A DNA stretch of 64,000 nucleotides, from contig NZ_JANFLT010000007.1 of assembly GCF_024385505.1 (NCBI RefSeq), positions 1 to 64,000 of the forward strand, in the 5' to 3' direction. Shown one piece after another: positions 1 to 64,000 of this stretch (positions are counted from its first letter, which is position 1; each line of letters starts with the position of its first letter). Both the position numbers and the translations under genes were made by a program. Origin of the DNA: Arthrobacter zhaoxinii (GTDB lineage Bacteria; Actinomycetota; Actinomycetes; Actinomycetales; Micrococcaceae). The notes under the pieces are model-generated. The model worked only from the letters and a program-made list of their open reading frames with translations. It ran no database searches and was not told the DNA's origin.

Positions 1-34
1 GTTCATCCTGAGCCAGGATCAAACTCTCCGTAAA
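1..34 (-). rRNA. 16S rRNA, 5' end only
   Basis: Read on the minus strand, this is the conserved 5' end of bacterial 16S rRNA, including the AGAGTTTGATCCTGGCTCAG primer site. Only the first bases are in the window; the gene continues to the left. The exact mature 5' end, about position 34, is estimated by similarity. Confidence 0.95.
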
Positions 35-199
35 TGTGTTACAGACACAGACCGGGGACCAAGGAAAATTGGTCGACCGCCCTGCACTAAATTCGAAACC
101 GGCTAAAAAAACCGTCCCAATACCCACGGGGTGGGCGGAAACGGCCTGTTCAACCAATCAATATAAATAAATTGGTATCAATAAACTTGGCACACTATT

Positions 200-212
200 G
201 AGTTCTCAAACA
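200..212 (-). promoter_or_regulatory. rRNA leader boxA-like antitermination element
   Basis: The minus strand reads TGTTTGAGAACTC, the element found in actinobacterial rRNA leaders upstream of 16S and taken as the boxA/Nus antitermination signal. It lies between the rrn promoter and 16S. The surrounding leader (35-285) is AT-richer than the rest of the window and has no gene. Confidence 0.65.
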
Positions 213-285
213 ACAGACTGCTTCCGGCACCGGCAGGCGATCCTCAAGGGGATCAAGCTCTGCGTCGCTCCGGAGCAACTTTTCT

Positions 286-315
286 ATCTTAGCCACGCTG
301 TCCTGTGGGTGTCAA
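286..315 (-). promoter_or_regulatory. rrn promoter
   Basis: On the minus strand a perfect -35 TTGACA (310-315) is separated by 18 bp from TAAGAT (286-291). Transcription would start near 278 and give a leader of about 240 nt before 16S. The segment 316-486 upstream has only a weak second candidate (TAGAGT at 451-456) that I do not call. Confidence 0.85.
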
Positions 316-486
316 ACCGGCCGTTTGTCCTTCCGGCGAACCGGTGGGAACCGAAGTTCCCGGACTCACGACTGTTGGTTGAAACCCGAGGGATCCGGCC
401 TCCTGGATCAAAGTCCAGGATCGCGATTCCCTCGATCAGCGCGGGTATTAACTCTAGCACGGTTTTCGGGGACTGCGCATACACGT

Positions 487-520
487 GCGGCCCGGACTCC
501 CCTGCGGGTGTCCGGGCCGC
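487..520 (-). terminator. stem-loop terminator after glgB
   Basis: An 11-bp GC stem (487-497 with 510-520), with a few further pairs around a CTGC loop, lies just past the glgB stop. There is no U-run, as is common for actinobacterial terminators. It would separate the glg operon from the co-directional rrn promoter. Confidence 0.6.
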
Positions 521-529
521 CAACTGCAC

Positions 530-3500
530 CTACGGCTTGGGGACCAGGTACAGCACGCCCAGCGGCGGAACCGTGAGCGTGGCCGAGGCGGGCTGGCCGT
601 TGCAGGCACCCTCTACGGCCTGGACAACCCCCATGTTCCCGACGCCGGATCCGCCGAACTCGGCGGCGTCGGTGTTCAGTGCTTCCACCCATTCACCGGC
701 CCACGGCATACCCAGCCGGAAATCCTGGCGCGGGGCGCCGGCGAAGTTCGCAATGCACACCACCGGATTGCCCTGGTGGTCCCAGCGGATGAAGGAGAGG
801 ACGTTGAGTGCGCCGTCGTTCTCATTGATCCATTGGAAGCCTGCGGGCTCGTTGTCGCGGGCGGACAGAGCCGGCGTGCTGCGGTAGATCTCGTTGAGCT
901 GCTTGACCATCAGCTGGACACCCTTATGCTGCGGGGTATCGGTCAGGTACCAATCCAGTCCGTACTGCTCGGACCACTCCGCTTCCTGGCCGAATTCGGT
1001 GCCCATGAAGATGAGCTGCTTGCCCGGGTGTGCCCACTGGAAGGCCAGGTAGGCACGCAGGTTGGCCAGCTGCTGCCACCGGTCACCGGGCATCTTGCGC
1101 AGCAGGGAGCCCTTGCCATGCACTACTTCGTCATGGCTGATCGGCAGCAGGAAGTTCTCCGTGTACGCGTAGACCAGGGAGAAGGTCAGCTGGGCGTGGT
1201 GGTACACGCGGTTGATCGGGTCTTCGGACATGTACTGGAGGGTGTCGTGCATCCAGCCCATGTTCCACTTGAGCCCGAAGCCGAGGCCGCCGGAGCTGGT
1301 GGGACGGGTGACGCCCGGGAAGGCGGTGGATTCCTCGGCGATCATCACGATGCCGGGCACCCGCTTGTAGGCAGTCGCGTTGACTTCCTGCAGGAAGGAG
1401 ATCGCCTCGAGGTTCTCCCGGCCGCCGTAGATGTTGGGCGTCCACTGGCCTTCCGGACGCGAGTAGTCCAGGTACAGCATCGATGCCACGGCATCCACGC
1501 GGAGCCCGTCGACGTGGAATTCTTCCAGCCAGTAAATCGCGTTGGCCACGAGGAAGTTCCGCACTTCACGGCGGCCGAAGTCGAAGACCAGCGTTCCCCA
1601 GTCGAGCTGCTCCCCGCGGAACGGGTCGCCGTGCTCATAGAGGGTCTGCCCGTCGAAGTTCGCCAGCGCCCACGGGTCCTTCGGGAAGTGGGCCGGAACC
1701 CAGTCCAGAATGACGCCGATGCCGGCCTGGTGCAGCCGGTCCACTAGGTAGCGGAATTCGTCCGGATGCCCGAACCGCGCGGTGGGGGCGAAGTAGGAGG
1801 TGACCTGGTAACCCCAGGACCCGCCGAACGGATGTTCGGCTACGGGCATCAGTTCGACGTGGGTGAAGCCCTGCCACTGCACGTACTCGGCCAGCTGATC
1901 TGCCATTTCGCGGTAGTTCAGTCCAAGCCGCCAGGATCCCAGATGGACCTCGTACACGCTCATGGGCGAGTTGTGCGGATCCCGTGCGGCCCGGGTTTCC
2001 ATCCATTCGGCGTCGCCGAATTCGTAGGTTGACTCGACCACGCGTGAGCCGGTCAGCGGCGGCACCTCGGTGCCCTTGGCCATCGGGTCGGCCTTCTCCC
2101 GCCAGACACTGTCGCTGCCCAGGATTTCGTACTTATAGCGGGCACCGGGTTCGACGCCGGGAACGAAGATTTCCCAGACGCCGGAGCTGCCGAGGGAGCG
2201 CATCGCGTTGATGATGCCGTTCCAGCCGTTGAAATCTCCCTTGACGCGCACCGCGCGGGCATTGGGAGCCCAGACGGCGAAACTGACGCCGGAAATGTCG
2301 CCCAGCACCGAGTCGTAATGGTGCAGGTTCGCGCCCAGGACCGTCCACAGGTTTTCGTGCCGGCCCTCACCGATCAGGTGCAGGTCCACGTCGCCGAGGG
2401 AGGGAAGGAAGCGGTACGGATCATCGAAGAGCTGGGGCTCCCCGTCGTCGTACGTCACCTCCACGCGGTAGTCCGGAACGGCGCCCGCAGTCTGAGCGGG
2501 CAGGGTGCCCACCCAGATGCCGTTGTACTCGTGCTGCAGCGGTACACGGTTCCCGGAGGTCACCGCCACGACTTCGCGTGCCAGCGGGCGGAGGGTCCGA
2601 ATGGTCACGACGGTTCCGGACTCATCCAGATGTGCGCCAAGGACCGCGTGGGGCTGGTAGTAACTGCCCTCGGAAACGGCCTGGAGCACGTCCTCGGAAA
2701 CGGGGATGGGCTCGGTGGAGACGGGAACGTCGGGCACCTCGGGCTCTGCGGTAGCGGATGTGGACCGCGTCTTGCGTGGCTTATTCACTGTGCTCTCTTC
2801 CTGGCTCTCGTCCGCGCGTGCTGCGTTTTCGGCCTGCGCCAGAATGTTGCGGACGGCCGTGGCCGGCACGCTGATCCAGCGGGGGCGGTTCCGCATCTCG
2901 TAGACAACTTCGTACAGCGCCTTGTCCAGCCACAGGGCCAGGAACAGGGGGTCGCTGCGGTTAATGGTGGTGCCGGTTTCCTTCTCGTAACCGCGAAGGA
3001 AGGCGTCTGACGCTGCCGTTGCCCACCGGTGGGCGGACTCGTTGCGCTCCTGCACGGATTCGGCCGCTTCGCCGGTACCCTCGGCGCCGTCGATCAGGGC
3101 GACGCCGGCGGCGTAGTCGATGGAGCGCAGCATGCCCACGACGTCGCGCAGCGGCGCATCCGGCACGCTCCGTTCCGCGGCCGGCCGCAGCGGCTCGCCC
3201 TCGAAGTCAAGGACGATCCAGCCCCGTTCCGGAACGCGCAGGACCTGGCCGAGGTGGTAGTCCGCGTGGATGCGCTGCAGGTTGGGCAGCGTCTGGAGGT
3301 TGCGAACCTGCTCCAGCAGGTACTCCACGGCATCATCGAAAGGCCCGACGACGACGCCCGCTTCCGCCCAGGCCCACCGGATCCGGGAGCTGAGGGACTC
3401 AAGGAACTCTGCACGTTCCGCAGCGCTGGGAGGCCGGCTGCCGAACGCAGCCGCCAGCTGCTGGTGGATGCGGCCGGTGGCGGCACCGAGCTCTTCGGCC

Positions 3501-4255
3501 TCCGCAGTGAAATTCCGTCCGGCAAGCGCGGCCGAGGACGCGGTCCGCCAGGCGTCTTCGCTGCCCGGGAAGAATTCCCGCAGCACGGACAGGTGTCCGG
3601 TCAGCAGGGTCTCCCCGGACTCGTCCGCAGGATCCGTCCAGGAGCCGGTCACCCAGCCGTAGGTCGCCGGAACGTCCACCGACCCTACTTCGGTCAGCCG
3701 TGCGCTGACCTCCACGTCCGGGCTCTCGCCGGCAGCCACCACGCGGTAGAACTTCACGATCAGCGGTGCCTCCGGGGCCTGCACAACCACGGAGGTGTTG
3801 GACTGTTCGCCCTTCAGGGCCTTGGTGGGCAGCGGCGCCCGGAACGGCCCCCAATCGGCGAAGCCGTCCTGGGCAAAACCGTGCGTGTGCCCGTCCAGGG
3901 ACGAAGCCTGGGACCGCATCAGCTCCAGCCACGCGGTGACGAAGACCGGGTCGGCCGTGGCGTCGTAGAGCCACCGCTCCCCCAGGTCCTCATGCTGGGC
4001 ACGGCCCAGCAGCGAGTCCTCCAGCTCGGGCGCCGGGACCCTCCGGTAGCTCACCGGAACGCTGATGACGTCCCGGCGGTCGCCGGAGACGACGGCAATG
4101 AGGTGGACTTCCAGCCCGACCTCGCCGGCGGGATCCTCAAGCCTGATGCCGCCGACCCTGTCCAGCAGGACTTCGCGGCCTTTTGCGGGGAACCAGCGTT
4201 GTTCGGGCAGCCAGGAGGTCAGGATTTCGGGCAGGGACGGTGTCAGCGGGCTCAT
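530..4255 (-). CDS. glgB: maltokinase-branching enzyme fusion (Mak-GlgB)
   Basis: This is one 1241-residue frame with two enzymes of the GlgE pathway. Residues 1-489 are maltokinase (Pep2/Mak), which makes maltose-1-phosphate from maltose and ATP; the kinase loop [10 protein letters not shown] (from 329) and DFEGEP (350-355) are visible. Residues from about 490 are glycogen branching enzyme GlgB: the N-terminal carbohydrate-binding module, then the GH13 core with nucleophile D921 in GLRVDAV, acid E974 in IAEES and HDE at 1041-1043. The start overlaps the treS stop (ATGA). No stop lies between the modules, but a GTG with a ribosome-binding site at codon 490 could also yield a separate 752-residue GlgB. 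Mycobacterium tuberculosis has the two as separate proteins. Confidence 0.93.
2786..2802 (-). promoter_or_regulatory. internal start site for GlgB within the fused frame
   Basis: On the minus strand AGGAAGAG (2795-2802) precedes GTG (2786-2788) by 6 nt, in frame with the fusion and exactly where a stand-alone GlgB would begin (VNKPRKTRS). The following stretch is a low-complexity linker. The site suggests either recent fusion by loss of the mak stop codon or dual products. Confidence 0.5.
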
Positions 4256-6021
4256 CTCCGTGCCGCCTCCGAGATCGGAATCACGGGAATGGCTTCGGTC
4301 TGCGGCGAGGACGTGTCGGACTTCGCCGACCGCAGGCGCAGCCAGTAGAAGTCGTGGCTGCCCAGGGTCAGCGTCAGGGCACCGTCTTCTCCGATGGTCG
4401 GGAAGAGCGTGCCGCCGAAAGCGTCCCGCAGTCCGCGGTTGGCGAACTCCGGCAGCTTCATGGACGCGGAGATGGGGTGCTGGGAGAGGTTGAAGATGCA
4501 CAGCACTGTCTCGCCCACCTCGCCCTCCGGGTTGTTGTCCGGCAGCTCGCGCACAAAGGCCAGGGCGGCCTCGGCATCGGTCGGCACGTTGCGGTAGGAA
4601 CCCAGGCCGAAGGCCGGGTGGGCGCGGCGGACCATGATCATCTGCCGGATCCAGTGCAGCAGCGAACTCGAGCTCGCGAGCTGGGCTTCCACGTTGACGT
4701 GGTTGTAGTGGTACACCAGCGACTGCACCACCGGCAGGTACAGCTTGCCGGGATCGGCGGTGGAGAACCCGGCGTTGCGGTCCGGATTCCACTGCATGGG
4801 CGTACGGGAGGAATCGCGGTCTTCCAGCCAGATGTTGTCCCCCATGCCCAGCTCATCGCCGTAGTACAGGAACGGGCTGCCCGGCAGGGCCAGCAGCATC
4901 GCATGGATCAGTTCGATTTCCGACCGCGAATTGTCCAGCAGCGGAGCCAGCCGGCGGCGGATGCCGATGTTGGCCCGCATGCGGGAATCCGGGGCGTACC
5001 AGCCGAGCATGGCCTGGCGCTCTTCATTGGTGACCATTTCCAGCGTCAGCTCGTCATGGTTGCGCAGGAAGGTGCCCCACTGGGCGCCGGCCGGGATTGC
5101 AGGCGTCTCTTCCATGGTCTGGATGATCGGCGCGGCCTTCTGGTCCCTCAGCGCGTAGAACAGGCGCGGCATGATCGGGAAGTGGAAGCACATGTGGCAT
5201 TCGTCGCCGGTTTCGTCGCCGAAGTACTCCACGACTTCGTGCGGCATCTGGTTTGCCTCGGCGATGATGACGCGGCCCGGGTAGTTCTCGTCGACCATGG
5301 TGCGCAGGTCCTTGAGGAACCGGTGCGTGGCCGGCAGGTTTTCACAGTTCGTGCCGTCCTCTTCGAAGAGGTACGGGATGGCGTCGGCCCGGAAGCCGTC
5401 GATGCCCTGGTCCAGCCAGAAGCGGACGACGTCGAAGATCGCCTCGATGACCTTGGGGTTCTCGAAGTTCAGGTCCGGCTGGTGGCTGAAGAACCGGTGC
5501 CAGAAGAACTGCCGGCGGACCGGGTCGAAGGTCCAGTTCGATTCCTCGGTGTCCACGAAGATGATCCGGGCGTCTTCATACTTCTCATCCGTGTCGGACC
5601 AGACGTAGAAGTCTCCGTAGGGGCCGTCCGGGTCGCTGCGGGACTCTTCGAACCACGGGTGCTTGTCCGAGGTGTGGTTCAGCGGAAGGTCGATGATGAC
5701 GCGCAGGCCGCGGGCGTGTGCTTCGGCAACCAGGCGCTTGAAGTCGCTGATGGTGCCGAATTCGTCGAGGACATCGTAGTAGTCGGAAATGTCATAACCG
5801 CCGTCGCGCAGGGGCGACTTGAAGAACGGCGGCAGCCACAGGCAGTCGATGCCCAGCCACTGCAGGTAGTCCAGCTTTTCGATCAGGCCGCTGAAGTCGC
5901 CTGATCCGTCCCCGTTGGCGTCGGCGAAGCCGCGGACCAGGACCTCGTAGAAAACGGCTTTGCGGTACCAATGCGGGTCATTGGTCAAGCCGGGAGCATG
6001 CAGTTGAAACGGGTTGGGCAC
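4252..6021 (-). CDS. treS: trehalose synthase / maltose isomerase TreS
   Basis: This 589-residue GH13 enzyme interconverts maltose and trehalose, so it supplies maltose to maltokinase. The TreS-type N-terminus is present, with nucleophile D213 in GFRADAI, acid/base E255 in IIAEAN and NHDE at 321-324. The GTG start at 6021 shares one base with the glgE stop and is preceded by GAGGAAC; the stop overlaps the maltokinase ATG. This is tight translational coupling in the order glgE-treS-mak-glgB. No maltokinase domain is fused to its own C-terminus, unlike some TreS proteins; that domain is on GlgB instead. Confidence 0.95.
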
Positions 6022-8072
6022 TAGGAGTTCCTCCGAACTGACAGGATGTGCGCGGGTTCAAAGTGGGCGTCCAGACGGACGTAGTTGTGGGCTCCCCAGC
6101 GCCAGCTCTGGCCGCTGATGAGGTCATCCACCCAGAAGGTGCCGTCTTCGTTCAGATCCTGCGGGGCGAGGTGAAGCGCATCGAGGTCGAGCGTGACAGT
6201 GGATTCGCGGGCGCTGTGGGGATCCACGTTAACCACAATAATGAGTGTGTCCTTGCTGGACGGATCGCCGGGGCGGGTCTGTTTGTGCTTGGAGTAGACC
6301 ACTGTGGACTCGTCGGTACTGGAGTGCACCGTGAGGTTTTCGAGGTCCCCCAAAGCGGGATGGTTCCGGCGGATTTCATTCAGCCGGGTGATATAGGGGG
6401 CGAGACTGCGGCCTTCTGCTTCCGCTGCGGCGAAGTCCCGCTGCTTGTACTCGAACTTTTCGTTGTCGATGTACTCTTCGGCGCCAGGCCGGGCTACGTG
6501 CTCGAACAGCTCGTAGCCGGCGTAGACACCCCAGAGCGGGCTGCCGGTGGCAGCCAGTACGGCCCGGATCTTGAAGGCACCGGGACCGCCGAACTGCAGG
6601 AATTCGGTGAGGATGTCCGGGGTATTGACGAAGAAGTTCGGGCGGAAGAACGCCGAGGACTCATGGGAGACCTCGGTGAAGTACTCCTCGATCTCCTCGC
6701 GGGTGTTCCGCCAGGTGAAGTAGCTGTAGGACTGCTGGAACCCTGCCTTGGCGAGGGCATGCATCATGGGCGGGCGCGTGAACGCCTCGGCCAGGAAGAT
6801 GACGTCCGGGTGCTCTTCGTTAACCGTGCCGATCAACCATTCCCAGAACCGCAGCGGTTTGGTGTGCGGGTTGTCCACCCGGAAGATGCGGACGCCGTGG
6901 CTGATCCACAGGCGCACAATGCGCAGGATCTCCTGCGACAGGCCTTCATAGTCATTGTCGAAGTTCAGGGGGTAGATGTCCTGGTACTTCTTCGGCGGGT
7001 TCTCGGCGTAGGCGATGGTGCCGTCAACACGCGTGGTGAACCATTCCGGGTGGCTGGTCACCCAGGGATGGTCCGGGGAGGCCTGCAGGGCCAGGTCGAT
7101 GGCGACCTCCAGGCCCAGGCCCCGGGCACTGTCGACGAACGCGTCAAAGTCCTCGAACGTCCCCAGATCGGGGTGGATGGCGTCGTGTCCGCCTTCGGCC
7201 GCTCCGATGGCCCAGGGGGAGCCGGGATCCTGCGGACCGGCGACCAGGGTGTTGTTCGGACCCTTGCGGTGCGTGGTGCCGATCGGATGGATGGGCGGCA
7301 GGTAGATAACGTCGAACTGCATGTCCGCCACGCGCTGCAGGCTCCGGGCAGCGGTCCGGAACGTTCCGGAGGTCCACTCGCGGGTGGAGGGGTTCAATTC
7401 GGCACCCTCGGAGCGCGGGAAGAATTCGTACCAGGCGCCGCGGCCTGCCAGCTCCCGCTCTACGAGGAGGGGGAAGCGGTCCGAGCTGGTGACCAGGTCA
7501 CGGATCGGATCGCGGTCCAGGATGGCCGTCACGGCTTCGGTGCCGGCGGCAGCGAGGCGCTCCTCCACCGGGAGGCCGGTGTCTGCGAGCGCTGCTGCGG
7601 CGGCGCGGAAGACCTCGGCGTCGGCTCCGCTGCGTTCGGCGGCTGCGAAGCTGAAGAGCTGGTGGCCTTCGGTGAGCATCAGTTCGACGTCGACGCCGGC
7701 GGCAATCTTCACTTCTGCGTTGTGGTGCCAGGTGGCGTAGACGTCGGCCCACCCCTCCACGGCGAAGCTCCAGTGGCCCGTCCCAACAGGACGCAGCATG
7801 CCTTCCCACCGGTCGAGTCCCAGACCCACCGGGTGCATCCGGCTGCGGGCGACGACGGCGCCCTCCGGGTCGTAGAGAACGGCACTGGCCCCTACCAGGT
7901 CATGTCCCTCGCGGAACACTGTGGCCCCGATGACGAGGTCCTCTCCGGGTACGGCTTTCGCGGGGAATCTCCCGTACTCCACTACGGGGGAAACGTTGGT
8001 GATGGGGATCCGGCCAAACCGGAGATCCTTCGAGGGCAGGTCTTCTGGTGTCAACGCGCTGGATGTGGTCAC
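6021..8072 (-). CDS. glgE: alpha-1,4-glucan:maltose-1-phosphate maltosyltransferase GlgE
   Basis: This 683-residue GH13_3 enzyme extends alpha-1,4-glucans with maltose-1-phosphate. It has an N-terminal beta domain, the motif WYEFFPRS, the nucleophile D400 in IFRVDNPHTKP and acid/base E429 in FLAEAFTRP. It is first in the glgE-treS-mak-glgB operon and divergent from glgP. The start is GTG at 8072, with TAACGT ending 7 nt upstream, so the mRNA is probably leaderless. Trehalose or maltose is thus channelled by TreS, Mak, GlgE and GlgB into branched glucan. Confidence 0.96.
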   Translation of the reverse strand: MTTSSALTPEDLPSKDLRFGRIPITNVSPVVEYGRFPAKAVPGEDLVIGATVFREGHDLVGASAVLYDPEGAVVARSRMHPVGLGLDRWEGMLRPVGTGHWSFAVEGWADVYATWHHNAEVKIAAGVDVELMLTEGHQLFSFAAAERSGADAEVFRAAAAALADTGLPVEERLAAAGTEAVTAILDRDPIRDLVTSSDRFPLLVERELAGRGAWYEFFPRSEGAELNPSTREWTSGTFRTAARSLQRVADMQFDVIYLPPIHPIGTTHRKGPNNTLVAGPQDPGSPWAIGAAEGGHDAIHPDLGTFEDFDAFVDSARGLGLEVAIDLALQASPDHPWVTSHPEWFTTRVDGTIAYAENPPKKYQDIYPLNFDNDYEGLSQEILRIVRLWISHGVRIFRVDNPHTKPLRFWEWLIGTVNEEHPDVIFLAEAFTRPPMMHALAKAGFQQSYSYFTWRNTREEIEEYFTEVSHESSAFFRPNFFVNTPDILTEFLQFGGPGAFKIRAVLAATGSPLWGVYAGYELFEHVARPGAEEYIDNEKFEYKQRDFAAAEAEGRSLAPYITRLNEIRRNHPALGDLENLTVHSSTDESTVVYSKHKQTRPGDPSSKDTLIIVVNVDPHSARESTVTLDLDALHLAPQDLNEDGTFWVDDLISGQSWRWGAHNYVRLDAHFEPAHILSVRRNS

Positions 8073-8079
8073 AGACTAG

Positions 8080-8109
8080 ACGTTATCGAGAATTTGGGCA
8101 GAATGCTAA
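8080..8109 (-). promoter_or_regulatory. glgE operon promoter (leaderless)
   Basis: On the minus strand -10 TAACGT (8080-8085) lies 7 nt from the GTG start of glgE, with TTAGCA (8104-8109) 18 bp further upstream as a 4/6 -35. The arrangement fits the actinobacterial leaderless pattern. Confidence 0.55.
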
Positions 8110-8227
8110 GGCAACGTACTTTTACGGAATCACCTCCGACCGGCCACTGTTTGGCCGGGTTTTCAAGATGCCCGATATTTACTCGGGTAATTGTCCGTCA
8201 TTTCGGTTTCTGAGCCGTCAAGTGCGC

Positions 8228-8233
8228 TAGCGT
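8228..8233 (+). promoter_or_regulatory. glgP -10 element (leaderless)
   Basis: TAGCGT lies 7 nt before the GTG at 8241, which is also the start matching the family N-terminus (KAIRRFTV). No good -35 is visible. The 8073-8227 spacer also has a short inverted repeat (CCCGA-N7-TCGGG, 8171-8187) that could be an operator. Confidence 0.5.
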
Positions 8234-8240
8234 GACCGGG

Positions 8241-10865
8241 GTGAAGGCAATCCGTAGATTTACCGTCCGTACTGTCCTCCCGTCCAGCATTGCCCCTTTG
8301 GGCCGGCTGGCATCGAACCTCCGGTGGTCGTGGCATCAGCCCACACTCAGGTTGTTTGAGAGCCTGGATCCCGAGGCCTGGCGGGCCAGCGGCGGTGACC
8401 CGGTGAAGCTCCTGGGCACCGTAAGCCGGGAGAAGCTCGAGAGCATTGCACAGGATGAGCACCTGGTCTCGGTGATCTCCGATCTGGGCGCCGATTTGGA
8501 CAGATACCTCAACGAACCACGCTGGTACCAGGGACTGGGTGAAGACGCCCCTACGTCGATTGCCTACTTCTCCCCCGAGTACGGCATCAGCGCCGTGCTG
8601 CCGCAGTACTCCGGCGGTTTGGGCATCCTCGCCGGTGACCATTTGAAAGCAGCTTCCGACCTCGGCGTACCCCTCGTGGCCGTGGGGCTGCTGTACAAGG
8701 CCGGCTACTTCAAGCAGGCCCTTTCCCGCGACGGGTGGCAGCTGGAGACCTACCCCGTGCTGGACCCCAACGGCCTGCCGCTGACCCTGCTGCGCGAAGA
8801 AGACGGCACCCCCGCAAGAATCACCCTGCCGTTGCCGGACAACCGTCACCTTTCGGCGCAGATCTGGCGCGCCGACGTCGGACGCGTGCCCCTGCTGCTG
8901 CTGGACTCGGACGTCATCGGAAACGACGACGCCGCCCGCGGCATCACCGACCGCCTGTACGGAGGCGGCGGGGACCACAGGCTGCAGCAGGAACTGCTCC
9001 TGGGCATGGGCGGCGTCAAGGCCCTCCGTGTGCACCAGCGCCTCACCGGTGCCCCTGCAGCCGAGGTCTTCCACAGCAACGAGGGCCACGCCGGTTTCCT
9101 GGGTGTGGAGCGGATCCGCGAACTGATGGACCAGGGCATGACCTGGGAGGAAGCGCTGACCGTCTCCCGCGCCTCGACCGTCTTCACCACGCACACCCCG
9201 GTGCCGGCCGGCATTGACCGGTTCGAACAGACCCAGATCCGCCACTTCTTCACTGCCGGCCTCGCACAGTCGGTCCCCACCGACAAGATCCTGTCCCTCG
9301 GGGTGGAGAACTACGAGGGCGGAGACTCGACCAAATTCAACATGGCCGTGATGGGCCTGCGCCTGGCTCAGCGGGCCAACGGCGTGGCCAAGCTGCACGG
9401 GGAAGTGTCCCGGGAGATGTTCTCCGGCCTGTGGCCGGGCTTCGACAACTCCGAAGTTCCGATCACCTCCGTCACCAACGGCGTCCATGTCCCCACCTGG
9501 ATCGATCCGGAGGTCACTGCCCTCGCCAGCGAAAAGTTCGGCGTCGCCACCGTGCACGACCGCGACTGGGGCAGGGCCTACGAGATTGACGACAAGGACC
9601 TCTGGGACCTGCGGAGGAAGCTGCGCAGCAACCTGGTCCAGGACGTCCGGCGCCGCGTGAAGCGCGCCTGGCGCCGGCGCGGTGCATCGGATGCCGAACT
9701 CGCGTGGACGGAGAACGTGCTGGATCCGGACGTGCTGACCATCGGCTTTGCCCGCCGGGTGCCCACCTACAAGCGGCTGACCCTGATGCTGCGGGATCCG
9801 GACCGGCTCAAGGCACTGCTGCTGCACCCCACCCACCCGATCCAGGTGGTAGTGGCCGGCAAGTCCCACCCTGCCGATGAGCAGGGCAAGAAGATGATCC
9901 AGGACCTGGTGCGCTTCACCGACGACCCTGAGGTCCGGCACCGGATCGTGTTCCTGCCCAACTACGACATTGCGATGGCTCAGACCCTCTTCCCCGGATG
10001 CGATGTATGGCTGAACAATCCGCTGCGTCCGCTGGAAGCCTCGGGCACCTCCGGCATGAAGTCGGCCATCAACGGCGGGCTGAACCTCTCCATCCTCGAC
10101 GGATGGTGGGACGAGATGTACGACGGCAACAACGGATGGGCCATCCCCTCCGCCAACCCCACCAAGGGCACGCGGACGCGCGAGGTCTACAACGCGGACC
10201 AGCGGGACGACATTGAGGCAGCCGCGCTGTACGACCTGCTGGAAAATTCCGTGGGACCGATGTTCTACGGAACGGAGCCGCCGGCCGATGCCGGAGCGGC
10301 CGGACCCTCGGATCCGCCCACTGATTCGCTGCCGCACGAGTGGCTGGAAATGGTCAAGCACACGCTGGCGGATCTGGGGCCGAATGTGTCCGCCTCGCGG
10401 ATGCTCAAGGACTACGTCAACCGGCTGTACCGGCCCGCAAGCTCCTCCGGCCGGTACATGGCGGCAGACGGCTACACGGCGGCAAAGGACCTCGCCCTGT
10501 GGATCGCGAAGGTCCGGGACGGCTGGTCCACGGTGCAGGTGGAGAACGTGGATTCCGTGGGCGTCAGCGAGAACCCGCAGATCGGCGACAGCCTCACCGT
10601 CCAGGCCTACGTCTCCCTCGGGTCCCTGCGGCCGGAGGACGTCAGCGTGGAAGCTGCCTACGGCATGGTGACCGAGAACGACAAGATCAGCGAGCACCGC
10701 ATCCAGGAGCTGGCCCCCGCGGAGGATCTGGGCTCCGGACGCCACCTGTTCCGCGGGACCATCCGGATTGAGCAGGCCGGACCGTTTGGCTACACCGTCC
10801 GGGTGCTGCCGACGCATTCGGGGCTGGCGTCGAAGGCTGAACTGGGGCTCGTCGTCAACGCCTGA
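8241..10865 (+). CDS. glgP: alpha-glucan phosphorylase GlgP
   Basis: This 874-residue actinobacterial glycogen/maltodextrin phosphorylase releases glucose-1-phosphate from glucan ends using pyridoxal phosphate. The PLP lysine lies in GTSGMKSAINGG (about residue 607) and substrate motifs such as NEGHAGFL and TTHTPVPAG are present. I chose GTG 8241 over GTG 8232 because it matches the mycobacterial N-terminus and has a leaderless -10 at the right distance. It is divergent from glgE, so synthesis and breakdown of glucan could share an intergenic control region. Confidence 0.95.
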   Translation: MKAIRRFTVRTVLPSSIAPLGRLASNLRWSWHQPTLRLFESLDPEAWRASGGDPVKLLGTVSREKLESIAQDEHLVSVISDLGADLDRYLNEPRWYQGLGEDAPTSIAYFSPEYGISAVLPQYSGGLGILAGDHLKAASDLGVPLVAVGLLYKAGYFKQALSRDGWQLETYPVLDPNGLPLTLLREEDGTPARITLPLPDNRHLSAQIWRADVGRVPLLLLDSDVIGNDDAARGITDRLYGGGGDHRLQQELLLGMGGVKALRVHQRLTGAPAAEVFHSNEGHAGFLGVERIRELMDQGMTWEEALTVSRASTVFTTHTPVPAGIDRFEQTQIRHFFTAGLAQSVPTDKILSLGVENYEGGDSTKFNMAVMGLRLAQRANGVAKLHGEVSREMFSGLWPGFDNSEVPITSVTNGVHVPTWIDPEVTALASEKFGVATVHDRDWGRAYEIDDKDLWDLRRKLRSNLVQDVRRRVKRAWRRRGASDAELAWTENVLDPDVLTIGFARRVPTYKRLTLMLRDPDRLKALLLHPTHPIQVVVAGKSHPADEQGKKMIQDLVRFTDDPEVRHRIVFLPNYDIAMAQTLFPGCDVWLNNPLRPLEASGTSGMKSAINGGLNLSILDGWWDEMYDGNNGWAIPSANPTKGTRTREVYNADQRDDIEAAALYDLLENSVGPMFYGTEPPADAGAAGPSDPPTDSLPHEWLEMVKHTLADLGPNVSASRMLKDYVNRLYRPASSSGRYMAADGYTAAKDLALWIAKVRDGWSTVQVENVDSVGVSENPQIGDSLTVQAYVSLGSLRPEDVSVEAAYGMVTENDKISEHRIQELAPAEDLGSGRHLFRGTIRIEQAGPFGYTVRVLPTHSGLASKAELGLVVNA

Positions 10866-10948
10866 TCATGCTGTGCCTGCTGCATGTGGCGTAGCTGCGC
10901 CTCGTGCTCCAGGCCGCGCGCCGGGCGTTCCGGAACGGCGGCAACGAA

Positions 10949-10977
10949 AATCCCCGCTCGCAGAGCTCGCGGAGATT
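10949..10977. terminator. bidirectional terminator between glgP and glgX
   Basis: AATCCCCGC (10949-10957) pairs with GCGGAGATT (10969-10977) with one G-U pair, and A/T-rich sequence flanks both sides. glgP and glgX converge here. The rest of 10866-11152 shows no gene. Confidence 0.55.
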
Positions 10978-11152
10978 ATTAAAGCCGCCTAACCCGGAAC
11001 GTCCGGAGCGCACACGTGCCCGTCTCACCTGTTCGCCATCATGGGCTCACTTGGTCGGTGTCCGCGTCACCAAATCGGCGTCCCGGGCAGCCTGTAGGGC
11101 ATGTATGCCGTCGTCGCCTCGTGGGAGGGGGCGAAGCGTCTCCGATGCCGGT

Positions 11153-13282
11153 CTAGGCGCGGTAGAGGCTGATGGAGTTGGCAGGGACGGTGTCCGTTTC
11201 CCCAGGGGACAGGAGACGGACCCCGTTCTCCGGAGAAGCCGTCGAAAAGACGAGCTTGTAGGATTCGCCGGGGACGGCAGTGTCCCCTAAAGCGTGGCCG
11301 GTATCGGAAGCCGCACCGAGGACAGCCGGTGCGTCCGGAAGGCGGATCTCGACGTCGGACCGGCTGCCGTTCAGGACGAGTAGTCCGTTGACGGAACCGG
11401 TTCCGGAGCCGGTCAGCACCTGCACCACCCGGTTGGCGGGATCGCCCCACTGTTCCGGGGTCATGGGCTTGCCCTCCGGATCGAACCACAGCAGGAAGGA
11501 CTGCCGCCGGTCGGCCGGGAAACGGTACGGCTGGCTGGCCAGGTATTCCCGGCGCAGCCGCAGCAGCTCGCGGGTGGTGGACAGCATTCGGCGGGCGGCG
11601 TCGTCGAGGTTCCAATGCAGCCAGGAAAGCTCGGTGTCCTGGCAATATGCGTTGTTGTTGCCGCGCTGGCTCCGCCCGATTTCGTCTCCGGCCGTCAGCA
11701 TCGGCACGCCTAGGGACATCGCGAGCGTGGCCATCAGGTTCCGGGCGGTCAGTGCCCGGGCGGCGTTGATCCGTTCATCATCCGTGGGTCCCTCGATGCC
11801 GTGGTTATAGCTGCGGTTTTCCCCTGAACCGTCCCGGTTTTCTTCACCGTTGGCCTCGTTGTGCTTGCGCTCAAACATTGTCAGGTCGGAGAGCGTAAAC
11901 CCGTCGTGGGCGGTGATGAAGTTGATCGATGCCAGCGGCGTCCGGCCGGAGCCGGCGAACAGCTCGGCCGAACCGGCCAGGGCACCGGCGAGCCGCGCGA
12001 TGGAGCCACCTTCCCGTCCGGCGGTATTGTCCGCCTGCCCGCGGAGCCAGAAGTCCCGGGCAATGTCGCGGAAATGGTCGTTCCAGTCCGCCCAACCCTG
12101 CGGGAACCGGCCGGTCTGCCAGCCGTCGTGGCCCACATCCCACGGCTCGGAGATGAGTTTTACGTCCTGCAGGACGGCATCCGCCGCGACGGCCACAAGG
12201 AAGGGGTGCCGCGGGTCGAACCTGCCGTCGGCGTCGCGGCAGAGCGTGGGTGCCAGGTCAAAGCGGAAGCCGTCCACCTGGAATTCCTGCACCCAGTACC
12301 GCAGGGAATCCAGGGCCATCTGGATGACCCGGGGTTCACTGAAATCCAGCGTGTTGCCGCACCCCGTTGTGTCCAGGTAGGCGCCGTCCGGACCATGACG
12401 GTAGTAGGTCTCGTCCCCCAGTCCGCGCCAGCTCAGCGCGGGCTGGTCGGCCTTCCCCTCTGCGGTGTGGTTGTAGACCACGTCCAGCAGGACTTCAATG
12501 CCGGCCTCGTGGAGGGACTTCACCATGGCTTTGACTTCGTCCTGCACCGCCTGCGCGCCGGCTTCCCGCGCGGCCCGGGTGGCGTAGCCGTTGTGCGGCG
12601 CGAAGAACGCGAGGGTATTGTACCCCCAGTAATTGGCCAGGCCCAGGTCCTGCAGATGCAGTTCATCGGTGTGGAAATGCACCGGCAGCAGCTCCACGGC
12701 CGTGATGCCGAGGTCCCGCAGATACTGGACCATCACCGGATGGCCCATGCCGGCATAGGTTCCGCGGAGCTCTTCGGGGATCCCGGGATGCAGCATGGTC
12801 TGGCCACGGACGTGGGCTTCGTAGATGACGGTGTCCCGCAACGGGGTATGCGGCCGGCGGGTGGTGCCCCAGTCAAAATCCGCGCCCGTGTACACCGAGA
12901 AATAGAGCGGGCTGTTGTCCGGCCCCTGGACTTCTTCGACGCCCCGCCCGTAGGGGTCCAGCAGCAGCTGGAAACTGCCCGGCTCGGCGGGAAGCTCCCG
13001 GCCCCGCGGCCAGAAGCCGTAACGGCCCCCGTGCGGCAGGCCAAAGATCCGGCCGTGGTGGATGCCCAGCACGGTGTCCGTCAACGAGGCCAGGGTCCAA
13101 ATACCGGGCGCCGTTTCGTAGTACACGTCCACCTCGGGCAGGCCCGGGGCGTACACGGACACGTTGACGGCATCCGGGACGTCCGGCACACCGGGAACGG
13201 TGTGCCGGACGCCCAGGGGTAAGGGCCGCGAGTCCCGCTTTGAGGCGCTGCCCGCGGTGGTTCCGGTGATCACGTGTGCCAT
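11153..13282 (-). CDS. glgX: glycogen debranching enzyme GlgX
   Basis: This 709-residue GH13 isoamylase-type enzyme hydrolyses alpha-1,6 branches in phosphorylase-limited glycogen. It has an N-terminal CBM48-like region, nucleophile motif GFRFDLAPTL, acid motif LISEPWDVG, and TAHDGFTLSD with the GlgX-typical NEANGEENRDG loop. The ATG at 13282 follows AAAGGGC at good distance; the longer upstream frame has no family similarity. It converges on glgP, whose limit dextrins it would process. Confidence 0.94.
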   Translation of the reverse strand: MAHVITGTTAGSASKRDSRPLPLGVRHTVPGVPDVPDAVNVSVYAPGLPEVDVYYETAPGIWTLASLTDTVLGIHHGRIFGLPHGGRYGFWPRGRELPAEPGSFQLLLDPYGRGVEEVQGPDNSPLYFSVYTGADFDWGTTRRPHTPLRDTVIYEAHVRGQTMLHPGIPEELRGTYAGMGHPVMVQYLRDLGITAVELLPVHFHTDELHLQDLGLANYWGYNTLAFFAPHNGYATRAAREAGAQAVQDEVKAMVKSLHEAGIEVLLDVVYNHTAEGKADQPALSWRGLGDETYYRHGPDGAYLDTTGCGNTLDFSEPRVIQMALDSLRYWVQEFQVDGFRFDLAPTLCRDADGRFDPRHPFLVAVAADAVLQDVKLISEPWDVGHDGWQTGRFPQGWADWNDHFRDIARDFWLRGQADNTAGREGGSIARLAGALAGSAELFAGSGRTPLASINFITAHDGFTLSDLTMFERKHNEANGEENRDGSGENRSYNHGIEGPTDDERINAARALTARNLMATLAMSLGVPMLTAGDEIGRSQRGNNNAYCQDTELSWLHWNLDDAARRMLSTTRELLRLRREYLASQPYRFPADRRQSFLLWFDPEGKPMTPEQWGDPANRVVQVLTGSGTGSVNGLLVLNGSRSDVEIRLPDAPAVLGAASDTGHALGDTAVPGESYKLVFSTASPENGVRLLSPGETDTVPANSISLYRA

Positions 13283-13337
13283 GCATGCCCTTTGCTGCCG
13301 GTACTGCCCTTTTGCGGCCGGTGGCTCCGGCCCCGAA

Positions 13338-14342
13338 CTAGGCGGAGCGCTGCCGGGAGATCTCGTACAAGGTAATGCCGACAGCCATGGAAGCGTTAAG
13401 CGACTCCATGGCGGAGTCGATGGGAATGGAGACGATCTGGTCGCAGTTCTCGCGGACCAGGCGGGACAGGCCCTTGCCCTCGGATCCCACCACGATGCAG
13501 ATCGGTTCCTTGGCCAGCACGATGGCCGGAAGCGAGACATCGCCGTCGCCGTCCAGGCCGAGGACAAAGATGCCCATCTTCTTGAACGTCTTCAGCGTGT
13601 TGTTCAGGTTGCCCGCACGGGCCACGGGAACGCGCACAGCTGCGCCGGCGCTGGTCTTCCAGGCGGAGGCGGTGACGCCCACCGCGCGGCGTTCCGGGAC
13701 GATGACGCCGTGGGCGCTGAAGGCCGAGGCGGACCGGATGATCGCGCCGAGGTTACGCGGGTCGGTGATGCCGTCCAGGGCGACGAAGAGCGGCGCGTTG
13801 CGGACGTGGCCCTTCTTCCAGGCTTCCAGCGTCTCCGAGGCCAGATCAGTGGGATCGGCGTACTCGTACGGCGGGATCTGCAGGACCAGGCCCTGGTGCA
13901 CGGCCTCGTTGGTCATGCGGTCCAGTTCGGGCTTGTGCGTTTCCATCACCGGCAGACCGCGCTCAGCGGCGATCTTCAGGGATTCACGGACACGGTCATC
14001 CATGTCGATGCGGACGGCAATGTGCAGCGCCTTGGCCGGGATGCCGGCGCGCAGCGCCTCGACCACGGAGTTGCGGCCGGTGACAACCTCTTCGGCGACC
14101 TTGCCGCGGACGTTGGTGCCGCTGCGGCCGCCGGCGCGGGCATCGCCGCGCTTGGGGTCGCCGCGTTTGGCGGCGGAGCGCTCAGCGAGCTGCTTGCTCT
14201 TGAACGCCTTGTGATAGGGGCGCTCTTCAGCCTTGGGTGTGGGGCCCTTACCCTCGAGGGCCTTGCGGCCGAGCCCGCCGGTACCGCCGCTGGGGCCCTT
14301 CTTGGCTTTGCGCATTGCGCCGGGACGTCCATTGTTGGCCAT
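13338..14342 (-). CDS. rlmB: 23S rRNA (guanosine-2'-O-)-methyltransferase RlmB-like
   Basis: This 334-residue TrmH/SpoU-family methyltransferase has a basic, low-complexity N-terminal extension (about 80 residues), the substrate-binding domain, then the SPOUT knot motifs DGITDPRNLGAIIRSA, VVGSEGKGLSRLV and ESLNASMAVGI. By family it modifies G2251 of 23S rRNA; tRNA specificity cannot be fully excluded. The ATG follows AAAGGTG. Its place after cysS, ispF, ispD and carD matches the mycobacterial order. Confidence 0.9.
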   Translation of the reverse strand: MANNGRPGAMRKAKKGPSGGTGGLGRKALEGKGPTPKAEERPYHKAFKSKQLAERSAAKRGDPKRGDARAGGRSGTNVRGKVAEEVVTGRNSVVEALRAGIPAKALHIAVRIDMDDRVRESLKIAAERGLPVMETHKPELDRMTNEAVHQGLVLQIPPYEYADPTDLASETLEAWKKGHVRNAPLFVALDGITDPRNLGAIIRSASAFSAHGVIVPERRAVGVTASAWKTSAGAAVRVPVARAGNLNNTLKTFKKMGIFVLGLDGDGDVSLPAIVLAKEPICIVVGSEGKGLSRLVRENCDQIVSIPIDSAMESLNASMAVGITLYEISRQRSA

Positions 14343-14423
14343 CGGTTACACCTTTACTAGAAGAAAGCATTCTCTTCCAGTTTACGCAGTCCGCGGACCG
14401 GTTGGTGGACAGCGCCGCTGGAG

Positions 14424-15848
14424 TCAGGCGACGCTCCACGTCACGCCGTCGGCGCCGTCCTCCACGGTGATGCCGGCGGCAGCCAGCGCATCGCGGATGG
14501 CGTCGGCCCGCGCCCAGTCCTTTGCGGCCCGCGCGGCCTTCCGCTCGGCAAGGCGGTCCTGGACCAGCGACTCCAGCGCGGCGTCGGCGGGACCCGCCGC
14601 GGCAGCGGCATCGGCGGTGTCATCCAGTCCCAGGACGGAGGTCATAGCCCGCACCTCGCCCAGGGCCCGTTCCACCGCCGCGCCGTCGCCGGCTGCCAGG
14701 GCGGTATTGCCGGCACGCACCGTGTCATGCAGCACGGCCAGCGCCTGCGGAACGTTCAGGTCATCGTCCATCGCAGCGGCGAAGGCATCCGGAACCGCGG
14801 CGGGCGCGGTGTCGGCCTTGGCAGCGGCCTTGGTGATAAACCCGTCAATACGCTCGACGGCGGAAGCGGCCTCCTGCAGCGAGGTGGGCCGGTAATCCAG
14901 CACGGACCGGTAGTGGGCCTGGCCCAGGTAGTAGCGGACCACGCGGGGGCTGGCCTGCTCCAGCATTTCGGTCGGGCTGATGGTGTTGCCGATGGACTTG
15001 GACATCTTCTCGCCCTCGAAGGTGACCATGCCGTTGTGCATCCAGAAGTTCGCGAACCCGTGGCCGGCCGCCTGGGACTGCGCCATCTCGTTCTCATGGT
15101 GCGGGAAGCGCAGGTCCAGCCCGCCGCCGTGGATGTCGAACTCGGTCCCGAGGTATTTGGTGACCATGGCGGAGCATTCCAGGTGCCAGCCGGGACGTCC
15201 CCGGCCCCAGGGGCTGTCCCAGGACGCGGTGTCCGGCTCGCCTTCCTTGTGCCCCTTCCACAGTGCGAAGTCCCGCGGATCGCGCTTGCCGCGCGGGCCG
15301 GCGTCGGGCGCTGCCTGCATGTCGTCGATGTTCTGGCGGGTCAGCGAACCGTACTTCTGCCAGGAGCGCACGTCGAAGTACACGTCGCCGGAATCATCCA
15401 GGGCGGGATAGGCGTGCCCGCGCTCGATCAGGGCGGCGATCAGCGCGTGCATTTCCGGGATGTGCCCCGTGGCGCGCGGTTCGTAGGTGGGCCGCTGGAC
15501 GCCGAGGGTGTCATACGCCTTGGCGAATTCCTGCTCAAAGCGGTAGGCCAGCGCCCACCACGGCTCATCCGGCACGACGCCGGGAGCGGGTTCGGCGCCC
15601 ACGGAATCGGCCGCCTTGGCCAGGATCTTGTCGTCAATATCCGTCACATTGCGCACCACGGTGACCTGCAGCCCGCGGTAACGCAGCCAGCGGGTGAGCT
15701 GGTCGAAAGCAATGGCCGAGCGGACGTGCCCTACGTGCGGCAGCCCCTGCACGGTGGCGCCGCAGTAGTAGAGGCTGGCCTTGCCTTCCACCAGGGGAAC
15801 GAAGTCCCGGACCTGCGCTGTTGCCGTGTCATAGAATCTCAAGCTCAC
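14424..15848 (-). CDS. cysS: cysteinyl-tRNA synthetase
   Basis: This 474-residue class I aminoacyl-tRNA synthetase charges tRNA-Cys. C29 of YYCG is the first zinc ligand, LECSAM and HHENE hold others, PHVGH (37-41) is the HIGH motif and EKMSKS the KMSKS loop. A helical anticodon-binding domain follows. The GTG start at 15848 has TAGCCT 6 nt upstream (15855-15860), so leaderless expression is likely. An MshC function is unlikely given the full-length CysS C-terminus. Confidence 0.96.
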
Positions 15849-15854
15849 TGCTCT

Positions 15855-15860
15855 AGGCTA
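15855..15860 (-). promoter_or_regulatory. cysS -10 element (leaderless)
   Basis: TAGCCT on the minus strand, 6 nt from the cysS GTG, with no Shine-Dalgarno between them. Confidence 0.45.
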
Positions 15861-15877
15861 GCCGAAACGGCGGGCCC

Positions 15878-16375
15878 TCAGTCAGCGGCGGTCTCAGCGG
15901 CGGCAACGACGGCGGTGGCCACCGCCGCGATTCCCTCCCCGCGGCCGGTGAAGCCCAGGGCATCGGTGGTGGTGGCCGAAACGCTGACCGGTGCACCCGC
16001 GGCCGCGCTCAGGACCGCTTCGGCCTCCGCCCGGCGGGGACTGAACTTGGGCCGGTTGCCGATCAGCTGGACGGCGACGTTGCCGATCTCGAAGCCGGCC
16101 GCCCGCACAATCCGTGCCGCTTCCCGCAGCAGCACCGTCCCGGCAGCGCCGGCGTATTCGGGCCGGTCGGTGCCGAAGTGGGTGCCGAGATCCCCCAGGC
16201 CGGCCGCGGAGAAGAGCGCGTCGGCGGCGGCGTGGGCCACGGGGTCGCCGTCGGAGTGGCCGGCCAGGCCGCGTTCGCCCTCCCAGTGCAGCCCGGCTAC
16301 CCAGAGCTGGCGCGGGGCGTCGTCGGGCGCGAAGGCGTGGACGTCCACGCCGATTCCGGTACGGGGCAGGGCCAT
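15878..16375 (-). CDS. ispF: 2-C-methyl-D-erythritol 2,4-cyclodiphosphate synthase
   Basis: This 165-residue enzyme of the MEP isoprenoid pathway cyclises CDP-ME-2-phosphate. The metal ligands D11 and H13 in GVDVHAF and the [10 protein letters not shown] motif are present, as is the C-terminal [15 protein letters not shown]. It follows ispD with a single base between stop and start, so the two are co-translated. Length is normal. Confidence 0.96.
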
Positions 16376-16376
16376 G

Positions 16377-17132
16377 TCAGTTCTCCTGGCGGTGGTGCCC
16401 GCCGGCCAGGATCGCTTCTGCGAGCACCAGGTCCAGCGGGGTGGTGATTTTCAGGGACAGCTGTGAGCCTTCGACCACGTAAACCTCGGTCCCCAGGGAC
16501 TCCACCAGCATGGCGTCGTCGGTGACCGCAGCCGCAGTGTCGGCATCGAAGGAAAGGGCCGCCTCGTGGGCCCGGCGCAGCAGGGCGGCATCGAAACCCT
16601 GCGGGGTCTGGACGGCGCGCAGCCGGGAACGGTCGGGGGTCCCGGTGACAACCCGTGCGGCGGCTGCTTTCGGAACGGGCACGGGCGCCGTGTCCTTCAC
16701 CGTGTCCACCACGGGCACGGCGGGGATGACGGCGGCAGCACCGGCGGCCAGCGCGGCGGCCACGCGGTGGAAGACCTCCGGCGGGGTGAGCGCACGGGCG
16801 GCATCGTGGACCAGCACAGCGTCCAGGTCCGCGGGCAGCACCTGAAGCGCGGCCCGGACGGAGTCGGACCGGGTGGCGCCGCCGTCGACCGCCGGAACAT
16901 TCCCCGGGAACCCGGCGCAGATGCTGCGCATTACGGTGTCGCCGGCCGGCACGGCAACCGCAACGGCGGCGGCGATGTCCGCGGCCCGGACGGCGCGCAG
17001 GGCATGGAGGAGCATTGGTTCACCGGCAACCGGCACCTGGGCCTTGGGCATGCCGTAGCCGAGCCGTTGACCGGATCCTCCGGCTACTACGACGACGCCG
17101 ATCCGGGGCGGGCGGGAAGAGGAAGGGGACAC
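16377..17132 (-). CDS. ispD: 2-C-methyl-D-erythritol 4-phosphate cytidylyltransferase
   Basis: This 251-residue enzyme attaches CMP to MEP in isoprenoid synthesis. The nucleotide-binding loop [16 protein letters not shown] is at the N-terminus, with DAARAL and VVEGS motifs later. The GTG start at 17132 has TAGGGT 6 nt upstream (17139-17144) and no ribosome-binding site, suggesting a leaderless message independent of carD. Confidence 0.95.
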
Positions 17133-17138
17133 CGTTCC

Positions 17139-17144
17139 ACCCTA
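17139..17144 (-). promoter_or_regulatory. ispD -10 element (leaderless)
   Basis: TAGGGT on the minus strand, 6 nt before the ispD GTG. No clear -35 is visible. Confidence 0.4.
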
Positions 17145-17219
17145 ATGCCAGCGCACCGGTGCTTAAACAGCGATTGCCGGCCCCGAAGGACCGGCAAGCG
17201 CAGGAAGTGACGTAGCTGC

Positions 17220-17702
17220 CTAGCTCGCGAGGACTTCGTCGAGCACGGCTGCGGCCTGGTCTTCATCCGTTTTCTCAGCAAGCGCCAGTTCCGAAATGAG
17301 GATCTGGCGTGCCTTGGCGAGCATTCGCTTCTCGCCGGCGGACAGCCCGCGGTCATGGTCGCGGCGCCAGAGATCGCGGACGACCTCCGCTACCTTCACG
17401 ACATCACCGGACGCGAGCTTTTCCAGGTTCGCCTTGTAACGGCGCGACCAGTTAGTGGGCTCTTCAGTGAGCTCGGCGCGCAGGACGTCAAAGACGTGCT
17501 CCAGGCCTTCCTTGCCCACTACATCGCGCACCCCAACGAGGTCGACGTTCTCAGCCGGTACTTCTATGGTCAGATCACCCTGGGCCACCTTAAGCTTGAG
17601 ATACATTTTCTCTTCGCCCTTGATGGTTCGCATCTTGATCTCTTCGATCTTCGCGGCACCGTGGTGAGGATAAACAACTGTTTCGCCAACCTCAAAAACC
17701 AT
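17220..17702 (-). CDS. carD: RNA polymerase-binding transcription factor CarD
   Basis: This 160-residue CarD/CdnL protein has an N-terminal RNA polymerase-interaction (TRCF-like) domain starting [13 protein letters not shown] and a helical DNA-binding C-terminus. By family it binds RNAP beta and stabilises open complexes at rRNA and other promoters. It is divergent from the lpqE-like gene, the same order as in Mycobacterium tuberculosis (Rv3583c/Rv3584). A minus-strand TAAACT inside GATAAACTG upstream may be its -10. Confidence 0.96.
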
Positions 17703-17958
17703 GTGGTCTTTCCCCTTTCCCGGGGCTCAGTTTATCAGAGATGCGACACGCCGAGTAGAGTTTGCGCAGGTCAGGTACTGCATGGGCTCCGTTGTAGGTA
17801 GTATTCCGCCTTTCGCGGGTAGTCGAAGCCGTTCCGCGCCGCCCCGGCAGAGCCGTCCGCAGCAGCCGTCAAATCCTGTTTTTCAGTGTTTTGCGGATAG
17901 GCTAGGCAGCAAAGATAGCCTTAGGTCGGTAGACCGCAATACTTCAGGAGTTTGTGCT

Positions 17959-18492
17959 GTGAGATTCACACCCAAGAACCGGGTCCGGCGCACCGCTGCG
18001 GCCGGTGTCATCGCGCTGGCCATGCTGGGCACGGCAGGCTGCAGCGCTGTGAACGAGCAGGCAACCACCATCGAGTACTCCCCGTCCGACGGGATCCTGG
18101 AGAACGTCGGCGACCTGCAGCTGCGCAACATCCTGGTGGTCAGCAACGGCTCCGGCGAACCCGGCCGGCTGATCGGCACCGTCATCAATGACGGCGCACA
18201 AACGCAGAAGTTCACCCTTGCCGTTGGCGGCGCTTCCCTGCCCTTCGAGCTCGAGGCCGGAGACAAGGTTGTCTTCGAAGACGAGGCCGAGGCCCAGGTC
18301 TACGTCCCGGAGGTAGAGGTCGACGCAGGCACCGGCATCAACACGGAGCTGACAGTCAACGGCGACACCACCACCTTGAACATCCCGGTGGTCAACGGCG
18401 ATCAGCCGGACTACCGCCCGTACCTGCCCGCTGAATCGGAGTACACACCGCGTCCGACGGAGGAACCGTCCGGCGAGGCCGAGGGTCACTGA
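17959..18492 (+). CDS. lpqE: LpqE-like lipoprotein
   Basis: This 177-residue exported lipoprotein has a basic N-terminus, a short hydrophobic segment and the lipobox LGTAGC. The mature part is a beta-rich domain with an acidic C-terminal tail. The GTG at 17959 is chosen because AGGAG lies 8 nt upstream and the signal peptide begins there; longer frames read through the promoter region. The symbol rests on synteny with carD and on the lipoprotein architecture. LpqE-type proteins are linked to copper-chaperone-like (PCuAC) folds, but no clear Met/His metal motif is seen. Confidence 0.7.
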   Translation: MRFTPKNRVRRTAAAGVIALAMLGTAGCSAVNEQATTIEYSPSDGILENVGDLQLRNILVVSNGSGEPGRLIGTVINDGAQTQKFTLAVGGASLPFELEAGDKVVFEDEAEAQVYVPEVEVDAGTGINTELTVNGDTTTLNIPVVNGDQPDYRPYLPAESEYTPRPTEEPSGEAEGH

Positions 18493-18511
18493 CACCCTTC
18501 CGAACAGAGAT

Positions 18512-18544
18512 AGAAGGGGCCGGCGCACTGCGCCGGCCCCTTCT
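18512..18544. terminator. bidirectional terminator, lpqE / regX3
   Basis: A perfect 15-bp stem (AGAAGGGGCCGGCGC and its complement) closes a 3-nt loop between the converging lpqE-like gene and regX3, with TTCT on both outer sides. Confidence 0.9.
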
Positions 18545-18554
18545 GCATTTCGGG

Positions 18555-19235
18555 TTATGCCTCGAACTTGTAGCCCAGCCCGCGGACGGTCACCAGGTGA
18601 CGCGGTGCGGAGGAATCGGCTTCGATTTTCGCCCGCAGCCGTTTGACGTGGACATCGAGCGTTTTGGTGTCCCCCACGTAGTCCGCCCCCCAGACACGCT
18701 CGATCAGCTGGCCGCGGGTCAGAACCCGGCCGGAGTTCCGCAGGAGCAGTTCCAGCAGTTCGAATTCCTTCAGCGGGAAGGGCACACTGGCGCCGTGGAC
18801 CTGCACCACATGCCGGTCCACGTCCATGCGGACCGGCCCGGCCTCCAGCGCCGCGCCGGCAAAGTCCGCACCCTCCCCCCTGCGCCGCAGCACCGCCCGG
18901 ACCCGCGCCAGCAGCTCGCGGGAGGAATACGGTTTGGTGACGTAGTCGTCTGCCCCGATCTCGAGCCCCACCACTTTGTCGATTTCGGCATCGCGTGCGG
19001 TCAGCATGATGACCGGGACGTCGGACCGCTGGCGGATCCGGCGGCAGACCTCCGTGCCGGAAAGCCCGGGCAGCATCAGGTCCAGCAGGATCAGGTCTGC
19101 GCCCGTCTGCTCGAAGGTTGTAACGGCATCGGTGCCGTTGTCCACTACGTCGACGTCGAATCCCTCCCGTGCCAGCAGGTAGGAGAGGGCGTCGCTGAAG
19201 GACTCCTCGTCTTCGACAATCAGGATTCTGGTCAA
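18555..19235 (-). CDS. regX3: phosphate-response regulator RegX3
   Basis: This 226-residue OmpR/PhoB-type response regulator has a receiver domain (acidic pocket EDE, phospho-acceptor Asp in LILLDLMLPG, switch Lys in YVTKPYS) and a C-terminal winged helix. I place the start at TTG 19235, which overlaps the senX3 stop and follows GGGAG; it yields the expected MTRILIVEDE. The pairing with senX3 opposite phoU supports a role in phosphate starvation. Confidence 0.93.
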   Translation of the reverse strand: MTRILIVEDEESFSDALSYLLAREGFDVDVVDNGTDAVTTFEQTGADLILLDLMLPGLSGTEVCRRIRQRSDVPVIMLTARDAEIDKVVGLEIGADDYVTKPYSSRELLARVRAVLRRRGEGADFAGAALEAGPVRMDVDRHVVQVHGASVPFPLKEFELLELLLRNSGRVLTRGQLIERVWGADYVGDTKTLDVHVKRLRAKIEADSSAPRHLVTVRGLGYKFEA

Positions 19236-20398
19236 GCGGGAACTCCCTGTTTCGATTCGCGGATGTCCGCGGGGTCCATTTCCGGCAGCCGCACGGTGAA
19301 GGTGGATCCGTGCCCCGGGCGGGACCACAGGTCCACTTCCCCGCCGTGGTTGGCGACGACGTGTTTGACGATGCTCAGCCCCAGCCCGGTTCCGCCCGTG
19401 TGCCGGGAGCGGGCGGAGTCGATCCGGTAGAACCGTTCGAACACCCGTTCCTGTTCCTCGGGAGCGATGCCCGGACCCTGGTCGGTTACGGCCACCTGGG
19501 CCATGCCGTTGCGGGACTGCAGCCCGATTCCCACCCTGCTGCCTGCGGGTGAATAGCGGATGGCGTTGTCGATCAGGTTCCGGAAGGCGGTGGTCAGCAT
19601 GGGGGCATCCCCGTAGACCGCGGCATCCGACCTGCCGCCCAGGATCACCTCGATGTCCTTGTTCTCGGCATTCAGCCGGTTGGCTTCAACGGCGTCCTCG
19701 AGGATCCGGTTCACGTCCACGGGCTTGGCACGGTCCACGATGTCGGTGCTCTGCAGGCGGGACAGCTCGATGATGTCCTGCACCAGGGCGGTGAGGCGGG
19801 TGGATTCCCGGTGCATCCGGCCGGCGAACCGGCGGACGGCTTCCTCGTCCCCCGCGGCGTCGTGCAGCGCTTCCGAGAGCAGCGAAATGGCACCCACCGG
19901 CGTCTTCAGCTCGTGGGAAACGTTGGCGACGAAGTCATTGCGGACTTCCTCGGTGCGGGTGATCTCCGTCCGGTCATCGGCCAGGATCAGCACGTACTCC
20001 TCCCCCACCGTGGCCACCCGGACCTGCAGGATGAGGGACCCTTCACCAAGCGGGCCCCGCGGAAGCTCCAGCCGGGCCTCCTCGATGACGCCGTCGCGGC
20101 GGACCCGCGCGCAGATCTCCAGCAGCCGGTCATTCATGATCGTGTGCCCGCGCACCAGGCCGAACGCGTAGGCTCCGGGACTGGCCCGGACGACGCCGTC
20201 GATGGCATCGGCAACGATATAGGCCCGTCCGATGACGCCGAGCACCTCCGCCGCGCCCTCGGGGACCGTCGGCTCGGAGATCTCCGCCAGCTCCCGCCGC
20301 TGCCGCTGGCTGGCCGCGTACGCAAGGACGCCGAAGACACCCACAACCAGGCCGAGAACGCCGGCCAGCAAGGCCAGCAGTACAGGATTCACTCTCAT
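19232..20398 (-). CDS. senX3: sensor histidine kinase SenX3
   Basis: This 388-residue membrane kinase has an N-terminal hydrophobic segment (about 4-29), a PAS-like region (about 45-130), the H-box FVANVSHELKTPVG and complete N, G1 and G2 ATP-binding boxes ending in HTGGTGLGLSIVKHV. With PhoU it would sense phosphate status and phosphorylate RegX3. It is first in the senX3-regX3 operon and divergent from phoU, with a PHO-box array between them. Confidence 0.94.
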   Translation of the reverse strand: MRVNPVLLALLAGVLGLVVGVFGVLAYAASQRQRRELAEISEPTVPEGAAEVLGVIGRAYIVADAIDGVVRASPGAYAFGLVRGHTIMNDRLLEICARVRRDGVIEEARLELPRGPLGEGSLILQVRVATVGEEYVLILADDRTEITRTEEVRNDFVANVSHELKTPVGAISLLSEALHDAAGDEEAVRRFAGRMHRESTRLTALVQDIIELSRLQSTDIVDRAKPVDVNRILEDAVEANRLNAENKDIEVILGGRSDAAVYGDAPMLTTAFRNLIDNAIRYSPAGSRVGIGLQSRNGMAQVAVTDQGPGIAPEEQERVFERFYRIDSARSRHTGGTGLGLSIVKHVVANHGGEVDLWSRPGHGSTFTVRLPEMDPADIRESKQGVPA

Positions 20399-20451
20399 AG
20401 CTTAGGCCGGTCTCCGCTCCCCGGAGCGAAACCGGTGGCTTTGGACCATTC

Positions 20452-20495
20452 GTTAAACTAACGTTCATCTAAGGGCACCGTGTGGTTCACTCCCG
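20452..20495. promoter_or_regulatory. PHO-box / RegX3 operator array
   Basis: The 11-nt direct repeat units GTTAAACTAAC (20452) and GTTCATCTAAG (20463) abut; after one degenerate unit (20474) GTTCACTCCCG (20485) keeps the same 11-nt phase. This matches the GTTCA-type direct repeats bound by PhoP/RegX3-family regulators. Lying between senX3 and phoU, it predicts autoregulation and phosphate control of both. Confidence 0.75.
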
Positions 20496-20598
20496 GCTGA
20501 CATCCTGCAGGAGCGGCTTTCGGTGCAGGACGTACCGAAGGCCGCCGCACCGCCCCGCAGCCCGCCTACGATCCACCCGTTTTTGAGAGGACCCTTAA

Positions 20599-21261
20599 GT
20601 GCGCAAGGTTTTCCAGGCCGAGCTTCACCAAATCGGTGAAGAACTGACTCAGATATCCCAGCTCGTAACGGAGGCAATGCGCAAAGCGACGCTGGCCTTC
20701 GAAGGCGCCGATATCGAACTCGCGCAGGACGTGATCGCCGCAGACGCGCGGATCGACTTCCTGCAGAACGACCTCGATGAGCGCGCCATCGATGTCCTGG
20801 CCCTTCAGGGTCCCGTGGCCAGCGACCTGCGGATGATCGTGGGATCACTGCGGATGAGCGCCTCCCTCGAACGCATGGGCGACCTGGCCCGTCACATTGC
20901 CCAGCTGGCCCGCCTGCGTTATCCCGCCAATGTGGTGCCGGACAACATGGTGGAGACCTTCCGCGAAATGGCCCAGCTGGACATCCGCATCTCGGAACAG
21001 CTGTCCGAGCTGCTGGAGACCCGGAACCTGGAAATGAGCAAGGAAATCTACGACGCCAACAGCCGGATCAACGAGCTGCACGCCGGGGTCTTCAAATCCA
21101 TTGCCTCCCCGGACTGGAACGTCCCCGCCGTCAGCACGGTGGACCTGACCCTGGCCAGCCGCTATTTCGAGCGCTTTGCGGACCACGGCGTCTCCGTCAC
21201 CCGCAAGGTCAATTACCTTGTGACCGGCGAGTGGCACCCGCTGTCCGAGTCGGGCGTGTAG
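20599..21261 (+). CDS. phoU: phosphate signalling protein PhoU
   Basis: This 220-residue all-helical PhoU protein has two repeated three-helix bundles, each with a metal-binding E/DxxxD-type motif (for example RMGDLAR and YFERFADHGVSVTR). PhoU restrains the kinase and phosphate transport when phosphate is ample. The GTG start follows GAGAGGACC. No pst genes are in the window. Confidence 0.95.
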   Translation: MRKVFQAELHQIGEELTQISQLVTEAMRKATLAFEGADIELAQDVIAADARIDFLQNDLDERAIDVLALQGPVASDLRMIVGSLRMSASLERMGDLARHIAQLARLRYPANVVPDNMVETFREMAQLDIRISEQLSELLETRNLEMSKEIYDANSRINELHAGVFKSIASPDWNVPAVSTVDLTLASRYFERFADHGVSVTRKVNYLVTGEWHPLSESGV

Positions 21262-21293
21262 CCGTTCCCCCAGCGGCAAAACCTGACGCACCA

Positions 21294-21325
21294 AAAAGGG
21301 CGGTCCCGATCGGGACCGCCCTTTT
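21294..21325. terminator. bidirectional terminator, phoU / gpmA
   Basis: A perfect 32-nt palindrome with a GC core (GGGCGGTCCC) and A4/T4 ends lies between convergent genes. It is intrinsic-type in both directions. Confidence 0.95.
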
Positions 21326-21343
21326 GTGCGTCAGTGGCAGCTA

Positions 21344-22096
21344 TTACTTCTTCTTGCCCTGGCTGGCTACGGCCTTGATGGATTCGGCGGCGGCCTCGGG
21401 ATCGAGGTAGGTGCCGCCGGCCTTGACCGGCTTGAGGTCTTCATCGAGTTCGTACACCAGCGGGATGCCGGTGGGGATGTTCACGGCCGCGATATCGGCG
21501 TCGCTGATGCCGTCCAGGTGCTTGACCAGCGCGCGCAGGGAGTTGCCGTGCGCGGCGATCATCACGGTCTTGCCAGTGCGGATGTCCTTGGAGATGTCCG
21601 ATTCCCAGTAGGGCAGGAAACGTTCCAGCACGTCCTTGAGGCACTCGGTGCGCGGCAGTTCGTTCGATTCCAGGTCCGCGTAGCGGGGATCGTGGGCCTG
21701 GGAAAAGTCGCTGTCATCCGCCAGGGGCGGCGGCGGGGTGTCGTAGGACCGGCGCCAGAGCATGAACTGCTCCTCACCGTATTCGGCCAGGGTCTGGGCC
21801 TTGTCCTTGCCCTGCAGCGCGCCGTAGTGGCGCTCGTTCAGGCGCCAGCTGCGCTTGACGTCGATCCAGATGCGGTCGGCGGCACCCAGGGCCAGGTTCG
21901 CGGTGTTGATGGCCCGTTTCAGGCGGGAGGTGTAGAGGATGTCCGGGAGAACGTTGTTCTCTACCAGCAGCTCTCCGCCGCGGAGGGCTTCTTCACGTCC
22001 CAGGTCCGTCAGATCCACGTCCACCCAGCCCGTGAAGAGGTTCTTTTCATTCCATTCACTCTGCCCGTGGCGCAGAAGGATCAGTTTGTAGGTCAT
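21344..22096 (-). CDS. gpmA: 2,3-bisphosphoglycerate-dependent phosphoglycerate mutase
   Basis: This 250-residue glycolytic enzyme interconverts 3- and 2-phosphoglycerate. The phosphohistidine motif [10 protein letters not shown] is at residues 7-16, with [11 protein letters not shown] and the second catalytic His in [11 protein letters not shown]. The C-terminus ends in a lysine run. Its ATG at 22096 has no strong ribosome-binding site. Confidence 0.96.
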
Positions 22097-22179
22097 ATAA
22101 GCATGGTATCGGAGAGCGTACCCGGCAGGGAGGGCGGCGGCACTTTGGCCGGGCAGATGGGCGGGGCCCGGAATCTAAT

Positions 22180-22266
22180 GAGCAGATAACGGGGGTATCC
22201 GCGGGAGTCCTCGATCTGGTGAACAGATAACGGCGGTATCCGTCGGCCATAACCCCGTTACCTGCT
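22180..22266. repeat. three-copy intergenic repeat
   Basis: GAGCAGATAACGGGGGTATC (22180) recurs 41 nt on as GAACAGATAACGGCGGTATC (22221), and its inverse ends the block at 22252-22266 (reverse complement GAGCAGGTAACGGGG). Copies 1 and 3 can form a stem. The rest of the 22097-22489 gap shows nothing else but the start of the next gene's promoter. Function is unknown; it resembles a REP-like or operator repeat. Confidence 0.65.
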
Positions 22267-22480
22267 CAGTAGATCGGTCCCGTCCGGAGAATCGTCCGTG
22301 TGGCCTGCACGGGATCCCACCGGGCCGGGTGGTGCTGCTGTTTCTCCTGGGACACCTTTGGCCACAGGCGCACCATTGCATGGAATTCCGTGTCCGCCGG
22401 CGGCGACTCGGCCCCGGTCCCCGGCTCTCTGCCCCCGGCCGCCGGTCCCGCCGCCGTCAGGGGCATCCGCTGGTGGCCGG

Positions 22481-22486
22481 TAACAT
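22481..22486 (+). promoter_or_regulatory. -10 element of the methyltransferase gene
   Basis: TAACAT lies 6 nt before the second of two adjacent GTG codons, fitting a leaderless start at 22493. Confidence 0.4.
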
Positions 22487-22492
22487 TGGGTG

Positions 22493-23284
22493 GTGCAAAA
22501 ACAGCTGAAACCCGTAGGAACTGCGACCAGGGGCACTACAAACCCCAACCGGCTCCGAAGGGTGGACCGCTGGCTGGCAGGACCGGCACGGTGGCGGCTG
22601 CGGCAGGCCGCCGACCCTTTGATCGTGGATCTGGGCTACGGCGCCGCCCCCACCACCGCCGTCGAACTCCATGGCCGCCTCGGCCGGGTGCGGGCAGACG
22701 TGGAAGTCATGGGAATCGAGATTGATCCGGCCCGCGTCGCGGCGGCCAAGCCCCTGGAACGTGCGGGGCTGAGCTTCCGGCAGGGCGGCTTCGAGCTGCC
22801 GGTGGACGGGCGCCGTCCAGTGATGGTCCGTGCCTTCAACGTGCTGCGCCAGTACGCGGAGGAGGACTATGCGCAGCATTGGGACATGGTCTGCTCCCGG
22901 CTGGCACCGGGAGGAATTTTCGTGGACGGCACCTGCGACGAGATCGGCCGGCGTTCCACCTGGGTGGAGCTGGATGCCTCGGGTCCGGTGTCGCTGAGCA
23001 TTTCCCTGCGGTTCGGTGCGTTCGGGCGCCCCTCCGATGTTGCCGAACGGCTGCCCAAAGCCCTGATCCACCGCAACGTCCCCGGCGAGCGGGTCCACAC
23101 CTTCCTGCAGGCAATGGACCGGGCGTGGGAGGAAGCTGCACCGATGGCCTCGTACGGCAACCGGCACCGCTGGCTAGCGATGTGCAGCGCGTTGAAGGCC
23201 GGCGGCGTGCCGCTGCTGACGGGGCCGTCGCGCTGGCGGCTGGGCGAAATCACCGTGGCCTGGGACGCCGTCCGCCCTTCCTAG
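22493..23284 (+). CDS. class I SAM-dependent methyltransferase-like protein
   Basis: This protein of about 263 residues has a Rossmann-type start: IVDLGYGAAPTTAVEL matches motif I, and MGIEIDPARVAAA holds the acidic residue that would bind the SAM ribose. RPVMVRAFNVLRQY and the motif LAPGGIFVDGTCDEIG follow. The substrate cannot be told. Two adjacent GTG codons (22490 and 22493) could start it; the second fits the leaderless spacing. It is a lone gene between the repeat block and a terminator. Confidence 0.75.
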   Translation: MQKQLKPVGTATRGTTNPNRLRRVDRWLAGPARWRLRQAADPLIVDLGYGAAPTTAVELHGRLGRVRADVEVMGIEIDPARVAAAKPLERAGLSFRQGGFELPVDGRRPVMVRAFNVLRQYAEEDYAQHWDMVCSRLAPGGIFVDGTCDEIGRRSTWVELDASGPVSLSISLRFGAFGRPSDVAERLPKALIHRNVPGERVHTFLQAMDRAWEEAAPMASYGNRHRWLAMCSALKAGGVPLLTGPSRWRLGEITVAWDAVRPS

Positions 23285-23336
23285 CCGGCGGCCGGACGGG
23301 CTCGAGGCTCGCCGGCGGCGAAAGGGCTTAAAGCAA

Positions 23337-23378
23337 CCGGCCCCGGACCTGCCGTGGAAACGGCTGGTCCGGGGCCGG
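23337..23378. terminator. stem-loop terminator between convergent genes
   Basis: CCGGCCCCGGACC (23337-23349) pairs perfectly with 23366-23378 around a 16-nt loop, between the methyltransferase gene and the converging DUF2516 gene. It lacks a long U-run. Confidence 0.75.
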
Positions 23379-23400
23379 ACGGAAGTTCAACGGTTCGCGC

Positions 23401-23733
23401 TTACCAGGGGCCGTACGGGCCCTGGTTGCTGTTCCCGCGGCCGCGGGAACTGCCGATGGCGGGCTTCACATCGGCCAGGTACACGCAGGCGGCAACAACT
23501 GCGGCAAGCTGGAACAGGATCAGGCTCAGGGACGGCAGCAGCACGGACAGCACGCCAACGGCGGCGGCTCCGCCCGTGAGGCCCAGCCAGAATCCCTTGG
23601 TCCGCTTGTAGGCACGTTCAAAATCAGCGGGCTTGCGCCGGGCGCAGTCCAGAAGTGCCCAGAGTTCAATGCCAAGCGCCACAAGGCCGAGCGCCAGGTA
23701 GAGGTAATACTGAATCATCATCATGAGGGCCAC
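23401..23733 (-). CDS. DUF2516 family membrane protein
   Basis: This 110-residue protein has hydrophobic segments at about 7-27 and 48-92 separated by a basic loop (CARRKPADFERAYKRTKG), and a Gly/Arg/Asn-rich tail. This is the architecture of the actinobacterial DUF2516 family, whose function is unknown. It starts 9 nt after the end of the upstream cystathionine gene and may be co-transcribed with it. Confidence 0.8.
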   Translation of the reverse strand: MALMMMIQYYLYLALGLVALGIELWALLDCARRKPADFERAYKRTKGFWLGLTGGAAAVGVLSVLLPSLSLILFQLAAVVAACVYLADVKPAIGSSRGRGNSNQGPYGPW

Positions 23734-23742
23734 AGCGCTAGC

Positions 23743-24888
23743 CTACCGTGTAAGTGCCTGCTCTAGGTCCCCCCAAAGGTCTTCGACATTCTCAATGCCG
23801 ACCGAAAGGCGCAGCAGTCCCTCCGGAACGGTGTGCGGCTCTCCGGGCTGGCGGCGCCGCCGTTCAATGAGCGATTCCACTCCGCCGAGCGAGGTGGCCG
23901 GCAGCCAGAGTTCCACGGCGTCGGCAACCTTTTCCGCGGCGGCAGCTCCCCCGGCGACCTCGATGCACAGAATCGAGCCGAATCCGGACATCTGCGCGGC
24001 GGCCCGGGCATGCCCCGGGTCCTCCGGCAGACCCGGATAACGCACATGCTCCACCTGAGGGAGGGTCTGCAGCCGGCGGGCGAGATCCATGGCGGTGGCC
24101 TGCGAGCGCTCCATCCGCAGGGCCAGCGTGCGCAGCCCGCGCAGTGCCAGCCACACTTCAAAGGGCCCGGCCACCGCCCCGTGCAGCGAGCGGTACCGGA
24201 GCAGGCGGTCCCGGAGATCCGGATCGGACGTAACGGCCGCACCCAAGACGACGTCGGAGTGTCCGGCCAGGTACTTGGTCACGGAGTGCACGACGACGTC
24301 GGCACCTAGGTCCAGCGGCCGGGTCACCAGCGGGGTGGAGAACGTGTTGTCTGCAACCACCAGCGCGCCGGCCGCGTGCGCTGCTTCTGCCAGTGCCGCG
24401 ATGTCCGCCACCTCCAGCATGGGATTGGTGGGGCTCTCCACCCAGAGCATCGAGGCGCCGTCGAGGTGCGCAATCACGTCCCCGGTCTGGTCAATATCCA
24501 CCGTCCGCACGGAAAACCGGCCGTTCGCCGCCTCTTCGGCGGCCAGCAGGAGCGAGCCCTGGTAGCTGTGCCGCGGCATCACCACGACGCCGCCGGCGGG
24601 AACCAGAGACAGGGCTGCCATTACGGACGCCAGTCCCGAGCCGAAGACCAGTGCCGGCAGGTCCGCACCCTCAAGCTCGGCGAGCGCCTGCTCGAAAGGA
24701 TCCCAGGTGGGGTTCGAATACCGGCCGTAGCCGCGCTCCCCCGGGACGGGAGTTCCCGTGCCGAAGTAAGTGGAGGACAACACGATCGGCGGATTCACCG
24801 GCGCGTCGTGTTCCCGGGGCGGGCGTCCCGCGGAAACGACGAGGGTATCGGGGGAAACGGCGTGCCCGTGCGGAGAGGTTTGGCTCAT
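23743..24888 (-). CDS. metB: trans-sulfuration PLP enzyme (cystathionine gamma-synthase/lyase)
   Basis: This 381-residue Cys/Met-metabolism PLP-dependent enzyme has cofactor lysine K205 in SVTKYLAGHSD, the phosphate-binding motif FGSGLASV and the substrate motif ATSLGGVESLIE. The family includes synthase, beta-lyase and gamma-lyase activities that sequence motifs do not separate safely, so the symbol is tentative. The ATG at 24888 has TACGCT 7 nt upstream, so the message is probably leaderless. Confidence 0.8.
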   Translation of the reverse strand: MSQTSPHGHAVSPDTLVVSAGRPPREHDAPVNPPIVLSSTYFGTGTPVPGERGYGRYSNPTWDPFEQALAELEGADLPALVFGSGLASVMAALSLVPAGGVVVMPRHSYQGSLLLAAEEAANGRFSVRTVDIDQTGDVIAHLDGASMLWVESPTNPMLEVADIAALAEAAHAAGALVVADNTFSTPLVTRPLDLGADVVVHSVTKYLAGHSDVVLGAAVTSDPDLRDRLLRYRSLHGAVAGPFEVWLALRGLRTLALRMERSQATAMDLARRLQTLPQVEHVRYPGLPEDPGHARAAAQMSGFGSILCIEVAGGAAAAEKVADAVELWLPATSLGGVESLIERRRRQPGEPHTVPEGLLRLSVGIENVEDLWGDLEQALTR

Positions 24889-24895
24889 AAGGAAC

Positions 24896-24901
24896 AGCGT
24901 A
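24896..24901 (-). promoter_or_regulatory. -10 element of the cystathionine gene (leaderless)
   Basis: TACGCT on the minus strand ends 7 nt before the ATG at 24888, with no ribosome-binding site between. Confidence 0.45.
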
Positions 24902-24992
24902 GACCGCCGGTCCGCACGGAGTGCCGTGACACTGTGCCGCCGGTGCTCCGGGCGGCCCAGTGTCGGCGCCCGGCCTCCCCAGCCGGACTAGG

Positions 24993-24998
24993 TAGGCT
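24993..24998 (+). promoter_or_regulatory. tmk -10 element (leaderless)
   Basis: TAGGCT ends 6 nt before the tmk GTG. Confidence 0.45.
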
Positions 24999-25004
24999 AG
25001 GCGG

Positions 25005-25652
25005 GTGAGCAATTCTAATCTCCCTGAAACCCGCGGCCTGTTTATTGCCATGGAGGGCGGAGACGGCGCCGGGAAATCCACCCAGGCGCAGCGGCTGGCA
25101 GCCGCACTGCAGGAGACCGGCCGTACGGTCCTGCGCACCCGTGAACCGGGCGGCACCCCCGTGGGCGAACAGCTGCGCGCCCTGGTCCTTGACCACGGCA
25201 ACGGCGACATTGATGCGCGCACCGAAGCGTTGATCTTCGCTGCATCCCGCGCCGCGCATGTCCAGCAGGTCATCGAGCCGGCCCTCGCCAACGGAACGGT
25301 GGTGGTCTGCGACCGCTACGTTGACAGCTCCATTGCCTACCAGGGCGCCGGCCGGCACCTGGGCACCGAATCCGTCCGCACCCTGAACGAGTGGGCCACC
25401 GGCGGCCTGCAGCCGGACCTCACCGTCCTGCTGGACGTCGATCCCGAACGCGGACGGGACCGCCGGACCGCCGGCCAGGCTACCGAGGACCGGCTCGAGT
25501 CCGAACCGGACACCTTCCACCAGCAGATCCGCCTGGCGTTCCTTGAGGCCGCGCAGGCGGCTCCCGGCCGGTACCTGGTGCTCGACGCCGGCCGGCCCGT
25601 GGACGAACTTGCCGGCACCATCCTGCACCGCGTGGAAAAGCTGCTGCCGTGA
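25005..25652 (+). CDS. tmk: thymidylate kinase
   Basis: This 215-residue enzyme phosphorylates dTMP to dTDP. Walker A EGGDGAGKST is at 17-26, followed by the DR(Y) motif CDRYVDSSIAYQGAGR and a LID segment rich in Arg. Its stop overlaps the next gene's start (GTGA), the usual tmk-holB coupling. Confidence 0.96.
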   Translation: MSNSNLPETRGLFIAMEGGDGAGKSTQAQRLAAALQETGRTVLRTREPGGTPVGEQLRALVLDHGNGDIDARTEALIFAASRAAHVQQVIEPALANGTVVVCDRYVDSSIAYQGAGRHLGTESVRTLNEWATGGLQPDLTVLLDVDPERGRDRRTAGQATEDRLESEPDTFHQQIRLAFLEAAQAAPGRYLVLDAGRPVDELAGTILHRVEKLLP

Positions 25653-26791
25653 GCGTGTGGGACGACCTGCAGGGGCAGGACCCGGTGGTGGCCCAGCTGC
25701 GCCGCGGCGCAGCCGATGCCCGGCCCAACCACGCCTGGCTGTTCACCGGCCCGCCCGGCTCCGGCCGCTCCAATGCTGCCCGGGCCTTTGCCGCGGCGCT
25801 GGTCTGCGAGCAGCAGGACCCGGAACTGCGCGGCTGCGGTGAGTGCAAGTCCTGCCGCACCGTACTGGCCGGCTCGCACGCCGACGTCGCCTCCGTCACC
25901 ACGGAAAAGGTCACCATCAGCATCGATGAGGCCCGCGAACTGGTCCGGAAGGCCCAGGACAAGCCGTCCACCGGCCGCTGGCGCGTCATCATTGTGGAGG
26001 ACGCTGACCGGATGCAGGAGCGCAGCACCAACGTGCTGCTGAAAGCCATTGAAGAGCCGCCGCCTAGGACCATCTGGCTGCTCTGTGCACCCAGCCCGGG
26101 CGACGTGCTGGTCACCATCCGGTCCAGGTGCCGTCCCGTGGGGCTGCGGCTGCCGCCGGTGGAGGATGTGGCGGAACTCCTGATCCGGCGCGACGCCATC
26201 GATCCGGAGGTGGCGCTGAACGCTGCCCGGGCCGCGCAGAGCCACATCGGCGTCGCCAAGCGCCTGGCCACCGACGAGGGTGCGCGGCAGCGCCGCGAGA
26301 GCATTGTGCGGCTGCCCCTGTCGCTGCGGAATGTCTCCGGCGCCATGAAGGCCGCGGCGGACCTGGTGGCACTGGCCGAAGCGGAGGCTGCGAGCTCCTT
26401 TGAACAGCGCGACGCCGCGGAGAAGGAAGCGCTGCTGGCTTCGCTCGGCGCACCTGCCACCGGCACGTTGCCCCCGGCGCTGCGGAGCCAGGTCAAGCGG
26501 CTCGAGGAGGACCAGGTCCGCCGGGCCAAACGGTCCAAGAACGATTACTTTGACCGCGCCCTGACGGACCTGCTCTCCTTCTACCGCGACGTGCTGATGA
26601 TCCAGCTGGGCGGCTCCGGCCCCCTGGTCAACGAGGGACTCCGCCGCGAGCTGGACGAGTTCGCGGCGTACGGCTCTCCGGAGCAGACACTGATGCGCAT
26701 GGAGGAGATCAACACCGTGCGGCGCCGCCTGGTGACCACCAACGTCGCACCGCTGCTGGCGATCGAAGCGATGGCGCTGAGCCTGCTGTAA
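25649..26791 (+). CDS. holB: DNA polymerase III subunit delta'
   Basis: This 380-residue clamp-loader subunit has an AAA+ fold with TGPPGSGRSNAARAF at the P-loop position, where the invariant Lys is replaced by Arg, in keeping with a non-hydrolysing delta'. The Cys cluster CGECKSCR forms the zinc module, and the C-terminal collar domain is present. It is translationally coupled to tmk. Confidence 0.93.
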   Translation: MSVWDDLQGQDPVVAQLRRGAADARPNHAWLFTGPPGSGRSNAARAFAAALVCEQQDPELRGCGECKSCRTVLAGSHADVASVTTEKVTISIDEARELVRKAQDKPSTGRWRVIIVEDADRMQERSTNVLLKAIEEPPPRTIWLLCAPSPGDVLVTIRSRCRPVGLRLPPVEDVAELLIRRDAIDPEVALNAARAAQSHIGVAKRLATDEGARQRRESIVRLPLSLRNVSGAMKAAADLVALAEAEAASSFEQRDAAEKEALLASLGAPATGTLPPALRSQVKRLEEDQVRRAKRSKNDYFDRALTDLLSFYRDVLMIQLGGSGPLVNEGLRRELDEFAAYGSPEQTLMRMEEINTVRRRLVTTNVAPLLAIEAMALSLL

Positions 26792-26858
26792 TGTCCAGTT
26801 ATCCGCCGCATCCCGCCAGTCCGGCCGGCCCGCGTACCAAGCCGCTCCAGGAGTAAGA

Positions 26859-28424
26859 ATGACCACCGCCACTGCACGCCGCCGCTTCCCGCGACTGGCC
26901 GCCGCCGCTGCTTCGGTGGTGCTGCTGGCGTCGTCGACCGCCTGTACCGCGGACTCCGGGCCGGGTGCCGAAGAAACCGGCAGCGGGGACACCGCCACCA
27001 CCGCTGCCGCGGAGGTCATTGGCGACGTGCCGGAGGAGCTCAGGGAGTTCTACAGCCAGGACGTCACCTGGTCGGAGTGCGAAGGAGACTTCCGCTGTGC
27101 CTCCGTCACCGTCCCCATGAACTATGCAGACCCTGATGCGGCCACGGTGGAATTGTCAGTGATCATGGCGGAGGCGGAGGAGGAAGCCCGCGGCACGATC
27201 CTGATCAACCCCGGCGGTCCCGGCGGATCCGGATACGACGTCGTCAACCAGTCCCTGGAAAACATCACCAGCGATCGGCTGCGGGAGAACTTCAACATCC
27301 TCGGGTTCGATCCGCGCGGCGTCGGCCGGTCCACCCCGGTTCAGTGCCTGAGCGATGAGGAAATGGACGAGGCCCGGGCCGAGTACATCGATCCGAGCAC
27401 CCCCGAAGGTCTGGCCGCCTCGCGGATCAGCGCGAAGGAGTTCGCGGATGCCTGCGCGGCGGAGACCGGTGAACTGCTCGGCTTTGTCGACACGGCCAGT
27501 GCTGCCCGCGACATGGACATCCTGCGGGCGGTTGCAGGCGATGAAAAACTCAACTACCTCGGGTTCTCCTACGGCACCTACCTCGGCGCCACCTATGCCG
27601 AGCTCTTCCCGGAGAAGACGGGGCGGCTGGTCCTCGACGGCGCCCTGAACCCTGCGTCCACCAACGAGGAAGTCACCCTCGGCCAGGCCGCTGCATTTGA
27701 AAAGGCCATCCGCGCGTACGTCGAGGACTGCGTGACAGGCAGCAACTGTCCGCTCGAGGGCAGCGCCGACGACGGCGTCGCCACCATCCGCCAGCTGCTG
27801 GCCTCCGTCGAGGCCAGTCCCATGACAGCGGCCGATGGGCGGCCCGTCACGGTTTCCACCTTCGTCAGCGGCTTCATTCTTCCGCTGTACGACGACGTCA
27901 ACTGGCCGGTGCTCTCGCAGGCACTGGAGACCGCACTGCAGGGCGACCCGACGTATATGCTCCGCCTCGCGGACATCAGTGCGGACCGTGCGGAAGACGG
28001 CACCTACCAGTCCAACAGCACCGTGGCATTCAACGCGGTCAACTGCCTCGACTACCCCATGGTCAGCGACGACGCACAGATGGCAGCGGACGCCCGGGAC
28101 CTTCAGTCGGCGTCCCCCACCATCGGCAAGTACCTGGCCTACGGCGGCGTCACCTGCGAGGCCTGGCCCCACGCACCGGTGAATGAACCGCATCCCATCA
28201 AGGCCTCCGGCGCGGCGGACCTGCTGGTGGTCGGCACCACCGGCGACCCCGCCACCCCCTACGAATGGTCCGAGGCCCTGGCCGCACAGCTGGAGTCCGC
28301 GGTGCTGGTGACATGGGAAGGCGAGGGCCATACGGCGTACGGGCGCGGCAGCCAGTGCATCGAAGACACGGTGGATGACTACTTCGTGGACGGGACCGTT
28401 CCGGAGGACAACACGGTCTGCTGA
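26859..28424 (+). CDS. secreted tripeptidyl aminopeptidase-type alpha/beta hydrolase (lipoprotein)
   Basis: This 521-residue S33-family hydrolase resembles Streptomyces Tap/SlpD: oxyanion motif NPGGPGGSG (117-125), nucleophile S237 in GFSYGTYLG, and a C-terminal TAP-like domain with Asp in GTTGDPATPY and His in EGEGHTAYG. A signal peptide ends with SSTAC (C29), a plausible but non-ideal lipobox. The ATG follows AGGAG. It probably trims peptides outside the cell. Confidence 0.85.
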   Translation: MTTATARRRFPRLAAAAASVVLLASSTACTADSGPGAEETGSGDTATTAAAEVIGDVPEELREFYSQDVTWSECEGDFRCASVTVPMNYADPDAATVELSVIMAEAEEEARGTILINPGGPGGSGYDVVNQSLENITSDRLRENFNILGFDPRGVGRSTPVQCLSDEEMDEARAEYIDPSTPEGLAASRISAKEFADACAAETGELLGFVDTASAARDMDILRAVAGDEKLNYLGFSYGTYLGATYAELFPEKTGRLVLDGALNPASTNEEVTLGQAAAFEKAIRAYVEDCVTGSNCPLEGSADDGVATIRQLLASVEASPMTAADGRPVTVSTFVSGFILPLYDDVNWPVLSQALETALQGDPTYMLRLADISADRAEDGTYQSNSTVAFNAVNCLDYPMVSDDAQMAADARDLQSASPTIGKYLAYGGVTCEAWPHAPVNEPHPIKASGAADLLVVGTTGDPATPYEWSEALAAQLESAVLVTWEGEGHTAYGRGSQCIEDTVDDYFVDGTVPEDNTVC

Positions 28425-28492
28425 TCTCCGCAGGACGGTGCCCGATCCGGGGCTTTCGCTGCAGGTGACGGGCGGCCGGGGCGGCAGCCGTT

Positions 28493-28522
28493 TTGACCCC
28501 GCGCCGCCGGTACGTATAAAGT
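28493..28522 (+). promoter_or_regulatory. tRNA-Thr promoter
   Basis: TTGACC (28493-28498) precedes TATAAAGT (28515-28522), giving a 16- or 18-bp spacer depending on the -10 register. The tRNA begins about 40 nt downstream. Confidence 0.7.
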
Positions 28523-28564
28523 AGTTCTTTGTGGATTCTGGCCGGTAACGGACAGCTGAAGCCC

Positions 28565-28637
28565 GCCTCCTTAGCTCAGTTGGTAGAGCGTCTCACTCGT
28601 AATGAGAAGGTCGCCAGTTCGATTCTGGCAGGAGGCT
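28565..28637 (+). tRNA. tRNA-Thr (anticodon CGT)
   Basis: A full 73-nt cloverleaf: acceptor arms GCCTCCT/AGGAGGC, D-arm TAGCTCAGTTGGTAGAGC, anticodon stem TCTCA/TGAGA with CGT at 28598-28600, and the T-loop TTCGATT. No CCA is encoded. Confidence 0.96.
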
Positions 28638-28642
28638 CAGAT

Positions 28643-28670
28643 AAACCCCCGGCATTTATGCCGGGGGTTT
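28643..28670 (+). terminator. tRNA-Thr terminator
   Basis: AAACCCCCGGCAT pairs with ATGCCGGGGGTTT 6 nt after the tRNA, followed by TCTG. Confidence 0.92.
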
Positions 28671-28674
28671 TCTG

Positions 28675-28938
28675 TTGTCCGGGGCAGGTCCGCCAAGGGC
28701 GTCTTGCGGAAAAACTGCGCAGAACTTCCGGCTTCCTTGCGCCATGCTTTGGGCTTTCCCGCTGGCCGCGGCCATAGTCTCGGGACAGCAAACGGGACAG
28801 GCCTCAGGCCGTAGGGACAATTCGCCGTCCCGGTCTGTGCCGGGTGCACCCCCCGGGGGCTGGGCGCCAACCGCTCAAGCGCGGCGTGACCTAGCTGCCG
28901 GCCCCTTGATACGCCCGGCCGTCCCCGGGCATCTGACC
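28675..28938. other. gene-free segment between tRNA-Thr and csrA
   Basis: I see no convincing gene, repeat or tRNA 3'-end duplication here. Short open frames on both strands lack starts with ribosome-binding sites and have the composition of chance frames in GC-rich DNA. Confidence 0.6.
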
Positions 28939-28941
28939 AGG

Positions 28942-28977
28942 AACCCCCGCCGTTTTCCCCAAGAAACGGCGGGGGTT
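28942..28977. terminator. terminator bounding the flagellar cluster (left)
   Basis: AACCCCCGCCGTTT (28942-28955) pairs with AAACGGCGGGGGTT (28964-28977). It lies downstream of csrA on the minus strand. Confidence 0.9.
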
Positions 28978-29036
28978 TCTGCTTTCCGGGCGTGCGGAAA
29001 GAGGCTCAGCGGCCGAAAGGGAAAGACCGGTGCTGG

Positions 29037-29300
29037 TTAGGAAGCGGGGCCGGTTTCCGGCGGAAGGGTCCTGCCGGCCAGCAGCGCCTTGATGCGCTCT
29101 TCGGCGTCCGGTACGGCGGCGGCACTGGCGGCCATATTGGCTTCTTCCACTGCCCGCAGTACCTCATTGCGCTGGATTTTGACGCCGCGGGGAGCATCGA
29201 TGCCGATACGGATGCCGTCGCCGCGTGAATCCAGGACGGTAATGACAATGTCATCCCCGATCAGGATCTGTTCCCCGGACCTGCGTGTTAGCACCAGCAT
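29037..29300 (-). CDS. csrA: carbon storage / flagellin translation regulator CsrA
   Basis: This 87-residue RNA-binding protein starts MLVLTRRSGEQILIGDDI and keeps L4 and R44, the RNA-contacting residues of E. coli CsrA. The C-terminal extension carries the region contacted by FliW in Bacillus CsrA. It binds GGA motifs in hairpin loops and blocks ribosomes. It is the last gene of the minus-strand flagellar cluster, and fliW is at the far end, so a CsrA-FliW partner switch is expected. The ATG has TAGAGT 6 nt upstream, indicating its own leaderless transcript. Confidence 0.95.
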   Translation of the reverse strand: MLVLTRRSGEQILIGDDIVITVLDSRGDGIRIGIDAPRGVKIQRNEVLRAVEEANMAASAAAVPDAEERIKALLAGRTLPPETGPAS

Positions 29301-29306
29301 TCGCCC

Positions 29307-29312
29307 ACTCTA
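29307..29312 (-). promoter_or_regulatory. csrA -10 element (leaderless)
   Basis: TAGAGT on the minus strand, 6 nt before the csrA ATG. A leaderless csrA would be independent of the flagellar sigma factor. Confidence 0.45.
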
Positions 29313-29377
29313 CCCCACGCCGGGGCCGTTGACGCTGGCCGGGAAGGGCCCCGGACGGCGACGGCGGAGCTCTGACG

Positions 29378-30385
29378 TCAGAGCACCGGCGTGGGCGAGG
29401 GGCCGCCGTCGAGCCAGCCGATCGGCAGGCCCAGCGCGTTGACGGACTGCGGCGTTCCGGTGGTGTCAATGCCTTCGACGGCAGCGGCATCCACTGCTGC
29501 GACGGCACGCACCGCCCCCACCCAGGCGGCTGTGTCTTCCGGTTTCCGGCCGGCGTCGACCGCCACCCAGACCTGGTCCGCGGCCAGGGCGGAAATCAGC
29601 GTCGAATGCCTGCCCATTTCGGTGCCGGATCGTCCCAGCCCGTAGGCCAGGAAGATGCTGTGGCCGGCCATCACACCGGCAGCGCGCGCGGTTGCCACTG
29701 CGCGCCGGTCCGCGGCGCGGCCCACGCCGTCGGTCTCCAGGACGCCGGCCACGCGGACGGCTGCCGCTCCCGCGCCGGACAGGTCAGCCATGGACCGGCA
29801 GACCTCCAGCGCGTCATCGCCCAGACCGACCACCATCACCAGGTCTCCGGCGCCGTCGAGGGGCGCGGGAGCCATGGGGACGTCGCTGCGCCGGGCAGGT
29901 TCCATGCCCTGGTGGATCCAGCCCGACGCTGCCTGGCTCTGTGGCAGCTGGTCGGGGACGAAAGGAGCCGGGCTCTGCGCCGGAGTGCCGGTGCTCGCGG
30001 CGAGGGTATCCATCAGTTCGGCGAACGCATGGGACCCGGTGGAGACAGCAGGCGTCACCGCCAGTGCCGGAACGTCCGGGACGAAGGGGGCGACGGGGTG
30101 CAAAGTGGATTCGGCCCGCTCCGCCTCCTCGAGCAGGGCGGAAATTCCGGCACTGCCGGGCACGGTCCTGCTCGGCAGGTCCGGTTCCACGGGTGCACGA
30201 CGCCGGCCGCTGGGCGGCAGCTCCACGGTCACCTCATAGTGCTGGCGGGACAGGAAACCGCCGATCCCGCCCACGGTCACCTTTTCCGCGGCAACAATCC
30301 GCGCCCGGGGGCCGTGTTCGGCCAATACCTGGGCTTTCAGGACGTCAAGCGACGGCCCCTCAAGCTGAAATCGTCTCGGTTCCAC
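29378..30385 (-). CDS. FlhF-position protein lacking a P-loop
   Basis: This 335-residue protein follows flhA, where flhF sits in many flagellar clusters. Residues 1-55 resemble the FlhF basic N-terminus (LDVLKAQVLAEHGPRARIVAAEKV), a Pro/Ala-rich linker follows, and the C-terminal half from about 180 (DLVMVVGLGDDALEVCRSM) aligns in outline with an SRP-GTPase NG domain. The Walker A GxxxxGKT is replaced by GLGDDALE, and the final IGWLDGG resembles the FlhF end. I infer a degenerate, non-GTPase FlhF relative. The GTG start overlaps flhA by 26 nt and follows GGGTGG. Confidence 0.55.
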   Translation of the reverse strand: MEPRRFQLEGPSLDVLKAQVLAEHGPRARIVAAEKVTVGGIGGFLSRQHYEVTVELPPSGRRRAPVEPDLPSRTVPGSAGISALLEEAERAESTLHPVAPFVPDVPALAVTPAVSTGSHAFAELMDTLAASTGTPAQSPAPFVPDQLPQSQAASGWIHQGMEPARRSDVPMAPAPLDGAGDLVMVVGLGDDALEVCRSMADLSGAGAAAVRVAGVLETDGVGRAADRRAVATARAAGVMAGHSIFLAYGLGRSGTEMGRHSTLISALAADQVWVAVDAGRKPEDTAAWVGAVRAVAAVDAAAVEGIDTTGTPQSVNALGLPIGWLDGGPSPTPVL

Positions 30386-32417
30386 GTACCACCCCTACAG
30401 TCTCGATACCGACATTACCCGCTGTGGCCTCCTGGTAGGACAGCACCGGCAGGCCGCCGGTCTGCGCGGAGACCAGCCGCCGAATCGCCGGGCGCAGGGC
30501 CGGAGCACAGACCAGCACCGCGTTGTATCCGGCGTTTTCGGCCGCAGCCACGGCGTTCTTCAGCGATGCCAGCACGGTTTCCACCCGTGCCGGATCAAGC
30601 AGGATCTGGCTGCCCTGGTCCGAGGGCCGCAGCGCTTCGAGCATGGACTGCTCCAGCGCCGGGTCGATCATGATGACGCGCAGCACCCCGTCGGCAATAT
30701 ACTGGGCTGCCAGCGCGGGGCCGAGGGCGGTCCTCGCGGTTTCGATCAGTCCCTCCGGGTCCGGGGAGACCTTGGCCCGCAGCAGCAGCGACTCATAGAT
30801 CCGGGGCAGGTCATTGATGGGGATCTGTTCCGCCAGCAGTCCCTGGAGCACACGCTGCACCTCGGCGAGCGAGAGCACGTTGGGAACGAGTTCTTCCACG
30901 GCGGACGGGTTGACCAGCTTGACTCCCTCGGTCAGCACCCGGACGTCCTCACGGGTGAGCAGACGGGCAGCGTTGGCGCTGATCACCGCGGAAAGATGCG
31001 TCACCAGGACCGAGACCCGGTCAATTACGGTGGCTCCGGACATTTCCGCCGCGTGCTGCATTTCCGCCGGGACCCATTTGCCGGCCAGCCCGAATACCGG
31101 CTCCACAGTGGCGGTTCCGGGCAGCCCTTCCAGATAGTCGCCCAGGGCCAGGATCTTGCCCGCCGGGGCATCCCCCCGTCCGGCCTCCACGCCGGCTATC
31201 CGGATGACATAGGTGGACGGCGGCAGGTCCACACTGTCGCGGGTGCGGACCGGAGGCACCACAATGCCCAGATCCATGGCGATCTTGCGCCGCAGTGCGC
31301 GGACCCGGGCGAGGAGGTCGTCGGATCCGCCGGTGACGATGTCCACCAGGTCCGGTGCCAGCAGGATTTCCAGTGCGTGGACGCGCATCTGTTCAATCAG
31401 GTCTTCCGTGGTCTCGGAGCTGGCGGGTGCATCCAGTGCCGCCTGTGCCGAGTCCTTCTCTGCCTGGTCGGACGCTTCCTTCGTCTTGATCCGCTGGGAA
31501 ATGAAGAGCAGCAGGGCACCGATGATGATGAAATAAAGTGCTGGCATGCCCGGAATCAGCGCCATCACGATGGCCGCGCCGCCTGCGATCATCAGGGCGT
31601 TCCGGGACTGGCCCAGCTGCGCGCCGGCTGTGGAGCCCATGTCCGCCTCGGCATTGGACCGGGTGACGATCATGCCGGTGGAGACGGCCATCAGCAGGGC
31701 GGGGATCTGCGTGACCAGGCCGTCGCCGATGGTCAGCAGGCTGTAGGTGCTCACCGCTTCGCCGGCGCTCATGCCGCGCTGGATCATGCCGATGGCGATG
31801 CCGCCGATGAGGTTGATGATGATAATGATCAGGCCGGCAATAGCGTCACCCTTGACGAACTTCGAGGCACCGTCCATGGCGCCGTAGAAGTCCGCTTCCG
31901 CTGACACTTCGGCCCGGCGTTCCCGGGCCTGGGTATCGGTGATCAGGCCTGCGTTTAGGTCTGCGTCAATAGCCATCTGCTTGCCCGGCATGGCGTCCAG
32001 GGTGAACCGCGCACCCACTTCAGCTACGCGCTCGGCGCCCTTGGTCACCACCACGAACTGGATGACCACCAGGATCAGGAAGATCACCGCGCCGATGATC
32101 AGCGAACCGCCCACGGCCACGTGCCCGAAGGCTTCAATCACCTGGCCTGCGTACCCCTCCCCCAGTACCAACCGGGTGGAGGCCACGTTCAGGCCCAGCC
32201 GGAACAGGGTGGCCACCAGCAGCAGGGACGGGAACACGGAGAAGTCCAGCGGCTTGCGTACGAACATGGTGGTCAGCAGGATCACCAGGGCCAGCAGGAT
32301 GTTGATGATGATCAGCACGTCCAGCAGGCCGGCGGGGATGGGCACCACCAGCAGCAGGATGATACCGATGACGCCGACGGGGACGGCAAGTTTCAGGAGG
32401 TTCCGGTTGTTCTTCAT
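30360..32417 (-). CDS. flhA: flagellar export gate protein FlhA
   Basis: This 685-residue protein has an N-terminal membrane half (eight hydrophobic segments to about residue 310), the FHIPEP-region signature around FSVFPSLLLVATLFRLGLNV, and a cytoplasmic C-terminal nonameric-ring domain from about 340. It docks substrates and chaperones for the flagellar type III export system. Its ATG overlaps the flhB stop. Confidence 0.96.
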   Translation of the reverse strand: MKNNRNLLKLAVPVGVIGIILLLVVPIPAGLLDVLIIINILLALVILLTTMFVRKPLDFSVFPSLLLVATLFRLGLNVASTRLVLGEGYAGQVIEAFGHVAVGGSLIIGAVIFLILVVIQFVVVTKGAERVAEVGARFTLDAMPGKQMAIDADLNAGLITDTQARERRAEVSAEADFYGAMDGASKFVKGDAIAGLIIIIINLIGGIAIGMIQRGMSAGEAVSTYSLLTIGDGLVTQIPALLMAVSTGMIVTRSNAEADMGSTAGAQLGQSRNALMIAGGAAIVMALIPGMPALYFIIIGALLLFISQRIKTKEASDQAEKDSAQAALDAPASSETTEDLIEQMRVHALEILLAPDLVDIVTGGSDDLLARVRALRRKIAMDLGIVVPPVRTRDSVDLPPSTYVIRIAGVEAGRGDAPAGKILALGDYLEGLPGTATVEPVFGLAGKWVPAEMQHAAEMSGATVIDRVSVLVTHLSAVISANAARLLTREDVRVLTEGVKLVNPSAVEELVPNVLSLAEVQRVLQGLLAEQIPINDLPRIYESLLLRAKVSPDPEGLIETARTALGPALAAQYIADGVLRVIMIDPALEQSMLEALRPSDQGSQILLDPARVETVLASLKNAVAAAENAGYNAVLVCAPALRPAIRRLVSAQTGGLPVLSYQEATAGNVGIETVGVVRGTETISA

Positions 32418-33541
32418 GACGCGGCCTTACGGTGTTGTGGGGTGGTTCCGGGTTCGGGCGGTGCGGGCGCCATGGTGTGCATGCCCCGGGCGGCGCCGCG
32501 CCGCTTCAGGGCCATAACGAAGGCCAGGACGCGGGCGACGGCGTTGTAGAGTTCGACGGGAATTTCGGAGTTCAGTTCACAGGCGCTGTGCAGGGCACGG
32601 GCCAGCGGGATGTCGGAGACCATGGGAACGCCCTGCTTTTCGGCCTCCTGGCGGATCCGGGTGGCAATGTTGTCCGCCCCCTTGGCCACGACCCGCGGCG
32701 CGGACTTGCCCGGCTCGTATTTCAGGGCGACGGCCACGTGCGTGGGGTTCACGAGGACGACGTCGGCATCCGCCACGGCGGCGATCATCCTGTTCCGGCT
32801 CATGGCCAGCTGCCGGGACCGGCGCTGGGACTTGATCATCGGGTCGCCGTCGCTGTTCTTGTTTTCGTCCTTGACTTCCTTTTTGCTCATGCGCGTCCGT
32901 TTCCGGTTGCGCTTCATAACCACCATGATGTCCGCCGCGGCGAGGATCAGGCCTGCAGCGACGGCGGCCTGCAGCAGGGATACGGTGCCGCCTGTTGCCG
33001 CTTCCAGGACGGCCGAGACCGGCAGCCCGCCGGCAGCCATCAACACGGGCATCAGCTGCTGGATCACTGCGTACAGGACCAGGCCCACCACTGCCGTCTT
33101 GAGCAGGGACTTAGCGCCGTTCCACAGGGCCTGGGTGCCGAAGACGCGTTTGACACCGGCGACCAGGTTGAACTGTTCGAACTTGCCCTTGAATTTCTTC
33201 ATGTGAACCCCGCCCTGGACCGCGGCGGTGAGCAGGACGGCGGCCGCAACCACCCCCAGCAGCGGACCCAGGATGAAGGCCAGGGTGCCCAGGCCCTCGT
33301 CCATCTGGGCCAGGGCCAGCTCGGGGTCAGGGTTCGCAATGGTGGTGGCGACGCCGGCCAGGATCTCCCCGCCGGCCTCGGAACCGCGAGAGATGGTCAC
33401 CGGCATCATGAGGGCGGCGGCGCCCACTCCCACCCAGGCAGTGAGGTCCTCCGAGCGGGAGAGCTGGCCTTTGGACCGGACTTCCTTCATCCGTTTGTCG
33501 GTGGCCTGCTCGGTCTTTTCCCCCGAGTCCTGTTCCGGCAT
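32414..33541 (-). CDS. flhB: flagellar export specificity switch FlhB
   Basis: This 375-residue protein has four membrane segments and a cytoplasmic tail with the self-cleavage motif NPTH (265-268), followed by VAVALKY. It switches export from hook to filament substrates together with FliK. It overlaps flhA (ATGA) and abuts fliR. Confidence 0.96.
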   Translation of the reverse strand: MPEQDSGEKTEQATDKRMKEVRSKGQLSRSEDLTAWVGVGAAALMMPVTISRGSEAGGEILAGVATTIANPDPELALAQMDEGLGTLAFILGPLLGVVAAAVLLTAAVQGGVHMKKFKGKFEQFNLVAGVKRVFGTQALWNGAKSLLKTAVVGLVLYAVIQQLMPVLMAAGGLPVSAVLEAATGGTVSLLQAAVAAGLILAAADIMVVMKRNRKRTRMSKKEVKDENKNSDGDPMIKSQRRSRQLAMSRNRMIAAVADADVVLVNPTHVAVALKYEPGKSAPRVVAKGADNIATRIRQEAEKQGVPMVSDIPLARALHSACELNSEIPVELYNAVARVLAFVMALKRRGAARGMHTMAPAPPEPGTTPQHRKAAS

Positions 33542-34300
33542 CTATCCCACCCCCGTCAGGGCGCGCTCGATGGTGGAGACCAGCCCGGACACAATGCGGG
33601 GCAGGGCCAGGAAGACCATGGAGGCCAGGGACAGAGTCAGCAGGATCTTCAGCGGGAAGCCGAGGGCGAAAGCATTCAGGGCCGGGGCCACCCGGGTGAG
33701 CAGGCCCAGCCCGGCGTCGGCCAGGAACAGGACCACCAACAGCGGACCGGCAATCTGCACCGAGGCCAGGAACATCTGCGACACGGCGGCGGTCAATGCT
33801 GCCACGGGTTCACCCAGATCCAGGCCGCCGGTCAGCGGCAGCGCCGTGAAGCTGCGCAGCAGCCCGCCGATGATCAGCTGGTACCCGTCCGAGGCGAAGA
33901 GCAGTGCCAGTGCGGTGATCTGGAAAACGCGCGTGAACTGGGCGCCGTTGACCATGGACTGCGGGTCGAAGGCCTGGGCCAGCTGGAAGCCGCCGAAGGT
34001 ATCAATCAGGTTGCCGGCAGACTGCACGGCCGAGAACACCACCAGCACCAGGAACCCCAGCACCAGGCCGACCAGCAGTTCCATCACGACGGCCATAAAG
34101 AACGCCCCGGTGCCCAGGGCACTGTATCCCTCGCTCACCTGCGGGGCTATGGCCAGCCCCAGACCGAGCCCCAGCATGACTTTGATCCGGGCCGGGAAGG
34201 CATTGTAGGAGAACGGCGGTGCAATGATCAGGAAGGCCACCATCCGGACCGAGGCCAGCAGGAACGCCTCGATCCAGTCCTGGTCAAGGGTGATGTTCAT
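33542..34300 (-). CDS. fliR: flagellar export protein FliR
   Basis: This 252-residue polytopic protein is part of the FliPQR export gate. It has the conserved central region VLGFLVLVVFSAVQSAGNLIDT. The fliO-P-Q-R-flhB-flhA order is tightly packed with no gaps. Confidence 0.95.
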   Translation of the reverse strand: MNITLDQDWIEAFLLASVRMVAFLIIAPPFSYNAFPARIKVMLGLGLGLAIAPQVSEGYSALGTGAFFMAVVMELLVGLVLGFLVLVVFSAVQSAGNLIDTFGGFQLAQAFDPQSMVNGAQFTRVFQITALALLFASDGYQLIIGGLLRSFTALPLTGGLDLGEPVAALTAAVSQMFLASVQIAGPLLVVLFLADAGLGLLTRVAPALNAFALGFPLKILLTLSLASMVFLALPRIVSGLVSTIERALTGVG

Positions 34301-34576
34301 CTAGCCTCCGCCGAGCAGCGACGGGATCCTCTGGAACATCTCGTGAGTGAAGGACACCATTTCCGCAATCATCCAGTGTCCGCAGACCAGCAGGGCGAGG
34401 CCCACGGCGATGGCCTTGGGCACGAAGGAAAGCGTGACTTCCTGGATCTGGGTGATGGACTGCAGCAACGAGATGGCAAACCCCACCACCAGCGCCGTGA
34501 TCAGCACCGGTGCCGAAAGCTTGGCGGCGACCCACAGTCCCTGCGTGGCGATGTCCAGGACGGCGTTTGTATCCAC
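34301..34576 (-). CDS. fliQ: flagellar export protein FliQ
   Basis: This 91-residue protein has two transmembrane helices and the motif GFAISLLQSITQIQEVTL. It belongs to the FliPQR gate and shares one base with fliP's end. Confidence 0.95.
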   Translation of the reverse strand: MDTNAVLDIATQGLWVAAKLSAPVLITALVVGFAISLLQSITQIQEVTLSFVPKAIAVGLALLVCGHWMIAEMVSFTHEMFQRIPSLLGGG

Positions 34577-35427
34577 TAGGTGCCGCCCTGATAGCTGTTG
34601 ACCAGCGAGGTAATGATCAATCCCCAGCCGTCCACGAGGATGAACAGCAGGATCTTGAACGGCAGCGAGATCATCACGGGCGGGAGCATCATCATGCCCA
34701 TGGACATCAGGGCGGCGGAGACCACCAGGTCAATGACCAGGAACGGGATGAAAATGACGAAACCGATGATGAACGCTGCCCGCAGTTCGGAGATCATAAA
34801 CGCCGGGATCAGCGTGGTCAGCGGAACGGACTCGGGGCTTTCAGGGTTCTCCTGCCCGGCCGCGCGGGTCATCAGCGCAATGTCCTCTTCGCGGGTATGG
34901 GCGAGCATGAACTGCTGCAGCGGCCCGGTCCCGGTATCGATGGCAGCGTCGAAGTTGATGTCGCCGTCGAGATAGGGCTGCACGGCGATGCTGTTAATCT
35001 CGCTGATCACCGGCGCCATGATGAACAGGGAGAGGAACAGTGCCAGCCCGGCCAGCACCTGGTTGGGCGGGATTGACGGCAGCGACAGTGCGTTGCGGGT
35101 CATGGCCAGCACCACGAAGATCTTGGTGAAGGAGCTGAGCATCAGCAGCAGCGACGGCGCCACGGAAAGCAGGGTGATGCCGATCAGGGTGGTCACCGCG
35201 GTGGAGGGCGAGCCGTCCTGGCCGTTGATATCGATGCTCACCCCGCCGCCGTCGTCGGGCTCAGTGGGTGCGGTCGGGTCAGCGGGCGCCGACGGAGCCG
35301 GCGGATCGAAGGTGGTGGCGTGCCCGGCGGCCGCCCCCAGCAGGAGCAGCGCGGCGACGGCGAAGAGCAGGGCGGCGGCCAGCGTGAGGGCGTGCCTGGC
35401 CCGGCCCGCATTGACGGCGGCGCTCAC
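34576..35427 (-). CDS. fliP: flagellar export protein FliP
   Basis: This 283-residue protein has a cleavable-looking N-terminal signal segment, a Pro/Ala/Asp-rich stretch (about 40-70) longer than in proteobacteria, then the FliP core (FTKIFVVLAMTRNALSLPSI, SELRAAFIIGFVIFIPFLVI). It starts GTG in overlap with the fliO stop. Confidence 0.95.
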   Translation of the reverse strand: MSAAVNAGRARHALTLAAALLFAVAALLLLGAAAGHATTFDPPAPSAPADPTAPTEPDDGGGVSIDINGQDGSPSTAVTTLIGITLLSVAPSLLLMLSSFTKIFVVLAMTRNALSLPSIPPNQVLAGLALFLSLFIMAPVISEINSIAVQPYLDGDINFDAAIDTGTGPLQQFMLAHTREEDIALMTRAAGQENPESPESVPLTTLIPAFMISELRAAFIIGFVIFIPFLVIDLVVSAALMSMGMMMLPPVMISLPFKILLFILVDGWGLIITSLVNSYQGGT

Positions 35428-35927
35428 CCTTTGCGTCCCCGGCGCAGGGCGGTGCCGGCCTGGCGCCAGGTCTCGGGGGCGAGGATGGAGCCGGCCAGGG
35501 CAGACTTGGCGGGTACCGGCGCCATGGGCCCAAGGGCGTGCGCTCCGCGCCCGGAGCGGCGCGGCGGCAGCCCGGAGGAGGAGTCGACGGCGCCGGACGG
35601 GTAGGGGCGCCCTGCCTCGGCGGCTTTCAGCGAGGCGGCAAAAGCGGCATCGGAGGCGGCATCCGGGGAGGATTCCGCCGGAATCTCCGTGGCGTGCAGC
35701 AGGTTCACCGATCCTTCGGCCACCCCGAGCAGGAGCCGCTTCCCGTCGGTTTCCACCATGACCAGGGAGGTCTTGGGGGTCAACGGCTGGCGGCTGACCA
35801 CGCGCACGGGCTGGTTCGTACCGGCGGACCCGATGGTGCGGCTAAACCGGCGCTGCAGGAACCACAGGAGTCCGAGCACGGCGCCGAGCGAAACCAGGAC
35901 ACGGAGTCCCAGAAACAGGGTGTCCAC
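35424..35927 (-). CDS. fliO: flagellar biosynthesis protein FliO
   Basis: This 167-residue protein has one N-terminal membrane helix (about 5-25) then the FliO beta domain (VRVVSRQPLTPKTSLVMVETDGKRLLLGV), which assists FliP assembly. A divergent Ser/Pro/Arg-rich tail follows. It overlaps both neighbours. Confidence 0.88.
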   Translation of the reverse strand: MDTLFLGLRVLVSLGAVLGLLWFLQRRFSRTIGSAGTNQPVRVVSRQPLTPKTSLVMVETDGKRLLLGVAEGSVNLLHATEIPAESSPDAASDAAFAASLKAAEAGRPYPSGAVDSSSGLPPRRSGRGAHALGPMAPVPAKSALAGSILAPETWRQAGTALRRGRKG

Positions 35928-36628
35928 TAATTGAGCCCCTCGACCACGTCCAGGATCTTCGTGATCCGTACGGCGTAGTCCTGGTCAATGACCACAACTT
36001 CGCCGTTGGCGATCAGCCGTCCGTTCAGCAGGATGTCGGCGGGCGCACCGGCGGAGCGGTCCAGCTCCACCACGCGGCCGGGTTCGAGATTCAGGACGTC
36101 GCGCACGGACATGCGGGTGTGCCCGATCTCGACCGTCAGTGCCATTTCGATGTTGTTGATGCGGCCCATCTTGCCGATGATCGAAGGATCGCCGGTCCCG
36201 CCCGGGGTGCCCGGGGTGTCCCGCAGCCGAATGGCAAACCACCCGGCGGTGCCTTCCGGGGAGCGCAGTTCGAAGACGACGCTGTCCGGGTCCGCAAAGA
36301 GGGCGGAGGCGTCCTCGGTGCGGGCCTCGCCAAGCACGCCGACACCCAGCGTGGCGCTGGCAGCTTCGAGCGAGGGACGCAGCACATCAGCCGCCGAGAC
36401 GAGCGCCGAGTCGGTGCCGGCGACGTCGGCCAGCGGTGAGGAGCTGTCCAGGACCAGGGCCAGGTCCGCCGATTCGGTGCCTACGAAGGATGCGGTGACT
36501 GCCGTGGCCGTGTGCGACGCCGGCACTCCTGCTCCGGTGTGCGGGATCGGTTCCAGGACAAGGGGCGTGGGCAGGCCGCGCACCAGTGCGGAAACGGCGT
36601 CGGCGTGCAGGCTGTGGGGGCTGGACAT
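35927..36628 (-). CDS. fliN: flagellar switch protein FliN (extended, FliY-like)
   Basis: The last 80 residues are the SpoA/FliN domain (MALTVEIGHTRMSVRDVLNL, IANGEVVVIDQDYAVRITKI) that forms the base of the C ring. At 233 residues it is much longer than a simple FliN: the first 150 residues look like a CheC/FliY-type domain, without a visible CheC phosphatase motif. This domain may supply a signalling contact that FliM lacks here. Confidence 0.9.
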   Translation of the reverse strand: MSSPHSLHADAVSALVRGLPTPLVLEPIPHTGAGVPASHTATAVTASFVGTESADLALVLDSSSPLADVAGTDSALVSAADVLRPSLEAASATLGVGVLGEARTEDASALFADPDSVVFELRSPEGTAGWFAIRLRDTPGTPGGTGDPSIIGKMGRINNIEMALTVEIGHTRMSVRDVLNLEPGRVVELDRSAGAPADILLNGRLIANGEVVVIDQDYAVRITKILDVVEGLN

Positions 36629-36631
36629 GGG

Positions 36632-37531
36632 TTACTTCTCCTCGATATGAACGATGCTGCCGGCCAGGCGCGACCCGCTGGCTCCTACGGCTGCCTGCGC
36701 CAGCGTCTGTCCGTCAACGGTGACGTTCAGCGGGCGGTGGCGGGGGTGGCCGAGATTCAGGACATCCCCCACGGCAAGATTGAGCACCATGGCGGGTAAC
36801 ACGGTGATGGGTTCCAGCTGCAGGCAGACCTTCACGGGCACCTGTGCCAGCTGCATCCGAACCAGTTCCGCTGCCGGTGCAGTGCTGGACTGAGCGCCCA
36901 GCGGGTCCAGCCGGGGAAGGATGGCGGCGGCCGGGATGGCAATGGTGGCGGCAGCAGCACTGTCGCCCACCACCATCTCCAGACCGGCAACAATCATGGC
37001 GTCCCGGGAGGCGGCGGCCTGCGCGAACTGCGAGTTGTACTGGATCGAGGCCGGACTCAGCGGTGCGGTCATCAGGTGCCCGAGGGAGTAATGCAGGTCC
37101 TCCACGGCGTCGTCCATGATTTTGTCCAGCAGGGCCTGCTCGATATGGGTGAATTTCCGCTCCGGCGCAGACTGGGCACCGGTACCGCCAAGCATGTGCC
37201 CCACCCAGGTCAGGGCCGCGGGAATGGGGAACTGGATGACGGCTTTGGCTGAAATTCCGGCCACGTCGAACAACACCATGCAGGTGCTGTCCGGCAGCGA
37301 CCCGGCATATTCGTCGTAGCTGAGCACCTGCACCTCTTCCCTCGTTACCTGGGAGAGGACCCGAACCTTGGCGGTGAGCTGCGTTCCCCACTGGCGGGCA
37401 AAGGTTTCGAAGGCCATTTCCAGCACCCGGGTGTGTTCACGGGCAAGCGTGGTGGGGCGGCTGAAGTCATACGCCATCACGGGCTTGGCATCTTGGGGCA
37501 CAGCTAAGGAAGGTGATTCTTGGACCGTCAC
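36632..37531 (-). CDS. fliM: flagellar switch protein FliM
   Basis: This is a 299-residue C-ring protein (305 if started at GTG 37549). YDFSRPTTLAREHTRVLEMA begins the CheC-like middle domain and the SpoA domain ends the protein. The N-terminal CheY-binding peptide (LSQxEIDAL type) is absent from both possible starts. I chose GTG 37531 because a sigma-28 promoter lies across 37540-37566 and its start point would fall at about 37533. Confidence 0.9.
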   Translation of the reverse strand: MTVQESPSLAVPQDAKPVMAYDFSRPTTLAREHTRVLEMAFETFARQWGTQLTAKVRVLSQVTREEVQVLSYDEYAGSLPDSTCMVLFDVAGISAKAVIQFPIPAALTWVGHMLGGTGAQSAPERKFTHIEQALLDKIMDDAVEDLHYSLGHLMTAPLSPASIQYNSQFAQAAASRDAMIVAGLEMVVGDSAAAATIAIPAAAILPRLDPLGAQSSTAPAAELVRMQLAQVPVKVCLQLEPITVLPAMVLNLAVGDVLNLGHPRHRPLNVTVDGQTLAQAAVGASGSRLAGSIVHIEEK

Positions 37532-37539
37532 AAGGGGAA

Positions 37540-37566
37540 CTATCGGCACCCACCGCCGGCTGGTTA
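37540..37566 (-). promoter_or_regulatory. sigma-28 promoter for fliM operon
   Basis: On the minus strand TAAC (37563-37566), 15 bp, GCCGATAG (37540-37547). It matches the sites before fliC, flgB and flgN. It overlaps the alternative fliM start and would give a nearly leaderless fliM-fliN-fliO-P-Q-R-flhB-flhA transcript. Confidence 0.75.
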
Positions 37567-37600
37567 GGAGATCCGTGCCGGCAGCCGCGGCCGGCGCCGC

Positions 37601-38416
37601 TCAGGAGTCCGGCGGTCCTTCGGCGGCGATGGCGGGCATCAGTGCGCGCACGTCCTCCCGCTGTCCGGAGAGCACCACAATGTCCACCCGCCGGTTGCGT
37701 GCCAGCTCCTCCGCCGTTTTCCCCGGCGTCAGCGGACGCGATTCACCGTAGCCCACTGCCTTGATGCGTTCCTGGGTCACTCCCCCGTTGGACACCAGGT
37801 ACCGGAGGACGTTCACCGAGCGGGAGGAGGACAATTCCCAGTCCAGGGCGTTGTCCGCAAACTGCCGCACCTGCGCAGTGTGGCCCTCCACGGAGACTTC
37901 ATAGGTGGTGGGAGCCAGTGCCGGGCCCACGGTATCCAGCACCTGTACGGCCTGCGCCGTAAGGTCCGCCATGTCCGGATCGAAGAACATGTCGGAGCTG
38001 ACCAGACGGATGGTCAGTCCGCGCTCGTCAATCTCGAACCGGACCGCATCTTCCAGGCCCTTTTCCTGCAGCCCGGCGTAAATGGCGTCCTGCAGTTCCG
38101 TCAGGTCCTGGACCTCCTGCGCTGCCAGGGCAGCCAGTGACGCCTCCGGCTCAATGACCTCTGCGTCATCGACCTGCTCCGGGGGAACAATGACGCCCAC
38201 GGCGGTATCCACGGTGTTGGTCTCTTCGGCACCGAAGCCCGTGGCCAGTGACTCCTTCAGCTGGGAGAACTTCTTTGCATCCACCGTGGACATGGCAAAA
38301 AGCACGATGAACATGCACATCAGCACGGTGACCATATCCATGTAGGAGGCCATCCAGCGTTCGTCCGGATGCTCGTCCTCTTCATGCTGTTTGGGACGCC
38401 GGCGGCTGGTGCTCAC
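37601..38416 (-). CDS. motB: flagellar stator protein MotB
   Basis: This 271-residue protein has a basic N-terminus, one membrane helix (about 24-44) carrying the ion-binding Asp in YMDMVTVLMCMFIVL, and a C-terminal OmpA-like peptidoglycan-binding domain (VEGHTAQ, RSVNVLRYLV). The GTG start overlaps motA. Confidence 0.95.
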   Translation of the reverse strand: MSTSRRRPKQHEEDEHPDERWMASYMDMVTVLMCMFIVLFAMSTVDAKKFSQLKESLATGFGAEETNTVDTAVGVIVPPEQVDDAEVIEPEASLAALAAQEVQDLTELQDAIYAGLQEKGLEDAVRFEIDERGLTIRLVSSDMFFDPDMADLTAQAVQVLDTVGPALAPTTYEVSVEGHTAQVRQFADNALDWELSSSRSVNVLRYLVSNGGVTQERIKAVGYGESRPLTPGKTAEELARNRRVDIVVLSGQREDVRALMPAIAAEGPPDS

Positions 38417-39216
38417 GCTGCGTCCCGGACCAGGTCTGTCTGCTCAGCCTTTTCGGTTTTCCCCGACAGGGCGTGTGAAGGGACCAGGGCCCGCAGCCGC
38501 TCGCCGAGCAGGCGCGGCTGGCTCCCGGCCTGCAGGGCCAGGACGCCTTCCATCAGCAGGTTCATTTCATCCGCTTCAAGTTCCGCCAGCCGCTTGAGCC
38601 GGGTGCTGATGGGCAGCCAGATGAAGTTCGCAGACAGCAGGCCCCAAAGGGTGGCCACGAAGGCAGTGGCGATCATGGGACCCAGATGGTCCGGGGTGGA
38701 GAGGTTCTCCAGGACGTGGGTGAGTGAAACGACGGTGCCGATAATCCCGATGGTGGGTCCGTAGCCGCCGAGGCTGTTGAAGAACTTCACCGGAATCTTG
38801 TCCGTGGCCGCCTTGCTGGCGATTTCGTCTTCGAGCAGCATCCGCAGTTCTTCGCCGTCGGTACCGTCGGCGATATTCTGCAGGGCTGTGCGCAGGAAGG
38901 GATCCTCCGCCTCGGCCGCGTCCTGTTCAAGGGCAAGGAGCCCCTCGCTGCGGGCCTTTTCCGCGAGCAGCACTACGCGGTCAATGGTTTCCTGCGGGCG
39001 GGGCGTCTTGCCCATGAAAGCGCGGGGCAGGGACTTGAAGGACAGCACGAAGTCCTTGAACGTGCCACCGGCCAGGCCCACGGCGATGGTGGCGCCGAAA
39101 ACGAGGATCATCGGTGCCGGCAGCAATAGCGCGGAGACATGGGCACCTTCGAGGGTGATCATGGCGTAAAGCGACCCGAAGGCGAGGACTAAGCCGATAA
39201 TTGTTGCTGGATCCAT
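38413..39216 (-). CDS. motA: flagellar stator protein MotA
   Basis: This 267-residue protein has four membrane segments; the cytoplasmic loop and the TM3 region GGYGPTIGIIGTVVSLTHVL are typical. With MotB it forms the ion channel that turns the rotor. It shares a base with flbD upstream and overlaps motB. Confidence 0.95.
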   Translation of the reverse strand: MDPATIIGLVLAFGSLYAMITLEGAHVSALLLPAPMILVFGATIAVGLAGGTFKDFVLSFKSLPRAFMGKTPRPQETIDRVVLLAEKARSEGLLALEQDAAEAEDPFLRTALQNIADGTDGEELRMLLEDEIASKAATDKIPVKFFNSLGGYGPTIGIIGTVVSLTHVLENLSTPDHLGPMIATAFVATLWGLLSANFIWLPISTRLKRLAELEADEMNLLMEGVLALQAGSQPRLLGERLRALVPSHALSGKTEKAEQTDLVRDAA

Positions 39217-39527
39217 TAGTCGTTCCTAAGGCGTTGGGGCACGGTCTTGCCGGCGGATACTTTGTCCCCGGACGGGTTTTCCGAAAGAGCGTCGGGAACC
39301 AGTTCCAGGGGACGCCCGGCGGGCTGCGGGGGGATGTCCCGCGCCATGGAGATCACCATGGCCCGGTAGCCGGCGATCCGGTCGATGACGTCCTGGAGGC
39401 TTTCAGTCACGATGTACTTGGCGCCGTCGACCATCACCAGGGTGGTGTCCGGATTCGAGTGGATCCGTTCGATCAGGTCAGGGTTGATCGCAAACTGAGC
39501 GTCATTGAGCCGCGTAAGAACAATCAT
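39216..39527 (-). CDS. flbD: FlbD-family flagellar protein
   Basis: This 103-residue protein begins with the compact FlbD domain (MIVLTRLNDAQFAINPDLIE, then VDGAKYIVTESLQDVIDRI), here followed by a short polar tail. The family (also called SwrD in Bacillus) raises stator power. I start it at ATG 39527 because homology begins there; the longer frame runs through the promoter-like region. It heads a flbD-motA-motB unit. Confidence 0.9.
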   Translation of the reverse strand: MIVLTRLNDAQFAINPDLIERIHSNPDTTLVMVDGAKYIVTESLQDVIDRIAGYRAMVISMARDIPPQPAGRPLELVPDALSENPSGDKVSAGKTVPQRLRND

Positions 39528-39576
39528 TGACCCGTCCAGGCTGGTTCGACAGGACTCGATTAGGCCCTCACCCTTA

Positions 39577-39603
39577 CTTTCGGCCGCCGCGGCCCCGTCG
39601 TTA
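39577..39603 (-). promoter_or_regulatory. candidate sigma-28 promoter for flbD-motAB
   Basis: TAAC (39600-39603), 15 bp, GCCGAAAG (39577-39584) on the minus strand: one mismatch in the -10 against the strong sites. It lies in the 177-bp gap between flgE and flbD, where a promoter is expected. Confidence 0.5.
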
Positions 39604-39704
39604 GGAATAGCGGCGGCGGACACACTGGTGGGCGGCTCCTTTAACGACGCAACGGCCCCTTCTGCGGGTGTGCAGGAGGAGCCGCTGCTTGGGCGGGATG
39701 CCGG

Positions 39705-40871
39705 TTAGCGTTTCAGGTTGGTCAGTTCCTGCAGCACTTCGTCCGAGGTGGTGATGATGCGGGCGTTGGCCTGGAAGCCGCGCTGGGCCACGATCAGGTT
39801 GGTGAACTCCTGCGACAGGTCCACGTTGGACATTTCCAGCATGCCGCTGCCGATGCCGCCGGCGCCGCCCTCTCCGGCGCCGCTGATGACCGGGTCCCCG
39901 GAGTTAGCCGTGGCGGTGTAGCCGGAGTTGCCGGCCTTCTCCAGGCCGGCAGAGTTGGTGAAGGTGGCGACGGCGATGCGGGCGAGGGCCTGCTTGGCGC
40001 CGTTGGTGAAGGAACCGATCACGGTGCCGTCCTTGCCGATGGAGAAGGACTCCAGCGTGCCGGCGCTGCGGCCGTTGGCCGTGACAGAGGCGGTGCTGAC
40101 GCCGGCGTAGCTGGTGAGTCCGGTGAGGTTCACGGCCACACCGCCGACAGTGATGGTGTCGGCGTTGGCGCCGGGCTGGGCGCCGTCGGCAAAGGCAAGG
40201 TTCACAGGTGCCGCGTCCTTTGCGCTGACGCTCCAGCCGCCTGCGGTGCGGGTGAAGGTCAGGGGAACTACTGACGGATTGCCGTTGGCATCGTAGGTGT
40301 CCATATCGCGGATAACTGTGCCGCCCTCCGGGGTCTCCGAGGGCAGGTTTCCGGTCATGGTTGCCGTGTCGGTGGCCACTGCCGGGACAACGGCGCCGTC
40401 GGGCAGGACAATGTTGCCCACTGCACCACCGGTGTTCAGGGTGCCGTCCGCGTTGGCAGTCCAGCCCTGGACGATGCCGCCGTCCGTCGAGACCAGGCGG
40501 CCGTCGCCGTCCACATTGAATGCGCCGGCGCGGGTGTAGGTGGAGGTGGCGCCCTGGCGGGTGATGAAGTAACCCTCGCCGTTGATCATCAGGTCCTCGG
40601 CCCGGCCGGTGGCCTGCGCCGAACCCTGTGTGAAGTTGGTGGTGATCCCCGAGACCACCACGCCGAGTCCGACCTGGGCCGGGTTGGATCCGCCGTTGTT
40701 GGCGCCCGGGGCGGTGGCACCCTGGGTCAGCTGGGACAGGGTGTCCTGGAACTGCACCGCAGTGGCCTTGTAGCCCGTGGTGTTGACGTTGGCGATGTTG
40801 TTGCCGGTGACATCGAGCATGGTCTGGTGCGAGCGGAGTCCGGAGATACCGGAGTAAAGGGAGCGAAGCAT
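39705..40871 (-). CDS. flgE: flagellar hook protein FlgE
   Basis: This 388-residue axial protein has the rod/hook N-terminal signature MLRSLYSGISGLRSHQTMLD...TGNNIANVNTTGYK and the C-terminal heptad region SQEFTNLIVAQRGFQANARI. The central domain has FlgE-type length. No separate FlgG or FlgF is present in the window, so it may be the only long rod/hook-type protein of the cluster. Confidence 0.94.
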   Translation of the reverse strand: MLRSLYSGISGLRSHQTMLDVTGNNIANVNTTGYKATAVQFQDTLSQLTQGATAPGANNGGSNPAQVGLGVVVSGITTNFTQGSAQATGRAEDLMINGEGYFITRQGATSTYTRAGAFNVDGDGRLVSTDGGIVQGWTANADGTLNTGGAVGNIVLPDGAVVPAVATDTATMTGNLPSETPEGGTVIRDMDTYDANGNPSVVPLTFTRTAGGWSVSAKDAAPVNLAFADGAQPGANADTITVGGVAVNLTGLTSYAGVSTASVTANGRSAGTLESFSIGKDGTVIGSFTNGAKQALARIAVATFTNSAGLEKAGNSGYTATANSGDPVISGAGEGGAGGIGSGMLEMSNVDLSQEFTNLIVAQRGFQANARIITTSDEVLQELTNLKR

Positions 40872-40910
40872 GGTGGCGCCTTTCAGCTTTGGTAGTGCCG
40901 GGAGGAAGGG

Positions 40911-41369
40911 TTACGCGGTTGCTGCGGGTGCATTGGGTACGTCGGGGGTTTGCGCTGCTTCGCCGTCGACGACGCCGGAGATTCGGTCCAGCAGGACGTC
41001 CTCGCCGTTGATGTTGACGGTCGGGACGCCGGCGGCGTAGGACACCGATTTGGCGGTTCCGGTGACGGACACACCCTCGTCGTTGGTATAGGTGACGGTC
41101 TGGCCGATGAGGGCAGCGGCGGCGATGCGCATCTGCAGGGAGAAGTTCTCTTCATCCATCTTCGCCATGGCGGTGAGTTGTTCCATGGATGCCAGCTGAG
41201 TGGTCTGCGCGATCATCTCGTTGGTGTCCATAGGCGAGCTCGGATCCTGGTTGCGCAGCTGGGTGACCAGCAGATGCATAAAGACCTCACTGTCCATGGT
41301 TTGTTTGGGCGCACGGGTGGTCGCCTCGGTGGCGATACCGCCGGGGGCCGTTACTGCTTCTACGGGCAC
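40911..41369 (-). CDS. flgD: flagellar hook capping protein FlgD
   Basis: This 152-residue protein carries the FlgD export/capping motif MHLLVTQLRNQDPSSPMDTN followed by the MIAQTTQLASMEQ segment. The C-terminal beta domain is short compared with E. coli FlgD. It lies between fliK and flgE, its usual place. Confidence 0.94.
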   Translation of the reverse strand: MPVEAVTAPGGIATEATTRAPKQTMDSEVFMHLLVTQLRNQDPSSPMDTNEMIAQTTQLASMEQLTAMAKMDEENFSLQMRIAAAALIGQTVTYTNDEGVSVTGTAKSVSYAAGVPTVNINGEDVLLDRISGVVDGEAAQTPDVPNAPAATA

Positions 41370-41382
41370 GGGGTCTCCTTTT

Positions 41383-42639
41383 CTAGGCCAGGAAATCGAT
41401 GGTCGATGCCGACGCCGGGAATCCGGGCCGGTAAGTGCGTGGGGCGGAGTCCGCCGGCAGCCCGGGGTCCGCAGGGGTGCCCGGAGCCGCGTCCCGGTCC
41501 GTTCCGCCGTTCCGGCGTTCCGCTTCCCCGCCCGGGGAGTCCTGGGCGGAGAGTGAAAGGTTCGCGTTCATTCCCGACCCCGCAAGATCCCGGCGCAGGT
41601 CCGTCATCAGGCTCCGCAGCGCCTCACGGCCGGCGTCGGACGGTGCGAAGAGTTCGATCCGCACCCCGTCAGCACCCACGTGGGCGCGCACGGTGACCGG
41701 GCCGAGGGTGTCCGGCGTGATGCTCAAGGTCATCACGTGCTCTCCCTGCGGAGCTGCCGCCAGGGAAAACAGCGGCTGGGACACCTGGGGCAGCAACGCG
41801 GGAGCTGCCGGTACCGGGGATGCCGGCACGGCTGCCGGGACGACGGCGGCACCGGAGACCGCCGGCGAGAGCGGCATCGGGGGAAGGGCCGGTACCGGTC
41901 CGACGGCGGCGGTCTCGGCAACTGCGCCGGCAACGGCCGGGGTGTCGGCGGTCTGAAGAACGGCTCCGGCGGCAAACTGTGCCGCGGAAACCGGCGCTGC
42001 AGACCCGGGATTTCCGGCGGCGCTGGCCAAGGCGCCGGTGGACGGGGGCTGCACAGTTCCGGGGACTGCGGGATCCGCTGCGGCTGTATTTGCCGCGGGG
42101 CCTGCTTCAGCCACTCCCCCGGCATCAGCGGCGGCCGCATTGGACGTGGAACCCGCAACGGAGGTGGCCGCAAGGGCGGCGGCCGCAAGGCCTGCAGCCA
42201 CGGCGGAAGGGGTGCCGGCGGCATCCCGCACCATCGGGCCGGCAGCCGGAACGGCAAGGACAGCACCCGGATTGCCGGCCGTATTGGTCGGCGCCGAAGC
42301 CGGGAACTGCCCGGTTGATCCGGGCATGGGCTGTCCGGTCCCGGACTGCAGCGGCGAGACAGTGTCGGGTTTCCGATCAGGGGTGCCCGGAGCGCTAACG
42401 GAAAGAGGGCTGGCGGACTCTTTGTCCTTCTCCGCGCCGTCCTGATCGGCGCCGTTTTGTTCGGGCTCCGGTTTCCCAGCGGGAGCTGCCGGAGCGCCGG
42501 GAGCCGAAGCTGCAAGGGCCTCCTGCAGCGAAGATCCGAACTGGTCTGCACCGCTCGAGGCAGAGCCGGACCCCGAGGCACCTGTCCGGGGAACAGCCGC
42601 GGTGGCTGCGGGGAGTGGCAGGCCGGCGAAGAGGCTCAT
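41383..42639 (-). CDS. fliK: hook-length control protein FliK
   Basis: This 418-residue protein has a long Ala/Pro/Gly-rich ruler region (about 1-310) and a C-terminal Flg_hook domain with HVMTLSITPDTLGPVTVRAH and LRSLMTDLRRDL. FliK sets hook length and triggers the FlhB switch. The ATG at 42639 overlaps the upstream hydrolase gene by 4 nt. Confidence 0.9.
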   Translation of the reverse strand: MSLFAGLPLPAATAAVPRTGASGSGSASSGADQFGSSLQEALAASAPGAPAAPAGKPEPEQNGADQDGAEKDKESASPLSVSAPGTPDRKPDTVSPLQSGTGQPMPGSTGQFPASAPTNTAGNPGAVLAVPAAGPMVRDAAGTPSAVAAGLAAAALAATSVAGSTSNAAAADAGGVAEAGPAANTAAADPAVPGTVQPPSTGALASAAGNPGSAAPVSAAQFAAGAVLQTADTPAVAGAVAETAAVGPVPALPPMPLSPAVSGAAVVPAAVPASPVPAAPALLPQVSQPLFSLAAAPQGEHVMTLSITPDTLGPVTVRAHVGADGVRIELFAPSDAGREALRSLMTDLRRDLAGSGMNANLSLSAQDSPGGEAERRNGGTDRDAAPGTPADPGLPADSAPRTYRPGFPASASTIDFLA

Positions 42640-43313
42640 GCTGCCGATCCCATCATCGCTGCCTGGGCAGCGCGGGCCGAGGCGACCAGGTCGGAGAGAC
42701 CGGCGGCGTCGGCTGCACCGGTGCCGGAGGCCCCGGCGGATTCCGTCGGCAGGATGCGCCGGATGGTGGTCAGATTGGCGTCGGTTTCCCACGCGTCACG
42801 GATGGCGATGGTCTGCCCGGGCTGCGGAGCGTCCACCGCTTTTCCGTTGCCGAGGTAGATTGCCACGTGTCCGCCGTCGTGGCTGAACAGCAGGTCACCC
42901 GGCTGGGCCTCGGCGAGGGAGGCAACCTCGGTCCCGGAGTTCATCTGGTCCCAGGTGACGCGCGGCAGCGTGTAACCGAGATCCTTGTAGACGTTCTGCA
43001 CGAAGGACGAGCAGTCCAGGCCTTGTGCGGGATCATTGCCGCCCCAGATATAGGGCAGGCCCAGGTATTTCTGGACCGCGCCGAGCACCTCGCCGTCCGC
43101 TGCGGCGCCGGCCGGCGTGCCGCCGTCAACGCTCCCGGCACCGGCGGACGCCGCGGAGGTCAGCGAGGACAGGGTGGAGGCGAACTCCGCGTCTGTTCCT
43201 GCTGCCACGGCAACAGAGGCAGCGGCCGCCGGCTTCACGGCGGCGGCGCCGGAGAGCTGGCTCAGCGTGCTCCGGATTTCTTCGATCCGCCCCAGGGCGT
43301 CGGTCATGCTCAT
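42636..43313 (-). CDS. NlpC/P60 peptidoglycan hydrolase of the flagellar operon
   Basis: This 225-residue protein has a helical, Ala-rich N-terminal part (1-70) and a C-terminal NlpC/P60 domain with C101 in GLDCSSFVQNVY and H149 in GGHVAIYLG; D161 is a candidate third residue. There is no signal peptide. Its position between fliJ and fliK, with overlaps on both sides, suggests it opens peptidoglycan for the growing rod, taking the role of the FlgJ muramidase, and may leave the cell through the flagellar export system. Confidence 0.88.
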   Translation of the reverse strand: MSMTDALGRIEEIRSTLSQLSGAAAVKPAAAASVAVAAGTDAEFASTLSSLTSAASAGAGSVDGGTPAGAAADGEVLGAVQKYLGLPYIWGGNDPAQGLDCSSFVQNVYKDLGYTLPRVTWDQMNSGTEVASLAEAQPGDLLFSHDGGHVAIYLGNGKAVDAPQPGQTIAIRDAWETDANLTTIRRILPTESAGASGTGAADAAGLSDLVASARAAQAAMMGSAA

Positions 43314-43744
43314 GATTTGGCTTCCTTCTGCCTGCGGTGCCAGGCGGAGCCGGCGAGTTCATCCAAAATGGTTTGTTCCGTGCGCAGGTCCTCGGCGGCT
43401 TCACCCTCGGCGAACTTGCCTTCCAGCTTTTCCAGTCCCACGGAGCGGGCCCGGGCGGAGGAAAACTCGGTGCGGGCTGCTTCCACTTCGGCCGCATGGC
43501 GCGTGCCCAGCGCGTTCAGGTCCGCGAGCATACTGCGCGAGGAGGAGCGGGCAGCGGCGATGGCGTTCATCGTCGTAGCATCCACCGGCTGGCTAAAGGA
43601 CGCTTCGAGGGCGTTGTACACCCCGGCACGGGCTTCCCGCGTTTCCTGCATCCGGAGGTTGGCTGCAGCGAGTTCACCGGCGGCCCGGTCCTGCTGCAGC
43701 TGGCGCAGGCGAAGCAGGCCGGCGAGGGGGAAAGTCCGGGCCAT
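43310..43744 (-). CDS. fliJ: flagellar export chaperone FliJ
   Basis: This 144-residue, mostly coiled-coil protein has FliJ features: an N-terminal RLRQLQQDRAAGELAAANLR heptad region and high Arg/Glu content. FliJ links the FliI hexamer to FlhA. Identification relies on coiled-coil character and its place directly after fliI. Confidence 0.85.
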   Translation of the reverse strand: MARTFPLAGLLRLRQLQQDRAAGELAAANLRMQETREARAGVYNALEASFSQPVDATTMNAIAAARSSSRSMLADLNALGTRHAAEVEAARTEFSSARARSVGLEKLEGKFAEGEAAEDLRTEQTILDELAGSAWHRRQKEAKS

Positions 43745-45075
43745 CAGGACACTCCCAGCATCCGGGTGAGCTGGTGCAGCTGCGCCCAGGCGGTCTCCGC
43801 CGGAGTCTGTTCATCCATACGCTGCTGCAGGAACGCGTTGATCGCTTCCTGGTTGTCCACTGCCGCGTCCACCAGCGGATTGGATCCGCGCTGGTAGGCC
43901 CCGACGTCGAGCAGGTCCTGGGCCGCCTTCCGGGCGGCCATCACCCGACGCAGCATCGATGCCGCGTCGCTGCGTTCCCGCGGGTTCACGCGGGAGGCAA
44001 CGCGGGAGATCGAGGCCAGGGCGTCGATGGACGGGAAGTGGCCGGCGACGGCGAGCTTGCGGTCCAGGACCACGTGTCCGTCGAGGATGGACCGGGCGCT
44101 GTCGGCAATGGGCTCGTTGTGGTCATCGCCGTCCACCAGCACGGTGTACATGCCGGTGACCGATCCGCGTTCGCCGGTGCCGGCGCGCTCGAGCAGCTGC
44201 GCGAGCAGGGAGAAGGTGGAGGGCGGGTAGCCCCGGGTGGCCGGCGGTTCGCCCACGGACAGGCCGATTTCGCGCTGGGCCATGGCCACGCGGGTCAGGG
44301 AATCCATCATCAGCATGACGTCGGCGCCGCGGTCGCGGAAGGATTCGGCAATGCGAGTGGCCACAAACGCGGCACGCAGGCGCATGAGCGCAGGTTCGTC
44401 CGATGTCGAGACCACCACGATGGACCGTGCCAGGCCCTCGGCGCCCAGGTCGTCTTCGAGGAACTCGCGGACTTCACGGCCGCGCTCCCCCACAAGGGCG
44501 ATCACGGACACTTCCGCATCCGTGCCGCGGGCGATCATGGACAGCAGCGAGGACTTGCCGACGCCGGAGCCGGCGAACAGGCCCATACGCTGGCCGCGCC
44601 CCACGGTGGTGAGGGTGTCCATTACCCGGACGCCCAGCTGCAGCGGAGTGTCGATCCGGGCACGCAGCATCGCGGACGGGGTTTCATGGTCCAGCGGAAC
44701 CATGGCCTCCACCTGCAGCGGGCCTTTTCCATCGATGGGCCGGCCCAGGCCGTCCAGCACCCGGCCGAACAACCCGGTGCCGGTGGGCACCAGCAGCGGT
44801 GTGCCCTTGGAACGGGCCGGCGTTCCGGCTGTCAGACCGGTGAGCCGGCCGAAAGGCATGCAGCGGATTCCTTCACGCGTGGCGGCAACGACTTCGGCGT
44901 CCACCTCGGAGCCGGGGTGCCCGATGGACACCAGCTCGCCCACGCCGCAGTCCAGGCCGGCAATCTCAATGCTCAGCCCCAAGACGGAGGACACACGTCC
45001 AATGCGCTGCGGTGCGGCGGAGCGCAGGGCTGCCGTAAAACGGTCGGCGCGGGGGCGCCAGGTGGTGGCGGTCAT
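43744..45075 (-). CDS. fliI: flagellum-specific ATPase FliI
   Basis: This 443-residue AAA-type, F1-beta-like ATPase has Walker A AGSGVGKSS (168-176), Walker B region MLMMDSLTRVAMAQREIGL and the export ATPase signature GYPPSTFSLLAQLLERAG. It powers unfolding and entry of export substrates. It overlaps fliH. Confidence 0.96.
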   Translation of the reverse strand: MTATTWRPRADRFTAALRSAAPQRIGRVSSVLGLSIEIAGLDCGVGELVSIGHPGSEVDAEVVAATREGIRCMPFGRLTGLTAGTPARSKGTPLLVPTGTGLFGRVLDGLGRPIDGKGPLQVEAMVPLDHETPSAMLRARIDTPLQLGVRVMDTLTTVGRGQRMGLFAGSGVGKSSLLSMIARGTDAEVSVIALVGERGREVREFLEDDLGAEGLARSIVVVSTSDEPALMRLRAAFVATRIAESFRDRGADVMLMMDSLTRVAMAQREIGLSVGEPPATRGYPPSTFSLLAQLLERAGTGERGSVTGMYTVLVDGDDHNEPIADSARSILDGHVVLDRKLAVAGHFPSIDALASISRVASRVNPRERSDAASMLRRVMAARKAAQDLLDVGAYQRGSNPLVDAAVDNQEAINAFLQQRMDEQTPAETAWAQLHQLTRMLGVS

Positions 45076-45683
45076 GATGCCTCCCCCAGCAGTGCGGTGC
45101 GGGCACGTTCGACGGCGGAGGCCAGCGAGGCGTCCAGATAGCCGTCCGGGAACTCGGTGACGGCGTCACCCCGCTGCAGGCCGGCGTCGCCCACAAACTC
45201 GACCCGGGCACGGCGCAGCGTGTCTTCGTCCAGGGACGCGAGGTCCACCGGATGCATGCGGACGCGCTGGACCAGATCCGTGTCTACGCCTTCGAGGGCA
45301 CGGGCCAGCGCTGAACGGGCGGAGGTGTCGCCGGAGGCGAGTTCCCGGCCCAGCAGTGCTTCGGCCAGATCAACAGCGGCGGCGGCCAGAGTGTCCTGGA
45401 CATCGGTGATCAGGGCAACGGTGCGGCCCTCAAGGCTGAAAACGGCGGAGTTGAGTGCGGAAAGGCTCCGGTTGAGGCGCTCCTGTCCGCGGCGCATTTC
45501 GTCCTCGTACTGTTCCTGCAGGGTGCGGCGCAGCAGGTCGGTGTCCGCGGCGGCGGCGCGAAGGCCGGCCGTGTAGCCGGCGGCATGCCCGCGGGCCTCC
45601 ACCTGCGCGTTGAGGTGCGCTTCGTCCGTGGCGCCCAGGGAGGTGTAGACCAGGCGGGAGAACGTCTGCTCGTCAGTAGACAT
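45072..45683 (-). CDS. fliH: flagellar ATPase regulator FliH
   Basis: This 203-residue protein has a helical N-terminal half with small-residue repeats (ARGHAAGYTAGLRAAAADTD) and a C-terminal FliI-binding domain. The ATG at 45683 lies inside the end of fliG, with the GGAGGAAT of fliG's last codons serving as the ribosome-binding site, so translation is coupled. Confidence 0.88.
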   Translation of the reverse strand: MSTDEQTFSRLVYTSLGATDEAHLNAQVEARGHAAGYTAGLRAAAADTDLLRRTLQEQYEDEMRRGQERLNRSLSALNSAVFSLEGRTVALITDVQDTLAAAAVDLAEALLGRELASGDTSARSALARALEGVDTDLVQRVRMHPVDLASLDEDTLRRARVEFVGDAGLQRGDAVTEFPDGYLDASLASAVERARTALLGEAS

Positions 45684-46761
45684 ATTCCTCCTCGTCCGCG
45701 CGGTGCACCTCGATGACACCCTGGGCTTCCATTTCCCGGATGGCCCGGACAATGTTGGCCCGGGCCTCTTCGACCTGTGACAGCCGTGCCGGACCGGCTG
45801 CCTTGATTTCGTCGTCGAGGAGTTCGCGGTTGCGTTCGGAAACGTTGGACCGGATGACCTCGAGGAGCGCCTCGGTGGCACCCTTCAGCGCCAGGGCCAG
45901 CGTGCCGACGCTGATGCCGCGCAGCACCAGCTGAACGTCGCGGCGTTCGAGCTTGACGAGGTCGGCGAAGGTCAGCATGCGTGAACGCACCTCTTCAGCG
46001 AGGTCGGGATCGCGTTCCTCCAGTGCCTCGAGGAGGGCACGTTCCGTGCCGGCGTCGGAGCGGTTGATGATCTCGACCAGCGGCTGGACGCCGCCGATCG
46101 TGTCTGCTGCCTCTCGGGAGGCTCCGAGCGCAGACGCCCGAGTTTTCAGTGTTTCGGCGACCACGCGCACCGCTTCCGGGGTGGCGCGGGACATGGTAGC
46201 GATTGCCTGCGCAACATCGGTCCGCAGATCGGCGTTCAGGCCGGTGAGCACAGCTGACGCGCGCTGGGGCCGCATGTGGGCGAGGACCAGGGCAATTGTC
46301 TGCGGGAGCTCCCCGTCGAGGAGCGAGATCACCTGGCCCGGTTCCGCACTTTCGAGGAATTCGAAGGACCGTCCTGCTGCCGAGGAGCTCAGGCGTTCCA
46401 TCACGCCGGAGGCGCGCTCAATGCCGAAGGACGCCTGGAGCAGGCCCATGGCACGGTCCCGTCCGCCGAGCGCCCGGCTCCCGCCCCGCGCGGTCATGTC
46501 GTAGAACTCGTTCAGGGTGTCCTCGGCGATGGCCGGGTCGATTCGCTTAAGCCGGACAATCTCTGCGGCAATGGTCTGGGCCTCAGCCTCGGTGAACTGC
46601 TGCATCACCACGGCGGCCCGAGAGGTTTCCAGCTGCATCAGAACCACTGCCGCCTTCTGGACACCGGTAAGCTCCGCGGTTCCGGCCTGCTCCTGGCGCG
46701 CCTTGGCGTTGGCGGCCAGGGCGGCCGGCATTCCGACCGTGGCGGTGGCGAGTTCGGTCAT
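45673..46761 (-). CDS. fliG: flagellar switch protein FliG
   Basis: This 362-residue protein has three armadillo-like domains: an N-terminal FliF-binding part starting near TGVQKAAVVLMQLE, a middle domain around ALVLAHMRPQRASAVL, and the C-terminal torque domain with charged EERDPDLAEEVRSRMLTFAD. An N-terminal extension of about 30 residues precedes the conserved part. Confidence 0.96.
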   Translation of the reverse strand: MTELATATVGMPAALAANAKARQEQAGTAELTGVQKAAVVLMQLETSRAAVVMQQFTEAEAQTIAAEIVRLKRIDPAIAEDTLNEFYDMTARGGSRALGGRDRAMGLLQASFGIERASGVMERLSSSAAGRSFEFLESAEPGQVISLLDGELPQTIALVLAHMRPQRASAVLTGLNADLRTDVAQAIATMSRATPEAVRVVAETLKTRASALGASREAADTIGGVQPLVEIINRSDAGTERALLEALEERDPDLAEEVRSRMLTFADLVKLERRDVQLVLRGISVGTLALALKGATEALLEVIRSNVSERNRELLDDEIKAAGPARLSQVEEARANIVRAIREMEAQGVIEVHRADEEEYVY

Positions 46762-48350
46762 ACCCGGCTCTCATCCATCATGTTGCGCAGGTAATCCGCA
46801 GTCCGCAGCGGGTCCTGGGCGGCAAGGGCATCGAGTTCCGCGCGTTTGCGCTCATGGTCGGTGGCAGCGGCGACAATCTGCATCGATGCGGTGTCCAGCG
46901 GAACCACAGCCGGCTCGGGAAGCATCGCCAATGCCGTAGGCGGCGCCAGCGGGTCCAGCTCCGGCAGTTCGCCGATGTCGATGGCTTCGCGGTTCTGCCG
47001 GCGGGAGCGCATGGCGTAGGCGACGAGCGCCAGGATGAGCACCAGGACAATACCTGCCACGATGATGCCCATCTGGAGCATCTGTGCGCGGCGTTCGGCT
47101 TCTTCCGCCGCCTGTGCGTCGGCCAGGGCATCCTGGGCGCTGGTGGCGCCGTCCGCGTTGAAGGAGACCATTTCCACGGTGATTTCATCGCCGCGTTCGG
47201 CGTTGATGCCGGCGGCGGTCGCAACGAGTGCTTCCAGGTCCGCGACATTCAATCCGGCGGCCGCATTGGTGTTCAGCGCTACGGAGACTGTCTGGCGGTT
47301 CAGGGAACCAGCCGGGATCTCCCGGGTTTCGGTCACCTTGTTCACGGCGTTGTTTCTGGTGCTGGTTTCCGAGCGGAAGGCGCCGTCGTCGCTGGTTCCG
47401 TTGGGCACGGCAATGTTGTCCGGCCCGAGGATGCCTGCGGCTCCGCCTTCGGCACCGCCGGTGTATTCCTCGGTGCTGGTGGCTTCGTTCAGCGCGGGGG
47501 TGTCCTGCGGTGCGGTAAAGGATTCCTCCACGCGGTTGGCGGATTCGTAGTTCATGTCCGCTGCCACGGCTACCGTGGCGTTGCCGGGACCGACGACGCG
47601 GTCCAGCATGGTCTGCACGGAGGCGGTGATGCGCTGTTCATAGTCGGTGGCCTGCTTGTCGGCTGAGCCGATGGCTCCGGTGCCGACGGCGGAGAGCACG
47701 GTGCCGGTGGCATCGATTACGGCAACATCGGTGGACTGCATACCGTCCACCGAGGCCGAGGTCAGGTGCACAATGGCCTGCACCTGGTCGGAGCTGAGGG
47801 TGCTCCCGCTCTGCGTTTCCACGAACACCGAGGCGGTGGGATCAACCTTTTCGGAGACAAAGACGGTGTCTTCCGGGATGGCCAGCTGCACTGAGGCGTT
47901 CTTCACGCCGTCGATGGCACCGACGGTCTTGGCGATTTCGCCTTCCAGGGCCCGCTTGTAGGTGACGGACTGCTGGAATTCGGAGGAGGTCACGCCCATT
48001 TCGTCCAGCAGCGAATAGCCGCCGGTGGATTCGGACGGCAGGCCGGCGCCGGCGGCTTTGAGCCGCTGGTCGTACACGTGTTCCTCGGGAACCATGATGG
48101 TTCCGCCGCCGTCGGCTACCTCGTAGGGCACGCCGTCGGTCTTGAGCTGTTCAACAATGCTGTTGGCATCCGTGGCTTCGAGACCGGAGAACAGCGGGGT
48201 GTACGCCGGCTTGGTCAGCCACGACGTGAGCAGGGCGATGCCGAGGGCCACCACGGCAATGCCGATGATGGCAATGGTCTTCTGCGCCAGGGTGAACTGG
48301 CCAACGGTCTTGCCTACGCGACCGGTCATCGCGCTCAGGGGACCGGGCAT
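46758..48350 (-). CDS. fliF: flagellar MS-ring protein FliF
   Basis: This 530-residue protein has a first membrane helix at about 27-47, a periplasmic ring-building (secretin/TadE-like) region with FSGLEATDANSIVEQLKTDG, a second helix at about 428-448, and a C-terminal FliG-binding tail. It is the base platform of the motor. It shares a base with fliE and overlaps fliG. Confidence 0.96.
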   Translation of the reverse strand: MPGPLSAMTGRVGKTVGQFTLAQKTIAIIGIAVVALGIALLTSWLTKPAYTPLFSGLEATDANSIVEQLKTDGVPYEVADGGGTIMVPEEHVYDQRLKAAGAGLPSESTGGYSLLDEMGVTSSEFQQSVTYKRALEGEIAKTVGAIDGVKNASVQLAIPEDTVFVSEKVDPTASVFVETQSGSTLSSDQVQAIVHLTSASVDGMQSTDVAVIDATGTVLSAVGTGAIGSADKQATDYEQRITASVQTMLDRVVGPGNATVAVAADMNYESANRVEESFTAPQDTPALNEATSTEEYTGGAEGGAAGILGPDNIAVPNGTSDDGAFRSETSTRNNAVNKVTETREIPAGSLNRQTVSVALNTNAAAGLNVADLEALVATAAGINAERGDEITVEMVSFNADGATSAQDALADAQAAEEAERRAQMLQMGIIVAGIVLVLILALVAYAMRSRRQNREAIDIGELPELDPLAPPTALAMLPEPAVVPLDTASMQIVAAATDHERKRAELDALAAQDPLRTADYLRNMMDESRV

Positions 48351-48655
48351 CAGGCCTGCATCCGCATGATTTCGTTGAACGCGTCAACGCCCTTGTTCCG
48401 CACGGCGGCAACAAGTTCCAAGGTGACGGACGCCCGGGTGGAGGCGATGGTGGCGGCATGGATGTCATCCAGATCCCCGGTGACTGCCTGCACGGCGAGC
48501 GTCTTGGAGGTGGACTGCAGCTCGGTGATGCCGTCCACGGCTCCGGTGAGCTGCGTGGCAAAGGAGGAACCGTCAGTGGCGGCGGCAGGCCTGGCGGCGT
48601 CCACGTAACCCGTCGGGGTGGTGCCGCTGACGGCGGCGATGGCGGGAACGGGCAT
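48350..48655 (-). CDS. fliE: MS ring-rod junction protein FliE
   Basis: This 101-residue protein has a C-terminal FliE segment (ASTRASVTLELVAAVRNKGVD then AFNEIMRMQ). It joins the rod to the MS ring and export gate. It is tightly packed between flgC and fliF. Confidence 0.94.
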   Translation of the reverse strand: MPVPAIAAVSGTTPTGYVDAARPAAATDGSSFATQLTGAVDGITELQSTSKTLAVQAVTGDLDDIHAATIASTRASVTLELVAAVRNKGVDAFNEIMRMQA

Positions 48656-49047
48656 TAGGAGCGTCCAATCTGGAGTGCTGCTTCGTAGGTGCTCTTGGCA
48701 CGGTCAACCACGGCCGCATTGGCTTCATAGCCGCGCTGGGCGAGGATCAGGTTGCCCATCTGCTCCGAGAGGTCAATGTCCGGGTAGCGGACATAGCCTT
48801 CGGCGTCGGCCAGGGCGTGGTCGGGCTGGTACACCACCCGGCCTTCAGCGTCGCCGTACTGGACGCCGGCAACCTCCACTCCGGTGCCATTCGGTCCTTC
48901 CTGCGCCACGATGTAGCGGGCCTGGAAGGCAGCACCGTCGGTGCTGGAGACATTGTTGGCGTTGGCCAGGTTGTCGGAGACTGCGTCAAGCCACTTGCGG
49001 TGGGTGGTAAGTCCGGTGGCGGCAATGCCGATGGCATCGAAAGTCAT
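48655..49047 (-). CDS. flgC: flagellar proximal rod protein FlgC
   Basis: This 130-residue rod protein has the N-terminal motif LTTHRKWLDAVSDNLANANN and C-terminal MGNLILAQRGYEANAAVVDR. Order flgB-flgC-fliE is standard. Confidence 0.95.
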   Translation of the reverse strand: MTFDAIGIAATGLTTHRKWLDAVSDNLANANNVSSTDGAAFQARYIVAQEGPNGTGVEVAGVQYGDAEGRVVYQPDHALADAEGYVRYPDIDLSEQMGNLILAQRGYEANAAVVDRAKSTYEAALQIGRS

Positions 49048-49388
49048 TAGTTGGTCCTCAGTGCGGTGCGCAGGGAGTTGGCTTCTCCACCGACGGCCTG
49101 GGTGGCGAATTGGTAGCGCAGCACCGTGTCGATGTTGGACAACGTTTCGGTGTCCAGGTTGACGTTGCTGCCGTCCAGGCGGGTGGGTTCAAGGGAACGC
49201 TCAGTGGTGGGCGCAACTGCGCCGCTGCCGGCTTTTACTGATTTAGCGAGGGCGTCCTCAAAGGTGACGCGCTGGGCCTGATATCCGGGCGTGTTCACAT
49301 TCGCGATATTGCTCGCAATGGTCCGCTGGCGGAGGGCAAGGCCGTCCAGTGCGCTTTGAAGCGCAATGGAGGATACGGAATCGAACAC
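49047..49388 (-). CDS. flgB: flagellar proximal rod protein FlgB
   Basis: This 113-residue rod protein has RQRTIASNIANVNTPGYQAQ and the typical C-terminal NIDTVLRYQFATQAVGG. It is the first gene of the long rod/MS-ring/ATPase/hook operon. The GTG start has only a weak ribosome-binding site (CTGGG), so its translation may depend on the structured leader upstream. Confidence 0.95.
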   Translation of the reverse strand: MFDSVSSIALQSALDGLALRQRTIASNIANVNTPGYQAQRVTFEDALAKSVKAGSGAVAPTTERSLEPTRLDGSNVNLDTETLSNIDTVLRYQFATQAVGGEANSLRTALRTN

Positions 49389-49422
49389 AGTGTGAACCCA
49401 GGTTTCGCTAAAGGGACAGTGC

Positions 49423-49462
49423 GGCCGATCCGTGGCCTTTTACATGAGCTATCCGTGCTCAC
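49423..49462 (-). promoter_or_regulatory. flgB leader: two tandem GGA-loop hairpins (predicted CsrA sites)
   Basis: In the predicted flgB transcript, GUGAGC-ACGGAUA-GCUCAU (49444-49462) starts at about the first base, and GGCC-ACGGAUC-GGCC (49423-49437) follows. Both expose ACGGAU in a 7-nt loop, with the GGA triplets 23 nt apart, suited to one CsrA dimer. Confidence 0.6.
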
Positions 49463-49468
49463 TAATTG

Positions 49469-49495
49469 TTATCGGCACATTTTGCGAATGCGTAA
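49469..49495 (-). promoter_or_regulatory. sigma-28 promoter for flgB operon
   Basis: Minus strand TTAC (49492-49495), 15 bp, GCCGATAA (49469-49476). Transcription would begin near 49462, about 75 nt before flgB. Most of the 49389-49573 gap is thus promoter and leader. Confidence 0.78.
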
Positions 49496-49573
49496 GTCAT
49501 AACCGAGTAATTTTTCCGTTTTTGCCGGGTATGGGTTAAGGGAAAAGTAAGCAGCCTTGCATTCCAGCTGCTT

Positions 49574-49915
49574 TTAGCCGTCCACTTCCAGGTAAACGGC
49601 TGACGGCGCCGGACCGGTCACGCTGCTGATCAGCAGAGATTGCTTGCGGTTGGTCCGTGATTCGTTCCGCAGCTGTGCGTAGGCACGGGACTGTGCCTTG
49701 GACAGCAGCCGGGCGCGGACCATCAGTGCTTCCGGGAGCGGTCCGAGCTCGGCCGGCGGATCCCAATCGGCGGCCGCTTCGCGGGCCTGTTCCGCAACGG
49801 TGCCTTCGAGGAAGGTTTCCAGGTTGTCTTCGAGCTGGGTGAGGACGGTTCCCCAGAGCGCCAGGTTGGCCAGCTCCCCGGGGGTGCGGTACAGCTCTTC
49901 CGGTTCAGCCGACAC
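49574..49915 (-). CDS. small protein at the FliT position
   Basis: This 113-residue protein follows fliS and overlaps it by 11 nt (GTG at 49915). It is predicted helical, with PGELANLALWGTVLTQLEDN and a basic, Arg/Lys-rich second half ending in a short beta-like tail. FliT, the FliD chaperone, usually occupies this place, but I see no firm sequence match. The longer upstream frame is only a shadow of fliS. Confidence 0.6.
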   Translation of the reverse strand: MSAEPEELYRTPGELANLALWGTVLTQLEDNLETFLEGTVAEQAREAAADWDPPAELGPLPEALMVRARLLSKAQSRAYAQLRNESRTNRKQSLLISSVTGPAPSAVYLEVDG

Positions 49916-50366
49916 CGAGGATCGCTCCCCTAGCGCCGGCGGCGGCGGGGACTGCACCGGCTCCGGGTGCCGGCTGGGCTGCGGGAAGCTGCGCGGCGGC
50001 GTCGTGCCAGGCCACGCGGAGCGGCTCCAGCAGGTCGATGCATTCACGGGTGAGCTTCGCGTTCCGGCCCACGTTGGCACTCACGAGGGTGGAGAACGAG
50101 TACGTGTAGATCGCCTGCAGGTTCTCCGCGCCGTCCCACACATCTGTTTTCAGGGTACCCAGCAGCTCGGTAATGATGGCCTGCGCGTGGATCAGGTTCT
50201 CGGATGCCACGGCCCAGTCGGCCTGCTGCTGCGCAGTTTCCGCGCGGGTCAGGTCCAGCAGGAGGCGGTCATACAGCATGGTCAGCAGGCGGGCCGGGGA
50301 GGCCGACATTACCGCGTTGCGGGCGTATTCGGCCCGTTTGGCGGCCATTGAGTAGTTCACGTTCAC
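49905..50366 (-). CDS. fliS: flagellin chaperone FliS
   Basis: This 153-residue helical chaperone has the FliS signature ASPARLLTMLYDRLLLDLTRAE and an Ala/Pro-rich tail of about 25 residues beyond the usual end. It prevents premature flagellin polymerisation and, in Bacillus, helps FliW couple to flagellin export. Its start overlaps the fliD stop. Confidence 0.94.
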   Translation of the reverse strand: MNVNYSMAAKRAEYARNAVMSASPARLLTMLYDRLLLDLTRAETAQQQADWAVASENLIHAQAIITELLGTLKTDVWDGAENLQAIYTYSFSTLVSANVGRNAKLTRECIDLLEPLRVAWHDAAAQLPAAQPAPGAGAVPAAAGARGAILGVG

Positions 50367-51694
50367 TTCTTACTCGAGGAGGCGGAGAAGGAATCCAGCT
50401 GGGAGGTGAGCCAGTCCATTTGGCTGTTGAGCTTGCCGAGCGTGACTTCGAGGGTGGACCAGGTCCGGGTCAGTGTGGCCTGCCGGGATGACAGCCGGCG
50501 GTCCCAGTCCGCAATCTGCGTGTTCAGGGACTTGACTTCGCTCTCCTGGCCCTTGATCCGCAGGGTGATGCTGCCCTCGTACTTGTCCGAGATCTGCTTG
50601 CCGGCGGTCTCTACCCGGGAGGCAATGGTCTGCAGGGCGGCCTGGGTTTTTTCCGGGTCGGCTTTCAGGGCGGCGGCGAACTTGTCGGCATTGAATTCCA
50701 CCGTGCCGTCCTTGGTGATGACGATGCCGATTTCCGACGGCGACCGGCCGTCCACCGGGGACGTGGCGGCCCGCATGATCGTGTCCTTGAGCGCCCGCAC
50801 CCCCGAGTCACCGGTGAACTGGCCGCCGGAGGCTTTGGTGGTGCCGTCGGCGGTGGACACGCTGACGGCGGAGTTCCGGTTGATGTAGCTGAAGACGTCC
50901 ACCAGACCGGCCACGAGATTCGCCGCTACATCGGTGACGGCCTTCTCGTCGCGGTTCACGCTGACGGTGACCGGGGCGGCGGAGACTTCCTTGACCGAGA
51001 CATCCACCCCGGGGAGCAGATCCGCGAAGGTGTTGGTGGCGGACGTGATGAGAGTTTCCGCGCCGGCTACCCCTGCCCACAGGGTGACCTGCGCGTCCTG
51101 GGCGGGTCGGATATTGCCAAGGTCCGTGCCGTTGTGCGAAATGCTGAACGCACCCTCGCTGCCGGTGGCGGTGGCGGTGAACTGCATGCGGTACTGGGCT
51201 ACGCCGTCGACGCTGCCGGCGGCGATCTTCACGGCCGTGACGCCGAGGTTGGCCTTGTTGACGGTGTTGATGACCTCGTCCAGGCTCTTGCCCGCGGTGT
51301 CGAATTCGGTAATGGTGCCGTCCGCGGAAATGGACAGGGCGTCGCCGTTGGGCCAGGCCGCCATGGCTCCGGAGAGGGATACCTGGGCGGTGGCGAGCCT
51401 GTCGACGCGGATGTCCAGTGCACCTGCGGCTGCCCCCGGCTTGGTAACGACGGTGACCTTGTCCGAGGATGCGGTGGCAGAGTAGAGATCTGTTCCGGCA
51501 GGTTTTGCCACCTTGCCGGCGCTCTCCGCCAGGGAGGCGATCTTGGCGTTCAGGTTCTGCAGTGCGGTAACGAAGGTCTGGCTGGAGCTGACTTTTTGCT
51601 TCAGCATTGCCTGCGGGCGGGCTTCCACCGCCATCAGCTGGGCGATCATGGCCGTGGTGTCGGTACCGGTGGTGATGCCGTCTATGCCTGCCAT
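50363..51694 (-). CDS. fliD: filament cap protein FliD
   Basis: This 443-residue protein has the FliD N-terminal motif (IDGITTGTDTTAMIAQLMAVE) and a C-terminal coiled coil (SLNTQIADWDRRLSSRQATL). It caps the growing filament. The ATG follows AGAAGGAGCGGG. The gene heads a fliD-fliS-FliT-position unit with a long leader. Confidence 0.94.
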   Translation of the reverse strand: MAGIDGITTGTDTTAMIAQLMAVEARPQAMLKQKVSSSQTFVTALQNLNAKIASLAESAGKVAKPAGTDLYSATASSDKVTVVTKPGAAAGALDIRVDRLATAQVSLSGAMAAWPNGDALSISADGTITEFDTAGKSLDEVINTVNKANLGVTAVKIAAGSVDGVAQYRMQFTATATGSEGAFSISHNGTDLGNIRPAQDAQVTLWAGVAGAETLITSATNTFADLLPGVDVSVKEVSAAPVTVSVNRDEKAVTDVAANLVAGLVDVFSYINRNSAVSVSTADGTTKASGGQFTGDSGVRALKDTIMRAATSPVDGRSPSEIGIVITKDGTVEFNADKFAAALKADPEKTQAALQTIASRVETAGKQISDKYEGSITLRIKGQESEVKSLNTQIADWDRRLSSRQATLTRTWSTLEVTLGKLNSQMDWLTSQLDSFSASSSKK

Positions 51695-51767
51695 GCCCGC
51701 TCCTTCTGCTTCTGTGCTGCGCTGACCGGGCCGGGCCCGGACATGGGAACGGCAGGTACTGGGCTGA

Positions 51768-51806
51768 CGGCGGAGGCTGTGAGGTCCAAGTCATCTGCCT
51801 CCGCCG
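51768..51806 (-). promoter_or_regulatory. stem-loop between fliC and fliD (fliD leader hairpin or fliC terminator)
   Basis: On the minus strand a 10-bp GC stem encloses a 19-nt loop containing UUGGACC. It could end fliC transcription, but no U-run follows. If the candidate promoter at 51807-51833 is real, the stem-loop is the 5' end of the fliD message and offers GGA in its loop like the other leaders. Confidence 0.45.
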
Positions 51807-51833
51807 CCAGCGGCCATTTACCTGCCGGTGTTA
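51807..51833 (-). promoter_or_regulatory. candidate degenerate sigma-28 promoter for fliD
   Basis: Minus strand TAAC (51830-51833), exactly 15 bp, then GCCGCTGG (51807-51814), 6 of 8 bases of the strong GCCGATAG form. Position and spacing support it, but the -10 is weak. Confidence 0.35.
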
Positions 51834-51850
51834 CTGGTGGTGCTTACTTA

Positions 51851-52759
51851 CTACTGCAGGAGCTGCATCACGCCGCTGTTCATCTGGTTGGCCTGGGACA
51901 GCATTGCGGTGCCGGCCTGGGACAGGATCTGCGAGCGGGTGAAGCTTGCCATTTCCTGAGCCATGTCCGTATCGGTGATGCGGGACTTGGCAGCGGAGAG
52001 GTTCTCGACGGAAACGTTCAGCGACTTGGTTACTGATTCCAGCCGGTTCTGGGAAGCACCCAGCTCGGAGCGCTGGCCGGAGATGGCCTTGATGGCCGCA
52101 TCGAGACTCTTGATCGTTACCCCTGCTTCCGCAGTGGTCCCTACCTTGAACGCCGTGGCACCGGCTGCGGCACCAAAGGACTCGGTCGTCGCTGTCCCGA
52201 CGCCGGTGGTCGCGTCAAACGTGGTTCCCATCAGGCTGGTGGTGACGTTGCCGAGCTTCACTGCGATGGTGTCGGCGGCGCTTCCGCCCGCACCAACCTG
52301 AACGTTGATGATGCCCTTGTCAGTTCCCGAGCCGGCGGTGCCGTCGAGCAGGTTGATGCCGTTGAAGTTGGTACCTGAAACGATGCGGTTGAGTTCCTTG
52401 CCCAGCTCATTCGCTTCCGTCGAGATCGCGGCGCGTGACTCAGCATTGTTCGAGTCGTTACCGCCCTGCACCGCGAGGTCGCGCATACGGTTCAGGATGG
52501 AGTGGACCTCGGTCAGGGCGCCTTCAGCGGTCTGGATGACGCTGATGCCGTCCTGGGCGTTGCGGGCTGCAACGGTCATGCCGCTGACCTGGTTCTTCAG
52601 GCCTTCCGAGATGGCCAGGCCGGCTGCGTCATCGGCAGCACGGTTGATGCGCAGGCCGCTGGAAAGCTTCTCCAGGGACTTAGCCTGTGCATTCTGGTTC
52701 ATGTTCAGGTTGCGGTAGGCGTTGGTTGCCGCGGTGTTGGTGTTGATTGTGAAACCCAT
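51851..52759 (-). CDS. fliC: flagellin
   Basis: This 302-residue flagellin has the conserved N-terminal D0/D1 region (INTNTAATNAYRNLNMNQNA, then SSGLRINRAADDAAG) and C-terminal D1/D0 (QNRLESVTKSLNVSVENLSA, ending QANQMNSGVMQLLQ). The middle domain is short, so D2/D3 are minimal. It is the only flagellin gene in the window. It has its own sigma-28 promoter and a structured leader with predicted CsrA sites. Confidence 0.97.
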   Translation of the reverse strand: MGFTINTNTAATNAYRNLNMNQNAQAKSLEKLSSGLRINRAADDAAGLAISEGLKNQVSGMTVAARNAQDGISVIQTAEGALTEVHSILNRMRDLAVQGGNDSNNAESRAAISTEANELGKELNRIVSGTNFNGINLLDGTAGSGTDKGIINVQVGAGGSAADTIAVKLGNVTTSLMGTTFDATTGVGTATTESFGAAAGATAFKVGTTAEAGVTIKSLDAAIKAISGQRSELGASQNRLESVTKSLNVSVENLSAAKSRITDTDMAQEMASFTRSQILSQAGTAMLSQANQMNSGVMQLLQ

Positions 52760-52766
52760 GATGTAT

Positions 52767-52809
52767 TCCTCCGTGAGTGGGCTGTGTTCGCAGGCCCATC
52801 CATGGGCCT
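52767..52809 (-). promoter_or_regulatory. flagellin leader: CsrA-type hairpin plus GGA site on the Shine-Dalgarno
   Basis: RNA AGGCCCA-UGGA-UGGGCCU (52792-52809) is a 7-bp hairpin with GGA in a tetraloop, about 4 nt from the predicted 5' end. The Shine-Dalgarno region ACGGAGGA (52767-52774) is a second ANGGA site, the two GGA triplets lying 29 nt apart. This is the layout of the Bacillus hag leader. Confidence 0.72.
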
Positions 52810-52819
52810 ACACCACTAG

Positions 52820-52846
52820 TTATCGGCGGAGCACCAAGGGGTGTTA
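52820..52846 (-). promoter_or_regulatory. sigma-28 promoter for fliC
   Basis: Minus strand TAAC (52843-52846), 15 bp, GCCGATAA (52820-52827), the consensus FliA/SigD -10. Predicted start near 52813 gives a leader of about 54 nt. Confidence 0.85.
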
Positions 52847-52894
52847 GCAGTTTGGGAAAAGAATTTGAAATAAAGATTTACGGCGGCGGAAAGC

Positions 52895-53758
52895 CTAGGA
52901 AGCGGCCGGCTTGAACGTCACGGGCCGGCCGGGCAGCCCGGGGACCAGCCCCTGCGTTCCGGGAAAAACCGGTGCCAGATGGTGCCGTGTAATACCGCCG
53001 GCGGTACGGTCCCCCACCGAGGTGAGGTAGGCATTGCGGCGGGCCGGGGCAATCCGGGACTGGAGTTCCGGTGCGGCACTGGTGTCGGAGTAATGCGTGC
53101 CCAGGCCGTCACGGAGCAGGCGGACGGCCTCTGCGCGCTGCTGGGACACGGCGGAGTGGGTGCTGCCCAGCTCTTCGGCTATTTCCTTGACCGTGCGGTC
53201 GTGGAAGTAGATCTCCTCTATGACGTACCGCATCTTCTCCGGCAGGGCGGCGACGGCGGCCTGCAGGTACTTCAGGCGTTCCGAAGCCAGGAGGGAACCT
53301 TCCGGCGACGGCATATCAGCGACGAGGAAGTCAGCCACGGACTCGTCCAGGCTGCACACTGTGCGGGATGCGTCGGAAAGGGCATCCTCGGCCACCATAC
53401 GATCCACACCCAAAGCGGAGGCGATTTCGTCCACGTTCGGGGTGCGGCCCAGGGCGGCAGTCAGGGTTTCCTTCACCGCGAGGGTTTCCTTGATCCGACG
53501 GCGGGCCGAGCGGGTGGCCCAGTCATTGGAGCGCATCTCGTCGGCAAACGCTCCGATGATGCGGCGCCGGGCATAAGCGCCGAAAGGCACACCCAGATTC
53601 GGGTCGAACGAAGCGGCCGACGTTATCAGGGCAATGGACCCGACGGAGGCCAGGTCGTCACGCGAGAGGTGCGTGGCCTTGGCGCAGACTTCGGATACGA
53701 GATAACCGACCAATGGCAGATTTTCCACCACCATGGCATTACGTGCAGAATGATTCAT
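52895..53758 (-). CDS. fliA: flagellar sigma factor FliA (sigma-28)
   Basis: This 287-residue FliA/WhiG-type sigma-70 protein has region 2 (LSRDDLASVGSIALITSAAS, FGAYARRRIIGAFADEMRSN), region 3 and region 4 (RTVKEIAEELGSTHSAVSQQ). A C-terminal tail of about 60 residues goes beyond the usual end. It sits directly upstream of its strongest predicted target, fliC. Its ATG follows GGGGGT. No sigma-28 site is seen for fliA itself, and no flgM anti-sigma gene is in the window. Confidence 0.94.
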   Translation of the reverse strand: MNHSARNAMVVENLPLVGYLVSEVCAKATHLSRDDLASVGSIALITSAASFDPNLGVPFGAYARRRIIGAFADEMRSNDWATRSARRRIKETLAVKETLTAALGRTPNVDEIASALGVDRMVAEDALSDASRTVCSLDESVADFLVADMPSPEGSLLASERLKYLQAAVAALPEKMRYVIEEIYFHDRTVKEIAEELGSTHSAVSQQRAEAVRLLRDGLGTHYSDTSAAPELQSRIAPARRNAYLTSVGDRTAGGITRHHLAPVFPGTQGLVPGLPGRPVTFKPAAS

Positions 53759-53886
53759 TTTTGGACCCCCAAGTCCTTGTTCCCCAACAGTCCCCCAACT
53801 GCAACCGTTAAACGCGCTGGCTTAGTGGTCAGTGGCTGAGTCCGCTGGTGAATCCACTCTCGAGCGCTTTAGCTGAAACATACCAC

Positions 53887-53913
53887 TAACATTCAAGATG
53901 AACCGGCCGATAG
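53887..53913 (+). promoter_or_regulatory. sigma-28 promoter for flgN-flgK-flgL-fliW
   Basis: TAAC (53887-53890), 15 bp, GCCGATAG (53906-53913). Predicted start about 53920 gives a leader of about 120 nt before flgN. Confidence 0.78.
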
Positions 53914-53920
53914 TGTTTTG

Positions 53921-53948
53921 TGGCGGACATATTGGAATATGCCCGCCA
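53921..53948 (+). promoter_or_regulatory. flgN leader hairpin with UGGA loop (predicted CsrA site)
   Basis: TGGCGG pairs with CCGCCA (one A-C mismatch follows) and CATAT with ATATG, leaving the tetraloop TGGA at 53933-53936. The hairpin lies at the 5' end of the predicted transcript. Downstream, AGGAGG before the flgN ATG is a further GGA site. Confidence 0.62.
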
Positions 53949-54042
53949 ATCCGAAGACTTTTGCCGCAGGTTGGGGCCTGGAATCAGACGTCTTATTCCG
54001 TACCAGAGATATTCAGTGCACTACCTAGGAGGTGAGCCAGGC

Positions 54043-54528
54043 ATGGGTACCCAGAGACTCTCGGCCCTTCTATGGGAAGAGCGTGAATTGTTGGAACTTC
54101 TTGTGTTCAAGCTCGAAGAAGAACAACTGCTGCTTACCTCCGGAAAAACCAAATGGCTGACGCACGCCACCCGTGAGGTTGAACAGGTCCTCGAGCGGCT
54201 CCGCGCCGCCGATCTCGGCCGGGCCGTCGCCGTCGCCGGCCTCGCCGTCGAATGGGGCACCTCCGAAGATGCGACCCTGCGCGAATTAGTGGCCGCGGCA
54301 CCCGCCGGCCCCTGGACGGAAATCTTCAACGCCCATCTGCAGGCCATGACGGAGCTGACCGTGAAGATCCGCGAACTGCGCGATATTAACGAACAGTTCC
54401 TGCGCGCTGCAGCACGGTCCGCCCAGGAAACACTGGCGGGACTGAATCCCGAGGCAAACACCTACACGGCGGCCGGCACCTCGGCCACCCGCATGTCAGC
54501 CGCCCGGCTGGTTGACCAGAGCATTTGA
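54043..54528 (+). CDS. flgN: FlgN-type chaperone for hook-filament junction proteins
   Basis: This 161-residue helical protein starts MGTQRLSALLWEERELLELL, a FlgN-like segment, and lies just before flgK, whose product FlgN delivers to export. ATG 54043 is preceded by AGGAGGTG at good distance. An in-frame GTG at 53920 exists, but the extra 41 codons are AT-rich, contain the leader hairpin and do not look like coding sequence. Confidence 0.85.
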   Translation: MGTQRLSALLWEERELLELLVFKLEEEQLLLTSGKTKWLTHATREVEQVLERLRAADLGRAVAVAGLAVEWGTSEDATLRELVAAAPAGPWTEIFNAHLQAMTELTVKIRELRDINEQFLRAAARSAQETLAGLNPEANTYTAAGTSATRMSAARLVDQSI

Positions 54529-54547
54529 CGTTAGGGACTCCTAGACA

Positions 54548-55957
54548 ATGAGCACCTTCAGCGGCCTGAACACGGCCTACACCGGCCTTTCCGCCGCACG
54601 AAAGGGCCTGGACGTAGTCGGCCAGAACGTGGCCAATGCCAATGTCACCGGCTATACCCGCCAGCGGCTGAACACTTCCGCTGCTGCCCCGCTCGCCCCC
54701 GTCGGCCCGTTTGCCGCGGGCACCGGGGTGGGCCAGGGCGTTTCGGTGGACTCCGTTGCCCGGCTGGGCAGCCTCCAGCTGGATACCCGGGTCCGCAGCA
54801 CCGCAGCAGCGGCGGGCTACTCCGCTGTCCGCGCCAATGCCCTCCTCGAGTTGGAAGACAGCTTCAACGAGCCCGGCACCAAGGGCCTCTCCGCCTCGCT
54901 GCAGTCCCTGTCGGCGGCGTGGCAGGGGGTGGCGAACAAGCCCGGCGACAACTCAGCCGCCGCCGTACTGCTGAATGCAGCCACCGCCGTCGCCGCCCAG
55001 ATCGGCGCCGGCTACAACGGGGTGGCCGAGCAGTGGACCAGCACCCGCAGCGGACTCAACGACATGGTCACCGAGGTTAATGCCGGCGCGGCACTGCTCG
55101 CCAACCTCAACGGCACCATCCGGTCCACGCTCGCGTCCGGCGGATCAGCGAACGAACTGGTGGACCAGCGCAATGCCGTGGCCACCACCCTCTCGGCGCT
55201 GACCGGAGCAACCGTCCGGGAATCCTCCGGCGGCATGGTGGATGTCCTAATTGACGGCAATGCGCTGGTCTCGGGCACGTCCGCACGTTCCCTCACCGTC
55301 TCCGGCGGCCGTTCCATGACGGACGCGGCGGAGACGGTGGTGGCCTGGACGGACCGCCCCGGTTCCGCGGGCATCAGAAAGGGCGAAATCGCCGGCGCTG
55401 TGTCCCTTTTGACCCCGGCAGCCAAAGGCGGGACGCTGGCCACGGCCGCGGCCTCCTACAACGACGTCGCCTCCGCGCTGGCCGGGACCGTCAATGAACT
55501 GCACCGGCAGGGAGCCACCACCACCGGTGCAACCAACCGGGATTTCTTCGCCGTGGGCAGCCCGGCCGCCACCACATTGAAGGCTCTTCCGACCGACGCC
55601 TCCGGCATCGCCGCCGGCTTCCCGACCGCTGCCGGCAAGGGAAGTCTGGACGGCAGCCTGGCGGACCAGATCTCCCAGCTGGGGTCCAAGCCGGGCTCAG
55701 CCGACAGCGTGTGGAGCACCTTCGTCACAGCCACCGCTTCCCTCAGCCGCGCCGAACTGCAGCAGGCCACCCTGGCCGACGTCGCTGCCTCCTCCGCAGT
55801 GGACCAGCAGCTCTCCAATGCCTCCGTGGACCTGGACGAGGAAAACGTGAACCTGTTGATGTACCAGCAGGCCTATCAGGGTGCCGCCCGCGTTATGACA
55901 GCTATTGACGAAATGCTGGACACCCTCATCAACCGCACCGGAATTGTTGGAAGGTAA
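54548..55957 (+). CDS. flgK: hook-filament junction protein FlgK
   Basis: This 469-residue HAP1 protein has N-terminal SGLNTAYTGLSAARKGLDVV then GQNVANANVTGYTRQRL, and a C-terminal heptad region VDLDEENVNLLMYQQAYQGA. It joins hook to filament. It is followed 2 nt later by flgL. Confidence 0.95.
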   Translation: MSTFSGLNTAYTGLSAARKGLDVVGQNVANANVTGYTRQRLNTSAAAPLAPVGPFAAGTGVGQGVSVDSVARLGSLQLDTRVRSTAAAAGYSAVRANALLELEDSFNEPGTKGLSASLQSLSAAWQGVANKPGDNSAAAVLLNAATAVAAQIGAGYNGVAEQWTSTRSGLNDMVTEVNAGAALLANLNGTIRSTLASGGSANELVDQRNAVATTLSALTGATVRESSGGMVDVLIDGNALVSGTSARSLTVSGGRSMTDAAETVVAWTDRPGSAGIRKGEIAGAVSLLTPAAKGGTLATAAASYNDVASALAGTVNELHRQGATTTGATNRDFFAVGSPAATTLKALPTDASGIAAGFPTAAGKGSLDGSLADQISQLGSKPGSADSVWSTFVTATASLSRAELQQATLADVAASSAVDQQLSNASVDLDEENVNLLMYQQAYQGAARVMTAIDEMLDTLINRTGIVGR

Positions 55958-55959
55958 TC

Positions 55960-56847
55960 GTGATCACCCGCACCACGAATCAGACCATGGCCCGCGCAGC
56001 CCAGCAGAATCTGCAGGCCAGCATGTCCCGGATGACCAAGCTGCAGGAGCAGGTCAGCTCCTCCTCGGCTATCTCCCGGCCCTCCGACGACCCGGGTGCT
56101 ACGGCCAGTGCGCTCAAGGTTCGGGCGGAAATCCGCGCCAACACCCAGTACGCCTCCAACCTCAACGACGCCGAGGGCTGGCTGAGCGTCACCGACACCG
56201 CCCTCAGCAACACCACGGATATTTTGAACCGGGTCAAGGACCTCACTATCAGCGCCGCCAACGGCGCGCTGACTCCGGACAACCGCAAGGCCATCGCCGT
56301 CGAACTGACCGGCCTGAAATCCGATTTGCTGCGCGAGGCCAACACCACCTTCATGGGCCGGACGGTCTTTGCCGGCACTTCCGACGCCGGCGCTGCCTTC
56401 ACCTCGGCGAACGGTTCCTACACCTACACCGGTAACGGCGTACCAACCTCCCGACGGCTGGACAGCGGCACGCTAATGCAGGTGGACACCAACGGCGCGG
56501 CCGTCTTCGGCACCGGGGATGCCTCCGTCTTCCGGGTGGTCGATGACCTCGTGGCCGGGCTGGAGTCCGGCAAGGACGTCAGCGGGTTCCTGGGGAGAAT
56601 CGACGCCGCGGCAAGCACCGTGCTGGTGGAACACACCGGCCTCGGAGTGCGCCACTCCGCCACCTTGAAAGCGAAGGATGCTCTTTTGGACCAGTCCGTC
56701 AGCCTTGAAAGCCGCCGTTCCGGCATCGAGGACCTGGACACCGCCAAGGTGATCCTGGACATGAAGCTGCAGGAAGTCGCGTACCAGTCGGCACTCTCTG
56801 TGACGGCGCGGGCCCTGCAGCCCACCCTGATGGACTTCCTGCGATGA
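55960..56847 (+). CDS. flgL: hook-filament junction protein FlgL
   Basis: This 295-residue HAP3 protein is flagellin-like at both ends (MARAAQQNLQASMSRMTKLQ, SSAISRPSDDPGATASALKV; C-terminal LDMKLQEVAYQSALSV). The GTG start follows GGAAGG. Its stop overlaps fliW (ATGA). Confidence 0.95.
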   Translation: MITRTTNQTMARAAQQNLQASMSRMTKLQEQVSSSSAISRPSDDPGATASALKVRAEIRANTQYASNLNDAEGWLSVTDTALSNTTDILNRVKDLTISAANGALTPDNRKAIAVELTGLKSDLLREANTTFMGRTVFAGTSDAGAAFTSANGSYTYTGNGVPTSRRLDSGTLMQVDTNGAAVFGTGDASVFRVVDDLVAGLESGKDVSGFLGRIDAAASTVLVEHTGLGVRHSATLKAKDALLDQSVSLESRRSGIEDLDTAKVILDMKLQEVAYQSALSVTARALQPTLMDFLR

Positions 56848-57230
56848 GCACGGTCCTGACCTTCCTTGCACCGCCTCCGGGGTTCGCGCCGGACGTGGAC
56901 TTCCGTCTGGACGACATTGACGGTGCCAGCGGCCTGTACGCCATGAGCTCTACAGGAACCGTGGCCGCCCACCGGCTGTTTGTCCTCGACGCGGCCGTGT
57001 ATCTGCCGCAGTACCATCCGGAAATCACCGACGAGCAGCGCCGCCAGCTGAAACTGGAAACCCCGGAGGACGCCGTCGTACTCGTGGTCGCCAATCCCAC
57101 GCTCGACGGAACCACAGTGAACCTGCTGGCACCGATTGTGGTCAATGTATCCACCGGCAGCTGCGCGCAGGTGATCCTTGAAGACCAGGACTGGCCCGTC
57201 CGCGCTCCCCTGGAGCCGGTGGCCGCCTAG
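56844..57230 (+). CDS. fliW: flagellar assembly factor FliW
   Basis: This 128-residue beta-barrel protein has FliW features: FRLDDIDGASGLYAMSST, FVLDAAVYLPQYHPEI and VVNVSTGSCAQVILED. FliW binds flagellin when it builds up in the cytoplasm; when free it removes CsrA from flagellin mRNA. It is coupled to flgL and stands at the opposite end of the cluster from csrA. Confidence 0.93.
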   Translation: MSTVLTFLAPPPGFAPDVDFRLDDIDGASGLYAMSSTGTVAAHRLFVLDAAVYLPQYHPEITDEQRRQLKLETPEDAVVLVVANPTLDGTTVNLLAPIVVNVSTGSCAQVILEDQDWPVRAPLEPVAA

Positions 57231-57240
57231 CTTTTCAACG

Positions 57241-57276
57241 CAAAAGGCGCACGTTCCGAAGAACGTGCGCCTTTTG
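57241..57276. terminator. bidirectional terminator bounding the flagellar cluster (right)
   Basis: A perfect 16-bp stem (CAAAAGGCGCACGTTC) with a CGAA tetraloop and A4/T4 tracts within the stem lies between convergent fliW and the aldo/keto reductase gene. Confidence 0.95.
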
Positions 57277-57294
57277 CATGCTTAGCCCTTGGGC

Positions 57295-58131
57295 TTAGGC
57301 GAAGTCGGCCGTGGCCGGATCCGCGCCGTAACGGGTGCCGTTGTCGAGGGCGTTGATGGCCTCGATGTCCTCATTGCTCAGCGTGAGGTTCAGTGCCTCC
57401 CAGTTTTCGCGGATGCGGGATTCCGTGACGGACTTGGGGATAACGATGCTGCCCAGGGCCAGGTGCCAGGCGATGACAACCTGTGCCGGGGTGGCGCCGT
57501 CGTACTTGGCGGCGATTTCGACGAGCTTGGGATCCTCGAGCAGGCCCTTGCCGGAGCCCAGCGGGGACCAGGACTCGTGCAGGATGTTGTGCTCGGCCTC
57601 GAAGGCACGCAGATCGGCCTGGTTCAGGTACGGGTGGGTTTCGACCTGGTTCAGGACCGGGACGACGCCGGTGGCGTCGATGATCTCCTGCAGGGCTTCC
57701 TTGGTGAAGTTGCAGACGCCGATGGACTTGACGCGGCCCTGCTTCTGCAGCTCAACCAGCGCCTTCCAGGTGTCTACGTACTTGTTCTGCTTCGGCTGCA
57801 GCCAGTGAATCAGGTACAGGTCCAGGGTTTCCAGGCCGAGGCGCTCCATGGAGGCGTCGAAGGCCTTCAGGGTTTCTTCGTAGCCCTGGTCCGCGTTCCA
57901 CACCTTCGTGGTGATGAACATGTCCTCGCGGGGAACGGAGGTGGCGGCAATGGCGCGGCCGACACCGGCTTCGTTGCCGTAGATCTTGGCCGTGTCGATG
58001 TGGCGGTAGCCAACCTCGAACGCCTGTCCCACTACCTTTTCGGCAACCTCGTCCTCAACCTGCCACACGCCGTAGCCGAGCTGGGGGATGGTGTTGCCGT
58101 CATTGAAAGTCAGTACCGGTGATGTAGTCAT
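57295..58131 (-). CDS. aldo/keto reductase (2,5-diketo-D-gluconate reductase-like)
   Basis: This 278-residue NADPH-dependent AKR5-type reductase has the full catalytic tetrad D46, Y51, K76 and H109, and the cofactor motif IPKSVTESRIREN. The physiological substrate is unknown. The gene lies just outside the flagellar cluster. The 131-bp spacer upstream is AT-rich and carries a short hairpin (CCTACTTAAGCAGG) with T-runs. Confidence 0.92.
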   Translation of the reverse strand: MTTSPVLTFNDGNTIPQLGYGVWQVEDEVAEKVVGQAFEVGYRHIDTAKIYGNEAGVGRAIAATSVPREDMFITTKVWNADQGYEETLKAFDASMERLGLETLDLYLIHWLQPKQNKYVDTWKALVELQKQGRVKSIGVCNFTKEALQEIIDATGVVPVLNQVETHPYLNQADLRAFEAEHNILHESWSPLGSGKGLLEDPKLVEIAAKYDGATPAQVVIAWHLALGSIVIPKSVTESRIRENWEALNLTLSNEDIEAINALDNGTRYGADPATADFA

Positions 58132-58262
58132 GTCCTCATCCTTGCCCGGTTGCCGGGCAGGACAAAGCGGATAAGCTCAGCGCGAAAACACTGCGTAACG
58201 TATTCCCGGTTTGGAAATCTTTTTTCCCTACTTAAGCAGGTTTTTTCGCGAAAGGCTTATTA

Positions 58263-58739
58263 CTACTTTCTCGTAATCCCTGTTTCCTGGGCGCTGAGCA
58301 GGGCGCGTTCTGCCTCCATCACGTCCTCCTGCACCAGTTCCGCGCGGCGCCGGACATTGTCCAGGCCTGCCGACGCGATCCCCCAGCGCTCCCCTTCGAG
58401 CCGGGACATGGCCGCGGCCTCCGCAGCAGCGGCCAGCGAATTTCCGCTGCGGGACAACGCGCGGTGCACCGCGGTGAGCGCCCCGGGAATGTTCTGGCCG
58501 GTGCTGGGCAGTTTCCGCTGCGCGGAGGTGCAGACCTCCCGGACGCGCGGCAGCAGACCCGCGAGGTCATTCGCCACGGTCACCAGCTCGTTGTAGATGG
58601 CATCATCCTCGACGCCTTCCAGCATCTGGTAATACCGGTCCAGGCCGCGCGTGAAACGGTCGTGTGCACGCCGCCAGACGCCCTTGCCGAGCTCCACGTC
58701 ATCTTTCCGCCCCTGCCGGGCGGCTGCAAAAAGTGCCAT
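58263..58739 (-). CDS. uncharacterised helical protein paired with bpa
   Basis: This 158-residue, probably all-helical soluble protein has no motif I recognise. Features are a basic start (ARQGRKDDVELGKGVWRRAH), a central segment DLAGLLPRVREVCTSAQRKL and an Ala-rich helix EIR-free near 115-125 followed by VQEDVMEAERALLS. It begins 7 nt after bpa ends and is almost certainly co-transcribed, so a link to the proteasome or to Bpa is possible. Confidence 0.75.
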   Translation of the reverse strand: MALFAAARQGRKDDVELGKGVWRRAHDRFTRGLDRYYQMLEGVEDDAIYNELVTVANDLAGLLPRVREVCTSAQRKLPSTGQNIPGALTAVHRALSRSGNSLAAAAEAAAMSRLEGERWGIASAGLDNVRRRAELVQEDVMEAERALLSAQETGITRK

Positions 58740-58746
58740 CTGCGTC

Positions 58747-59430
58747 CTACAGGTACTGGCCGGGGCCTGATTGCGGTTCCTGCCGCGGGCTGCCGGCCCC
58801 TTGGGGCCCCTGGGCCCGGTGCGGTTCCCCGTCGTCTCCAATAACCACTCCCGGCGCCAGGACGGTTCCGGGCGGCAGCTGGCGCAGCTGCAGGCGGCCG
58901 GCTGCGTGCGTGGCGGTCTGCTGGGCGGCGATGGCCGTCTGGATGCCGCGGAACAACCCTTCGAGCCAGCCCACCAGCTGGGCCTGCGCAATCCGCAGTT
59001 CGGCGTCGGTGGGAGTGGAATCGTCCGTGAACGGAAGATTGATCCGGTGCAGCTCGCTCACCAGTTCCGGGGCAAGCCCGTCCTCAAGCTCCTTCAGGGA
59101 CCGGTCATGGATTTCTGCCAGCCGGTTGCGGGCGGCATCGTCCAGGGGCGCGTTGCGCACCTCTTCAAGCAGCTGCTTGACCATGGTGCCGATCCGCATG
59201 ACCTTAGCCGGCTCGTCCACCAGCTCGTTGAGTTTGGCCGGACCGCCCTTGCCCTTGCCGTGCCCGGAAGCATTGTCGGCGGGGTGCTCATCCGCCGGGT
59301 GGGGTGCTGCCGCGGAGGGGGCCGTGCCGTCGTCAGCCGGCGTCTGCTCTGACTTCTGCTCTGACTTCTGTCCCACGGGCGCGCCCGGAGCCGCCACGGG
59401 GCGGTCGGAGGATCCGCTCTGTTCAGTCAT
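58747..59430 (-). CDS. bpa: bacterial proteasome activator Bpa (PafE)
   Basis: This 227-residue protein has a variable acidic/polar N-terminus (1-75) and the conserved Bpa core: PAKVMRIGTMVKQLLEEVRN, LKELEDGLAPELVSELHRI and DAELRIAQAQLVGWLEGLF. It ends in GQYL, the C-terminal motif that docks Bpa rings on the 20S proteasome and opens its gate without ATP. ATG 59430 is the first start with plausible spacing; the N-terminus is longer than in Mycobacterium tuberculosis. Confidence 0.93.
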   Translation of the reverse strand: MTEQSGSSDRPVAAPGAPVGQKSEQKSEQTPADDGTAPSAAAPHPADEHPADNASGHGKGKGGPAKLNELVDEPAKVMRIGTMVKQLLEEVRNAPLDDAARNRLAEIHDRSLKELEDGLAPELVSELHRINLPFTDDSTPTDAELRIAQAQLVGWLEGLFRGIQTAIAAQQTATHAAGRLQLRQLPPGTVLAPGVVIGDDGEPHRAQGPQGAGSPRQEPQSGPGQYL

Positions 59431-59553
59431 GGCATTAATGCTCTCACGGTTGCCGGCGGTTGCCCCGCGGGTAGTCGGATTTCCGGGTTTTCCCCGCCGT
59501 TTTGGCGCTTTTTCAGGGGCACCGGGCCAGCGGACCGGCAACAAAAGGAAACA

Positions 59554-59602
59554 ACGACGGCGGCACCGCAGCTGATTGACTCAACTGCGGTACCGCCGTC
59601 GT
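59554..59602 (-). terminator. terminator of the cstA-ybdD operon
   Basis: ACGACGGCGG and ACCGCAG pair with CTGCGGT and CCGCCGTCGT across one mismatch and a short loop. On the minus strand a T-rich tract (TGTTTCCTTTTG) follows. Confidence 0.88.
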
Positions 59603-59629
59603 ACGTTCGATTGGACCGGGTGGCCGAAG

Positions 59630-59830
59630 CTAGCAGCAGCGGCCCTCCGGGTTGGCGTCCTGCCGGTCCATCTTGTCCCGCCAGAATTCGCGCTCGCTCA
59701 TCAAGGGCGAGGTGCAGCCGGACCCGGCGTGGAAGTCCGTGTACTTGCGGTACGCGTCCTCCCCCATCACGTCCCGGAAGAACCGCACGAAACCGGCCAC
59801 GCTTTGGCGGACCGCGACGCCGGCGCTCAT
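59630..59830 (-). CDS. YbdD/YjiX family protein
   Basis: This 66-residue protein has the family pattern FFRDVMGEDAYRKYTDFH and SEREFWRDKMDRQDANPEGRCC, ending in a Cys pair. YbdD-type proteins are regularly encoded after cstA/btsT and are needed for pyruvate uptake by that transporter in E. coli. The ATG overlaps the cstA stop. Confidence 0.92.
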   Translation of the reverse strand: MSAGVAVRQSVAGFVRFFRDVMGEDAYRKYTDFHAGSGCTSPLMSEREFWRDKMDRQDANPEGRCC

Positions 59831-62118
59831 GAGTGCGCCGCCCGCTTTGCCGGCCGGTCCTCCCCCGGCAGCGACTGCCACTGGGCGGCAATCTCCTTTT
59901 CCGCCGGCGTCGCCAGGAAGCCCGCCGGAGCGAAGGTCCGGGATGCGACGGCGGGATCCTCGGCGCTCGGGGCGCCATCCGAACGGAAGGACCGGATGCT
60001 GGCAATGATGGCCGTGATGATGACGATGATCGCCAGCGTCACGAACACCACCGAGAGCGTGGTCTGGATGAGGGTGTTGCGGACCACCGCTTCCATGGCC
60101 TCCACCGTCTTGGCCGTGCCGAAGCTGGTCTCGCCGCGGGAGAGCGCCGCCTGGAAGGCCTCGTGGTTGGCCCAGTACCCGACGCTCGGCACCGGCGAGA
60201 AGATCTTGTAGAACGACGCCGTGATGGTCACCACCGCGGCGAACGCCAGGGGCAGGGCCACGATCCAGAGCCACTTGAACGCGTTCTTCTTGGCAATGAT
60301 CGCCATGCAGATGGCCAGCGCAATGGCGGCCAGGAGCTGGTTGGCGATGCCGAAGAGCGGGAACAGGGTATTGATGCCGCCAAGCGGGTCCGTGACTCCC
60401 ATGATCAGGATCGACCCCCAGCCGGCAACCATGATGGCCGTACATATCCAGGCTCCGGGACGCCAGGACATGTCCTTGAACTTCGGGGCCACGTTGCCGA
60501 TGGTGTCCTGCAGCATGAACCGGGCGACGCGGGTGCCGGCGTCGACCGCGGTGAGGATGAACAGGGCCTCGAACATGATGGCGAAGTGGTACCAGAACGC
60601 CATCATTCCGGGTCCGCCGATCAGGCTCTGCATGATCGTGGCCAGGCCGACGGCGAGGGTCGGTGCGCCGCCGGTGCGCGACACGATGGATTCCTCGCCG
60701 ACGCTGGTTGCCAGCGACGAGAGCATGTCCGGGGTGAGGTTCACTCCGGCCAGGCCCAGGCCGTTGACGAAGGCGACGGCGCCTTCCACCGTGCCGCCGG
60801 TGGCGCCGGCGGAGGAGTTCATGGCGAAGTAGATGCCGCGGTCAATGGAGATGGCAGCCACCAGCGCCATGATGGCCACGAAGGACTCCATCAGCATGCC
60901 GCCGTAGCCGATGAAGCGGGTCTGGCGTTCCTTCTCCAGCATCTTCGGGGTGGTGCCGGAGGAAATCAGGGCATGGAAGCCGGACAGGGCGCCGCAGGCG
61001 ATGGTGACGAAGAGGAACGGGAAGAGCGGTCCGGCAACCACCGGGCCGTCGTCCCGGCTGGCAAACTCGCTGACCGCCGGAACGCTGATCTCCGGGCGGA
61101 CGATGATGATGGCCACGGCCAGCATCACGATGGTTCCTACCTTCATGAAGGTGGAGAGGTAGTCGCGCGGGGCGAGCAGCAGCCAGACGGGCAGGACGGC
61201 GGCGATGAAGCCGTAGACGATGATGCCCCACGCAATGGTGGTCGGTTCCAGGGTCAGGGCGTCACCGAGCGGGGTGTCGGCAACCCAGCCGCCGGCAATG
61301 ATGGCGGCGAGCAGGAGGACGAAGCCGATGATAGAGACCTCAGTGACCTTGCCCGGACGCAGGTAGCGCAGGTAGACACCCATAAACAGTGCGATCGGGA
61401 TGGTCATGCTGACGGAGAAGACGCCCCACGGGCTTTCGGCGAGGGCGTTCACCACCACGAGGGCCAGGATGGCCACGATGATGATCATGATGACCAGGGT
61501 GGCGATCAGGGCGGCGGTGCCGCCGATGAGTCCGAGTTCATCGCGCGCCATCTGGCCCAGGGAACGCCCGCCGCGGCGCATGGAGAAGAACATGACGAGG
61601 TAGTCCTGGACCGCGCCGGCCAGCACCACGCCCACAATGATCCAGATGGTTCCGGGCAGGTAGCCCATCTGCGCGGCCAGGACCGGCCCGACGAGGGGGC
61701 CGGCGCCGGCAATGGCGGCGAAGTGGTGGCCGTAGAGGACCCGGCGGTCCGTGGCGGCGTAATCCTTGCCGTCCGCCTTGTACTCGGCGGGGGTGGCGCG
61801 GCGGTCATTGGGCTTCAGCAGCTTCGCTTCGATGAGCTTTGAATAGAAGCGGTAGCCGATGAGGTAGGTGCACACGGCCGCGAACACGAACCAGATGGCG
61901 TTCACGGTTTCGCCGCGAACTACGGCGAGCATGGTCCAGCTGAAGCCGCCCAGCAGCGCAATGCCCGCCCAAATGGCGATCTTCGCGGGCGTCCAGCGCC
62001 GGTCCTCCGCCTCGAGGACTTCCGGGTCCACGGCCACCGGCGGCAGTGCCGGGTCCTGTTCCAGGACGTCGCCGTCCAGTTGCCGGTTGTCGGCCCGGCG
62101 CCGTTGGTTCTCGCTCAT
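59827..62118 (-). CDS. cstA: carbon starvation protein CstA (pyruvate/peptide transporter)
   Basis: This 763-residue membrane protein has about 16-18 hydrophobic segments. The CstA core starts near YLIGYRFYSKLI, with GHHFAAIAGAGPLVGPVLAA and SSGTTPKMLEKE. An N-terminal hydrophilic part of about 45 residues precedes the first helix. The family imports pyruvate or peptides during carbon limitation. Confidence 0.95.
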   Translation of the reverse strand: MSENQRRRADNRQLDGDVLEQDPALPPVAVDPEVLEAEDRRWTPAKIAIWAGIALLGGFSWTMLAVVRGETVNAIWFVFAAVCTYLIGYRFYSKLIEAKLLKPNDRRATPAEYKADGKDYAATDRRVLYGHHFAAIAGAGPLVGPVLAAQMGYLPGTIWIIVGVVLAGAVQDYLVMFFSMRRGGRSLGQMARDELGLIGGTAALIATLVIMIIIVAILALVVVNALAESPWGVFSVSMTIPIALFMGVYLRYLRPGKVTEVSIIGFVLLLAAIIAGGWVADTPLGDALTLEPTTIAWGIIVYGFIAAVLPVWLLLAPRDYLSTFMKVGTIVMLAVAIIIVRPEISVPAVSEFASRDDGPVVAGPLFPFLFVTIACGALSGFHALISSGTTPKMLEKERQTRFIGYGGMLMESFVAIMALVAAISIDRGIYFAMNSSAGATGGTVEGAVAFVNGLGLAGVNLTPDMLSSLATSVGEESIVSRTGGAPTLAVGLATIMQSLIGGPGMMAFWYHFAIMFEALFILTAVDAGTRVARFMLQDTIGNVAPKFKDMSWRPGAWICTAIMVAGWGSILIMGVTDPLGGINTLFPLFGIANQLLAAIALAICMAIIAKKNAFKWLWIVALPLAFAAVVTITASFYKIFSPVPSVGYWANHEAFQAALSRGETSFGTAKTVEAMEAVVRNTLIQTTLSVVFVTLAIIVIITAIIASIRSFRSDGAPSAEDPAVASRTFAPAGFLATPAEKEIAAQWQSLPGEDRPAKRAAHS

Positions 62119-62237
62119 GATGATCCCTTTTGTCTGCGGTGGCTTGTCTGCATTGACATACGTACCGAACGGGGGCAGGGAGTGGCCCTGCTCTTTGCAG
62201 ATTACCAGCGCGAGAGTCGGCGGTCACAGACATACGT

Positions 62238-62269
62238 GACGGCGGCCGCACAGGTGTGCGGCCGCCGTC
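62238..62269. terminator. terminator between qor and cstA promoter region
   Basis: A perfect 14-bp stem GACGGCGGCCGCAC with an AGGT loop lies downstream of the minus-strand quinone oxidoreductase gene. Confidence 0.8.
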
Positions 62270-62293
62270 GTTGTTCAGGATGCGTTGTGCGGG

Positions 62294-63271
62294 TCAGAGC
62301 GTCAGCAGGATCTTGCCGGCGTGCTGCCCGGAGTCGAAATACTCGTGTGCGGCGGCAGCCTCGGCCAGCGGGAAGGTGCGGTCCACGAGGGGGCGGATCC
62401 GGCCGGACACCAGCAACGGCCAGACGTATTCACCGACGGCGGACATGATGGCGGCCTTTTCCTCCACGGGCCGGCCGCGCAGAGTGGTGCCGATGACGGC
62501 GGCGCGCTTGGTCATGAGCTGGTTCAGGTTCAGTTCCGCCTTGGCGCCGCCCTGCAGTCCGATGATCACCAGGCGGCCGGCGACGGCGAGCGCGTCCAGG
62601 TTCCGCTTCAGGTATTTGGCGCCGACGACGTCGAGGATGACGTCCGCGCCGTGGCCGTCCGTTGCTTCGCGGACCGCGTCGACGAAGTCCTGCTCCTTGT
62701 AGTTGATGAGGACCTTCGCACCGAGGGGTTCAGCCAGCTCGAGCTTTTCCGCCGAGCCTGCGGTCACCATCGGAACGGCGCCGAACGCGGCCACCATCTG
62801 GATGGCCATGGTGCCGATGCCGCCCGTGGCGCCGTGGATGAGGACGTAGTCCCCCTCCTTGACGCCGGCGGCCATAAAGAGGTTGGAGAAGACGGTGGCC
62901 GCGGTTTCCGGCAGGGACGCTGCGGTGACGGCATCGAAGCCGTCCGGCAGGGGCAGGACCTGCCCGGCGGGGACGGCAACCTGCTCGGCGTATCCACCGC
63001 CGGTCAGCAGTGCCACCACTTCGGTTCCCACGGCGAAGCCTTCAACGCCCTCGCCCAGGGCGGCAATCCGGCCGGAGACTTCCAGGCCCGGATACTCGGA
63101 TGCTCCGGCGGGCACCGGGTAGTGGCCCTGGCGCTGCATCACGTCTGCGCGGTTGATGCCGGCGGCAATAACGTCGATCAGCACCTCGCCCGGTCCGGCC
63201 TCGGGGGCGGGAACATCCTGCAGTTCCAGTGCTTCCGGTCCGCCGGGTGTTCCAATAACGATGGCTTTCAT
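62294..63271 (-). CDS. NADPH:quinone oxidoreductase (zinc-free MDR family)
   Basis: This 325-residue medium-chain dehydrogenase/reductase has the GroES-like N-terminus (INRADVMQRQGHYPVP), the Rossmann motif HGATGGIGTMAIQM and no zinc-ligand Cys set. It resembles PIG3/QOR-type enzymes that reduce quinones. Its actual substrate is unknown. Confidence 0.92.
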   Translation of the reverse strand: MKAIVIGTPGGPEALELQDVPAPEAGPGEVLIDVIAAGINRADVMQRQGHYPVPAGASEYPGLEVSGRIAALGEGVEGFAVGTEVVALLTGGGYAEQVAVPAGQVLPLPDGFDAVTAASLPETAATVFSNLFMAAGVKEGDYVLIHGATGGIGTMAIQMVAAFGAVPMVTAGSAEKLELAEPLGAKVLINYKEQDFVDAVREATDGHGADVILDVVGAKYLKRNLDALAVAGRLVIIGLQGGAKAELNLNQLMTKRAAVIGTTLRGRPVEEKAAIMSAVGEYVWPLLVSGRIRPLVDRTFPLAEAAAAHEYFDSGQHAGKILLTL

Positions 63272-63333
63272 GCTGTCCTTCCGGGTTTAGGGAATTTTGG
63301 TGATTTCATCCCTTCTGCCAGACTACATAGTGA

Positions 63334-63424
63334 GGAAGGTTGTCCGAGCGGCCGATGGAGCTGGTCTTGAAAACCAGTGTGCGGTAACCCCGTACCAAGG
63401 GTTCGAATCCCTTACCTTCCGCCA
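63334..63424 (+). tRNA. tRNA-Ser (anticodon TGA)
   Basis: Class II tRNA with a long variable arm: acceptor GGAAGGT/ACCTTCC, anticodon stem CTGGT/ACCAG around CTTGAAA (anticodon TGA) and T-loop TTCGAAT. The CCA end appears encoded (63422-63424). Confidence 0.96.
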
Positions 63425-63430
63425 GACAAC

Positions 63431-63462
63431 AAGAAGCGGTCCCTGATCAGGGGCCGCTTCTT
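63431..63462 (+). terminator. tRNA-Ser terminator
   Basis: AAGAAGCGG pairs with CCGCTTCTT and CCCTGATCAGGG is palindromic between them, with one U-G pair; TTTGTTT follows. Confidence 0.92.
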
Positions 63463-63495
63463 TGTTTAACCCGACCCCGTGCCGCCTTCAGGGTG

Positions 63496-63629
63496 CCTTC
63501 CGTACAGCTGATGCTGGCTCCACACCACCTTCCGTACAGCCGATGCTGGCTAAGTGGGTCCCAGGCCGCATTTGCTGTACGGAAGCTGTTGGCCCAGGAC
63601 GTCGGGAACGCATCAGCTGTACAGAAGGC
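63496..63629. repeat. cluster of direct and inverted repeats (CTTCCGTACAGC core)
   Basis: Two direct copies (63496-63519 and 63528-63551) share 23 of 24 bases around TTCCGTACAGCTGATGCTGG. A short inverted copy (GCTGTACGGAAG, 63574-63585) and a 20-nt inverted copy (63610-63629) follow, with TGTACAG in the last. The block could fold into a large stem. It lies in the non-coding gap between tRNA-Ser and the next gene. Confidence 0.75.
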
Positions 63630-63687
63630 GTCCCTGAGTACAGCGCTTCGCCTAGGGGCGGGCAGGAATTGCTGAAGAGGCCAAATA

Positions 63688-63706
63688 ACTTAGGCTTGTC
63701 CTAAGT
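63688..63706. promoter_or_regulatory. palindromic operator-like site upstream of lipoprotein gene
   Basis: ACTTAGG-CTTGT-CCTAAGT is a perfect 7-bp inverted repeat, 39 nt before the start of the next gene. It recalls metal-regulator boxes (TTAGG...CCTAA), but the 5-nt gap is shorter than in DtxR/IdeR sites. Confidence 0.45.
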
Positions 63707-63745
63707 AATTGCGTCCGCAGTCCCCCACCGCATCGGAGCCGCAGC

Positions 63746-64000
63746 ATGTCCCCCCGCATTCAGCCCACCTCTTTCCCGAAGCCGGTCCGCCTGGCAGCAC
63801 TCACCCTCGGACTCGCCGCTGCGCTCACCGGGTGCGCCGCCGGGGACGACGACGACCACGACGAGCCGGCGTCGAACACCGGCATGCACGGGGTGTCCGA
63901 ACAGACCGCCGAGCGCGTGGTCCAGGTCAGCTCCGTCCATCCCGAAACCGGCATGACCCTGATCGAAGGCCCGACTTTCGGGCCCGACGGCGGCCTGTTC
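63746..64000 (+). CDS. lipoprotein, 5' part (runs off the window)
   Basis: 85 codons are visible. ATG 63746 follows GGAG by 7 nt. A basic N-terminus, hydrophobic stretch and lipobox LTGC predict a lipoprotein. The mature start is highly acidic (DDDDHDE, possibly metal-binding), followed by VSSVHPETGMTLIEGPTFGP, which looks like the first blade of an SMP-30/gluconolactonase-type beta-propeller. The product name is tentative, as most of the gene is missing. Confidence 0.55.
   Translation, partial: MSPRIQPTSFPKPVRLAALTLGLAAALTGCAAGDDDDHDEPASNTGMHGVSEQTAERVVQVSSVHPETGMTLIEGPTFGPDGGLF

What the first reader, a model, noticed from the sequence alone, without database searches (positions are those of the whole stretch)
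49423..53948. GGA-loop hairpins at the 5' ends of sigma-28 flagellar transcripts: a wide CsrA/FliW regulon
Seen: the predicted transcripts of fliC, flgB and flgN begin within a few bases with a hairpin whose loop holds GGA (UGGA, ACGGAUA and UGGA), and fliD may do the same with UUGGACC. flgB has two tandem loops, both ACGGAU. Known: CsrA binds ANGGA in hairpin loops, and in Bacillus CsrA represses flagellin translation until FliW sequesters it. csrA and fliW flank this cluster. Inference: rod, junction, cap and filament operons are all gated by one post-transcriptional switch, broader than the flagellin-only circuit of Bacillus.
Basis: partly seen in the sequence, partly recalled or inferred. 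Interest (0 to 1): 0.88.

Follow-up and report, generated by a model that had tools for sequence, protein, structure and literature searches.

The report
CsrA-site hairpins on flagellar mRNAs
The messages for the flagellar filament and for the flagellar base of this bacterium start with conserved RNA hairpins that look like docking sites for the regulator CsrA; the filament one copies a known switch, while the paired one before the base genes looks like a new variant that recurs in many actinobacteria.

Summary
The hairpins are real but unequal. (1) fliC: a GGA-loop hairpin plus a GGA over the ribosome site, matched in 57 of 57 leaders, window included, with compensatory stem changes: the known Bacillus hag layout. 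(2) flgB: tandem hairpins, loop GGAs 21-26 nt apart, in 51 of 51 leaders, 33-45 nt from the start codon, so not over the ribosome site. In the phylum an ANGGA pair precedes flgB in 30 of 66 genomes against 1.5% of control windows; in one distant order the second GGA sits in a terminator-like hairpin. (3) flgN: GGA loop in the window and three relatives only. (4) fliD: UUGGACC tops a covarying fliC-fliD spacer hairpin, 38 of 55, without its own promoter. The promoter consensus has five perfect genome matches, four here. CsrA probably binds fliC and flgB. It likely represses fliC; its effect on flgB is undetermined, activation favoured. No binding was tested. CsrA acting on rod-gene mRNAs is known elsewhere: a new variant of a known kind.

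The parts
49470..49496 (-). flgB sigma-28-type promoter CTTAC-N15-GCCGATA
   Evidence: One of 5 perfect matches in the 3.5 Mb genome
49445..49461 (-). flgB leader hairpin 1, loop ACGGAUA
   Evidence: tandem pattern in 51 of 51 flgB leaders, window included; loop ANGGAT in 51 of 51
49423..49437 (-). flgB leader hairpin 2, loop ACGGAUC; its GGA is 21-26 nt after the first GGA across relatives
   Evidence: loop ANGGA(T/C) in 51 of 51
49047..49388 (-). flgB (GTG start), first gene of the flgB...csrA gene run
   Evidence: TIGR01396 76 bits over its cut-off 59.05; gene run
52821..52847 (-). fliC sigma-28-type promoter CTAAC-N15-GCCGATA
52790..52811 (-). fliC leader hairpin, loop UGGA (AUGGAU)
   Evidence: both-side changes at 6 of 8 pairs over 41 sequences
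52767..52774 (-). second CsrA-type site ACGGAGGA overlapping the fliC ribosome site
   Evidence: GGA 12-15 nt from the start codon in 57 of 57; ACGGAGGA in 51, ACGGAAGA in 3, AAGGAAGA in 3
51851..52759 (-). fliC (flagellin)
   Evidence: PF00669 and PF00700
   Evidence: 38 of 55 spacers; 7 of 8 inner pairs with both-side changes over 21 distinct sequences
53886..53912 (+). flgN sigma-28-type promoter CTAAC-N15-GCCGATA
53922..53947 (+). flgN leader hairpin with UGGA loop; seen with GGA in the window, L033, L034 and L035 only
   Evidence: not supported as a conserved element
37541..37567 (-). fliM sigma-28-type promoter; no GGA in the 63 nt after it
29037..29300 (-). csrA, 87 aa with a C-terminal extension, last gene of the flgB run; the only CsrA match in the genome
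   Evidence: PF02599 82.2 bits, 1 match; translation
56844..57230 (+). fliW, after flgN-flgK-flgL
   Evidence: PF02623 76.5 bits
52895..53758 (-). FliA/WhiG-like sigma factor, the likely reader of these promoters
   Evidence: Pfam sigma-70 regions 2 and 4; best NCBIfam match TIGR02479 at 127.3 bits, under its cut-off of 189.6

Best explanation
The fliC and flgB leaders are targets of CsrA, with FliW as antagonist. On fliC a CsrA dimer bridges the hairpin loop and the ACGGAGGA ribosome site and blocks translation, as for hag in Bacillus (anatomy shown, action inferred). On flgB a dimer bridges two hairpin loops near the predicted 5' end, 33-45 nt from the start codon. It therefore probably acts on the life or elongation of the 20-kb basal-body mRNA, whose last gene in this genome is csrA, rather than by covering the ribosome site; the more likely outcome is a positive effect (inferred, sign undetermined). 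While the hook is unfinished and FliW is held by unexported flagellin, free CsrA would keep the base operon on and flagellin off; hook completion would reverse both.
For: ANGGA loops on different stems, always on the sense strand. fliC site pair in 57 of 57 and flgB pair in 51 of 51 leaders. fliC stem covaries. flgB pair keeps 21-26 nt spacing. csrA in 49 of 49 relatives searched and in 56 of 60 FlgB-bearing genomes of 396. ANGGA pair before flgB in 30 of 66 genomes against 28 of 1834 control windows. In one distant order the second GGA is the foot of a terminator-like hairpin between a promoter-like site and flgB. Precedents read in passages: flhDC, two CsrA sites near the 5' end stabilise the mRNA (PMC7652899); flaA, two GGA stem-loops repress (PMC4894983).
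Against: No binding, 5' end or expression datum. flgB stems hardly vary, so their pairing rests on conservation more than covariation (1 of 9 pairs with both-side changes, reached by 498 of 500 shuffles). The window leader has no terminator, so the sign suggested by the distant order need not carry over. Tandem sites could repress, or merely titrate CsrA. csrA may have its own leaderless promoter (TAGAGT six bases before ATG), and in Actinosynnema csrA follows fliW (PMC9019756, table passage), so feedback through the flgB operon is not general. 36 of 66 flgB leaders in the phylum lack the pair.
Confidence: 0.5

Rival explanations
1. CsrA represses both operons: bound to the flgB tandem hairpins it blocks translation or speeds decay, a plain negative feedback, and FliW relieves fliC and flgB together.
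For: The review passages call repression prevalent; csrA lies downstream of flgB on the same strand in the window and in G365, G111 and G307; two loops allow a bridging dimer.
Against: flgB GGA2 lies 33-45 nt from the start codon in 51 of 51 leaders, fliC GGA2 12-15 nt in 57 of 57. Gating the base on flagellin export would be circular, since export needs the base (reasoning).
Confidence: 0.25
2. The flgB leader is a CsrA sponge: its tandem sites titrate CsrA and so tune fliC, without regulating flgB.
For: In Campylobacter flaA mRNA titrates CsrA, and CsrA bound flaG, flaB and flgI leaders without a substantial change of their protein in a csrA deletion (PMC4894983, passages). In one distant order the terminator would release a short leader RNA, with two sites in 10 of 13.
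Against: One operon mRNA may be too scarce to titrate CsrA (reasoning); it does not explain why the pair stays before flgB in 14 families.
Confidence: 0.15
3. The conserved inverted repeats downstream of the flgB start site are DNA operators for a repressor, not RNA elements.
For: GAGC-N7-GCTC and GGCC-N7-GGCC are nearly invariant, as operators can be; stem covariation is weak.
Against: The conserved centre ANGGAT is asymmetric and in sense orientation, inside two different arm pairs, and the same motif sits in the fliC loop, whose stem covaries as RNA.
Confidence: 0.07

Closest known systems
Bacillus subtilis hag leader with CsrA, FliW and Hag partner switch (PMC7652899, passages; site details recalled)
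   Same: fliC leader here: GGA hairpin plus GGA over the ribosome site; csrA and fliW present; CsrA has a C-terminal extension, the part FliW contacts in that system.
   Different: csrA ends the flgB gene run (in Bacillus it follows fliW, recalled); a second leader, flgB, carries tandem sites away from the ribosome site.
Campylobacter jejuni flaA and wider CsrA set (PMC4894983, passages)
   Same: flaA leader has two ANGGA stem-loops, the second over the ribosome site, with compensatory changes; several other flagellar mRNAs bind CsrA.
   Different: flgB was hardly enriched there (1.6-fold in the table passage); flgB is the most constant non-flagellin candidate here.
CsrA on rod-gene mRNAs in Acidithiobacillus caldus and Pseudoalteromonas fuliginea (PMC13029372 and PMC11882849, passages)
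   Same: CsrA bound the flgC leader in a gel shift and rod genes in RIP-seq, so control of the base by CsrA is not new in itself.
   Different: flgB is not among the four leaders named as bound in A. caldus; no paired-hairpin flgB leader appears in the passages read; these are not actinobacteria.
Escherichia coli flhDC leader (PMC7652899, passages)
   Same: Two CsrA sites near the 5' end of a leading flagellar operon mRNA.
   Different: Different gene, sigma and RNase setting; protection was not tested here.
Clostridioides difficile flgB leader with c-di-GMP riboswitch Cd1 (PMC10889297, passages)
   Same: flgB operon controlled by its leader RNA.
   Different: No riboswitch match: window at gathering scores gives two tRNAs only, 49300-54100 none at E up to 1, 20 distant flgB loci none.

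Membership tests
hag-type CsrA/FliW flagellin leader (fliC) | GGA in a hairpin loop upstream of the ribosome site | tested here: met
   CCA(C/U)GGA-N-GG pattern in 57 of 57 leaders; stem counted on 41 sequences, both-side changes at 6 of 8 pairs; phylum: GGA hairpin in 22 of 30 leaders fetched, of 54 flagellin-bearing genomes
hag-type CsrA/FliW flagellin leader (fliC) | second GGA overlapping the ribosome site | tested here: met
   57 of 57; phylum 28 of 30, but AAGGAGG is also the ordinary ribosome-site consensus
hag-type CsrA/FliW flagellin leader (fliC) | csrA and fliW in the genome | tested here: met
   csrA, fliW; csrA in 49 of 49 relatives
hag-type CsrA/FliW flagellin leader (fliC) | CsrA binds and represses; FliW relieves | not testable with these tools
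   needs protein and strains
hag-type SD-occluding leader (flgB) | GGA overlapping the ribosome site | tested here: not met
   GGA2 33-45 nt from the start codon in 51 of 51
flhDC-type 5'-end protection (flgB) | two CsrA sites close to the mRNA 5' end | tested here: inconclusive
   two sites just after a promoter-like match; 5' end not mapped
flhDC-type 5'-end protection (flgB) | CsrA slows RNase attack | not testable with these tools
   needs decay assays
CsrA protein family | PF02599 over cut-off; Leu4 and Arg44 kept (residue roles recalled) | tested here: met
   82.2 bits; L at 4 and R at 44 in the translation; the 52-residue core alone stays just under the best NCBIfam cut-off (70.8 of 73)
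FliA/sigma-28 | over the curated cut-off of TIGR02479 | tested here: not met
   127.3 bits against 189.6; still the best match
CsrA-site terminator leader (distant order) | terminator-like hairpin holding ANGGA before flgB | tested here: not met
   none in the window leader by reading; R3 has no match in G000 at E up to 0.001

The most novel reading that the evidence does not exclude
A reciprocal CsrA switch of actinobacterial flagella: free CsrA shuts flagellin and at the same time keeps the basal-body operon, here including csrA itself, running through a paired-site 5' leader. In one order that leader carries an intrinsic terminator whose 5' arm is a CsrA site, that is, a CsrA-relieved transcription attenuator before flgB.
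Probability: 0.3. Interest if true: 0.75.

Novelty: new variant of a known kind. Interest (0 to 1): 0.55.

Why it matters
It would put the rod and basal-body operon under the same RNA-binding protein as the filament, through a leader of different geometry, in a phylum for which the searches listed no study of CsrA and FliW at work. It makes a simple question testable: whether one protein can hold the base on and the filament off until the hook is done. The terminator form in a distant order would be a CsrA-relieved intrinsic terminator; the review passages read show CsrA promoting Rho-dependent termination, and one search on CsrA and antitermination (listing only) showed no title or abstract opening of that kind.

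Tried and rejected
Chance: GGA-in-loop hairpins occur in 22% of 60-nt stretches of the window, so single-genome hairpins were not accepted without conservation. The same baseline weakens the 22 of 30 phylum fliC hairpins.

Translation switch on flgB by a helix hiding the start region: mean native pairing energy -8.87 against -8.70 kcal/mol for partners swapped between species, native better in 20 of 40; rejected.

Wider regulon by sequence-structure models: R1 (flgB) and R2 (fliC) each give one strong match in the genome, the leader they were partly built from; the next are E 0.004 and 0.022, and none of the other fetched matches in the genome lies near a flagellar gene by tblastn with 12 window proteins. 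R1 in 396 phylum genomes: 33 matched at E 0.01 or better; of the 30 matches fetched only the window and G365 lie at flgB. R1 thus missed the tandem hairpins seen in G307 and G211. L118 (G275) has a GGCC-ACGGATC-GGCC hairpin before a frame whose start I recognised from memory as FlhB-like.

flgN as a conserved target: rejected. fliM leader: promoter but no GGA. Known riboswitch: no match.

The promoter pattern with up to one mismatch gives 14 matches against 10 for the reversed control, so only the five perfect matches are used; in the window with up to two mismatches 5 against 3.31 expected.

Rows dropped: the first fliC pattern missed three Agromyces leaders; a looser one matched 57 of 57. 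The fliC alignment A4 leaves out those three and L090. Loci cut short or without the gene give no row.

An earlier count said 16 families for the ANGGA pair; a recount gives 14.
Full report
Where it lies. The window is a flagellar cluster of an Arthrobacter-like actinobacterium; the nearest named relatives are Arthrobacter zg-Y769, zg-Y238, zg-Y844 and A. yangruifuii, at 90-92% identity of the sigma factor. Pfam names flgB, fliS, fliD, fliC, flgN, flgK, flgL and fliW around the finding, and most of the gene run down to flhA. From flgB to csrA the named genes lie on the minus strand; the gaps are at most 81 nt, except 275 nt between fliP and fliR where a fliQ-sized gene fits but was not named. 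csrA is last there; fliW follows flgN-flgK-flgL on the plus strand.

The promoters. fliC, flgB and flgN each follow CTWAC-N15-GCCGATA. In the 3.5 Mb genome the perfect pattern occurs five times: before fliM, flgB, fliC and flgN in this cluster and once before a reading frame of up to 471 aa on another contig. With up to one mismatch the count, 14, hardly exceeds the reversed control, 10, so the weight is on four of five perfect matches falling in one cluster. A looser version, for which I ran no control, precedes 48 of 57 fliC, 48 of 51 flgB and 46 of 51 flgN genes, window included. The sigma gene in the cluster is FliA/WhiG-like but under the curated cut-off.

Relatives. A scan with the sigma factor gave 75 loci: 66 actinobacterial, mostly of genera that I place by recall in Micrococcaceae and Microbacteriaceae, and 9 off-target. 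fliC was found with a usable start in 57 and flgB in 51, window included. They hold 45 distinct fliC and 51 distinct flgB leaders; many are from one genus, Cryobacterium.

fliC. All 57 leaders match CCA(C/U)GGA-N-GG and a second GGA 12-15 nt before the start codon, within ACGGAGGA (51), ACGGAAGA (3) or AAGGAAGA (3). On 41 aligned leaders the stem has both-side changes at 6 of 8 pairs, 89.6% of cells paired, covariation score 0.345 against 0.175 in shuffles. In the wider phylum, 28 of 30 fetched leaders (of 54 flagellin-bearing genomes) have ANGGA at the ribosome site and 22 of 30 a GGA hairpin upstream. This is the hag layout, a known kind.

flgB. All 51 leaders match the tandem pattern, GGA to GGA 21-26 nt, second GGA to start codon 33-45 nt. 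The first loop is ANGGAT in 51 (ACGGAT in 37), the second ANGGAT or ACGGAC in 51 (ACGGAT in 41). Two or more ANGGA outside the last 20 nt occur in 49 of 49 leaders tested against 0.7 expected by shuffling. The stems scarcely vary, and the count of pairs with both-side changes, 1 of 9, is no more than shuffles give; one telling exception by eye is Glutamicibacter, GCCC-ACGGAU-GGGC (L089).

flgN, fliD, fliM. The flgN UGGA loop is kept in the window, L033, L034 and L035, with a compensating stem change in the first two of those relatives, and lost in L032 (by eye). More distant Arthrobacter (L036-L039, L088) have ACGGAU near the start, which I did not fold. Over 48 leaders ANGGA occurs in 20 against 11.1 expected. 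The fliD element is a spacer hairpin with 8-nt loop [ACU][CU]UGGACC (ACUGGACG in L095) in 38 of 55 fliC-fliD spacers; its inner stem has both-side changes at 7 of 8 pairs over 21 distinct sequences, score 0.550 against 0.161. It is absent in 17 of 55, among them the Frigoribacterium, Agromyces, Microbacterium and Glutamicibacter loci. It is a conserved RNA structure, but its loop is not ANGGA and no promoter was found for it. fliM has the promoter and no GGA in the 63 nt after it.

The phylum. Of 396 evenly drawn genomes, 60 have FlgB and 73 CsrA at the thresholds used, 56 both (Fisher p 1e-47); FlgB without CsrA: G132, G218, G246, G378; 17 have CsrA without a FlgB match. I read flgB upstream regions of 67 genomes, 66 of them long enough; 15 of the 67 are of family f16, sampled more deeply on purpose. 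An ANGGA pair 14-28 nt apart lies in the 132 nt before the last 18 in 30 of 66, in 14 of 23 families; the same test hits 28 of 1834 other windows of the same loci (1.5%) and 3.8% of shuffles. Nine of the 30 are of f16. Families f2, f13, f21, f22, f25, f28, f38, f39 and f59 have none.

A terminator form. In the order of G058, 13 of 14 flgB leaders match GACAA...CUCANGGAGGAG...CUCCUCC, a terminator-like hairpin followed by (G/U)UU between a promoter-like site and flgB; 10 of 13 have an ANGGA upstream of it, 17-20 nt away in the nine genomes measured. A strict terminator scan found 15 hairpins within 150 nt of flgB in 73 loci, 14 with ANGGA at the foot, all of this order (10 genomes, four of them seen twice), against 3 of 34 terminators elsewhere in the loci. 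Model R3 built on the 13 gives five strong matches in 316 genomes, all before flgB and all from genomes in the model; six weaker matches were not examined. By eye, similar GGA-footed hairpins precede flgB in other families, untested. This suggests that CsrA frees transcription into flgB there; it is inference.

Mechanism. Shown here: hairpins, loops, spacing, promoter-like sites, conservation, presence of csrA and fliW. Inferred: CsrA binding; repression of fliC by covering the ribosome site; a different mode at flgB. Reasons to favour a positive effect on flgB are the distance from the start codon, the flhDC precedent (PMC7652899, passages), the terminator form in a distant order, and the circular logic of gating the base on export. 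None is decisive. CsrA has 87 residues with a C-terminal extension, the region that FliW contacts in Bacillus (PMC7652899, passages). csrA lies downstream of flgB on the same strand also in G365, G111 and G307, though an unbroken run was not shown there; in Actinosynnema it follows fliW (PMC9019756, table passage).

Literature. The library is open-access only. Searches listed no title or abstract opening on CsrA or FliW at work in actinobacteria or on a paired-site flgB leader; most listed papers were not opened. Passages read: PMC10746217 lists CsrA and FliW among flagellar proteins searched in actinobacteria; PMC4682653 proposes that actinobacteria, among others, may use FliW to control CsrA; PMC4894983; PMC7652899; PMC10889297; PMC13029372, where CsrA shifts the flgC leader and flgB is among the primer templates but not among the leaders named as bound; PMC11882849, RIP-seq of flagellar genes including rod; PMC11607428, nothing on CsrA with flgB in the passages; PMC9019756.

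Verdict. Partly confirmed observation, partly supported interpretation. The fliC leader is a known kind; the flgB paired-site leader is a new variant and the part worth the bench.

Noticed in passing
51749-51824 (-): Long hairpin in the fliC-fliD spacer with near-invariant 8-nt loop [ACU][CU]UGGACC and strongly covarying stem in 38 of 55 spacers; no Rfam match; role unknown (CsrA site, other protein or kissing loop).
   Followed up: partly
   Followed up: partly
G000:C5:2263-2289 (L279): Fifth perfect sigma-28-type promoter of the genome, before a frame of up to 471 aa that looks secreted by eye; the leader holds UACGGAC.
   Followed up: no
L081-L085, L087, L094: Arthrobacter agilis/echini group: a sigma factor 61-63% identical to the flagellar one stands without fliC, flgB or flgN in the locus, yet the six of these seven genomes that could be searched keep csrA.
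   Followed up: no
29307-29312 (-): TAGAGT six bases before the csrA ATG looks like a leaderless promoter, so csrA may also be transcribed on its own.
   Followed up: no
L293 (G365) and L296 (G307): csrA itself has CACGGAAGG at its ribosome site in these two genomes, a possible CsrA autoregulatory site; absent in the window.
   Followed up: no
L118 (G275), centre: GGCC-ACGGATC-GGCC hairpin just upstream of a reading frame that starts like FlhB (recognised from memory).
   Followed up: no
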